Shown here: piece after piece, positions 1 through 35,552 of the stretch
How the letters are laid out: the number at the start of each line of letters is the position of its first letter
How positions within the stretch are numbered: position 1 is the first letter of the stretch
From: Robiginitomaculum sp.
GTDB lineage: Bacteria; Pseudomonadota; Alphaproteobacteria; Caulobacterales; Maricaulaceae
Direction of reading: 5' to 3'
Length of the DNA stretch: 35,552 nt
NCBI GenBank assembly: GCA_002733905.1
Contig: NVXK01000028.1
Location: 5,571 to 41,122, forward strand
Notes under the pieces: generated by a model
Told to the model about the DNA's origin: nothing
Database searches by the model: none
The model's input: the letters and a program-made list of their open reading frames with translations, nothing else
Translations under genes and position numbers: made by a program

Positions 1-29
1 TGAATAATGAGCGGTGACAAAAGAAAAGC

Positions 30-170
30 CTACCAGAATTTTTTGAATTCGAGCAAATTCAGGCCACCAAAGAGAATGGCTGCCAATGCGAAGGCGAACA
101 ATGCAGGGTCCATTGTAAATAGACCAAAAATATCGACGCCAGATTGAACAAAATTAGAAATGTTAGCCAT
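30..170 (-). CDS. Small single-pass membrane protein, unknown function
   Basis: This encodes a 46-residue protein starting MANISNFVQ and ending EFKKFW. It has one hydrophobic segment at about residues 20-40 (DPALFAFALAAILFGGLNLL), so it is probably a small inner-membrane protein. An upstream in-frame ATG at 224 would add 18 residues. I chose the ATG at 170 because an AGAGG Shine-Dalgarno sits seven bases before it and the added residues look non-coding. No family is recognised. It stands alone, divergent from the VOC gene at 363. Confidence 0.55.
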   Translation of the reverse strand: MANISNFVQSGVDIFGLFTMDPALFAFALAAILFGGLNLLEFKKFW

Positions 171-362
171 GATATGCCTCTTATATGAAACGCAAAGAAA
201 AATGCCTTGAAAAGAATCTTTCAAAAATTATGTATCTGGTCGCTCTATACAGTCCTTATGGGCAAAGGCCAAGGGGAGAGTGTTCGTCACGCCTAAAATT
301 TTGCCCTAGAGCTAGGCCTGTTTATGCCTTATCGTGTTGAACGCAGTATGAATGGAGGCTTT

Positions 363-725
363 ATGGCGAAAATACTTGGACTGGGTGGCGTGTTTTTCAA
401 ATGCAAGGATACCAAAGCTTATCAAGACTGGTGGAAAACCCATATGGGCGTCGCCGTATCTGAATGGGGGGCAATGGAATGGAAAAGCGATGGAAAATCG
501 TTCACATTAATGTCTCCCTTCTCTGATGATACAGAATATATGCAACCCTCAACCGCACAATTTATGATAAATTTACGGGTGGACGATGTGGCTGGCATGC
601 TCGAAAAAGCACGTGCAGGCGGCGCAAAAATTGTCGGCGAGATCAGCGATGAGGGATATGGGGTCTTTGGTTGGTTTATTGACCCCGAAGGTGTAAAGAT
701 TGAATTGTGGGAAGATAAACCGTGA
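363..725 (+). CDS. VOC (glyoxalase/bleomycin resistance) family protein
   Basis: This 120-residue protein has the length and ending of a single VOC-fold module: an N-terminal betaalpha half starting at GLGGVFFKCKDTKAYQDWW and a C-terminal strand FIDPEGVKIELWE. That ending carries the acidic residue (the E of IELWE) that often binds metal in this superfamily. The reading frame is open from an ATG at 324. The ATG at 363 is preferred because GGAGG lies a few bases upstream and homology to the fold begins there. VOC proteins include isomerases, dioxygenases and resistance proteins, and the substrate cannot be told from sequence. It lies 41 bases before kbp on the same strand and could be co-transcribed with it. 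Confidence 0.85.
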   Translation: MAKILGLGGVFFKCKDTKAYQDWWKTHMGVAVSEWGAMEWKSDGKSFTLMSPFSDDTEYMQPSTAQFMINLRVDDVAGMLEKARAGGAKIVGEISDEGYGVFGWFIDPEGVKIELWEDKP

Positions 726-766
726 TTCGACACGGGTGTACCTAAAAGAATTAAAAGGAGAAAACC

Positions 767-1222
767 ATGTTTGGAGCAATGATTTTTGCCAAAGCGGCAG
801 GAAGTAAATTAAAGGGATTATTCAAAGGCAAGAAGGGCAAAGAAATTCTTGAAAAAGAAGTCAGCGACCTTGGCCTAAATTCACAAGGCGTAGATATTCA
901 TGTGGACGATGACGGCAAAGTGACCATTTCAGGCAAAGCTGTCTCCCAAGAAATGAAAGAGAAAATCATTCTGGCCGTCGGCAATGTCTCTGGCGTTGGC
1001 GAAGTCAATGACGAAGCCGAAACCGAAGACGGCGGCGTAGCCTCAAAATTTCACGAAGTTGTCAGTGGTGATACGCTCTGGGGTGTTTCGAAAACTTACT
1101 ACGGTAAAGGCAACCGCTATATGGAAATTTTCCACGCCAACGAACCTATGCTCTCCCACCCCGACAAAATCTACGTCGGCCAAATGCTCCGCATCCCTGC
1201 AGACGCAAAAGCCAGCGTTTAA
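767..1222 (+). CDS. kbp: Kbp-like BON + LysM domain protein
   Basis: The 151-residue protein has the architecture and length of E. coli Kbp (YgaU): a short amphipathic N-terminus, a BON domain at about residues 25-85 (VTISGKAVSQEMKEKIILAV), then a LysM domain at about 95-148 (VVSGDTLWGVSKTYYG to KIYVGQMLRIP). Kbp in E. coli is a cytoplasmic K+-binding protein linked to growth under osmotic stress. No signal peptide is evident here, which fits a cytoplasmic location. AAAAGGAG precedes the ATG. The stop codon falls inside the first unit of a 15-bp tandem repeat, so the last residues could drift. Family assignment is firm; the potassium role is transferred from the E. coli protein. Confidence 0.88.
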   Translation: MFGAMIFAKAAGSKLKGLFKGKKGKEILEKEVSDLGLNSQGVDIHVDDDGKVTISGKAVSQEMKEKIILAVGNVSGVGEVNDEAETEDGGVASKFHEVVSGDTLWGVSKTYYGKGNRYMEIFHANEPMLSHPDKIYVGQMLRIPADAKASV

Positions 1223-1290
1223 GAAACAAGTGTTTAAGAATCAAGTGTTTAAGAAACAAGCGTTTAAGACGCAAATATTTAACACAGCAA
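1215..1290 (+). repeat. 15-bp tandem repeat overlapping the kbp stop codon
   Basis: Four near-identical 15-bp units (consensus GTGTTTAAGAAACAA) run 1215-1229, 1230-1244, 1245-1259 and 1260-1274. A degraded fifth unit follows to about 1290. The TAA of kbp is in unit one. Each unit carries the same TTTAA, so frame-keeping copy changes still leave a stop. The shifted frame spells repeated K-Q-x-F-K but has no support as a gene. Confidence 0.85.
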
Positions 1291-1319
1291 GCATCGCAGA
1301 GATGCATGCGTAATATTTA

Positions 1320-1357
1320 ATTTAGGGCCGCGCAGTGCAAACTGCGCGGCCCTAAAT
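1320..1357. other. Perfect 17-bp inverted repeat with GCAA tetraloop
   Basis: The arms 1320-1336 and 1341-1357 are perfectly complementary (ATTTAGGGCCGCGCAGT and its reverse complement), with a GCAA loop, a GNRA tetraloop in RNA. No U-run follows on either strand, so it is not a textbook Rho-independent terminator. It could still end kbp transcription or be an insertion-related palindrome. It directly abuts the truncated lipoprotein module starting at about 1362. The rest of the stretch 1223-1428 holds only the tandem repeat and that module. Confidence 0.8.
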
Positions 1358-1361
1358 GTTT

Positions 1362-1418
1362 CATCTCAAGCGTGGTGGAGTGGGACGAGTGATTTTGGTG
1401 CCGAGTGGAAAGAAATGC
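1362..1418 (+). repeat. Truncated GRVILVP module, copy A
   Basis: This 57-bp piece matches the 3' end of the long module at 3370-3622. It encodes KRGGVGRVILVPSGKKC. The frame is open from an ATG at 1356 inside the hairpin and continues as ESGDE to a TAA at 1434-1436, overlapping the ATG (1429) of the next gene. It is a remnant of a lipoprotein gene whose 5' part is missing, cut at the inverted repeat. It may now serve only as a leader that supplies GAGTGGAG as ribosome binding site for the next ORF. Confidence 0.8.
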
Positions 1419-1428
1419 GAGAGTGGAG

Positions 1429-2097
1429 ATGAATAAAGTTATGATGACAAATGTAAGAATGAAGAAAGCTTTGAGTTTTTTGTTGCCTATCCTTGTATGT
1501 GTTGGGTGTAATGCGCCGTCATCTGCGGCGCAAGATAAGGCGTAAAAAAATGATGAAAAACCTGCACAAATAATCACGCAAAAGCAACAGCCAAAACAAG
1601 ATGAACTTGACCCAATGAAGAATCCCAAAAACTTCTTTCCGTCACTCGCATCAATAGCTTACAAGAAAAACCATACTTTATCCTGCGGTAATTCTAAAAT
1701 TATTGATGAACAGCGCCTCTATGATAAATTGAAATACGTTACCGACGAACATGTAAAACAGGCAAGGTTTTTACTGCATGTAGCCGTTTGTAATGACTTG
1801 GCTTATAATTTCTCAAAGGCAATTCGTGATGCACAAAGTGTTGTTTTTATAGAGGATATAAGAGGGCAAAAATCTGAGGAACTTGAAATAGCTCTTTCCC
1901 TTTTAGCTACGCACGTTTTTGGAGGTTATGATATTCAGGCTTGGGCGCATTACCGTTTAAAGAGTGGTGGACTTGTATTGAGAGACGGCTTTAAACGCTC
2001 CGATGAACGAAATGGTAGAGCCATTAAGTCTAGAGTGAGGAGTAATTTAGTGATATTTTTCAACTTCCGATTGGAAAATATTGGGTGGAGAAGGTAG
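1429..2097 (+). pseudogene. Predicted lipoprotein gene split by an in-frame TAA
   Basis: From the ATG at 1429 the frame encodes a lipoprotein-type signal (KKALSFLLPILVCVGC) and then AAQDKA before a TAA at 1543-1545. The same frame then stays open as KNDEKPAQ and onward to 2097, so one base change separates the signal from about 183 further residues. An internal ATG at 1615 could give a 160-residue cytoplasmic product. The lipobox has Cys at -3 (VCVGC), so lipidation is likely but not certain. The body contains LYDKLKYVTDEHVKQARFLL and is not recognised. The start overlaps the stop of module copy A, suggesting translational coupling. It could be a true pseudogene, a read-through gene or a sequencing error. 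Confidence 0.7.
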
Positions 2098-2118
2098 ATG
2101 TCACATCGAATAGTTAGG

Positions 2119-2264
2119 CCGCATCATCTAGCGCGTAAACCTCTACATCTAAAACAACCCCCAACAACAAAACCTGCAAACCCAACTTCAACCAAATCTA
2201 TCAACCGCCACTCAAGCTTGACGGAGTGGGGCGAGTGATTTTGGTGCCGAGTGGAAGAAAATGT
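2119..2264 (+). repeat. Truncated GRVILVP module, copy B
   Basis: This region aligns with the middle and 3' end of the long module (3370-3622), but is more diverged and lacks the signal peptide part. In the shared frame it reads ASSSA, a TAA at 2136-2138, then TSTSKTTPNNKTCKPNFNQ, IYQPPLKLDGVGRVILVP and SGRKCEVVG. It ends at a TGA that overlaps the ATG of the following gene as ATGA. It is a decayed paralogue of the 5' half of the genes at 3350 and 6912. Confidence 0.85.
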
Positions 2265-2275
2265 GAGGTGGTCGG

Positions 2276-3198
2276 ATGAAACTACGTGTCCTATTGTTTT
2301 GCACTGTTGTGTGCACAGCATGCCAAAATGATGTGCAGCCTGTTTATGAAGATGAAGTGAATATATCTCCTCTAAGTGATAAACAAGAAAAAAATTCAAC
2401 AATATAGTGGAAAGATTACATTGCAAAGATGCTATGTCGCCTTTGGGGGTGTACAGAGGCAGTAACGTGGAAATCATTTCTTATAATGAGTATAACAAGG
2501 CCATTGATCCGATAGATTTTAAGTGGGTGATTGAAAGCCCTTTTTTTGAGAGAGCAAAAGAACAATTTGATATAAAGTTTTTAAAAGTAGATAATGGAGG
2601 TTTTACGTCGGGGGAGAGGCTTCGGGTAAATATTATTCACTATGCTCTAAGGCAAGGTGGGTCAAAACATGAAGGCCCAAGACACCCTCTCGAAGAAAAC
2701 TATGAAAATTCTTATCTTGCTGACGCGATAAATTTTTCTCCTAGGCGACTTATGAGTCAGTATAAACATTTTCACTGTAGAGGAGACTATACCTGTTCCG
2801 CGCTGTCCCCCAATGACGGGATCCATGAAAACTTGCCCGCAATGCGAAGTATTTCAGGTTTTATCAAATATAAAGATGGCGCTCCAGCGGAAACCTATTG
2901 CTTTAACCTCGGCTCTCCTCCTCAGGTTAAATCTAAAGTGGTTATTGTAGACGGAAAGCGTGTAAATATGAATATACCCAGCCAAGAATATTATCTTCGT
3001 AGGTATACGGAATGTTTTGCCCGATCTTTTGGGTATTCCAAATATGCCTTTGGCCCTGCAAAGTTTGAGGGCATTGAGGGATTGTCCAGCCTGTTTGCGG
3101 TTAAAAGAAGGGCGCCTTGGGGGGCTGTAGAGTTATCTGAGGAAGAGATCGTGAACACCATAAATTGTTTAAGTGAAAATAGAGGCTTCAATGAGTGA
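2276..3198 (+). pseudogene. Predicted lipoprotein, frameshifted at an A7 run; DUF2927-like C-terminus
   Basis: The ATG at 2276 opens a lipoprotein signal (MKLRVLLFCTVVCTAC, candidate lipid Cys16) and runs to a TAG at 2405-2407. The body continues in another frame, open from 2383 and callable from a GTG at 2407 as a 263-residue ORF. Slipping back one base in the A7 run at 2388-2394 joins both into one protein of about 307 residues. The C-terminal part has C-x(n)-ECFARSFG and a later NTINC, a pattern shared with the genes at 6912 and 8649 and loosely like DUF2927 proteins of Alphaproteobacteria. The start overlaps the stop of module B (ATGA). Whether this is a mutation, phase variation or programmed slippage cannot be told. 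Confidence 0.7.
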
Positions 3199-3322
3199 AT
3201 TAGGTTCAAATTATAGAACTATAGATTTAATAGGGCATTATGGCAGAATTCCAAGAAATGTACATATCTCCTCTGGATTTACGGGGTGGCGAGTGGGTGA
3301 CTCTGTTACGTCTTATGGTTAA
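3191..3322 (+). CDS. Small ORF, possibly a truncated gene
   Basis: This 43-residue ORF (MSELGSNYRT to GDSVTSYG) starts inside the last codons of the preceding gene, with GAGGC just upstream. Its TAA (3320-3322) lies at the first bases of the 51-bp repeat at 3319. That suggests a longer gene was cut when the repeat was inserted or recombined. No signal peptide or known domain is seen. It may not be expressed as a functional protein. Confidence 0.35.
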   Translation: MSELGSNYRTIDLIGHYGRIPRNVHISSGFTGWRVGDSVTSYG

Positions 3323-3369
3323 GGGGCGAAGGTTGTATTGGGTATGTGAATGCGTCACGGAAATAGCAT
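3319..3369 (+). repeat. 51-bp direct repeat, copy R1
   Basis: The sequence from TTAAGGGGCGAAGG to GGAAATAGCAT is repeated with one mismatch at 4911-4961. In both places it immediately precedes a lipoprotein gene and supplies the start codon and leader residues MRHGNSI. It probably carries the translation start, and perhaps a promoter, for the downstream gene. Confidence 0.9.
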
Positions 3370-4879
3370 TGTGAGAAGGCTTATTATGGGATTGCGTTTA
3401 CCTGTGTGTGGATTGGTTTTATTTGCGCTTATGGGGTGCCAAAGTGTACCTAAATCGAGTGACGCGGATATTGCAGAGGCTTCATCTAGCTCACAAACCT
3501 CTACATTAAACACACCTTCCAATAATAAAACCTGTAAACCCAGCTTCAAGCAAATCTATCAACCACCACTCAAGCTCGGTGGCACGGGGCGGGTGATTTT
3601 GGTGCCGAGTGGGGAGAGGTGTAGAGGAAGTATCGCCAAGAAGTTAATTCAAAAAAATGAAGTCCCTGTGACGGCGGCTTCTTATCAGGATTATAGTGAT
3701 GAAAATTTTGACTTCCATGATACTATTGAGGATTTCCAATCAATACTAGAAGATGAACCATTTTTGGATATTGTTGATTTTTACGTGAAAGTAAATACAG
3801 ATTATAATTTATTATTAAAAGGAATTGACGGACGGTTAGAAGTTCTTTTGCATGAGGGGGAAGCCGTAAATTGGTGTGAAGAGGAAAATTTTTTCGCAAA
3901 ATATGACTTTAATTGTTCGAACTCTTTAGGTGACATGAGTGCCGCTTTCTTTAAATATTTTTCTCTCGCTGAAAACTATATGTTTCATGCACCATGTAAT
4001 AAAGTTGGCCGATGTTTAGGTGATAAACATTATAAGAAAAGTTTAGAAGTGCTAAAATCAATTGCAGGGTATTCAACGGCAGAGTGGATTAATCCTGATA
4101 TTCTTGAGGACCCTCACCGTCCCAATATGAGTGATTCAACAGAAATAATAAATTCTAAATCTTGTAAAACTGCTTTGTATTCAAATCTCATTTATCAACG
4201 ATTATATAGATATGCAAAAACAAGCGTTAATAAAAAAGAAAAAACAAAAGCGCTTAACAAGGTTACCGCAAACTTTAAGTACTTTTCAAATGGGGTTTTG
4301 TCTGAAGATAGTGACTTTCAAGAACAATATAAAAAATGTGCTGAATGGGAAAGGGCCCCGTACACAGGGTTTTCGATATTAGAAATTTCAAATATTTATA
4401 ATTCACTGCTATCAAAAGCAATAACTGCAGATGTCGCATTAGATCAGTTGAAGGAATTCGAGGTGAAATTACTAAAAAAAAGAAGAACTGAATTATCTAT
4501 TCCTAGTGGTCGGGAAAGGCTCTTGCTTGACGATGGTTTCACCAAACAGGCCACGATTGTTTTATACTTGAGCACATATGTGTTTATTTATGAAAATTAT
4601 AATGAATCATGGAGTAGGTGGCATAAAGATGAACGCTCTCCATTCTGGTATACAGGGATAAATGATTTTATAGATAAATTAGAAATGCATATATTGACAT
4701 TTTCACCCAAAATGAACCGTACTGTTTGGCGTCAAAGCGCAAGAACATTGGTCGTTTTTTATGATAATGCCGCAGAAAAATTGATGTCTGATGGGGATGT
4801 TTTCGAGAGTTTAATCATGAAAAAACAAAGTGTTTGTACGCTAGCCGCAATACACAAGATTGGTGGTGTTTGTGAATAA
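3350..4879 (+). CDS. Mosaic lipoprotein with constant N-terminal module and unique C-terminal region
   Basis: This 509-residue protein has a lipoprotein signal (LRLPVCGLVLFALMGC, lipobox LMGC, lipid Cys30), a Ser/Thr/Asn-rich linker, and then the constant segment KTCKPSFKQIYQPPLKLGG followed by GRVILVPSGERC (to about residue 91). That first 91-residue part is almost identical at the DNA level to the start of the gene at 6912. The remaining 420 residues are not recognised. They are rich in Lys, Tyr and Asn, with several Cys (CNKVGRC, VCTLAAIHKIGGVC) that suggest a disulfide-bonded exported domain. The ATG at 3350 comes from repeat R1; a GTG at 3371 is an alternative start kept in both module copies. 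No function is assigned. Confidence 0.75.
   Translation: MRHGNSIVRRLIMGLRLPVCGLVLFALMGCQSVPKSSDADIAEASSSSQTSTLNTPSNNKTCKPSFKQIYQPPLKLGGTGRVILVPSGERCRGSIAKKLIQKNEVPVTAASYQDYSDENFDFHDTIEDFQSILEDEPFLDIVDFYVKVNTDYNLLLKGIDGRLEVLLHEGEAVNWCEEENFFAKYDFNCSNSLGDMSAAFFKYFSLAENYMFHAPCNKVGRCLGDKHYKKSLEVLKSIAGYSTAEWINPDILEDPHRPNMSDSTEIINSKSCKTALYSNLIYQRLYRYAKTSVNKKEKTKALNKVTANFKYFSNGVLSEDSDFQEQYKKCAEWERAPYTGFSILEISNIYNSLLSKAITADVALDQLKEFEVKLLKKRRTELSIPSGRERLLLDDGFTKQATIVLYLSTYVFIYENYNESWSRWHKDERSPFWYTGINDFIDKLEMHILTFSPKMNRTVWRQSARTLVVFYDNAAEKLMSDGDVFESLIMKKQSVCTLAAIHKIGGVCE
3370..3622 (+). repeat. Long GRVILVP module, copy C
   Basis: This 253-bp segment is matched by 6956-7208 with only about nine mismatches that I could count over most of its length. 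It encodes the signal peptide, linker and the two-Cys segment ending GRVILVPSGERC. Homology stops sharply on both sides: upstream is repeat R1, downstream the unique part of the 3350 gene. Partial copies are at 1362, 2119 and 8596. Confidence 0.9.
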
Positions 4880-4910
4880 AAATAATCTGAGTATTAGAAA
4901 GCAGGATGCC

Positions 4911-4961
4911 TTAAGGGGCGAAGGTTGTATTGGGTATGTGGATGCGTCACGGAAATAGCAT
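4911..4961 (+). repeat. 51-bp direct repeat, copy R2
   Basis: This is the second copy of the 3319-3369 repeat, differing at one position (GTGGATG instead of GTGAATG). It provides the ATG at 4942 and the leader MRHGNSI of the next lipoprotein. Beyond it only weak similarity to the long module persists (KLIRMGL against RLIMGL). Confidence 0.9.
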
Positions 4962-5904
4962 AAAGCTTATCCGTATGGGGCTGATGTTTTCGTTGATGTT
5001 ACCTTTGTCGTCTTGTGACGCTATGAATGTAAATTCAGAGAAAAACACAGAAAAAAGAGAAGAACGAAGACAAGCGACAAAAAAAAATGTCCTTAAGAAA
5101 TATGTAGCAAAGCTTGAAAAGAAAGCAGCGCAAAGCGAGCGCTTCAAGAAACAACAAGAGGTTTATGGCATAAAAAAATGGGGGGAACCCATGCATGCTA
5201 AACTTGATAACCCTATTTATAAAATGCCGCTTGGAGCTTGTTTTGATTTAAGTAAGGTTGAATATCCATGGTATGTGATGAGTGAAGATAAATTGGCTTC
5301 AACGAGATGGAGCCCTCCAACAGGTTTCAGGCTCGGCGCTGAAATGGATTATTTCGGTTTTCCGCATGTGACTGTGGAGAGTGACAGTGTGATTTTGAAT
5401 GACCAATATTATTTTACTGTATTGGTGTGGGGCGGGACGCGAGAGAAAAAAAGAAAAAAAGAGTTGTGGGGGCCAGGAATGTGGGAAGTTTCCGAGGAGT
5501 GGGTACGAAGCGCTCTTGACGAAAGCAAAATATTAGTGTCCTCAAAGAAACCTCTTTTAACATCTGGAAAGTGGTCGTTTACCCAGTACGGCATGCGCGT
5601 ATATTCTCCTAGGGCGCCATATGCGCAAACAGGTAGTTCCTTTGTTGGTGTAGATATTGTGAATGGGGCTTATTATAATGACGACAAATGGATTAACGAA
5701 AACAATGGGCCACATGGTTTTATTGGTAACTACCCGATAGATGAAGATAAGATGAGTTATCTATATGGTGAGGGTAGTTATACTAGTTCAGATGGTAAGT
5801 ATTATGTTGTTTTTAACCTTCCGACATTTGCCACGCCTCATATCGCCGAAGTGTTTGACCTTATTGAGAACAAATTGAAATCCATACGCGTACCGTGTGA
5901 ATAG
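4942..5904 (+). CDS. Predicted lipoprotein of unknown function
   Basis: The 320-residue product has a signal ending in LPLSSC (lipid Cys25). A strongly basic, probably helical stretch follows at about residues 30-75 (repeated K, R, E and Q), then a C-terminal domain of mixed strands rich in Trp, Tyr and Gly. It ends VPCE. TTG and ATG starts at 4930 and 4936 are possible. The ATG at 4942 is preferred because it matches the start used at 3350 within the shared repeat. The GRVILVP segment is absent. No family is recognised. It sits between two other lipoprotein genes of the mosaic locus and is transcribed in the same direction. Confidence 0.7.
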   Translation: MRHGNSIKLIRMGLMFSLMLPLSSCDAMNVNSEKNTEKREERRQATKKNVLKKYVAKLEKKAAQSERFKKQQEVYGIKKWGEPMHAKLDNPIYKMPLGACFDLSKVEYPWYVMSEDKLASTRWSPPTGFRLGAEMDYFGFPHVTVESDSVILNDQYYFTVLVWGGTREKKRKKELWGPGMWEVSEEWVRSALDESKILVSSKKPLLTSGKWSFTQYGMRVYSPRAPYAQTGSSFVGVDIVNGAYYNDDKWINENNGPHGFIGNYPIDEDKMSYLYGEGSYTSSDGKYYVVFNLPTFATPHIAEVFDLIENKLKSIRVPCE

Positions 5905-5912
5905 GAGGCTTT

Positions 5913-5996
5913 ATGCCAGATACAGTATCTGATTTTACACCGTCTGAACTTGCAAAAATTAAGAATTTACAGGGTAGGAAATGGGATGAAAATTAA
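5913..5996 (+). CDS. Very small ORF with strong ribosome binding site
   Basis: This 27-residue ORF (MPDTVSDFTPSELAKIK then NLQGRKWDEN) begins six bases after an AGGAGG overlapping the end of the preceding gene. It ends in TAA inside the start of a frameshifted membrane ORF at 5986. The good Shine-Dalgarno and close spacing suggest translation, perhaps to couple the next ORF. It could also be a truncated gene start. No homology is recognised. Confidence 0.4.
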   Translation: MPDTVSDFTPSELAKIKNLQGRKWDEN

Positions 5997-6200
5997 GAAA
6001 TTTAATAAAAGACCCCGTTATTTTATAAGAATTTTATTATAGTTGTGCTTGTAATAATCCCAATATCAGTGACCGCTATTTTAGGTTTGTATTCCAGAAT
6101 TCATATAAAAGATGGTTTGTGGTTTACTTTGCGTAAAGCAGAAAACCTAAAAAATGAAAAACGTAAGCGTTTGGTGAACCCCGCCTTGTGTAGATATTAA
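5986..6200 (+). pseudogene. Frameshifted small membrane protein
   Basis: An ATG at 5986 begins MKIKKFNKRP, and this frame soon reaches TAG. A second frame, entered by a shift around the CCCC run at 6013-6016, continues FIIVVLVIIPISVTAILGLY, a clear membrane segment, then a basic tail ending NPALCRY at a TAA (6198). Joined, they would make a single-pass protein of about 70 residues. It is broken, or an indel lies in the C-run. From 6201 to 6331 I see nothing beyond a G-rich possible ribosome binding site (6289-6294) before the next gene. Confidence 0.45.
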
Positions 6201-6331
6201 CTGCCCAGCGCGTATTTTTGCCTTGTGATTTTTTCTTTATTCTGGCAACGTCCGAGTAACTAGAACGCAAGAATTGTTGGACAAAAAAGGGGGGTGTCAT
6301 AGTAAAAAATATTGCATATTACGTTCTATGC

Positions 6332-6721
6332 ATGCCGTTCCTTGTTTATGCGTTGATACGGCTATTTGGTAATTTTGCACTCTTTGGACAAATTACTGGT
6401 TGGTTTAAAAGTGAAGTTGGCGCTTTGATAATCAAAAAAATCACCGAAGGCATGGATAAGCTCAACCCGCAAGCATTTATTAAAGTCTCCCCCGGTATTT
6501 ATTTAGCCTATGTTGCAGTTGTTGGGATAACTATGGCAGTCGGGACGATAGGCATACTTCTCAAGCAAAATTGGGGGTTTTATTTTATGACTGCATATTG
6601 CCTTTTATTCATAGTTGGGATCGTGAATTTTAAGGCTTTCAATATTAAAGTAGTGATTTTCGCATTTTATGTTGTTGCACTTATTATCTTATATTTCCTA
6701 CGCAGCAAGACAAGAGCATAG
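6332..6721 (+). CDS. Small multi-pass membrane protein
   Basis: This 129-residue protein has about three hydrophobic segments: around residues 50-75 (YLAYVAVVGITMAVGTIGIL), 82-98 (GFYFMTAYCLLFIVGIV) and 105-123 (VVIFAFYVVALIILYFL). A further partly hydrophobic N-terminus (MPFLVYALIRLFGNFALFG) precedes them. The frame is open upstream through VKNIAYYVLC, and GGGGGG lies at 6289-6294, so the true start may be upstream at a codon that is now ATA or GTA. No family is recognised. It belongs to the accessory block but carries none of its repeated modules. Confidence 0.55.
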   Translation: MPFLVYALIRLFGNFALFGQITGWFKSEVGALIIKKITEGMDKLNPQAFIKVSPGIYLAYVAVVGITMAVGTIGILLKQNWGFYFMTAYCLLFIVGIVNFKAFNIKVVIFAFYVVALIILYFLRSKTRA

Positions 6722-6849
6722 GTCAGCCAACTCACTGTTAAGCTTACGTCTCAATCAAGCTGTAGGCAATAGCGGCAGAATGCAGCCAAGATAAATAATT
6801 CTTTCTGCCAATCGTGATGTTGGGGTCTGTTCAGGCTGAGGGCGATATG

Positions 6850-6955
6850 TGATGTGCCCCTAGCTTTGTAGACATTTTGTTTGGTGAAAGTGGAAGCAAG
6901 GAGATTTACAAATGGGAACAGGAATACGGTATACAGGCGAGTTCAAACGAGATGT
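6850..6955 (+). mobile_element. Probable IS3-family left-end remnant
   Basis: The segment opens with TGATGTGCCCC and TTGTAGACA, resembling terminal inverted repeats of IS3-family elements. A proper AGGAG site and an ATG at 6912 follow, encoding GIRYTGEFKRDVV, like the start of an OrfA transposase (family pattern R-x-x-F-K-x-x-x-V). The remnant ends exactly where the lipoprotein module begins (6956), so only the terminus and about 15 codons of orfA survive. No right end or OrfB was found in the window. Family assignment is from memory of consensus patterns. Confidence 0.45.
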
Positions 6956-7934
6956 TGTGAGAAGGCTGGTTATGGGATTGCGTTTACCTGTGTGTGGATT
7001 GGTTTTATTTGCGCTTATGGGGTGCCAAAGTGTACCTAAATCGAGTGACGGGGATATTGCTGAGGCTTCATCTAGCGCGCAACCCTCTACATTAAACACA
7101 CCTTCCAATAATAAAACCTGTAAACCCAGCTTCAAGCAAATCTATCAACCACCACTCAAGCTCGGTGGCGTGGGGCGGGTGATTTTGGTGCCTAAGGGAG
7201 AGAAGTGTACCCTCAAGAAAAATGTTTGTGATAGGCTCCGAGAATATAAGGGGGGCGTGACTAAAAGAAAAGCATTTAAGTCAAAATGGAATCGTCAGCG
7301 TTTAAGTGTGGCGACTTTCCTTTTCCCGGACAAAAGTTTTCATACTGTTGACCGTAAAGATTTGCTAAAAAGGGCTATTACGGAGCATTCTAAATATTCA
7401 AAGTATGACTTGAGCCTAATAACTGATGACCAAAATCTCTATGACAATCCAGTCTATGCCGATATAAACATCATCAATTATAATCGAGCCGGTTTGAAGA
7501 AAAATCAATTTATTAGTCACAGTGAAATTCGCCCACCTAGTATAAGTCATTTTGAGTCATTTGCAAATTTTGGTATATATAACACGATACCCTATAGAAG
7601 CACTAAACTTGGTTACTTGAATCATACTAGTTCTTATGGAATTCGAACAACGGCTTCTTCACCAGAAGTTCTTACAGGACGGATAGTTCATTCACGAAGT
7701 CTTGGGAAAATACATCATGTCTTTTGTAATATATCTACTGATGTCAATGAACAACTTTATGAGACGTTATTGCAAGAGTGTTTTCTTCGTGCGGAAGGGT
7801 TTCCTGGAGTTATTGAATTTGATCCTGATGGTGGGGGCGAAGCCTCACATTTTCACGTTCAAAACTACACCCCAGTTGATAAACCAAATTACTTGCGTGG
7901 ATTTGAATTAATAGAAAAGTGCCAGGAGGAATAG
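6912..7934 (+). CDS. Mosaic lipoprotein: IS-derived start, constant module, DUF2927-like C-terminus
   Basis: The 340-residue ORF begins with about 15 residues of apparent IS3 OrfA origin (MGTGIRYTGEFKRDV) in frame with the constant lipoprotein module (lipobox LMGC, Cys38 of this ORF; GRVILVPKGEKC at about 88-99). The GTG at 6957, equivalent to 3371 in the sister gene, may be the original start, but the AGGAG at 6900-6904 favours the ATG at 6912. The unique part includes VFCNIS, then QECFLRAEGF and a final EKCQEE. This Cys and Gly spacing is shared with the genes at 2276 and 8649 and loosely recalls DUF2927. Its function is unknown. Confidence 0.72.
   Translation: MGTGIRYTGEFKRDVVRRLVMGLRLPVCGLVLFALMGCQSVPKSSDGDIAEASSSAQPSTLNTPSNNKTCKPSFKQIYQPPLKLGGVGRVILVPKGEKCTLKKNVCDRLREYKGGVTKRKAFKSKWNRQRLSVATFLFPDKSFHTVDRKDLLKRAITEHSKYSKYDLSLITDDQNLYDNPVYADINIINYNRAGLKKNQFISHSEIRPPSISHFESFANFGIYNTIPYRSTKLGYLNHTSSYGIRTTASSPEVLTGRIVHSRSLGKIHHVFCNISTDVNEQLYETLLQECFLRAEGFPGVIEFDPDGGGEASHFHVQNYTPVDKPNYLRGFELIEKCQEE
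6956..7208 (+). repeat. Long GRVILVP module, copy D
   Basis: This is the second long copy, nearly identical to 3370-3622. It starts at TGTGAGAAGGCT immediately after the IS-like remnant and ends at the codon for the second conserved Cys. The near identity next to diverged copies A, B and E points to recent duplication or gene conversion between C and D. Confidence 0.9.
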
Positions 7935-7998
7935 ATCGTTACGAGCCATAAAAATTTCTGGCCTGAAAACCCGTCAAGAAAATTTGAAATTTGCTCCG

Positions 7999-8079
7999 AT
8001 GGCTGAAAAACCTAGCACTTCCTTATTACAGAGAATGACAATATTAGAGAAGACGTTAAGATGCCACAATCAACAGTAG
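7999..8079 (+). CDS. Very small ORF, doubtful
   Basis: A 26-residue ORF (MAEKPSTSLLQRMTILEKTL then RCHNQQ) overlaps the start of the 8061 gene in another frame. Upstream, a start-less open stretch (FWPENPSRKFEICSDG) ends in a TGA overlapping this ATG. It has no clear Shine-Dalgarno. It may be a decayed gene fragment rather than a real product. Confidence 0.2.
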   Translation: MAEKPSTSLLQRMTILEKTLRCHNQQ

Positions 8080-8570
8080 ATGAAGAGTATATTCAAAATG
8101 CCCTTAAATATTACCCAATGGAAGCTGCGACTTTTCTTCCTGACAGGTATGACTGGCTTGATGAAATGACGACTAGGGCATTTTTTGAAAAGTCAAAGTA
8201 TTATGGCGCTAATTTTAAGGGGGTGGATATTCCCAAGCGGCCCGTAAGTGAAGTGTTGATGATGTTGAATGAGTATATGTCACGCCCTTACCTTCTAGAT
8301 GCTAAACGTAAAATTGTTCAAAACTATGAAGAGTTTGGGTGGTCTGATCCTGGAGGAGCGACTTTGGTGGATCGGGAGGTAGCTTTGCTTCTGTTGTGTA
8401 ATGATTATTTGCAACACAAATATGGCAATAAATATTCTGGGCGTATGACAGTTTTAGAAAAATATTTCACAGGGCTTGCTTTGGGTGATTACGTTGGGTT
8501 GGATGACCCGCTGCTCCTAAGTGATTTAAGGGCTGCAAAAGATTTTACGTATGATTTAGGAGAGCATTAA
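8061..8570 (+). CDS. Hypothetical cytoplasmic protein
   Basis: This 169-residue, mostly helical and acidic protein (MPQSTVDEEYIQNALKYYP start) has no signal peptide or membrane segment, unlike its lipoprotein neighbours. An in-frame TAG at 8013 and no better start codon fix the ATG at 8061; its ribosome binding site is weak (ACGTTAAG). The middle contains LLLLCNDYLQHKYGNKYSG. No family is recognised. A cytoplasmic gene between two secreted-protein genes could be an accessory partner, but nothing in the sequence shows this. Confidence 0.6.
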   Translation: MPQSTVDEEYIQNALKYYPMEAATFLPDRYDWLDEMTTRAFFEKSKYYGANFKGVDIPKRPVSEVLMMLNEYMSRPYLLDAKRKIVQNYEEFGWSDPGGATLVDREVALLLLCNDYLQHKYGNKYSGRMTVLEKYFTGLALGDYVGLDDPLLLSDLRAAKDFTYDLGEH

Positions 8571-8595
8571 TGTCATTTCGAAACAGAGATCCTGT

Positions 8596-8637
8596 GACGT
8601 AGGGCGAGTAATTTTGGTGCCGGGTGGGAAGAAATGT
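8596..8637 (+). repeat. Truncated GRVILVP module, copy E
   Basis: This 42-bp piece encodes DVGRVILVPGGKKC and continues ESGK to a TGA at 8650 that overlaps the ATG of the next lipoprotein gene (ATGA). It starts 26 bases after the stop of the 8061 gene. It is the shortest of the five copies, and its GAGAGTGGAA is the likely ribosome binding site for 8649. Confidence 0.82.
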
Positions 8638-8648
8638 GAGAGTGGAAA

Positions 8649-9527
8649 ATGAAGGTTTTGAAAAAAATATCTTGGGCCGCGGTGTTGTGTTGCCCATTAT
8701 TGCTGGGATGTTCCGAACCTAGGTTGGTTTGCGATTTACCATTTAAAGAAGGCGTTATAAAGCGTCTGGTAGCACCTACTTTGTCATATTTTGATATGGC
8801 TGGTGAACCTGCACTCGATATACTCGGCGATGAGGATATTGAAAGTGTTAGGACGTTAATTGAAAAAACAACAGGCTTACCCATTACATTAAGTGCGGAG
8901 TTGGCAATCAGAAACAGCATTGTTATTGTTGAAACTTGCCGCGTGAAGCGAGATGGATGTAGGAATTATTATGGGAATAATTTTTGTAAAAAAGGTGAGT
9001 ATAAGCTGTTTTATCCTGATATAGACGCTTATAGGAATCGAATAAAATGTAACCGTATTATACATGCGTTCCCCCATACGGATGGAATATATCATGTAGG
9101 AGAAAATATGGGCGCCTATATAAAGGGAGAGATGCGTGATTTTAATGGTTTTGAAAGGCTTTCAGTGGCCTTTGTTTTTCCTTCTATAGGGCGCAGGCTT
9201 GTGAGTGATAGAAAAATGTCAGAGCGCAATGTTGATGGACAAATGTTTCTAAAAAGTAAGTATAATGATCAAGGTAAAACACACACTTTTCCAGAAATTT
9301 CGACAACATTATGTTACGTCACTTTTGATTTAGAATTGGCGGAGAAGAAACGGTTGGTTTCAGAATGCTTAATCCGCTCTTTTGGTTTGTTTGAACATTC
9401 CCCGAACTCTACTGGCTATTTAAGCCCTAATATCAAGAAAACGCCTAAAAATAAATATTTCTTTACACCCGAGCCAATGGTGAAGGCTTGCTTGTCACAT
9501 CTCTACGAACAAAAAGAAGGTACGTAA
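8649..9527 (+). CDS. Predicted lipoprotein, DUF2927-like
   Basis: The 292-residue protein has a clear lipoprotein signal (WAAVLCCPLLLGC, lipobox LLGC, Cys21). An N-terminal stretch VRTLIEKTTGLPITL is followed by NSIVIVETC, and a C-terminal ECLIRSFGL is followed by a late KAC. This order (a helix ending in TGLPI, a strand, then C-L-x(4)-G-L) resembles DUF2927 proteins as I remember them; I cannot run a profile search. The gene starts within the stop codon of module E, so its translation is probably coupled to that remnant ORF. Its own signal and start are intact. Confidence 0.7.
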   Translation: MKVLKKISWAAVLCCPLLLGCSEPRLVCDLPFKEGVIKRLVAPTLSYFDMAGEPALDILGDEDIESVRTLIEKTTGLPITLSAELAIRNSIVIVETCRVKRDGCRNYYGNNFCKKGEYKLFYPDIDAYRNRIKCNRIIHAFPHTDGIYHVGENMGAYIKGEMRDFNGFERLSVAFVFPSIGRRLVSDRKMSERNVDGQMFLKSKYNDQGKTHTFPEISTTLCYVTFDLELAEKKRLVSECLIRSFGLFEHSPNSTGYLSPNIKKTPKNKYFFTPEPMVKACLSHLYEQKEGT

Positions 9528-9598
9528 TCAGCACCCCAAGACTACTTCCTCGCTACGCTCAGGGCGGGAGGAAGGAGCTTGCGACTGACCGGGAATGC

Positions 9599-9653
9599 AA
9601 AAAAGACAAAAGCGGCGAAGACTTAAGAGAGAGAGAAAGTCTTCAACCGCTTT
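9599..9653 (-). terminator. Rho-independent terminator, minus strand
   Basis: The arms AAAGCGG plus GAAGACTT (9609-9624) and AAGTCTTC plus CCGCTTT (9637-9653) pair with a small internal bulge. On the minus strand they are followed by a T-rich tail covering 9608-9599. On the plus strand the sequence after the hairpin is not T-rich beyond TTT, so the minus strand is the likely direction. Confidence 0.65.
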
Positions 9654-9760
9654 GCTGCATGGTACTGTCGGTTACATTTCTACGTAACCAATCTCAAGGG
9701 GGAGAATTGGACAGCTGGGACGCACGCAAGTCTTTGTATAAGGTATGCGATTGAACCCTA
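9599..9760 (-). ncRNA. Putative small RNA with three hairpins and terminator
   Basis: Read on the minus strand, 9710 to 9599 forms three successive hairpins. The first, 9710-9688, has stem arms CCAATTCTC and GAGATTGG and a C-rich loop. The second, 9689-9670, is GGTTAC with GTAACC. The third is a long stem at 9653-9609 with a UCUCUCUC loop, followed by TTTTGTCTTTTTT. No protein-coding gene on this strand needs a terminator here. C/U-rich loops that can pair with Shine-Dalgarno sequences are common in alphaproteobacterial trans-acting sRNAs. The 5' end is not defined; 9760 is a guess. The rest of the 9528-9977 gap holds only a 7-bp stem (9545-9551 with 9568-9574) and AT-rich sequence. Confidence 0.5.
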
Positions 9761-9977
9761 TATGAACGGTAAAGCCATATTTATGCCACATTTATCTTAG
9801 GTTCATTTTCGGTTTATGCCCTGTTCAGGAAACTCTGTTTTCATCCCTTTTTCGACATTTCTGTTAGGTTATGTTCATAAAAAAATCGCGTTTTTTAAAC
9901 GTAAGGATCAAGATTAAACTTTGGATATCGTCAGTGTTACGTCTTGAAGTGAAGTTTCGGGCGTGTATGCTTTTGAT

Positions 9978-10778
9978 ATGCGGATTAAATCACTTATTCT
10001 TTTGTCTTCAATTTTATGCGCTTCGTTCTGTGTATCTATAAACTCTGCGCTTGCCACCCCCATAATTTCTAAACCTATAGCCTCGACAGATAAGAGCGAA
10101 GCGGTGATCGCGCGTGTGACCCCTGATGTGGCGCAAGCCTTAAAGGCAAAAGGACTAAGCCTCGGTAGTCCCGTATTCCTACGCGTCATAAAATCTCCAT
10201 CACCCAAAAATGGACATATCGAGAATGGTGTATTGGAAGTCTATGTGAAATCGCATGAAGGGCAATATGTACTTTTCAAATCATATGACATTTGCGCCGC
10301 GTCTGGCACACAAGGCCCAAAAATGAAAACAGGCGATGGCCAATCACCAGAAGGGTTTTATTTCGTAAGCGCGTCACGGTTTAATCCGTGGTCAAGTTAT
10401 CATCTAAGTTTAAATCTTGGCTATCCCAATAGCTTTGACCGCGCCCATAACCGCACGGGGAATTATTTAATGGTACACGGGAATTGCGTGTCGATTGGCT
10501 GTTACGCAATGACGGATGCAGGCATAGAAGAAATTTATACACTGGCGTATAAGGCCGTTGCGAACGGTCAAAAAATTGTCCGCGTTCACGCATTTCCCTT
10601 TCCAATGACGCAAACAAATATGGAGGCCGCCAAAGGCAGCCCCCATTATTCATTTTGGAAAAATTTAAAGCAAGGCTGGGATTGGTTTGAAACCAAACAT
10701 ATCCCGCCTAATGTGAACGTTAGTCATGGTGAGTATATTTTCTCGCCATTGCCTATTTCGCTTCAAACCCTTCGCTAA
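9978..10778 (+). CDS. YafK/DpaA-like L,D-transpeptidase-fold protein
   Basis: This 266-residue exported protein has a Sec signal (cleavage likely after INSALA) and a YkuD-type catalytic domain with MVHGNCVSIGCYAMTD. That motif includes the His and the Cys of the SxGC active site, and matches E. coli YafK/DpaA (where the family detaches Braun lipoprotein from peptidoglycan) better than classical Ldt enzymes. Related proteins act as periplasmic L,D-transpeptidases or amidases. An in-frame GTG at 9963 is an alternative start; the ATG at 9978 gives a normal signal peptide. Its last 26 bases overlap the convergent M1 peptidase gene. Confidence 0.85.
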   Translation: MRIKSLILLSSILCASFCVSINSALATPIISKPIASTDKSEAVIARVTPDVAQALKAKGLSLGSPVFLRVIKSPSPKNGHIENGVLEVYVKSHEGQYVLFKSYDICAASGTQGPKMKTGDGQSPEGFYFVSASRFNPWSSYHLSLNLGYPNSFDRAHNRTGNYLMVHGNCVSIGCYAMTDAGIEEIYTLAYKAVANGQKIVRVHAFPFPMTQTNMEAAKGSPHYSFWKNLKQGWDWFETKHIPPNVNVSHGEYIFSPLPISLQTLR

Positions 10779-12678
10779 TACGGCGTTGTGCGATAGGGTG
10801 ATAGCCAGATTTAGCACGGCTAAATACGTCCTGCGCCCAGACTTTACCGTCCTTCGATTCTGCAAGAGCACCGTAGAGGCGGTAGATGAATTTACCACGA
10901 CCAACACTCATCAAGAAGTTTTCCAACTCGCCCATCGCCGGGGCATATCCTCCTTTAATCGTTTGCATATACCACGCAAAGGCCGTTTCCGCATTCTGCG
11001 TACCCGTAAGACTAAAGGCAGTGTCCAGTTCTTTGTACTGGGCTTGGCTAAGTTCGGGTAATGTATTGAGGAAATGTAGCCATTCATGGGTTGACCAGTC
11101 CGCAGTCTTGATGCCTTTGGCGGCAATGTCGCCTTTAAGCCAATCGGCCTGTTGGGCGCTAACATTTTTAAAAGCGTCCGATTGCGGATTTTTCGCAGAC
11201 TTGGGTAGACCCGGCATATACACCCATTCATGTAATTCTGCTTTGGTCAGCGCCTTCGGGTTTTTAACATGAAGTTCATCGTGTAAATAGGTGATGAAGT
11301 CTTCTGTGGTAATACTTTGAAACGCGAAATGGTTGAAATATTCTTTCAAGAATGCATCGAAATTATCGCGCCCAAAACGCTCTTCGAGGAACATAAGAAA
11401 GAACTGTCCCTTAACATAGGCCACTTGCGAGAAAGCTTCATCAGGATGGGCAATGTCCGCAGGGAGTTTAAGTTGCGTCAATTCAGGGCGCTCTGCCCCT
11501 GCAATGTCGCGCTTTAAATCTTCAAGGCCGAGGGCTTGTTCCATAACCGCGCGGTCTTCGCCGTATAAATCTTCCATGACGCGGTTCTCGACATATGACG
11601 TAAATCCTTCGTTCAGCCACGCATCACGCCAGTTGGAATTGGTTACTAGATTGCCAGACCAAGAATGGGCGAGCTCATGAGCAACAACATTGGTCAGGCT
11701 TTTATCACCCGCAATCAATGTCGGGGTCATAAAGGACAAGCGCGGGTTTTCCATGCCGCCGAACGGGAAACTTGGCGGCAGAACGATAAGGTCATAACGT
11801 CCCCAACGATAAGGGCCGTAAAGCTTGGCATTACTGTCTTCCATCAACGGCGTGTCTTCAAACTCTGCTGCGGAAGCGTCCAAAATATATTGCTCCGCGT
11901 ACACACCGATATGGTCATTAATAGCCTTGAATTTGATATCACCGACCACAATCGCAAGCAGATATGACGGAATAGGTTGGGGCATGTTAAAGCTGTACTC
12001 GCCGTCAAGGGGCCCGCCGTCTTGCTCTGCACTCATCAGCGCGAGAAGTTCGGGCGGTGTGCGTAATGTCGCCGTATATGTAATCCGAACCGCAGGCGTA
12101 TCTTGTAATGGCGCCATTGTCCGCGCGTTCAAAGCCTGTGCTTGCGAGAATAAATACGGATGTTTTTTACCCGCAGTTTGCTCAGGAGGCAGCCATTGTA
12201 GACCTTCTGCTTCTGGACTTGTACGGTAGGCGATACGTACTTTTTTCGCACTGTCGCCAACTTGAATAGTTAGCGCAGATCCGAGTGCAGGATCAGACTC
12301 GCCGAGTGTATACGCCGCAGGCACCCATTCACCGTTTTTATCGGCAACAGAAACCGCTTTGATCAAAAGATCACGACTGTCGAGCACAAGCACATTTGCG
12401 TCTTGAAGAACACGCTTGAAATCAAGTGTCGCAATACCGTCTAACACTTTTTCATCAAATTTCACATCAAGGTTTAGATCAAGATGGGTCACGCGAATTT
12501 CATCGTAATTGGCAAATGTGAATTTGTCATGATTGGCGGTTTTTTGTGCCATTTCTTCAACATGGGCCTTTGGCGTATCTGTTTTTGTATCAGCAGCGTT
12601 ACAGCCACCAAAAACAAGCGCAAACGCACTGACACTTAATAATAAAGCTTTCGCACTTTTTGTTTTAAATTTTTGCAT
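10753..12678 (-). CDS. M1 family aminopeptidase lipoprotein (leukotriene A4 hydrolase-like)
   Basis: The 641-residue zinc peptidase has the M1 exopeptidase motif FGGMEN, the zinc site HELAH followed 18 residues later by the Glu of NEGFTSY, and a C-terminal helical domain like that of leukotriene A4 hydrolase (ending PIAQRRISEGFEAK). A lipoprotein-like signal (ALLLSVSAFALVFGGC) suggests it is anchored in the cell envelope and trims peptides in the periplasm. The frame is open to an ATG at 12765, but GGGAGA lies just before the ATG at 12678 and the signal peptide begins there. It is divergent from ccmF and overlaps the convergent gene at 10778. Confidence 0.93.
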   Translation of the reverse strand: MQKFKTKSAKALLLSVSAFALVFGGCNAADTKTDTPKAHVEEMAQKTANHDKFTFANYDEIRVTHLDLNLDVKFDEKVLDGIATLDFKRVLQDANVLVLDSRDLLIKAVSVADKNGEWVPAAYTLGESDPALGSALTIQVGDSAKKVRIAYRTSPEAEGLQWLPPEQTAGKKHPYLFSQAQALNARTMAPLQDTPAVRITYTATLRTPPELLALMSAEQDGGPLDGEYSFNMPQPIPSYLLAIVVGDIKFKAINDHIGVYAEQYILDASAAEFEDTPLMEDSNAKLYGPYRWGRYDLIVLPPSFPFGGMENPRLSFMTPTLIAGDKSLTNVVAHELAHSWSGNLVTNSNWRDAWLNEGFTSYVENRVMEDLYGEDRAVMEQALGLEDLKRDIAGAERPELTQLKLPADIAHPDEAFSQVAYVKGQFFLMFLEERFGRDNFDAFLKEYFNHFAFQSITTEDFITYLHDELHVKNPKALTKAELHEWVYMPGLPKSAKNPQSDAFKNVSAQQADWLKGDIAAKGIKTADWSTHEWLHFLNTLPELSQAQYKELDTAFSLTGTQNAETAFAWYMQTIKGGYAPAMGELENFLMSVGRGKFIYRLYGALAESKDGKVWAQDVFSRAKSGYHPIAQRRISEGFEAK

Positions 12679-12821
12679 TTCGATTCTCCCTATCGCAATT
12701 TCCAATACCCTATCTAGTGATGTCGGCTTGGTCAAAGTATCTGTTGTTCTAAATCGCTTTATCATTGTACGTGTGTACTCCTGCGTATATGTAGGGCGTA
12801 AGTAATAGTTAGAGGTGTTGG

Positions 12822-14753
12822 GTGATAGCTGAATTTGGACAAATTGCGTTGATCATGGCCATGTTGGTGGCAGGCGCACAAGCGGTCTTGCCGATGGTCG
12901 GGGCATATCAAAAAGACACGCGTTTAATGGCCTTTGGTGACCGTGCAGCAATCGCGCAATTCATATTGATCGCAATCGCATTTTTGGCCCTGACATATGT
13001 CTTTATTACGTCTGATTTCTCGGTAAAACTCGCAGCACTACATTCTCATACAAACAAGCCTCTCATTTATAAAATTAGTGGCGTTTGGGGCAATCATGAA
13101 GGCTCCATGATGTTATGGGTGTTAATGCTTAGCCTATTTGGCGGTCTTGTGCCCATGTACGGCAAAACATTGCCCGCCAGCCTTAAGGCACGGGCATTGT
13201 CTGTACAGGGCATGATCGGCGTTGGTTTCTTGGCCTTCATTCTTTTCACGTCCAATCCATTCTTGCGCCTTAACCCCGTGCCGCTAGATGGTCAAAGCTT
13301 GAATCCACTCTTGCAAGACCCCGGCTTGGCATTTCATCCGCCGTTTTTATATCTTGGCTATGTCGGGTTTTCTATGGCATTTTCATTCTCTGTTGCCGCC
13401 CTTATCGAAGGCCGCGTCGACGCGGTCTGGGCGCAGTGGTTGCGGCCTTGGGTATTGCTGGCATGGAGTTTTCTGACAATCGGCATCACGATGGGCAGTG
13501 TCTGGGCCTATTACGAACTTGGTTGGGGCGGCTGGTGGATGTGGGATCCTGTGGAGAATGTATCCTTCCTCCCTTGGCTCGTCGGCACAGCGCTTTTGCA
13601 TTCCATACTCGTGCTCGGCAAACGCCATACAATGGCCAATTGGACAATATTATTAGGCATTGCCGCATTCTCGCTCAGCCTTGTCGGAACATTTGTTGTA
13701 CGCTCAGGCGTCTTGACCAGTGTGCATTCCTTCGCCGTTGATCCGGCAAGGGGTGTTGTCATTCTCTTCCTCTTGCTCTTGGCAACGGGGGGGGCATTGA
13801 CACTTTATGCTTTGCGCGCACACGAGCTACGCGGTGGGCCTGGCTATACGACAGTTTCGAAAGAAGGTGGATTGGTGTTGAATAATTTGCTCTTGGTCAC
13901 AGCGGCAGTCACCGTTTTTCTCGGGACATTCTATCCTTTGCTTGTCGAGACATTTTCGAACGAAAAAATCTCTGTCGGTACACCGTATTTTGATGCAACA
14001 TTTGCGCCTGTCATGATTGTTCTTATTGCCTTTATGGGCGTTGGGCCTTTGCTGAAATGGCGCGTAGATACGTGGACAACAGTTCGCAAACATGCGTTTA
14101 AATCTGGTTTGCTCATCGCAGTGGTTGGCTTGTTTGTCTATATCTATGGCAAGTCTGTTCTTGGCGCATTGTCAATGGGGATTGCTGCGTATTTAGCCTA
14201 TAGCACCTGCATTGCCTATGGCCGTAAAATCGGTTTTGGCAAAGCGGGCATGATGCGCCGTTTTCGCGCCCAACCGGGGGCGAGCCACGGGTTTTTCCTT
14301 GCACATATGGGTATGGCTATCACGATGGCAGGGGTCGTCTCTATGTCCGTATGGGCCAAAGAAGATGTGCAACTCTTGAAAATTAATGACAGTATGCGCG
14401 TCGGTGCTTATGAATTTACCCTCAAAGCCATGACGCCAGGCCGCGAAGAAAATTACCAATATCTGGAAGCCACAATAGACATAAAAAAATTCACCAAGAA
14501 AGTCACAACCCTTAAATCGTCACAGCGTTTTTACCCTGTACGTGAAATGGTGACAACAGAGGCGGGTATTCAGGTTGGTGTTATGCGAAACCTCTATGTG
14601 GGTATTGGCGATGGAGATTCTCGCAAGGGTTGGGTGGTACGCGCCTATATTCATCCTATGATTTGTTGGATATGGTTTGGCACATTAATGATGGCTCTGG
14701 CTGGGTTTGTCTCTCTCTTTGGTCGCAAAGTGAAGGCAAAGGAGACGGCATGA
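12822..14753 (+). CDS. ccmF: Cytochrome c-type biogenesis protein CcmF
   Basis: This 643-residue polytopic membrane protein carries the CcmF/CcmC/NrfE family WWD signature (GWGGWWMWDPVENVSFLPWL) and the conserved GVWGNHEGSMMLW and DPGLAFHPPFLYLGY segments. Together with CcmH it forms the haem lyase that attaches haem from CcmE to apocytochrome c at the periplasmic face. The start is a GTG with AGAGG a few bases upstream. Its TGA overlaps the ATG of ccmG by four bases. ccmE and ccmI are not in this window; an upstream ccmE is usual in many species but the M1 peptidase gene is there instead. Confidence 0.96.
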   Translation: MIAEFGQIALIMAMLVAGAQAVLPMVGAYQKDTRLMAFGDRAAIAQFILIAIAFLALTYVFITSDFSVKLAALHSHTNKPLIYKISGVWGNHEGSMMLWVLMLSLFGGLVPMYGKTLPASLKARALSVQGMIGVGFLAFILFTSNPFLRLNPVPLDGQSLNPLLQDPGLAFHPPFLYLGYVGFSMAFSFSVAALIEGRVDAVWAQWLRPWVLLAWSFLTIGITMGSVWAYYELGWGGWWMWDPVENVSFLPWLVGTALLHSILVLGKRHTMANWTILLGIAAFSLSLVGTFVVRSGVLTSVHSFAVDPARGVVILFLLLLATGGALTLYALRAHELRGGPGYTTVSKEGGLVLNNLLLVTAAVTVFLGTFYPLLVETFSNEKISVGTPYFDATFAPVMIVLIAFMGVGPLLKWRVDTWTTVRKHAFKSGLLIAVVGLFVYIYGKSVLGALSMGIAAYLAYSTCIAYGRKIGFGKAGMMRRFRAQPGASHGFFLAHMGMAITMAGVVSMSVWAKEDVQLLKINDSMRVGAYEFTLKAMTPGREENYQYLEATIDIKKFTKKVTTLKSSQRFYPVREMVTTEAGIQVGVMRNLYVGIGDGDSRKGWVVRAYIHPMICWIWFGTLMMALAGFVSLFGRKVKAKETA

Positions 14754-15376
14754 AGTTTAGCTTGGAGTGGAAGGGAATTAAGCTCAGCCTAGAGGATCTA
14801 GGAACGGGGTTTGCTATGAGTGGCATGAAAGTCACGCTAATAGGCTTAGTGCCTCTTTTCATGTTCCTTGCCCTTGGTAGTGCTTTTGCTATTAGCCTGA
14901 CCAAAGACCCCAGCATATTACCGTCTCAACTTATCGATAAACCTTTCCCCGAATTTTCACTGCCAGATTTGTTTGACGAAGAACACATGCTGACCAAAGC
15001 AGATATGAGCGGTCAGGTGACACTTGTGAATATATTTGGCTCATGGTGCATGGCCTGTGATTACGAGCATGAAATGCTGATGAGCATTGCCAAAAACAAA
15101 GAATTGCCCATCCTCGGTGTTGATTGGCGCGATACGCGTGTGAAGGGGAAGCGTTGGCTCAAAAAACGTGGTAACCCTTATACCAATGTCGTTTTTGATG
15201 AATTTAGTAAATTCGCGATTGATCTCGGAATAACAGGCGCACCAGAAAGCTTTATTGTCGATAAACGGGGCCAAATTCGCTATAAACATATTGGTCCGAT
15301 CACGCGTAAAAATTGGGATGAAATCCTAAAACCAATTGTGGTAGACTTACAGGCAGAAAAACTGGGGGCAGAATGA
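14750..15376 (+). CDS. ccmG: Thiol:disulfide interchange protein CcmG/DsbE
   Basis: The 208-residue protein has a membrane anchor at about residues 29-50 and a periplasmic thioredoxin-like domain with the redox motif WCMAC (Cys100 and Cys103), followed by the acidic stretch DYEHEM and the GITGAPESFIVD cis-Pro segment typical of CcmG. It reduces apocytochrome c (via CcmH) before haem attachment. The frame is open back to 14630, but the ATG at 14750 overlaps the ccmF stop as ATGA and matches the family start. The cytoplasmic N-terminus of about 28 residues is somewhat longer than usual. Confidence 0.94.
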   Translation: MKFSLEWKGIKLSLEDLGTGFAMSGMKVTLIGLVPLFMFLALGSAFAISLTKDPSILPSQLIDKPFPEFSLPDLFDEEHMLTKADMSGQVTLVNIFGSWCMACDYEHEMLMSIAKNKELPILGVDWRDTRVKGKRWLKKRGNPYTNVVFDEFSKFAIDLGITGAPESFIVDKRGQIRYKHIGPITRKNWDEILKPIVVDLQAEKLGAE

Positions 15377-15846
15377 AACGCATATACACTATAGTTCTCG
15401 TCGCATTTTGTCTGTTTTCTGGCCTGAATACATTTGCCCAAACCACGCCGCACATCAGCGAGGCCGAAGTGGAACAACGTGCGCGCAGTGTCGGAAAATC
15501 TCTGCGCTGTGTCGTCTGCCAAAACCAATCTATTGACGATTCCAATGCGCCGCTGGCTGCGGATATGCGCCTGCTCGTGCGTGAACGTATTCGGGCAGGG
15601 GACCGTAATGAGGATGTGCTTATTTATATGCGCGACCGTTATGGGGATTTCGTACTTCTTAAACCACCATTTCAACCCAATACATATATTCTTTGGTTCG
15701 CACCTATGGGGCTGCTCGTCTTGTTTTTGCTGTGGTATATCGTGCAAACACGCCGCCCGAAACAAAGTGTAAAAATCGCGCAACTCAGTGACGATGAACA
15801 AAAACGCTATGACGCGCTGATAACAAAAATAGAACCAAAATCATAA
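15373..15846 (+). CDS. ccmH: Cytochrome c-type biogenesis protein CcmH
   Basis: The 157-residue protein has a signal peptide (residues 1-22), the haem-lyase redox motif LRCVVCQNQSI (Cys46 and Cys49) and a C-terminal membrane anchor near residues 104-123. This is the short alphaproteobacterial CcmH/CycL form without the TPR domain, which is then a separate CcmI protein. It overlaps ccmG by ATGA, so ccmFGH look translationally coupled. Confidence 0.94.
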   Translation: MKRIYTIVLVAFCLFSGLNTFAQTTPHISEAEVEQRARSVGKSLRCVVCQNQSIDDSNAPLAADMRLLVRERIRAGDRNEDVLIYMRDRYGDFVLLKPPFQPNTYILWFAPMGLLVLFLLWYIVQTRRPKQSVKIAQLSDDEQKRYDALITKIEPKS

Positions 15847-15928
15847 TTTGAACCATATTGAATGTATTGCTCTTGAGGATCAACCAAATGGCACACGATA
15901 ATCGCAGGAGAAAATCAGCCATAATTTT

Positions 15929-15955
15929 CGCTTTTTAAGCGTATTATCAGTTTTT
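15929..15955 (+). terminator. Weak possible terminator after ccmH
   Basis: A short stem CGCTT-TTT-AAGCG (15929-15941) is followed after a spacer by a T-run (CAGTTTTTTATAG). The stem is only five base pairs, so it is a weak candidate. The rest of the 159-bp gap before gdhA shows only AAAGGA as the gdhA ribosome binding site. Confidence 0.25.
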
Positions 15956-16005
15956 TATAGTTTTTATGCTTTTAATCGTCTTGGGCGAAACATAAAGGAT
16001 AGACT

Positions 16006-17358
16006 ATGAGCGATATAAAAGACCCCGATCTAGCAGCATTTATGCAGGGCGTTATACGCCGAAACCCAGGTGAAACGGAATTTCACCAAGCGGTTCAAGA
16101 AGTCGCAATTGATATAATCCCTTATATTAAAGATAATGAGCGCGTCAAAAAAATGCGGATTTTGGAGCGCATGACCGAGCCAGACCGCATTATTTCTTTT
16201 CGCGTCGTTTGGGAAGATGACGCAGGTAATATCCGTGTAAACCGTGGTTACCGTGTGCAACAAAACAATGCGATTGGCCCTTATAAAGGCGGTATTCGTT
16301 TTCACCCAACAGTAACGCAGAGTGTATTGAAATTCCTTGCGTTTGAGCAAGTCCTTAAAAACAGCCTAACAGGCCTACCTTTGGGCGGCGGTAAAGGCGG
16401 TGCAGATTTCAACCCTAAGGGCAAGTCTGACAGCGAAATTATGCGTTTTTGCCAAGCCTTTATGACAGAGCTTTCAAAATATATTGGCCCGAATACTGAT
16501 GTACCTGCTGGTGATATTGGTGTCGGCGGCCGCGAGGTTGGCTATATGTTTGGTCAATACAAACGACTTATGGATCGTTTCGAAGGTGTTCTCACAGGCA
16601 AAGGTGTCGAGTTTGGCGGGTCGGCTATTCGTCCCGAAGCCACAGGCTACGGCGTTGTTTATATGATGGATTGTATGTTGGCCGCAAAAAACGATAGCTT
16701 GAAGGGTAAAGCCTGTACGGTGTCTGGTTCTGGCAATGTCGCGCAATATTGTGCAGAGAAGCTTATTGAGCTTGGCGCTAAAGTTGTCTCTATGTCGGAT
16801 TCTGGCGGCACGATTTATATCAAAGACGGCATGACGAGAGAAAACCTGCAATGGGTTATGGATTTGAAGAACAAACGCTCTGGCCGCATGTCAGAATGTA
16901 CAGAAGGTTTCGGCGCAAAATATTATGAGGGTAATCGCCCTTGGGCCTTACCTTGTGATCTTGCATTCCCGTGTGCAACGCAAAATGAAATTGAAGCTGC
17001 GGATGCACGCGCACTTGTAAAAAATGGCTGTCAGGGTATTTCCGAAGGCGCGAATATGCCAAGCAGTCCTGACGCAATCGATATCATCCGTGATTCTCAT
17101 ATAATGCACGCACCCTCCAAAGCGGCGAATGCAGGTGGTGTCGCTGTATCAGGTTTAGAAATGAGCCAAAACAGCCTTCGCATGTCTTGGTCACGCGAAG
17201 AAGTGGATGCGCATTTGAAAAAAATTATCGTGAATATTCACACACAATGTGTCGCCAAGGGTAAAAACGCTGACGGCAGTATCGACTATTTCAAAGGCGC
17301 AAATATTGCAGGCTTTGATAAAGTCGCGAATGCAATGCTCGCCTATGGCGCGCTCTAG
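16006..17358 (+). CDS. gdhA: NADP-specific glutamate dehydrogenase
   Basis: The 450-residue protein is the length of hexameric class I GDH (E. coli GdhA has 447). It shows the substrate segment GPYKGGIRFHP (residues 91-101), the catalytic-Lys region GGGKGGADFNPKG (127-139), DVPAGDIGVGGREVGYMFG, and the dinucleotide-binding GSGNVAQYCAEK. The Ser after the second strand (VVSMSDSGG) fits NADP preference. It interconverts 2-oxoglutarate plus ammonium and glutamate in the cytoplasm. AAAGGA lies seven bases before the ATG. It ends four bases from the convergent pip gene, with no room for a separate terminator. Confidence 0.97.
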   Translation: MSDIKDPDLAAFMQGVIRRNPGETEFHQAVQEVAIDIIPYIKDNERVKKMRILERMTEPDRIISFRVVWEDDAGNIRVNRGYRVQQNNAIGPYKGGIRFHPTVTQSVLKFLAFEQVLKNSLTGLPLGGGKGGADFNPKGKSDSEIMRFCQAFMTELSKYIGPNTDVPAGDIGVGGREVGYMFGQYKRLMDRFEGVLTGKGVEFGGSAIRPEATGYGVVYMMDCMLAAKNDSLKGKACTVSGSGNVAQYCAEKLIELGAKVVSMSDSGGTIYIKDGMTRENLQWVMDLKNKRSGRMSECTEGFGAKYYEGNRPWALPCDLAFPCATQNEIEAADARALVKNGCQGISEGANMPSSPDAIDIIRDSHIMHAPSKAANAGGVAVSGLEMSQNSLRMSWSREEVDAHLKKIIVNIHTQCVAKGKNADGSIDYFKGANIAGFDKVANAMLAYGAL

Positions 17359-17361
17359 GGG

Positions 17362-18312
17362 TTAATAGCCAAGTTTGTTTGCGACTGTATTTGTGTAATC
17401 GACGAGCACAGAGGCTGTGCTTGGTTCGCGCGAAGCGTGCGCCGCATCTTTGGTGATATTCAAAACCGAATTGCCGTGCGCTTTGTGCAAGGCCCAAGCG
17501 CTTGACGGTGTGCAAATACTGTCAAAACGCCCATGTACGATATATATCGGGATGTGTTTGATCGTGTCAATATTCTCCAGTATTTGACCCTCTGCGATAA
17601 AACATTGATTGGCAAGGTAATAGCATTCGATAATGCCGTTCGCGATGTCTGTAGCTACATTGATATCCACGAGACCCGATTGGGGCGGCATTGTCATGCC
17701 ATTTGCTTCCCAGTTTACAAAATTAAAGGCGGCCTCGGTGCGAATAGCTTCATCATCGCTCTGCACAAGCTCACAATAGGCCGCCAATAAATCGCCACGT
17801 TTTTCAGGCGCGATATAATCACGGTAGGTTTCGTATTCTTCTGGAAAGAGTTTGTGCATACCATTTTGAAAAAGATGATGTAATTCCGCTTTGGTCGAGA
17901 GGAATATACCGCGCAAGATTAAGGCGAGGGCGCGGTCTGGGTGTGCTTGTGCATAAAGAAGCGAAAATGTAGACCCCCAAGAACCGCCAAACACGACCCA
18001 TTTATCAATACCCAAATGTTCACGTAAGGCTTCAACATCTTTAATCAAATCATTCGTTGTATTGTCTTCAATACTAGCCAGAGGCGTCGAACGCCCCGCG
18101 CCGCGTTGGTCGAATAAAATGATACGGTATTTCTCGGGATCAAAAAACTGTCTGTCGGCTTCTGAACACCCTGCCGCAGGGCCACCGTGAAGAAAGATAA
18201 CTGGCAGGCCATTTGGATTGCCGCATTCTTCAACATAAAGCGTGTGCAGGGATGAAACCTCAAACGAGAACACATGATATGGTGCAATGGGGGGGAAGAG
18301 GGCGTTAAGCAT
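17362..18312 (-). CDS. pip: Proline iminopeptidase (alpha/beta hydrolase, S33)
   Basis: The 316-residue protein has the S33 prolyl aminopeptidase signature: oxyanion segment HGGPAAGC, FDQRGAGRS, and the nucleophile elbow GGSWGS (Ser111), with a late GRFDSICTP and a His near the end (KDAAHASREP). It removes N-terminal proline from peptides in the cytoplasm. Two ATGs are possible, 18318 and 18312. The second sits eight bases from AAGG and is preferred; the first would be only three bases away. It lies downstream of aceA on the same strand but behind that operon's terminator, so it is probably transcribed separately. Confidence 0.92.
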   Translation of the reverse strand: MLNALFPPIAPYHVFSFEVSSLHTLYVEECGNPNGLPVIFLHGGPAAGCSEADRQFFDPEKYRIILFDQRGAGRSTPLASIEDNTTNDLIKDVEALREHLGIDKWVVFGGSWGSTFSLLYAQAHPDRALALILRGIFLSTKAELHHLFQNGMHKLFPEEYETYRDYIAPEKRGDLLAAYCELVQSDDEAIRTEAAFNFVNWEANGMTMPPQSGLVDINVATDIANGIIECYYLANQCFIAEGQILENIDTIKHIPIYIVHGRFDSICTPSSAWALHKAHGNSVLNITKDAAHASREPSTASVLVDYTNTVANKLGY

Positions 18313-18382
18313 GAGCATGACCTTAAATAAATATTCTTAGGTCTTGCTATACCAGTCTCGGCGTAAGCGATAGGGACTGGGT

Positions 18383-18422
18383 AAAAAAATCGCCCCCTGC
18401 AATTTAGGGAAAACAGGAGACG
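18383..18422 (-). terminator. Rho-independent terminator of the aceB-aceA operon
   Basis: On the minus strand the arms CGTCTCCTG and CAGGGGGCG (18422-18414 and 18399-18391) form a nine-pair stem with two G-U pairs. The stem is followed by ATTTTTTT (18390-18383). It lies 33 bases after the aceA stop and before pip. Confidence 0.8.
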
Positions 18423-18455
18423 ATTATAGAAGGTGTTTACATGAACCGAAGGTGT

Positions 18456-20078
18456 TTAGGCCACATTACTAAACTGGTTCATTGTATTTTTGTGCCCGCC
18501 TGCTTTGAGGGCGCGCTCTCCACCTACCATCTCTTTGAAAGTATCGCCCAAATCAGAGCCTACTTCGTGTTGATGTTTCACGGCTGAAACACCGCCGCGA
18601 ATTTCTTCGCGTTGGATTGTATTGACATAGGCCATCATTTTATCATCGCCAAAATACCCGATTGAAAGATCATCCATGAACTTCGCAGTCATGTGGAATG
18701 TTGGTAAGGTGATAAGGTTATGGAATACACCTGCACGTGCTGCGATATCTGTTTGGAAGCTACGAAGACGAGAATTTGCTTCTAGGCCAATTTCTGTATC
18801 GTCAAAACGCGCTGACATAAGTTCATTGCCATCTGGGTATTCAGACGCAGTGATTTTACCGCTTTCAATCCACTCTTCACGCACTTGAGCGCGCAAGTTT
18901 AGCGTCCAGTTAAACGAAGGTGAGTTGTTATATGTCAGTTTTGCATTGGGAACCGCTTCACGGATTTTATTGACCATGTCTGCGATAACATCAACATTTG
19001 GTGTTGCTGTTTCAATCCATAAAAGATCAGCACCGCCGAGCGTTAGGCTGGCAATACAGTCTTCGATAACGCGTTCAGTGCCAGTATTTGCTTGGAATTT
19101 GTAAAGACCATTCGCAAGACGAACAGGCTTGACGAGCTTGCCGTCCAGTTTGATCGCGACTTCGCCGTCGTTCAAATTGTCAAAAGAGAGAACCTCTTCT
19201 GATTCAAGCCATTTTGTGTATTCCGATGCCAAATCGCCAGGGCTTTGGGACACAGGGATTTTCTGTGTCAAACCAGCACCTAGGCTGTCGGTACGTGCAA
19301 CGATGACGCCATCATCAATCCCCATTTCTTCAAACGCCATGCGTACAGCACGGAGTTTTTCAATGAAGTCTTCGCGAGGCACCGTTACTTTACCGTCTTG
19401 GTGTCCACACTGCTTGGCATCGGAAACTTGGTTTTCGATTTGGATACAACATGCACCCGCTTCGATCATTTTTTTAGACAAAAGATATGTGGCATGTACA
19501 TTGCCAAAGCCTGCATCAATATCGGCAATAATTGGCACAACATTTGTTTCAAACCCGTCAATTTCTGCGATTGCCGCGTCAACAGCCTTAGCGTCGCCGC
19601 TTTCTTTCGCAGTTTTCAAAATTGCAAAAAGGTCATTCAGTTCAACTTCATCCGCTTGACGAAGTGACATGTAGATTTCGTTGATAAGCTCTGGCACAGA
19701 TGTTTTCTCGTGCATGCTTTGATCTGGCAAATGTCCAAATTGATTGCGAAGACCCGCAACCATCCAACCTGAAAGATATACATAAACACCTTTTGTTGTA
19801 CCTTTGGAACGCTTCACGGATTTGATCATTTGTTGCGCGTGGAAGCCAGACCAACAGCCAAGGCTTTGGGTGAATTTCGAGCTATCTTTGTCATAAATCG
19901 CCATGTCTTGACGCATAATTGTCGCCATGTCTTTGGCAATGTCCAAATGTGTTTTATACGTGTTTTGAATGCGTAGCTGTACAAGGTCATCAATGCTGAT
20001 ATCACCCGGTGCGCTTCCATTTGGGTAGCGTTTCGAAAACTGTTGTTTAATCTCATTATAGGATTGGCGTTGTGTCAT
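18456..20078 (-). CDS. aceA: Isocitrate lyase (long form)
   Basis: The 540-residue protein carries the isocitrate lyase active-site motif in the form KQCGHQ (residues 222-227, catalytic Cys224) and the upstream PIIADIDAGFGN metal-binding region. It is about 100 residues longer than the E. coli enzyme and matches the long bacterial type known from Pseudomonas and Acinetobacter. It splits isocitrate into glyoxylate and succinate, allowing growth on acetate and fatty acids. It is the second gene of an operon 34 bases behind aceB, and both genes have an AAGGACAG ribosome binding site. A clear terminator follows. Confidence 0.97.
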   Translation of the reverse strand: MTQRQSYNEIKQQFSKRYPNGSAPGDISIDDLVQLRIQNTYKTHLDIAKDMATIMRQDMAIYDKDSSKFTQSLGCWSGFHAQQMIKSVKRSKGTTKGVYVYLSGWMVAGLRNQFGHLPDQSMHEKTSVPELINEIYMSLRQADEVELNDLFAILKTAKESGDAKAVDAAIAEIDGFETNVVPIIADIDAGFGNVHATYLLSKKMIEAGACCIQIENQVSDAKQCGHQDGKVTVPREDFIEKLRAVRMAFEEMGIDDGVIVARTDSLGAGLTQKIPVSQSPGDLASEYTKWLESEEVLSFDNLNDGEVAIKLDGKLVKPVRLANGLYKFQANTGTERVIEDCIASLTLGGADLLWIETATPNVDVIADMVNKIREAVPNAKLTYNNSPSFNWTLNLRAQVREEWIESGKITASEYPDGNELMSARFDDTEIGLEANSRLRSFQTDIAARAGVFHNLITLPTFHMTAKFMDDLSIGYFGDDKMMAYVNTIQREEIRGGVSAVKHQHEVGSDLGDTFKEMVGGERALKAGGHKNTMNQFSNVA

Positions 20079-20112
20079 TTTACTGTCCTTTAGTCGTGTG
20101 TAGTAAGGTGGT

Positions 20113-21753
20113 TTAAGATAATTTTTGGAGCTGGTCGTAAGCAGGCAAAGTCAGGAAATCGACGAAATCGACTGACGTCGCTGTCTTGGTGAAAATCTCG
20201 GCTGCCTTGGTGAAATGTCCTTTGCTGAATGCTTCCGCACTCATGCTTTTTTCTATTTTGCCGATTTCTTCTTTTAGGGTTTTGTCAAACACAGCCGATG
20301 TCATTTTCGTTGTGCTGCCATCTGCAAGCTCAATACTTGCGCCGTGACGAAGCCACTGCCAAATTTGTGAGCGTGAAATTTCAGCCGTAGCCGCATCTTC
20401 CATAAGATTATGGATCGGCACTGCGCCGCGACCCGAAAGCCACGCAGCAATATAAGTGATGCCAACAGAAATATTCGTACGCAAACCACCCTCGGTAATT
20501 TTACCTTGATGCGGGGCCAGCATTGAACTTTCTGGTACATGCGGGTTAACTTGCTTGCGTAAAATTTGATGCGGTAATGGCATGTGTTCATTAAAGACTT
20601 CTGTTGCAACTGCAACAAGAGCGGGATGCGCCACCCATGTACCGTCATGACCCGCCATAACTTCGCGTTCTTTATCCGCACGTACTTTTGCAAAGGCTGC
20701 GTCATTGGCGGCTTCATCGCCTTTTACAGGGATTTGTGCGGCCATGCCGCCCATTGCGTGGGCGCGACGACGATGACATGTTTCAATCAGTTTAAGGCTA
20801 TAGGCACGTAAAAACGCTTTATCCATACCCACGTCTGCGCGGTCTGGCAGTACATAATCTTTGTGATTACGCATGGTTTTGATATAGCTGAAAATATAAT
20901 CCCAACGGCCACAGTTTAGGCCCGTGATATGGCTTTTTAGCTCAAATAAGATTTCGTCCATTTCGAACGCAGCAGGAAGAGTTTCGATCAAGACTGTCGA
21001 TTTAATCGTACCATGATCAATACCTGCAAATGTTTGTGCAAAATTGAAAACATCATTCCAAAGACGCGCTTCTTTATGGCTTTCAAGTTTTGGCAAATAG
21101 TAGAACGGGCCAATTTCTTTATCAGCAAGAATTTTGCCATTGTGGAAAATGTGCAAACCAAAATCAAACAAACTTGCAGACATTGGACGACCATCAACGG
21201 TAATATTTGCTTCTAACAAATGCCAACCACGAGGGCGTACAAGCATTGTCGCTGTTGTCTCGTTTAGTGCATAATCTTTACCGCGCGCTTCGTCTCTCAG
21301 TGTCAATGTGCCGCGTGCATAATCATGCATATTGATCTGACCTTGGATCATATTGTCAAAGGTCGGAGACGTTGCATCTTCGAAATCGGCCATGAACATT
21401 TTTGCACCGCAATTCAGTGCATTGATCATCATTTTACGGTCAACGGGGCCTGTGATTTCTACGCGGCGATCGCGTAGGGCAGGCGGTATAGGGTCCACCT
21501 CCCACATGCTAGCACGCACATGGGAAGTTTCTGGGAGGAAAGTTGGAAACTCACCATAGTCAAACCGTTCTTGGCGGTCTTGGCGATCTTCGAGTAAATT
21601 ACGGCGTTGACGACCAAAGCGGCGCTCTAGGTCGGCAAGAAATAACAGTGCGTCAGGGGTGAGGATGTTCTCATAGCCTGGCTTTAAAGGCGCGACGACT
21701 TTTGCTAACACCCGGTGACGTGGAAGGGGCTGTTTTTGTGTTTGCAGTGTCAT
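20113..21753 (-). CDS. aceB: Malate synthase A
   Basis: The 546-residue protein matches malate synthase A in length and motifs: GAKMFMADFEDATSP, TMLVRPRGWHLLE, VLIETLPAAFEMDEILFEL and GRGAVPIHNLMEDAATAEIS. It condenses glyoxylate with acetyl-CoA to malate, completing the glyoxylate shunt with AceA. The frame is open to 21927, but the ATG at 21753 has AAAGGACAG upstream and begins where homology to the family starts. It is divergent from the ScfR-like regulator at 21887; the 133-bp gap contains repeated TTGTAAA elements. Confidence 0.97.
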   Translation of the reverse strand: MTLQTQKQPLPRHRVLAKVVAPLKPGYENILTPDALLFLADLERRFGRQRRNLLEDRQDRQERFDYGEFPTFLPETSHVRASMWEVDPIPPALRDRRVEITGPVDRKMMINALNCGAKMFMADFEDATSPTFDNMIQGQINMHDYARGTLTLRDEARGKDYALNETTATMLVRPRGWHLLEANITVDGRPMSASLFDFGLHIFHNGKILADKEIGPFYYLPKLESHKEARLWNDVFNFAQTFAGIDHGTIKSTVLIETLPAAFEMDEILFELKSHITGLNCGRWDYIFSYIKTMRNHKDYVLPDRADVGMDKAFLRAYSLKLIETCHRRRAHAMGGMAAQIPVKGDEAANDAAFAKVRADKEREVMAGHDGTWVAHPALVAVATEVFNEHMPLPHQILRKQVNPHVPESSMLAPHQGKITEGGLRTNISVGITYIAAWLSGRGAVPIHNLMEDAATAEISRSQIWQWLRHGASIELADGSTTKMTSAVFDKTLKEEIGKIEKSMSAEAFSKGHFTKAAEIFTKTATSVDFVDFLTLPAYDQLQKLS

Positions 21754-21838
21754 TGCTCTGTCCTTTTGTTTCGTATGAACCTTATGCATACGCAGGAAAA
21801 TCCGAGATGACCAGAAACAACGGGTGCAAAAGTATGTC

Positions 21839-21877
21839 TTGTAAACTTTGTTCTTGTAAACTTGTAAATTTTGTAAA
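21839..21877 (+). promoter_or_regulatory. Candidate ScfR/RamB operator: four TTGTAAA repeats
   Basis: TTGTAAA occurs four times at 21839, 21854, 21862 and 21871, in the gap between aceB and the regulator gene and ending ten bases before the regulator ATG. RamB and PccR, which are related regulators, bind TTTGCAAA-type sites; TTGTAAA differs by one base from part of that core. A TGCAAAA also occurs at about 21824. Autoregulation and aceBA control are inferred from position only. Confidence 0.5.
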
Positions 21878-21886
21878 TAATGAGGC

Positions 21887-23317
21887 ATGACCAACACGCA
21901 ACAAAAATTGATGATCGGCCCTCGCATACGGCGCTTGCGGCAGTCGCTCGGATTAACGCAGGCTGTTATGGCTGCGGATCTCGATATTTCGACCAGTTAT
22001 ATGAATTTGATCGAGCGTAATCAGCGCCCCATGAGCGCCAAGGTCTTGTTGCGGCTTGCCGATGTGTACGAGATTGATATCTCAACCCTTTCCCCACAAT
22101 CTGATCTGCGCCTCGTGCGTGAATTGAACGAAGTCCTAAAGCAGCCTGCCTATAAAGAATTTTCGATTTCGAAGTCGGAAGCCGAAGATTGCATTAATAC
22201 CAGCCCCGATTTTGTAAAAGCTTTCTTGGCGGTTCATGCCCGCGCAGAGGATATGACGGTTCGCACAAGCTTGATCGATGATCCGCTTTCGGATCGTGAT
22301 AATGTAGAATTACGTCAAGGCGGGGTGAGCGCTGTAGACAGCGTGCGTGTTTTTATTCACGAGAACAGTAATTATTTCGATGCCATAGATCGTGCCGCAG
22401 AAGATTTAGCCGATGATTTAGGCTTGGCGACTCGCCAACCACAAATCGCGCTCAGTGACCGCTTGGCCAATGAGCACGGCATTCGTGTACGCATTACGCC
22501 TGCGGATATTCTGCCGGGTAAATTAAGCGCGTTCGATCCACATTCAAAGCGCCTTGATCTCTCCGAGCTTATGCCGCAATCGGGGCGGCGTTTTCAGATT
22601 GCCTATCATATTGCTTTGCTTGAGCACCGTCATATTATTGATGCCATTATTGCCAAGGCGTCCCTGCCAAGCAAAGAGGCAGAGGACTTGGCGCGGGTTA
22701 GCCTTGCCAATTATTTTGCAGCGGCCACGCTTATGCCGTATAAACGCATGTTGAGCGCGGCGGAGAATGACGGTTATGATGTCGAATTGCTGTCGCGGCG
22801 TTTTGATACGAGTTATGAGCAAACGGCCCATAGATTGACGACGCTCCATCGACGTGGTCAGCGCGGTATTCCATTCTTCTTTGTGCGTGTGGATATGGCA
22901 GGGAATGTGTCCAAACGCTTTAGCGATGGTCGTTTTCATTTCTCGCGTTTTGGCGGGGCCTGTCCTTTGTGGAATATTCATGCCTGTTTTAAAACACCGG
23001 GAGAAACCTTGCCCCAGATTATTGAAATGCCAGACGGTGTGCAATATTTCAGTGTGGCCCGCGCCGTACTTCGCCCCGGCGGTTCTCACGGGGAACGCGC
23101 ACAAATGATTGCTATTGGTTTGGGGTGCGAATTAAAACACGCGGACAGACTTGTCTATTCCAAATCCATTCCCATGACAGAGCCAACCCCGATTGGTGTG
23201 AACTGTTATGTGTGTGAGCGCCAAGCGTGTGGGTCTCGCGCCCATGCCCCTATTCATCGCAAGCTACAATTTGACGAACGTAGCCGTGGTCAATCCATGT
23301 TTAAGTTTGAGGACTGA
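21887..23317 (+). CDS. ScfR/RamB-type short-chain acyl-CoA transcriptional regulator
   Basis: The 476-residue protein has an XRE-type helix-turn-helix at residues 11-66 (GLTQAVMAADLDISTSYMNL), a degenerate ImmA/IrrE-like (DUF955) region around YHIALLEHRH lacking an intact HEXXH, and the C-terminal short-chain fatty-acyl regulator domain with a Cys-rich finger (CYVCERQAC, Cys440/443/448). Family members such as RamB and PccR sense acyl-CoA status and control acetate and propionate genes. It is divergent from aceB, the classic partner. The GAGG before the ATG is only one base away, so translation may be leaderless or start differently. The end overlaps the convergent CaiB-type gene by 17 bases. 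Confidence 0.9.
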   Translation: MTNTQQKLMIGPRIRRLRQSLGLTQAVMAADLDISTSYMNLIERNQRPMSAKVLLRLADVYEIDISTLSPQSDLRLVRELNEVLKQPAYKEFSISKSEAEDCINTSPDFVKAFLAVHARAEDMTVRTSLIDDPLSDRDNVELRQGGVSAVDSVRVFIHENSNYFDAIDRAAEDLADDLGLATRQPQIALSDRLANEHGIRVRITPADILPGKLSAFDPHSKRLDLSELMPQSGRRFQIAYHIALLEHRHIIDAIIAKASLPSKEAEDLARVSLANYFAAATLMPYKRMLSAAENDGYDVELLSRRFDTSYEQTAHRLTTLHRRGQRGIPFFFVRVDMAGNVSKRFSDGRFHFSRFGGACPLWNIHACFKTPGETLPQIIEMPDGVQYFSVARAVLRPGGSHGERAQMIAIGLGCELKHADRLVYSKSIPMTEPTPIGVNCYVCERQACGSRAHAPIHRKLQFDERSRGQSMFKFED

Positions 23318-24326
23318 ATTTAGGTGCGATTGGTGGGGTCAGCGCATTTTCGCCATGCCGTGCTTTGTTCTGTTTGTGATGAGGGGCTTCTTCATAAGAC
23401 AATACAGGGGTGACGCAGGCATCGGATGCATCAAATATATCTTCCCACTCTGACCTTGGTTTTGAGGCAAAACATGTGGTGAGGGTTTCGATTTGAACCT
23501 CCCAAAGGGCAGAATCGTGCTGTCCGCCAAAGGCGTGTTCCTCAAGGCCTAGCAACTGTAGCATTTGCGTGTAAAACTGCGGCTCAAGACAACCAGCAGC
23601 CATATAGCCCCCATCTTGTGTCGTGTAACATCGGTAATAAGGGCGAGAGCCGTCTAAAAGATTGTTGGCACGCCCTGTATTCCACATTCCGATATGACTA
23701 AGCGAGTGGACAATGCCGAGCATGGACATTGTACCGTCAACAATACTGGCGTCTATGATTTGACCTTTACCCGTTGTGCCGCGTGCGATCAGCGCACTTA
23801 AAATACCCATAATCAAAAATAGCGATCCACCCCCATAGTCCCCCACAAGATTTAGTGGTGGCACAGGTGGCTGATCTGCGTCGCCCATGGCGAGCAGAGC
23901 GCCGCTCAGGCCGATATAATTAATGTCGTGACCTGCTTTGTGTGCCCACGGCCCATCCTGCCCCCATCCTGTCATACGGCCATAAATCAACTTTGGATTA
24001 ACCGCGAGGCAATCATCTGGGCCAAGCCCGAGCCGTTCTGCAACGCCTGGGCGGCTACCTTCGATCAGAATGTCGGTGGTTTTAAGCATTTCTAATATGG
24101 TTTCTCGTGCGTCGTCTTGGCGAAGGTCAAGCATGAGTTGTTTTTTGCCGCGATTTTCTACCGTCAAAGTCATGCTACCCGATTTTACAATACGTGTGAC
24201 CGACGCACCTAAATCAGAGAGGAGTTGCCCTGCATAGGGTATGGGGCCAATACCTGATAGTTCGAGTATGTTCAGGCCAGCTAAAGGCCCAACTGAAGGG
24301 GAGTGATGAGTAGAGGAATTGTTCAT
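23301..24326 (-). CDS. CaiB/BaiF family protein, alpha-methylacyl-CoA racemase-like
   Basis: This 341-residue class III CoA-transferase fold protein has LAGLNILELSGIGPIPYAGQ at the N-terminus and GRMTGWGQDGPWAHKAGHD (His133), then LNLVGDYGGGS (Asp163). The His and Asp pair is the acid/base set used by alpha-methylacyl-CoA racemase, which inverts 2-methylacyl-CoA stereochemistry before beta-oxidation. It is slightly shorter than typical family members (about 360-380). No Shine-Dalgarno is visible at the ATG. Other members are true CoA transferases, so the racemase call is likely but not certain. Confidence 0.85.
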   Translation of the reverse strand: MNNSSTHHSPSVGPLAGLNILELSGIGPIPYAGQLLSDLGASVTRIVKSGSMTLTVENRGKKQLMLDLRQDDARETILEMLKTTDILIEGSRPGVAERLGLGPDDCLAVNPKLIYGRMTGWGQDGPWAHKAGHDINYIGLSGALLAMGDADQPPVPPLNLVGDYGGGSLFLIMGILSALIARGTTGKGQIIDASIVDGTMSMLGIVHSLSHIGMWNTGRANNLLDGSRPYYRCYTTQDGGYMAAGCLEPQFYTQMLQLLGLEEHAFGGQHDSALWEVQIETLTTCFASKPRSEWEDIFDASDACVTPVLSYEEAPHHKQNKARHGENALTPPIAPKFSPQT

Positions 24327-24481
24327 ATTATTTTGCTTTGCTGTGGAGAAGACTAGAAAATATTAACATATTGCGTTTAACCTTGTTATATATGGGGGGT
24401 GTGGATGATTCGACGAAGCGAAAACTTCGTTACTTAAATTGGGGCACTTTAAACTTACGACATATGTCGAAGGAGGTACTC

Positions 24482-24634
24482 ATGGGCTCAAAAGCCACAC
24501 AACAACAATCAATTATGATGATTGAAAGAAACCTGCAACGCGTGAAAAAGCTCATAAAGAGTCCCGATGTTAGGCCATCTGACATCATGCTCCGCGACCA
24601 ACTGGCGCGATGTTTACACGAAGCGAAAGCTTAA
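24482..24634 (+). CDS. 50-residue protein of unknown function with ideal ribosome binding site
   Basis: A perfect AAGGAGGT (24470-24477) precedes the ATG at 24482. The product (MGSKATQQQSIMMIERNLQR onward, ending LARCLHEAKA) is basic, helical, and without signal or membrane segment. The frame is open back to 24338 but that extension looks non-coding. The strong start argues that it is a real gene. It is not recognised. It precedes the maoC-type gene by 140 bases. Confidence 0.6.
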   Translation: MGSKATQQQSIMMIERNLQRVKKLIKSPDVRPSDIMLRDQLARCLHEAKA

Positions 24635-24738
24635 ATAATCTATATATAATGCATGGAGGCTTGCCTTCGTGTATAAAATTTTAATTTTTACGGCTTCGTG
24701 AACGGCTTTTGCTTGCGCTCACGTTAAATTTCACTATT

Positions 24739-24754
24739 ATGCAACAAAATGCAT
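24739..24754 (+). promoter_or_regulatory. ATGCAA/ATGCAT element upstream of the maoC-type gene
   Basis: ATGCAACAAAATGCAT lies 20 bases before the ATG at 24775. A closely similar element, ATGCAAAAATGCAT, is upstream of pccB at 32867. It may be an operator shared by acyl-CoA genes, for example for the ScfR-like regulator. This is inference from two occurrences. Confidence 0.35.
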
Positions 24755-24774
24755 ATAAACAATAGGGGAATAGC

Positions 24775-25227
24775 ATGAGCATATTAGAAACTTTTCAAGC
24801 ACATATCGGGAAAGAAGTTGGTGTATCGGATTGGGTAGAGATTACGCAAGATCGAGTAAACGCATTTGCCGATGTCACCGAAGACCACCAATTTATCCAT
24901 GTTGATGTAGAAAAAGCAAAAGAACTCACACCATTCGGCGGGACAATCGCGCACGGGTTCTTAAGCCTTTCCATGCTTTCTTGTTTCGCGGAAACAGGCA
25001 TGTTAAAAGTTGATGGCATAAAAATGGGTATGAATTATGGCTGTAACAAAGTACGCTTTCTAAGCCCTGTGCCAACGGGGTCACGTTTACGTGGTCGCTT
25101 TACACTCACATCCGTTGTCGAAAAAAAGCCGGATCAATACCTATTAGAGTATGCGATCACTGTCGAAATAGAAGGTGCCGAAAAACCTGCTATCGTCGTA
25201 GAATGGCTCTCTCTCATATTTGTATAG
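24775..25227 (+). CDS. MaoC-type (R)-specific enoyl-CoA hydratase family protein
   Basis: The 150-residue hot-dog-fold protein has the hydratase motif: Asp37 and His42 in EDHQFIHVD, and GGTIAHGFLSLSML (residues 55-68). It belongs to the NodN/MaoC group of (R)-hydratases that hydrate trans-2-enoyl-CoA to (3R)-hydroxyacyl-CoA. It ends 25 bases before an SDR gene that resembles the dehydrogenase of multifunctional enzyme 2, so the pair could carry out R-specific beta-oxidation steps. AATAGGGG upstream is the likely ribosome binding site. Confidence 0.9.
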   Translation: MSILETFQAHIGKEVGVSDWVEITQDRVNAFADVTEDHQFIHVDVEKAKELTPFGGTIAHGFLSLSMLSCFAETGMLKVDGIKMGMNYGCNKVRFLSPVPTGSRLRGRFTLTSVVEKKPDQYLLEYAITVEIEGAEKPAIVVEWLSLIFV

Positions 25228-25252
25228 ATAATTTTTAACGTAAGGAATTTCC

Positions 25253-26179
25253 ATGAAAATTGATTTCACAGATCGCGTTGCGATCGTAACGGGTGCGGGC
25301 CAAGGCCTTGGTCGCACACATGCATTGGCTCTCGCTGCACGCGGTGCAAAACTCGTCATTAATGATCTTGGCGGCGCAACAGATGGTACAGGCGGTTCAA
25401 TGAGCCTTGCCCAGGAAGTCGCAAATGAAATCATCGCCAATGGCGGTGAAGCCATCGTCAGCGGTGCAAATGTTGCGAACACAGAGCAAGTTAATGAAAT
25501 GATCGCGCAAACAATGGAAAAATGGGGCCGTATTGATATTCTCATCAATAATGCAGGCATTTTACGCGATAAATCTTTCAGTAAAATGGAAATTTCCGAT
25601 TTTCAAATGGTTATGGATGTTCATGTCATGGGCAGTGTAAACTGTACGAAAGCTGTTTGGGAAATCATGAAGGCACAAAATTATGGCCGTATTGTCATGA
25701 CCACATCTTCGTCAGGCATGTACGGTAATTTCGGTCAAACAAATTACGGCGCTGCTAAGGCCGCTGTTGTTGGCTTTATGAATACGCTTTGTATCGAAGG
25801 TGCAAAATATGACATCCGTGTCAATGCATTGGCACCTGCGGCACATACGCGTATGACCGAAGGGCTTATCCCGCCTGAGGCTTTGAAACTAATGACACCT
25901 GAATCCGTTTCCGCTGGTCTTGTGGCCCTTGTTCATGATAACGCACCTAACAGAACAATTCTGTGTGCGGGTGCTGGTGGGTATGCGCGGACAATAATCT
26001 ATGAAACTGATGGCATTTATCTAACGCCAGAAAACCAAACACCAGAAAACATAATGGCCGCTTTCGATCAAATCAATGATCCTACGGGACAAGTTGAAAT
26101 GACCCAAGGCTTTGAGCAATCTCAGAAGTTTGTTGAAAAAGCCATGAAGTCCATGAAAGTGAAAGCTGCGAAAGGCTAA
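25253..26179 (+). CDS. SDR family oxidoreductase, (3R)-hydroxyacyl-CoA dehydrogenase-like
   Basis: This 308-residue classical SDR shows the NAD-binding TGAGQGLG (residues 13-20), NNAG (99-102), the catalytic Ser in SSSGMYG and Y165-x3-K169 in NYGAAK. The insertion VINDLGGATDGTGGS after strand two, and LIPPEALKLMTPESVS, are typical of the dehydrogenase unit of peroxisomal multifunctional enzyme 2 (HSD17B4). It likely oxidises (3R)-hydroxyacyl-CoA to 3-ketoacyl-CoA with NAD. GTAAGGA precedes the ATG. It follows the hydratase gene and is followed seven bases on by the msrC-like gene, so all three may form one transcript. Confidence 0.9.
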   Translation: MKIDFTDRVAIVTGAGQGLGRTHALALAARGAKLVINDLGGATDGTGGSMSLAQEVANEIIANGGEAIVSGANVANTEQVNEMIAQTMEKWGRIDILINNAGILRDKSFSKMEISDFQMVMDVHVMGSVNCTKAVWEIMKAQNYGRIVMTTSSSGMYGNFGQTNYGAAKAAVVGFMNTLCIEGAKYDIRVNALAPAAHTRMTEGLIPPEALKLMTPESVSAGLVALVHDNAPNRTILCAGAGGYARTIIYETDGIYLTPENQTPENIMAAFDQINDPTGQVEMTQGFEQSQKFVEKAMKSMKVKAAKG

Positions 26180-26185
26180 GTATTG

Positions 26186-26659
26186 ATGAGCGAAATGAAG
26201 GCGGAAATATATGCGCGTGTCGCAAAAGAAATTGCCGCCGTCATTGAAGGTGAAACATCAGTCGTTGCGCGTTATGCAACGGCTGCATGTTTGCTGAATG
26301 AGGCTTTTGACCATTATTTTTGGACAGGGTTTTATACAATAGACCCTCTTAAGCCCGAACAATTGGTCATTGGCCCGTATCAAGGCACACTTGGATGCCT
26401 TCGCATTCCAATAGGACGAGGTGTTTGCGGCATGTGCGCGCAAAAGGGCGAGACAGTCCTTGTCGACGACGTACACGCATTCGAGGGCCATATTTCGTGT
26501 GACAGTCGCTCCAATTCAGAGATCGTTGTGCCTGTCTTTGACGCGCAAGGGCATATTACCGCGATCCTTGATGTGGATTCAACCGAGCTTGCCGCTTTCG
26601 ATAGCGTTGATCAAGACGGGTTAGAAGCAATTTGCGCCACTCTCTATCCTAAGGCTTAA
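26186..26659 (+). CDS. msrC: Free methionine-(R)-sulfoxide reductase (GAF domain)
   Basis: The 157-residue single GAF domain has the three conserved Cys of fRMsr: Cys71, Cys81 and Cys105. Their 10- and 24-residue spacing equals that of Cys84, Cys94 and Cys118 in the E. coli enzyme. It also has FWTGFY, RIPIGRGVCG and DSRSNSEIVVP. It repairs free methionine-R-sulfoxide using thioredoxin. A TTG at 26183 is in frame just before, but the ATG at 26186 is the natural start. Its end overlaps the convergent LOG gene by four bases. Confidence 0.93.
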   Translation: MSEMKAEIYARVAKEIAAVIEGETSVVARYATAACLLNEAFDHYFWTGFYTIDPLKPEQLVIGPYQGTLGCLRIPIGRGVCGMCAQKGETVLVDDVHAFEGHISCDSRSNSEIVVPVFDAQGHITAILDVDSTELAAFDSVDQDGLEAICATLYPKA

Positions 26660-27291
26660 ACAGATTTGCTCCCTGTAACATCCGACATTTGAATGTTACC
26701 TTTGGGGGCAGGGGAATCCCACTGCGCTTCGATAAGGTCTAGCGCACTGGCGACATTTGTTTCACGAAATAAATGTCCTTTGACCCAAGCTGGGGTAAAT
26801 TTTGCATCAATCGTATGGGTTAAAAGTGCAATAAGCGGCGCCCAATATCCGTCTGTATCCAAAAACACCAATGGCTTGGTATGTAAATGCAAGCGCATCC
26901 AAGAAAATATTTCAATGGCTTCTTCAAGCGTGCCAATGCCGCCTGGTAGTACGAGGAAAGCATCCGATTCTTGATACATTTGAAGCTTACGCTCATGCAT
27001 ATCATCAACAATACGGTGTTCTATTTCGGTCAGCAATTCTTCTATTTCTGTCAAAAACTTCGGAATAATGCCAAGGACATCCCCACCAGCATGATGTGCG
27101 CTGAGGGCCGACGCACCCATAAGGCCAATCCCGCCGCCGCCGTAAACAAGACGGTATCCGCGTTTGGCAATGCTCATGCCTGTTTCTTCGGCGAGGGCAA
27201 TATAGTGCATGTCTACAATTTCCGACGCGCCACAAAACACGCATATGCTTTTAGTTTCATGTGGCATTTTTACACTTTTTGCAGACTTCAT
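26656..27291 (-). CDS. LOG family protein (TIGR00730 Rossmann fold)
   Basis: The 211-residue protein has the two LOG signatures: YGGGGIGLMGA (residues 50-60) and PGGIGTLEEA (116-125). Members hydrolyse nucleoside 5'-monophosphates such as cytokinin riboside monophosphate to base plus ribose 5-phosphate; in bacteria the physiological substrate is often AMP-like or unknown. AGGAAAC lies nine bases before the start. It is convergent with msrC and divergent from the Ig-like gene at 27453. Confidence 0.92.
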   Translation of the reverse strand: MKSAKSVKMPHETKSICVFCGASEIVDMHYIALAEETGMSIAKRGYRLVYGGGGIGLMGASALSAHHAGGDVLGIIPKFLTEIEELLTEIEHRIVDDMHERKLQMYQESDAFLVLPGGIGTLEEAIEIFSWMRLHLHTKPLVFLDTDGYWAPLIALLTHTIDAKFTPAWVKGHLFRETNVASALDLIEAQWDSPAPKGNIQMSDVTGSKSV

Positions 27292-27452
27292 ACGCTTGTT
27301 TCCTAAATGTATGTTGTTTCTTGGTACGTGAACAGGTTAGTAATAGCGATTAATGAATATATGAAGCAACGCCATAAATAACCTAAATAATACATGTTGC
27401 GAAAATATTTAAACGCATGTGTGCGTGCCAGAAGGTAAAAGTAAGGGTGTAG

Positions 27453-28403
27453 ATGTTTAAGAACAGACCTTTGATGATGGTTGTTACCGGGCTTGTTCTG
27501 GCATTTATTCTATGGGCATTGGTCTTGATCACGCAATCAAATAGTCCGCAAGAACCTCGTATCACACCACAAAAACCTCTCGAAACAAACAAAGAAGAAT
27601 ACCGCATAACGCCAGCAACAATTGCGTCTGTTTCTCAAACAGGGATACGCTATTCCCTTACTGGCCACGGGGTTGCTGGGTCTGGTTTGATTGTATTCCA
27701 GGGAGGGGAGACATTAGGGACAACGAAAATTAATGCAGACGGTGAATGGACACTTGAATTTGCTTTAGCAACACCATTCTCGGCAATTGAAATTCATATG
27801 CGTATGGCAACCCCCGATGGAAATAGGGTTCAATCTGACCAAAGCTTGCTTGTGATTTCCGCGCCTTTCGTCCCTGTTGCGCGCAAAACCATAGCGTTTG
27901 ATGATATTGAAGTGCCGCAAACCTCTGTCCTAAAAACTTTGATTTTACTATCTGCGCCCGGTGCAAATTCACGCGTTCTGCAAACTCCTTTTCACCATTT
28001 GCCGCAAGAAAATGGATTTGTGATTGAAGCTATTGATTATGATAATTCTGGAGGTGTCATTTTCTCTGGCCAATCTTCACGTCAGGGGCAGGTACGTATA
28101 TATGCAAACAGTGCACCGATTGGCGTAAGCCGTGTTGATAAGACCGGTCGCTGGAGTTTGATTTTTGGAAGCATACTCCCTCTGGGGAAATATAAAATAT
28201 CTATCGAACTTGTTTCAAACAACGACCAAGAAACAATCCGTTTAGAACTACCATTTGAGCGTCAGGCCCCAATACTCGAAGCTGATAATATACGAAATAT
28301 GCGTGTCGAGTATTTTGATGACCATATACAAATTGTTCGCAAGCTATATGGCGGTGGGTATCAGTTCACAGTCATTTACGCACCTCTTGCACTTGATGAT
28401 TAG
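27453..28403 (+). CDS. Membrane-anchored Ig-like repeat protein with degenerate LysM end
   Basis: The 316-residue protein has an N-terminal membrane anchor (MMVVTGLVLAFILWALVLI). Two bacterial Ig-like beta-repeats follow, each ending in a DGEWTLEF/TGRWSLIF motif, at about residues 60-100 and 190-250. The C-terminus HIQIVRKLYGGGYQFTVIY resembles the middle of the LysM found at the end of many alphaproteobacterial proteins of this type, but stops eight residues later without the usual IYPGQ half. It is probably periplasmic and envelope-associated. Function is unknown; the truncated LysM may no longer bind peptidoglycan. Confidence 0.7.
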   Translation: MFKNRPLMMVVTGLVLAFILWALVLITQSNSPQEPRITPQKPLETNKEEYRITPATIASVSQTGIRYSLTGHGVAGSGLIVFQGGETLGTTKINADGEWTLEFALATPFSAIEIHMRMATPDGNRVQSDQSLLVISAPFVPVARKTIAFDDIEVPQTSVLKTLILLSAPGANSRVLQTPFHHLPQENGFVIEAIDYDNSGGVIFSGQSSRQGQVRIYANSAPIGVSRVDKTGRWSLIFGSILPLGKYKISIELVSNNDQETIRLELPFERQAPILEADNIRNMRVEYFDDHIQIVRKLYGGGYQFTVIYAPLALDD

Positions 28404-28427
28404 CGCAGCATTTTCTTCTCGTAAACG

Positions 28428-31400
28428 TTAAGCCGAGTTGGTTTTACTGGAAACTTTAGCAAGACGGTTTGGTTTGAAAACCCCTAAGCATTTCTGAAAA
28501 GCCCAAATGATATTGCGTTTCCATACACTTGGGGCTGCCAACATAACGGGGGTGAGTATCAATGTCAGAATTGTCGAGAAACCGAGACCACAGACCAATA
28601 CATAGGAAATAGGCGCCCAGATAGCAGACGTCGATGTGCCTTTCGTTGAAAATACACCAGTGAACAGATCAGCTTGAACCGCCAATACCATAGGCATTAA
28701 ACCGATAATGGTTGTGATCGTTGTTAGGAAAACAGGGCGCATACGTTGTGCGGCTGTACGCACTGCCGCGTCATGGGGCTCATAACCTTCGAGTAAGAGC
28801 CTTTGATAGGTGTCAATAAGAACAATATTATTATTCACCACAATACCTGCAAGCGCAAGCACGCCCGTACCGCAAAGAAGGGCACTAATGAATGGATAAA
28901 ATTGTAAACCAAGCAACACACCCGCAATGGAAAAGACAACGGCTGAGAGGGTTAAGAAGACATGCCAAAAACTATTAAATTGCCATAGCAAGATGACCGC
29001 CATCATAAAGAGAGTTGCAATGCCTGCTTTGGCAAAGAACTGGCCTGCTTCTTTCGTTTCTTCGTCTTGACCCAAAAAGCGAAAATTCACATCGCTTGGG
29101 AAGTCAGCGTCTTGTTCGAGCCACGTTTTTATATCGGTCACAACTTGATTAATGGCCATATCGGATTTCACATTTGCACGGATTTCGTAAACGCGGTTTT
29201 GATTGCGTCTGGAAATGCTATCTTGGCGAGGTTGTGCGGTACGTGTGACAATGGCTGATAAGGGCAATGCACCTTCAGATGTTTGAATGCGAAGATTGTC
29301 AAGTTGTGACAGGCCGCGGGCATCTTTGGGGAAACGAATGCGAATGTCGACTTCTTCGTCTGTATCAAGCGGACGGTAAAAGCCAACCAAGGACCCTTCT
29401 GTTACAAATTGTACTGCCGCGCCAATGGCATTGACATCCAAGCCTAACCGGCCCGCTTCTTCACGGTCTATATCCAACTGCCATTCAATACCGGGCAGGG
29501 GCATCGTGTTCTCTGTTTGGGTCAGTGATGTGTTCGTATCAAAATATACACTTAGTTTTTGTGCCGCCGCATTCAAACTTTCAAGGTTTTCTGATGTTAA
29601 TTCGATAGAGATATCTTTACCAATAGGGGGGCCTTCTGCAATCACTTCAATATTGACAATAACACCAGGAATATTTGCAACAGCCTCTTTTATGTCTTGT
29701 TCAATATATTTCGTTGCAGGTCTGTCTTCAAAAGGAAGCAGTTCCAAAAACGTACGCGAAACAGTATCAAGTGGTATCGCGTTCGGCCCGGAAAACCCGC
29801 CACCGCGAGAAGCTTCGCTCCCAGAAATCGTGAACATGGTTTTGACGCCTTCAATATTTTGTAGACGTGCTTCAATTTGGAGTGCGATTTCATGCTCTGT
29901 TAAAGTACTCGTATTGCCACGCGCACGGCCATAAACATAAATTTCTTCGCCGCCTTCAGAGGTGAAAAATTCAACTTTATGCGGCGTATGGCTAAACCAG
30001 ATAAATATACCAGCGCACAAACCTAAAATCACGACAAGCACAAAACTGGGCCATCTTGCTAATTTATCGATCATACGCGCATAGGTGCCCGTAAACCCTG
30101 AAATAGCCATTGGATTGCCCTGTGCACCAGAAAGAGCCTTTAAACTATCACTTGGATTAGCAAGTTTCTTTGGGCCAAATAGCGCACCAAGTGTCGGCAA
30201 GAAAATTAAGGCCATAAGCAATGAAGCCGATAGCACATAGATTAATGTCTTCGGGAAATAGGACATAAATTGCCCCGGTAAGGTATTCCAAAACAAGAGC
30301 GGTAAAAAGGCCGCGAGTGTCGTAGCCGTAGAGGAGATAATCGGCCAAAACATACGTTGTCCAGCAAGGACATAGGCTGACCTACGGTCAAGGCCTTCTG
30401 CGAGTTTACGGTCGGCATATTCAATAATCACAATGGCACTATCGACGAGAATACCAACCGATAAAATCATCCCGAACATGACCATCATATTGATGCTTGT
30501 CCCTTGAATGTAGAACATAAATACAGTCATCAAAAAACTGGCAGGAATGGCAAAGCCAACCATTAAGGCAGAGCGCAATCCCAAAGCCGCAATACAGACA
30601 ATAAAGACCAAGACAACTGCATTGATAATACTCGAAACCAGAGACTTAATCATATCAACAATTTTCAAACTTGCGTCTTGGCTCAGTTCGACTTTCACCG
30701 TTTCTGGCCAGTCTTTTGTCACCTCGGCTGTAATGTCACGCACGATTTGAATCGTGCTCATAATATTTTCGCCTGAACGCTTTGACACTTCAATAGACAC
30801 AGACGGGTGGCCTTCGAATATGGCATGGCCTTGGCGGTCTTTGAATGTGCGACGTACGTCTGCAATATCTTTAAGTTGAATGATGGAGCCATTCGCAGAC
30901 GTGCGAATAACTATATTTGCCAGATCCGATGGCTTTTCAATAAGCCCTGGTAATTTAACGGCAAATTTCCCACTATTTGTCTGGAGATTGCCGGCTGTGA
31001 CGAGCGAATTATTGCGAGAGATTGCGCTCGCAAGTTCGTTAAAGGTAATGCCAGAGCTTTCCATAAGGACAGGATCAATCACGGCTTCGAGAATATCTTC
31101 GCGTGCCCCTTGGATGTTGGCCTCTAAAATGCTTGAATTTCCCTCAAGCCGATTGCGGAGAATTTTGGCGAGCCTTTGTAATTCCTTGTCAGGGGCGTCA
31201 CCGTAAAGATTGACAACAATAATCGGCAAGGCTTGGGTGTTCAGTTCTTCGACCGTAGGTTCTTTTGAGTCTTGCGGCAATTCACTGCGCGCGCGGTTTA
31301 CACTTTCTAGCACATCTGTAATGGCTGAATCTTGGTCAAAATCAGGGTCAAATTCCAAGATAACGATACCGACGGATGTCGCCGCTGTACTGTCCATCTG

Positions 31401-31637
31401 TTTAATCCCGTCCAGAGATTTTAACTCGTTCTCAAGGGGGCGGACAAGCAATCGTTCAGAATCTTCTGGTGAAACACCCGGTAACACGACTTGCACAACA
31501 ACAAAGGGAATATCTACATCGGGTTGCGCGTCCAGAGAAATGGAAAACATGGCCAAAAAACCACCAACCACAAAAAACACAAGAAGGGCAATCGTCATAC
31601 GCCATTGACGAACTGCAAATTCAACAATACCCGTCAT
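28428..31637 (-). CDS. RND efflux transporter permease (AcrB/HAE1 family)
   Basis: The 1069-residue protein is full length for an RND inner-membrane pump: an N-terminal membrane helix, two large periplasmic loops and a total of about twelve membrane segments. The fourth-helix motif is GILVDSAIVIIEYADR, where AcrB has LVDDAI, so only one of the two proton-relay Asp residues is kept, as in several related subfamilies. It starts three bases after the stop of its membrane-fusion partner on the same strand. Substrates cannot be inferred. No outer-membrane channel gene is in the window. Confidence 0.95.
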   Translation of the reverse strand: MTGIVEFAVRQWRMTIALLVFFVVGGFLAMFSISLDAQPDVDIPFVVVQVVLPGVSPEDSERLLVRPLENELKSLDGIKQMDSTAATSVGIVILEFDPDFDQDSAITDVLESVNRARSELPQDSKEPTVEELNTQALPIIVVNLYGDAPDKELQRLAKILRNRLEGNSSILEANIQGAREDILEAVIDPVLMESSGITFNELASAISRNNSLVTAGNLQTNSGKFAVKLPGLIEKPSDLANIVIRTSANGSIIQLKDIADVRRTFKDRQGHAIFEGHPSVSIEVSKRSGENIMSTIQIVRDITAEVTKDWPETVKVELSQDASLKIVDMIKSLVSSIINAVVLVFIVCIAALGLRSALMVGFAIPASFLMTVFMFYIQGTSINMMVMFGMILSVGILVDSAIVIIEYADRKLAEGLDRRSAYVLAGQRMFWPIISSTATTLAAFLPLLFWNTLPGQFMSYFPKTLIYVLSASLLMALIFLPTLGALFGPKKLANPSDSLKALSGAQGNPMAISGFTGTYARMIDKLARWPSFVLVVILGLCAGIFIWFSHTPHKVEFFTSEGGEEIYVYGRARGNTSTLTEHEIALQIEARLQNIEGVKTMFTISGSEASRGGGFSGPNAIPLDTVSRTFLELLPFEDRPATKYIEQDIKEAVANIPGVIVNIEVIAEGPPIGKDISIELTSENLESLNAAAQKLSVYFDTNTSLTQTENTMPLPGIEWQLDIDREEAGRLGLDVNAIGAAVQFVTEGSLVGFYRPLDTDEEVDIRIRFPKDARGLSQLDNLRIQTSEGALPLSAIVTRTAQPRQDSISRRNQNRVYEIRANVKSDMAINQVVTDIKTWLEQDADFPSDVNFRFLGQDEETKEAGQFFAKAGIATLFMMAVILLWQFNSFWHVFLTLSAVVFSIAGVLLGLQFYPFISALLCGTGVLALAGIVVNNNIVLIDTYQRLLLEGYEPHDAAVRTAAQRMRPVFLTTITTIIGLMPMVLAVQADLFTGVFSTKGTSTSAIWAPISYVLVCGLGFSTILTLILTPVMLAAPSVWKRNIIWAFQKCLGVFKPNRLAKVSSKTNSA

Positions 31638-31639
31638 GT

Positions 31640-32731
31640 TTAGTTTCCACCCTGCATTTGCACATCATATTGGGTACGAATAACGATGCCGACTGCGACA
31701 TAATCCTGCCCTTTGACAATAATGGAGATGTCATCTGGCAAGCCCGTAACCCAAAGCCCGTCTGACGTTTCGTCTAGGGTGTCAACGGTGGAAAATTGTA
31801 CGCGTTTGTCTTGATTTATATATTTGACGCCGACACGACCATCCTCATCCAAGGCAAGAATACTACTCGGAATAAGGTGCGCTTTTTGCGCGCCAGCAGG
31901 AAGGCGAAGTCTCGCACTCACACCAGCTTTTAATGCGCCAGATGCATTTGGCACAGCAATCTCAATACGAAAAGTACGTGTAGCTGGGTTTGCACGGCTT
32001 TGAATTAATCGCACCTTGCCCGTAACCGTTTGCCCCGTGGCAAGCTTAACCTCTGTTGTACTGCCAACTTTAATGCGGCCAATTTGTTTTTCGGTGGCTT
32101 CACCTGTGATGATAAGCGGATCAAGATCAACCAAAAGCCCACACGGTTCACCAGGGCTTAGATAATCGCCAATTTCCGCAATTTGTGTTTCAAATATCCC
32201 GCCAAAAGGTGCGCGTGTCACAACATTGCCAAGCTCGATTTCTGCTCTTTTTACCGAAGCCCGCGCCCCGTCAAGCGCTGCCGCCGCGCCGAGCGCTTGG
32301 GTCGGAGACCGAAACCCTTTTTCGACAAGCGTTTGTGAGGCCTTATATTCAAGTTCACGTGTACGTAACAACGCACTGGCTTGGTCAAGCATGGCTTGGC
32401 GTGCATCAACGTCTTGGAGACAAAGCACGGTGCCGCGTTTAACGACACGGCCTTCACGCACAGGCGTTTTGACAACAATGCCTGATGTTTCGGCTTTCAC
32501 CGCGACTTCTTTTACCGCTTCGCTGCGTCCGTGGAGTTCGATAAAGCTTTCATGGATTTCGGAACGGATTGCCAAAACCTCTACACTCGGCGCAACAGCC
32601 TCTGATTGAGACGTGTTTGTTTTCGCAATTGTTTTCGGCTCTTTTTTGCGAATGAGGCTGCCGTAAATAAACCAGACAATAATGAGGATCGAAATGACGG
32701 TAGCGATAATATAAGCAGGTTTGATTTTCAT
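31640..32731 (-). CDS. RND efflux periplasmic adaptor (HlyD/MFP family)
   Basis: This is a 363-residue adaptor with a membrane anchor (IIATVISILIIVWFIYGSLI), a lipoyl half (VKAETSGIVVKTPVREGRVV), a short helical hairpin, the second lipoyl half (VTRAPFGGIFETQIAEIGDY) and a beta-barrel. It links the RND pump to an outer-membrane channel. In-frame ATGs at 32764 and 32743 also exist; 32731 fits the anchor start, but ribosome binding sites are poor for all. Three 16-bp tandem units lie over this start region. It is the first gene of the efflux operon and divergent from pccB. Confidence 0.92.
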   Translation of the reverse strand: MKIKPAYIIATVISILIIVWFIYGSLIRKKEPKTIAKTNTSQSEAVAPSVEVLAIRSEIHESFIELHGRSEAVKEVAVKAETSGIVVKTPVREGRVVKRGTVLCLQDVDARQAMLDQASALLRTRELEYKASQTLVEKGFRSPTQALGAAAALDGARASVKRAEIELGNVVTRAPFGGIFETQIAEIGDYLSPGEPCGLLVDLDPLIITGEATEKQIGRIKVGSTTEVKLATGQTVTGKVRLIQSRANPATRTFRIEIAVPNASGALKAGVSARLRLPAGAQKAHLIPSSILALDEDGRVGVKYINQDKRVQFSTVDTLDETSDGLWVTGLPDDISIIVKGQDYVAVGIVIRTQYDVQMQGGN

Positions 32732-32733
32732 AA

Positions 32734-32781
32734 TTCTGAACATTCCAAATTCTGAATGGGCCAAATACTAAATGGGCCAAA
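32734..32781 (-). repeat. Three 16-bp tandem repeats at the adaptor gene start
   Basis: Units at 32734-32749, 32750-32765 and 32766-32781 share TTCTGAATGGGCCAAA with a few changes. On the minus strand they carry repeated TTTGG and in-frame or near-frame ATG codons, so copy changes could move the start or ribosome binding site of the adaptor gene. Confidence 0.75.
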
Positions 32782-32866
32782 TATACATTTACCTTAAACT
32801 AGGCGTATCATTTTGTAACGCAAGCAAGGAACTTCATTTTTTGCACTTCATCCTCAATACTCTATC

Positions 32867-32889
32867 ATGCAAAAATGCATAATTATGCA
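32867..32889 (+). promoter_or_regulatory. ATGCAA/ATGCAT element and palindrome upstream of pccB
   Basis: ATGCAAAAATGCAT (32867-32880) overlaps the perfect 14-bp palindrome TGCATAATTATGCA (32876-32889). A further ATGCAT lies near 32900. It sits about 120 bases before pccB in the divergent gap with the efflux operon. PccR, a ScfR regulator, is reported to bind TTTGCAAA repeats upstream of pccB in Rhodobacter; this element is related but not identical. Confidence 0.45.
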
Positions 32890-33010
32890 ATTATGTGCGT
32901 ATGCATAGGGAAAATATTCTAAAATCACTTCAACAAAAGACTAGGAATCCCTTACGGTTTGGCTAAGGTTTACGTTAACGCCCAATTGTGGCGGCTAAAG
33001 AGGGTGGTAT

Positions 33011-34543
33011 ATGCAAAATATTCTTGAACAACTCGAAGATCGTCGGGCGCAGGCCAGATTGGGTGGTGGGCAGAAACGGATTGATACGCAACATGCCAAG
33101 GGTAAATTAACGGCGCGAGAGCGAATCGACCTTTTGCTCGATGAGGATAGTTTCGAAGAATTCGATATGTTTGTCTCGCACCGGTGTACGGATTTCGGGA
33201 TGGAGAAAACCAGTTTCCCCGGTGATGGTGTTATCACAGGATGGGGCACGATTAATGGCCGCAAGACATTCGTCTTTGCACAGGATTTTACCGTCTTCGG
33301 CGGCTCGCTCTCGGAAACCAATGCCAAGAAAATCTGCAAAGTACAAGAAATGGCCATCAAACACGGCGCGCCAATCATTGGCCTGAACGATAGCGGCGGC
33401 GCGCGTATCCAAGAGGGCGTGGTCTCTCTAGGCGGTTACGCAGATGTGTTTCAAAACAATGTACTGGCCAGCGGTGTCATCCCACAAATCAGCGTGATTA
33501 TGGGGCCGTGTGCAGGGGGCGCTGTGTATTCACCAGCCCTGACCGATTTCATCTTTATGGTGCGCGATACAAGCTATATGTTTGTGACAGGCCCCGACGT
33601 GGTTAAAACCGTGACCAACGAAATTGTCACCGCCGAAGAATTAGGCGGCGCGAAAACCCATACGACCAAATCATCTGTCGCAGATGGGGCTTTTGATAAT
33701 GATATGGAGGCTCTGGCCGAAATCCGCCGCTTGTTTGACTTCCTGCCGCTTAATAACCGCGAAAAAGCACCCGTGCGCGAAGTCTTTGACGATCCAAACC
33801 GTATTGATAATTCGCTCGATACCCTCGTGCCTGATAATCCGAACTTGCCATATGATATGCACGAGCTGATCCATAAAATCGCTGACGAAGGTGATTTTTA
33901 TGAAATCCAGAAAGACTATGCCAAGAATATCTTGTGCGGCTTTATCCGCCTCGAGGGTCAAAGCGTCGGCGTTGTCGCCAATCAACCCATGGTACTCGCA
34001 GGGTGTTTGGACAGTGATAGCTCTCGCAAAGCGGCGCGGTTTGTGCGTTTTTGTGACGCCTTCTCTATTCCCATCCTGACATTGGTAGATGTGCCGGGTT
34101 TCTTGCCGGGAACGTCCCAAGAATACGGCGGCATTATCAAACACGGTGCGAAACTCCTCTATGCATATGGCGAGGCCACCGTGCCAAAAGTCACCGTCAT
34201 TACACGCAAAGCTTATGGCGGCGCATATGACGTGATGGCCCCCAAACATCTACGCGGCGACCTTAACTACGCATGGCCAAGCGCACAAATCGCCGTCATG
34301 GGCGCAAAAGGCGCCGTAGAAATCCTCTACCGCAAAGACCTCGGCGATGAGGCAAAGATCGCCGAACACACAACTGAGTACGAAAAAAACTTCGCCAACC
34401 CATTTAAAGCGGCAGAGCGCGGATACATTGATGAAGTGATTATGCCGCATGGGACAAGGAAACGGCTGTGTCGGGCGTTCGCGTTGTTGAAAGACAAGGA
34501 CTTGAAAAACCCGTGGAAAAAACACGGGAATATGCCGTTATGA
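33011..34543 (+). CDS. pccB: Propionyl-CoA carboxylase beta subunit (carboxyltransferase)
   Basis: The 510-residue carboxyltransferase has the two acyl-CoA and carboxybiotin binding halves: [30 protein letters not shown] and [16 protein letters not shown] in the first; [21 protein letters not shown] and [14 protein letters not shown] in the second. These match PccB of Alphaproteobacteria more closely than methylcrotonyl-CoA carboxylase. It makes methylmalonyl-CoA from propionyl-CoA with the PccA biotin subunit. AGAGGG precedes the ATG. Its partner gene does not follow directly: an AbiJ-like gene lies between. Confidence 0.95.
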
Positions 34544-34557
34544 GTGGGGTGTAAGGG

Positions 34558-35358
34558 ATGAAGTTTTCTGAACGATTTGGATACAAGAAAGTTCGTGAAG
34601 TATTTCAACTTAACAGCATGGACGACCCTCTGCGAAATGGCTTGTGGAATTGCATTAGAAAGTTTGTAGAACCTAATGACAACTTCATCGAAATGTTTTG
34701 GGTTTTGCACTTAAAACAAACAGCTGATACTTGTCCAAGTCACGGGGTTAACGTCTTGGGGGATTATTTGGGGCATGATTTGAAGCGAGCCGTTCGCAAC
34801 CCTTACTTTAGCAGCGAGTGGCACGAAATATATGATATACTAGAACTCACGTGTGCCTTTTTAAAAAGATTGAACCAAGAACAACAATTTCAAGAAAATT
34901 GTAATTATATAATGAAAACCGAAATGTCGGCCTATCGGTTTGTAAATGGAACGATCACTCCAATAACGGATGGCGAGGAAGTTAAGACAATTGAAACTGC
35001 GACAAATAAATCAAAACCCTCTGTGCGGAAACATTTACATCGGAGTCTTGAGTTGCTCTCAGATCGCCAAAACCCAGATTACCGAAATTCAATTAAAGAA
35101 TCTATTTCTGCTGTTGAAAGTAAAGTTCAACTTTTGTTGAATGATGAAAAAGGGACGTTAGGAAATTTATTAAATAAGCTGGATGGACTGCACCCTTCGC
35201 AAAAAGAAGCCTTCAAAAAAATATATGGTTATACTTCGGATAAAGGTGGTATTCGTCATGCTCTTTTGGATGAAGATAAAATAGATTTTGATGACGCAAA
35301 GTACATGCTTGTCGTTTGCTCTGCTTTTGTCAATTATCTGACTGGAAAAATACAATGA
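34558..35358 (+). CDS. AbiJ-like abortive infection protein (AbiJ N-terminal domain 4 type)
   Basis: The 266-residue protein begins [18 protein letters not shown] and has [11 protein letters not shown], the start of the AbiJ N-terminal domain 4 family. The C-terminal half has [20 protein letters not shown] (about residues 168-187), [16 protein letters not shown] (224-239) and [10 protein letters not shown], typical of AbiJ-type HEPN-like proteins linked to phage defence. A canonical HEPN R-x4-6-H motif is not obvious. It sits 14 bases after pccB, is visibly more AT-rich than its neighbours, and its TGA overlaps the pccA ATG as ATGA. The defence role is inferred from family, not shown here. 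Confidence 0.8.
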
Positions 35359-35552
35359 TCACTAAAATTTTAATCGCCAATAGAGGCGAAATTGCGTGTC
35401 GGGTTATAAAAACGGCGCAAAAATTGGGCATCAAAACCGTAGCGGTGTACTCCGACGCGGACAAGAATGCGTTGCATGTTGAGATGGCGGATGAGGCGAT
35501 TTATATTGGGGAGAGTGTGGCGGCCAAATCCTATCTTGTTATGGAGAAAATT
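35355..35552 (+). CDS. pccA: Propionyl-CoA carboxylase alpha subunit, 5' part
   Basis: The window holds the first 66 codons. [20 protein letters not shown], then [20 protein letters not shown] is the biotin carboxylase N-terminus of PccA-type acyl-CoA carboxylase alpha subunits; the gene runs off the edge. It overlaps the AbiJ-like gene by four bases (ATGA), and the only ribosome-binding-like sequence is a weak GGA eight bases upstream inside that gene, so its translation may depend on the inserted gene. Confidence 0.92.

What the first reader, a model, noticed from the sequence alone, without database searches (positions are those of the whole stretch)
1320..9527. Mosaic lipoprotein locus built from one shared 5' module and unrelated 3' regions
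A segment encoding a lipoprotein signal, linker and GRVILVP-x-G-x-x-C occurs as two near-identical long copies (3370, 6956) and three truncated copies (1362, 2119, 8596). Each copy is joined to a different downstream gene, with sharp homology edges. Constant 5' and variable 3' parts on surface-type lipoproteins, with several broken members, look like a recombination-driven diversification locus or a decaying one. I know no named system with this module.
Basis: partly seen in the sequence, partly recalled or inferred. Interest (0 to 1): 0.75.

Follow-up and report, generated by a model that had tools for sequence, protein, structure and literature searches.

The report
Leftover immunity genes from toxin arsenal
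A marine bacterium carries a row of unrelated lipoprotein genes that share one short front piece; comparison with relatives suggests they are spare antidote genes left over from exchangeable toxin-and-antidote cassettes of a toxin-export operon, which would explain why the front stays constant while the rest changes.

Summary
Five module copies lie in the window: two of 255 nt at 95% identity, three cut at their 5' side; similarity stops at the module's last Cys codon. The genome belongs with Robiginitomaculum (named from same-genus relatives), and the module recurs in relatives. Across 13 module-fused lipoproteins the 30-residue module is similar in 78 of 78 pairs, the part after it in 4 of 78.

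In L045 and L047 the module lipoprotein sits between HlyD of a type I secretion operon and a giant protein. Across 18 loci found by the giant's core, HlyD is constant (78/78 pairs), the slot gene (0/136) and the giant's N-terminus (2/153) are not. G161's slot gene is an Imm11 immunity protein beside an AHH nuclease N-terminus; G269's is also Imm11. So the slot looks like an immunity slot, and the window array, in a genome without a toxin-core match, is best read as an orphan poly-immunity array, partly decaying. Recombination, toxicity and protection are inferred. My searches found no description of this system; FrpC/FrpD as effector and immunity is hypothesised in print.

The parts
1365..1436 (+). 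5'-truncated module copy (GGVGRVILVPSGKKC-ESGDE-stop); stop overlaps the next gene's start
1429..2097 (+). lipoprotein gene with its own signal peptide and lipobox (LP1), broken by an in-frame stop at 1543-1545; candidate orphan immunity gene
   Evidence: sequence; ORF 1615-2097
2098..2120 (+). gene-start stub (ATG directly after the stop of LP1) cut at the joint with the next module copy; candidate toxin-gene remnant
   Evidence: identity inferred from position only, could be chance
2121..2279 (+). module copy without signal peptide (144 nt, 80-81% to the long copies); stop TGA overlaps ATG 2276
2276..3198 (+). lipoprotein gene LP2, frame broken before 2407; candidate orphan immunity gene
3191..3322 (+). 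43-codon gene-start stub overlapping the stop of LP2; candidate toxin-gene remnant
   Evidence: similarity to toxin starts not significant after 21 comparisons
3319..3369 (+). 51-nt leader and first codons, repeated at 4911-4961 (98%)
3350..4879 (+). LP3: full-length module lipoprotein (module = residues 62-91) fused to a 418-residue domain also found in G012a (29% identity over 420)
4911..4961 (+). second copy of the 51-nt leader
4930..5904 (+). LP4: lipoprotein with the same leader but no module
5913..5996 (+). 27-codon gene-start stub after LP4; candidate toxin-gene remnant
   Evidence: no significant similarity
6332..6721 (+). small membrane-protein-like ORF, 129 aa, no Pfam match
   Evidence: membrane character by eye
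6810..6849 (+). resembles a stretch beside a Tn3-like Tn5403-family transposase gene (87.5% over 40 nt)
6912..7934 (+). LP5: full-length module lipoprotein (module = residues 70-99) fused to a different 241-residue domain
8061..8570 (+). 169-aa protein without an evident signal peptide, no Pfam match; possible second immunity protein (inference)
8570..8602 (+). 10-codon gene-start stub overlapping the stop of the 169-aa gene
   Evidence: identity inferred from position only, could be chance
8584..8652 (+). 5'-truncated module copy (GRVILVPGGKKC-ESGK-stop)
8649..9527 (+). LP6: intact lipoprotein; no match at E<=0.001 in 136 other family genomes

Best explanation
The locus is an orphan poly-immunity array derived from a type I secretion (T1SS) polymorphic toxin system. 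In intact relatives the operon runs HlyB-HlyD - immunity gene - giant RTX-type protein, with TolC or HlyC genes seen beside some. The giant has an exchangeable N-terminal domain, the presumed toxin, ahead of a constant glycine-zipper/RTX export core. The constant module upstream and the constant toxin core downstream would act as homology arms, so one recombination could exchange the immunity domain and the toxin domain together; displaced cassettes remain as immunity genes with cut-off toxin starts. Shown: constant/variable pattern, edges, operon contexts, one Imm11/AHH pair and a second Imm11 slot, remnants in relatives. Inferred: recombination as the process, that the lipoproteins neutralise toxins, that the window stubs are toxin starts, that the window genes still protect the cell.
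For: Module 78/78 pairs similar against post-module 4/78 in 13 fused lipoproteins. L045 and L047: 80% identical DNA over 663 nt from HlyD into the module, no DNA match for 3.7 and 2.2 kb, then 73-95% in the giant's core. 18 loci: HlyD 78/78, giant's N-terminus 2/153, slot 0/136 similar pairs; core 153/153, but the loci were found by the core, so that figure is by construction. Slot gene = Imm11 next to an AHH nuclease N-terminus in G161, and slot = Imm11 in G269, all above Pfam cut-offs; Zhang 2012 lists Imm11 with Tox-AHH (passages). PT-HINT in the G350 giant. RTX repeats in the four giants scanned; HlyC beside G106 and G350. Remnants beside module genes: in G009 a stub homologous to the giants' N-termini of G376 (z 33.7) and G285 (z 9.7), with its lipoprotein similar to the slot lipoprotein of G285 (z 11.2); toxin core in G004 and HlyD in the window genome's second locus; two stubs outside the window (C30c, G012b start) resembling the L047 giant's start, 0 of 500 shuffles each, best of 21 comparisons each. 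Four window genes are followed within -8 to +8 nt by a gene-start stub.
Against: None of the eight array ORFs scanned has a Pfam match above cut-off, and PDB searches gave only chance-level hits (E 0.36 and 0.74). No window stub is significantly similar to a giant's start: w3191 best p 0.008 before correcting for 21 targets, w5913 best 0.044, the other two too short to test. G026 and G106 share a toxin N-terminus but their slot proteins are not similar (z -0.7). The G269 giant has no Pfam toxin match. G218 has no slot gene between HlyD and the giant; no HlyD was seen upstream in G285 and G422b, and none in reach in G161. Three module lipoproteins (G007, G003, G024) lie in 18-19 kb stretches with no T1SS match, so the module is not confined to toxin loci. 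w3350 and G012a share module and C-domain, so not every member is exchanged. No fold could be computed. L045/L047 end inside the core and come from one metagenome bin labelled Arenicella.
Confidence: 0.68

Rival explanations
1. FrpD-like tether: the slot lipoprotein binds the N-terminus of its T1SS partner to hold it on the cell surface, for adhesion or display, and protects against nothing. It would co-vary with its partner for binding reasons.
For: FrpD, an outer-membrane lipoprotein encoded upstream of frpC, binds the FrpC N-terminus at about 0.2 nM and was proposed as a tether (passages). Gene order here is the same.
Against: The same slot holds Imm11 proteins in G269 (no signal peptide evident) and G161 (its N-terminus is beyond the contig end), the latter next to an AHH nuclease. 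Bayer-Santos 2019 found an FrpD-fold protein acting as immunity and proposed FrpC/FrpD as effector and immunity (passages). A tether does not explain arrays of partnerless copies.
Confidence: 0.14
2. Antigenic or surface variation: the locus shuffles 3' regions behind a constant 5' expression site to vary surface lipoproteins.
For: Sharp edges, several copies, two full-length copies.
Against: The genes behind the short copies carry their own signal peptides and overlapping starts; L045 and L047 place the gene between HlyD and a giant toxin-like protein. No switching data.
Confidence: 0.09
3. Neutral decay: duplicated and transposon-shuffled lipoprotein genes with no present role.
For: Two of six lipoproteins broken, three modules truncated, a Tn3-like stretch at 6810-6849.
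Against: Four of six lipoproteins remain open at 292-509 codons; unrelated sequences joined right after the same Cys in several species are not expected from duplication alone.
Confidence: 0.09

Closest known systems
FrpD/FrpC of Neisseria meningitidis (and the FrpD-fold immunity protein Smlt3025 of Stenotrophomonas maltophilia)
   Same: Lipoprotein gene upstream of a T1SS RTX protein and acting on its N-terminus; antibacterial effector/immunity role proposed in print (PMC5233953, PMC7078468, PMC6759196; passages only)
   Different: No meaningful sequence match to any PDB chain for the lipoproteins tested; fold not computable; a constant module and arrays of orphan lipoproteins do not appear in the passages seen
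Polymorphic toxin systems with poly-immunity loci (Zhang et al. 2012)
   Same: Variable toxin domains on constant export chassis, AHH paired with Imm11, HINT domains, arrays of immunity genes (PMC3482391, passages only)
   Different: Toxin domain at the N-terminus, immunity gene upstream, T1SS/RTX chassis; the AHH entry seen lists T2SS, T5SS, T6SS, T7SS and TcdB/TcaC, and a background passage names the Type I system for large RTX toxins
CDI systems with orphan cdiA-CT/cdiI modules (recalled)
   Same: Displaced cassettes keep a fragment of the constant region and an immunity gene
   Different: No two-partner secretion domain in the giants scanned; opposite polarity
Cdz of Caulobacter crescentus (PMC7690452, passages only)
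   Same: T1SS-borne antibacterial system with immunity gene; Caulobacterales; glycine-zipper sequence
   Different: Cdz uses a two-peptide toxin and CdzI, not giant proteins with variable N-termini
SitA lipoprotein toxins of Myxococcus (recalled)
   Same: Lipoprotein N-terminus joined to variable C-terminal domains
   Different: Here the lipoprotein is the presumed immunity partner, not the toxin

Membership tests
Polymorphic toxin system | Constant delivery region joined to highly variable toxin domains | tested here: met
   HlyD 78/78 against giant's N-terminus 2/153 similar pairs in 18 loci (core 153/153 is by construction); in relatives, not in the window genome
Polymorphic toxin system | Adjacent gene is a cognate immunity protein | tested here: inconclusive
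   Imm11 beside AHH in G161 and Imm11 in G269; lipoprotein slots inferred by position and one co-conserved pair, with G026/G106 against; no assay
Polymorphic toxin system | Recognised toxin domain | tested here: inconclusive
   AHH in G161 and PT-HINT in G350; the other N-termini scanned have no toxin-domain match above cut-off
Heterogeneous poly-immunity locus | Array of unrelated immunity genes without full toxins | tested here: inconclusive
   Six lipoproteins behind module copies or the shared leader, no toxin core in the genome; immunity role inferred
FrpD family | FrpD fold or sequence | tested here: inconclusive
   No FrpD hit in sequence searches of the PDB; the fold was not testable, structure prediction was interrupted and then switched off
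FrpD/FrpC-like operon | Lipoprotein gene directly upstream of a T1SS RTX protein | tested here: met
   G106, G026, G075 with RTX repeats; L045, L047 carry the module but their giants are cut by the contig end before any RTX
CDI (CdiA/CdiB) | Two-partner secretion: TPS N-terminus and CdiB | tested here: not met
   Pfam scans of four giants show RTX repeats and no TPS domain (the G005 one lacks its N-terminus); G106 and G026 operons carry ABC exporter and HlyD or TolC
Cdz | Two small exported peptides as toxin | tested here: not met
   Exported partners are giants: 2250 (G106) and 2756 (G026) residues, G075 open frame 2425

The most novel reading that the evidence does not exclude
A T1SS-borne polymorphic toxin class in Caulobacterales in which one recombination cassette carries the immunity domain's 3' part and the toxin's 5' part between two constant arms (a lipoprotein module and an RTX core). 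One exchange would swap weapon and antidote together and leave trails of orphan immunity genes. By analogy FrpD/FrpC and ApxIV-type RTX proteins would be members of an antibacterial class, not adhesins or host toxins.
Probability: 0.4. Interest if true: 0.78.

Novelty: new variant of a known kind. Interest (0 to 1): 0.62.

Why it matters
It gives a concrete role to a group of T1SS giant proteins of unknown purpose and to the lipoproteins encoded beside them, and it makes the open question of FrpC/FrpD function testable in harmless environmental relatives. It also suggests a neat arrangement: putting the variable parts of immunity and toxin genes next to each other, between two constant arms, would let one exchange replace both.

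Tried and rejected
SitA-type lipoprotein toxins: my first idea, dropped when relatives showed the lipoprotein between HlyD and a giant protein. Assembly artefact: unlikely, the array is inside a 41-kb contig, copies differ, and tandem module genes also occur in G012 and G312. DUF2927-like fold for LP2, LP5, LP6 and C30a: suggested to me by a shared motif (recalled label), but Pfam gave no such match for the three window ORFs and the alignments are weak; not claimed. Relatives of the window lipoproteins at E<=1e-3: LP3 and C30a none in 72,556 plasmids; C30a and LP6 none in 136 other family genomes. PDB searches gave nothing or chance-level single hits (E 0.19-0.74). Literature searches with no description of this system, judged from titles and abstract starts: searches (7 papers; 1; 5; 15 of 24 shown; 15 of 34 shown; 11) found the FrpD/FrpC papers; (10 of 34 shown) gave nothing on it. 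Papers opened, passages only: PMC5233953, PMC6759196, PMC10352306, PMC3482391, PMC7690452, PMC7078468. Subscription papers are not held.

Rows dropped: the pattern missed one of 19 module proteins (L134a), leaving 13 fused and 5 others; statistics use the 13 fused. One search lists 24 rows in 22 places; three were already fetched, 16 of the other 19 were fetched (not G254:C19, G254:C6, G374). L105 and L111 (no upstream sequence) and L116 (a transposase-like gene upstream, no slot gene seen) were left out, so the 18 loci are 13 of those 16 plus G106, G026, G075, L045, L047. L076 (G005) was left out because its N-terminus is missing. For two-gene slots (L045, G376) the gene next to the giant was used, for G422a the longer. 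BLAST E-values are for these tiny sets and so lenient. Lipobox counts: 7 of 17 slot loci by pattern, 10 with eye (L047, G350, G285 added). The Tn3 label rests; an IS3-like start of LP5 is recalled only.
Full report
OBSERVATION. One search shows the edges: within the 57-nt module the five copies are 63-88% identical, in the next 57 nt 14-35%. The two long copies begin and stop abruptly. The three short copies lack the 5' part, but at their 3' side they end in frame 4-5 residues after the last Cys at a stop that overlaps the ATG of the next lipoprotein. Stand-alone module lipoproteins end the same way in G009 (187 aa), two of three in G312 (181 aa each) and G084 (182 aa), 0-9 residues after the Cys. 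So they are 5'-cut copies of a separate-gene form, beside two copies of a fused form.

DISTRIBUTION. The window lies in G000, contig C19, 3.48 Mb in 43 contigs, completeness 96.9%. Its genus is named from relatives: contigs of the same-genus genomes G004, G012, G009 and G007 have the lengths of records titled Robiginitomaculum. A sixth copy is on C30. The alignment-based search found the module in 10 of 137 family genomes, the window's own included, 7 of them at E below 1e-18. A scan of genome contigs gave seven loci, four titled Robiginitomaculum, one Hellea balneolensis, two from one bin titled Arenicella. An order-wide search (299 genomes) added G312 in another family. In 13 module-fused lipoproteins the module is 30 residues from Cys to Cys every time, and similar in 78 of 78 pairs; the following domains in 4 of 78 (three pairs among the TonB_C-type proteins, and w3350 with G012a). 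In G004, G012a and G009 the long N-terminal part is 53-67% identical up to the module's end and what follows is unrelated.

CONTEXT. In L045 and L047 the module lipoprotein follows the end of an HlyD gene and precedes a giant open frame; in L045 a second lipoprotein lies between. Their DNA is 80% identical over 663 nt from HlyD into the module, has no match for 3.7 and 2.2 kb, and matches again at 73-95% in the giant's core. The core query found G106, G026, G075 and G005 among 137 family genomes; G106 shows TolC, an ABC exporter, HlyD, a lipoprotein overlapping a 2250-residue protein, and HlyC. With a core profile 19 of 398 order genomes match at E<=1e-10; in the genus only G005 of 14, and not G000, at E<=0.01.

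CONSTANT AND VARIABLE PARTS. For 18 loci: HlyD, seen in 13, similar in 78 of 78 pairs; the first 250 residues of the giant in 2 of 153; the slot protein, in 17, in 0 of 136. The core is similar in 153 of 153, but the loci were found through it. 12 of the 13 loci with HlyD have a gene between HlyD and the giant; G218 has none. In the other five HlyD was not seen: G161 starts at a contig end, G075 has TolC upstream, G285 and G422b show none in the stretch fetched, and in G350 I listed only part of the upstream stretch. By pattern 7 and with eye 10 of 17 slot loci have a lipobox-like site; the G269 Imm11 protein has none, the G161 one lacks its N-terminus.

FUNCTIONAL ANCHOR. In G161 the slot protein matches Imm11 (2.2e-5) and the giant's N-terminus the AHH nuclease family (1.1e-6); in G269 the slot protein matches Imm11 (5.9e-5), while its giant has no Pfam toxin match; the three matches exceed Pfam's cut-offs. 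Zhang et al. 2012 list Imm11 with Tox-AHH (passages). The G350 giant has a PT-HINT domain (2.4e-13). G075 and L047 carry HExxH in the N-terminus, a motif only. A cytoplasmic-type immunity protein in one locus and lipoproteins in others would fit toxins acting in different compartments; this is inference.

REMNANTS. In G009 the module lipoprotein is followed by a beta-propeller-type lipoprotein (PD40) and a 146-residue stub. The stub is homologous to the N-termini of the giants of G376 (z 33.7; E 2.4e-19) and G285 (z 9.7), and the lipoprotein to the slot lipoprotein of G285 (z 11.2); the G376 slot lipoprotein only hints at the same fold (PD40 below cut-off; z 2.3). G004 has a piece of the core upstream of its module gene, and C30 of the window genome a damaged HlyD upstream; the only other HlyD match in that genome is 24% identical. 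C30c and the start of G012b resemble the start of the L047 giant (0 of 500 shuffles each, best of 21 comparisons each); w3191 and w5913 do not reach significance. In the window, gene-start stubs follow four genes at -8 to +8 nt (ATG 2098, 3191, 5913, 8570; three after lipoproteins, one after the 169-aa gene). In the intact loci the giant starts from 20 nt before to 26 nt after the slot stop, with G422b at 166 nt as an exception and G350 and G161 unclear. Two window stubs are under 11 codons and could be chance.

READING. The window array is most simply a set of displaced immunity genes, some decaying, from a T1SS polymorphic toxin system. The module is the end of a small constant lipoprotein at the upstream border of the exchanged segment. 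That the module is used as a recombination arm is inferred from the edges; no exchange was observed. The damaged genes and the lack of a toxin core suggest that this genome no longer makes such a toxin, unless it lies in an assembly gap.

RESULTS AGAINST. G026 and G106 share an N-terminal region (30.6% over 232 residues) but their slot proteins do not (z -0.7); that region may be a delivery part, or the pairing rule may fail. G350 and G422b share a weak N-terminal match and their slots score only z 2.7. The module lipoproteins of G007, G003 and G024 lie in 18-19 kb stretches without T1SS matches. The window ORFs scanned and most N-termini lack Pfam matches. No fold was computed.

KNOWN SYSTEMS. 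Bayer-Santos et al. 2019 (passages) found that an effector similar to the N-termini of RTX proteins has an immunity protein with the FrpD fold, and proposed FrpC/FrpD as antibacterial effector and immunity. Sviridova et al. 2017 and the 2020 mBio paper (passages) report the FrpD-FrpC interaction and gene order and call the function unknown or propose adhesion. My reading extends that proposal to a family of loci with a recognised Imm11/AHH pair. I found no paper describing the module, the cassette arrangement or the arrays (searches; listings partly capped).

Noticed in passing
window 6810-6849 and 6912-6961: A 40-nt stretch 87.5% identical to a sequence beside a Tn5403-family (Tn3-like) transposase gene lies just upstream of LP5, and the first residues of LP5 look like an IS3 OrfA start (recalled). 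Mobile elements may have moved the module copy.
   Followed up: partly
L039:7390-8247, L041:9400-10263, L045:562-1434: Related module lipoproteins (TonB_C by Pfam in L039 and L045; L041 by similarity); in G007 and G003 at sites with matching neighbours and no T1SS genes nearby, in L045 inside the T1SS operon followed by a second lipoprotein. Possibly the parent form of the module.
   Followed up: no
L134:1082-2641: Three module-type small lipoproteins in tandem in a genome of another family of the order (G312), beside transposase-like genes.
   Followed up: no
L035:5957-6985: HlyD remnant fused to an N-terminal part that looks like a tyrosine recombinase (recalled) in the window genome's second module locus.
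   Followed up: no
L036:9979-11334: G012b looks like a toxin-gene start fused in frame to a module lipoprotein.
   Followed up: partly
L104, L115, L038: Lipoproteins that look like TolB-type beta-propellers, next to related giant N-termini.
   Followed up: partly
L073:15630-16157, L114:4043-4591: HlyC-type acyltransferase genes next to these giants, recalling the build of adenylate cyclase toxin (recalled).
   Followed up: no
window 1209-1283: A 15-nt tandem repeat (AAACAAGTGTTTAAG-like, about five units) at the end of the LysM/BON gene.
   Followed up: no
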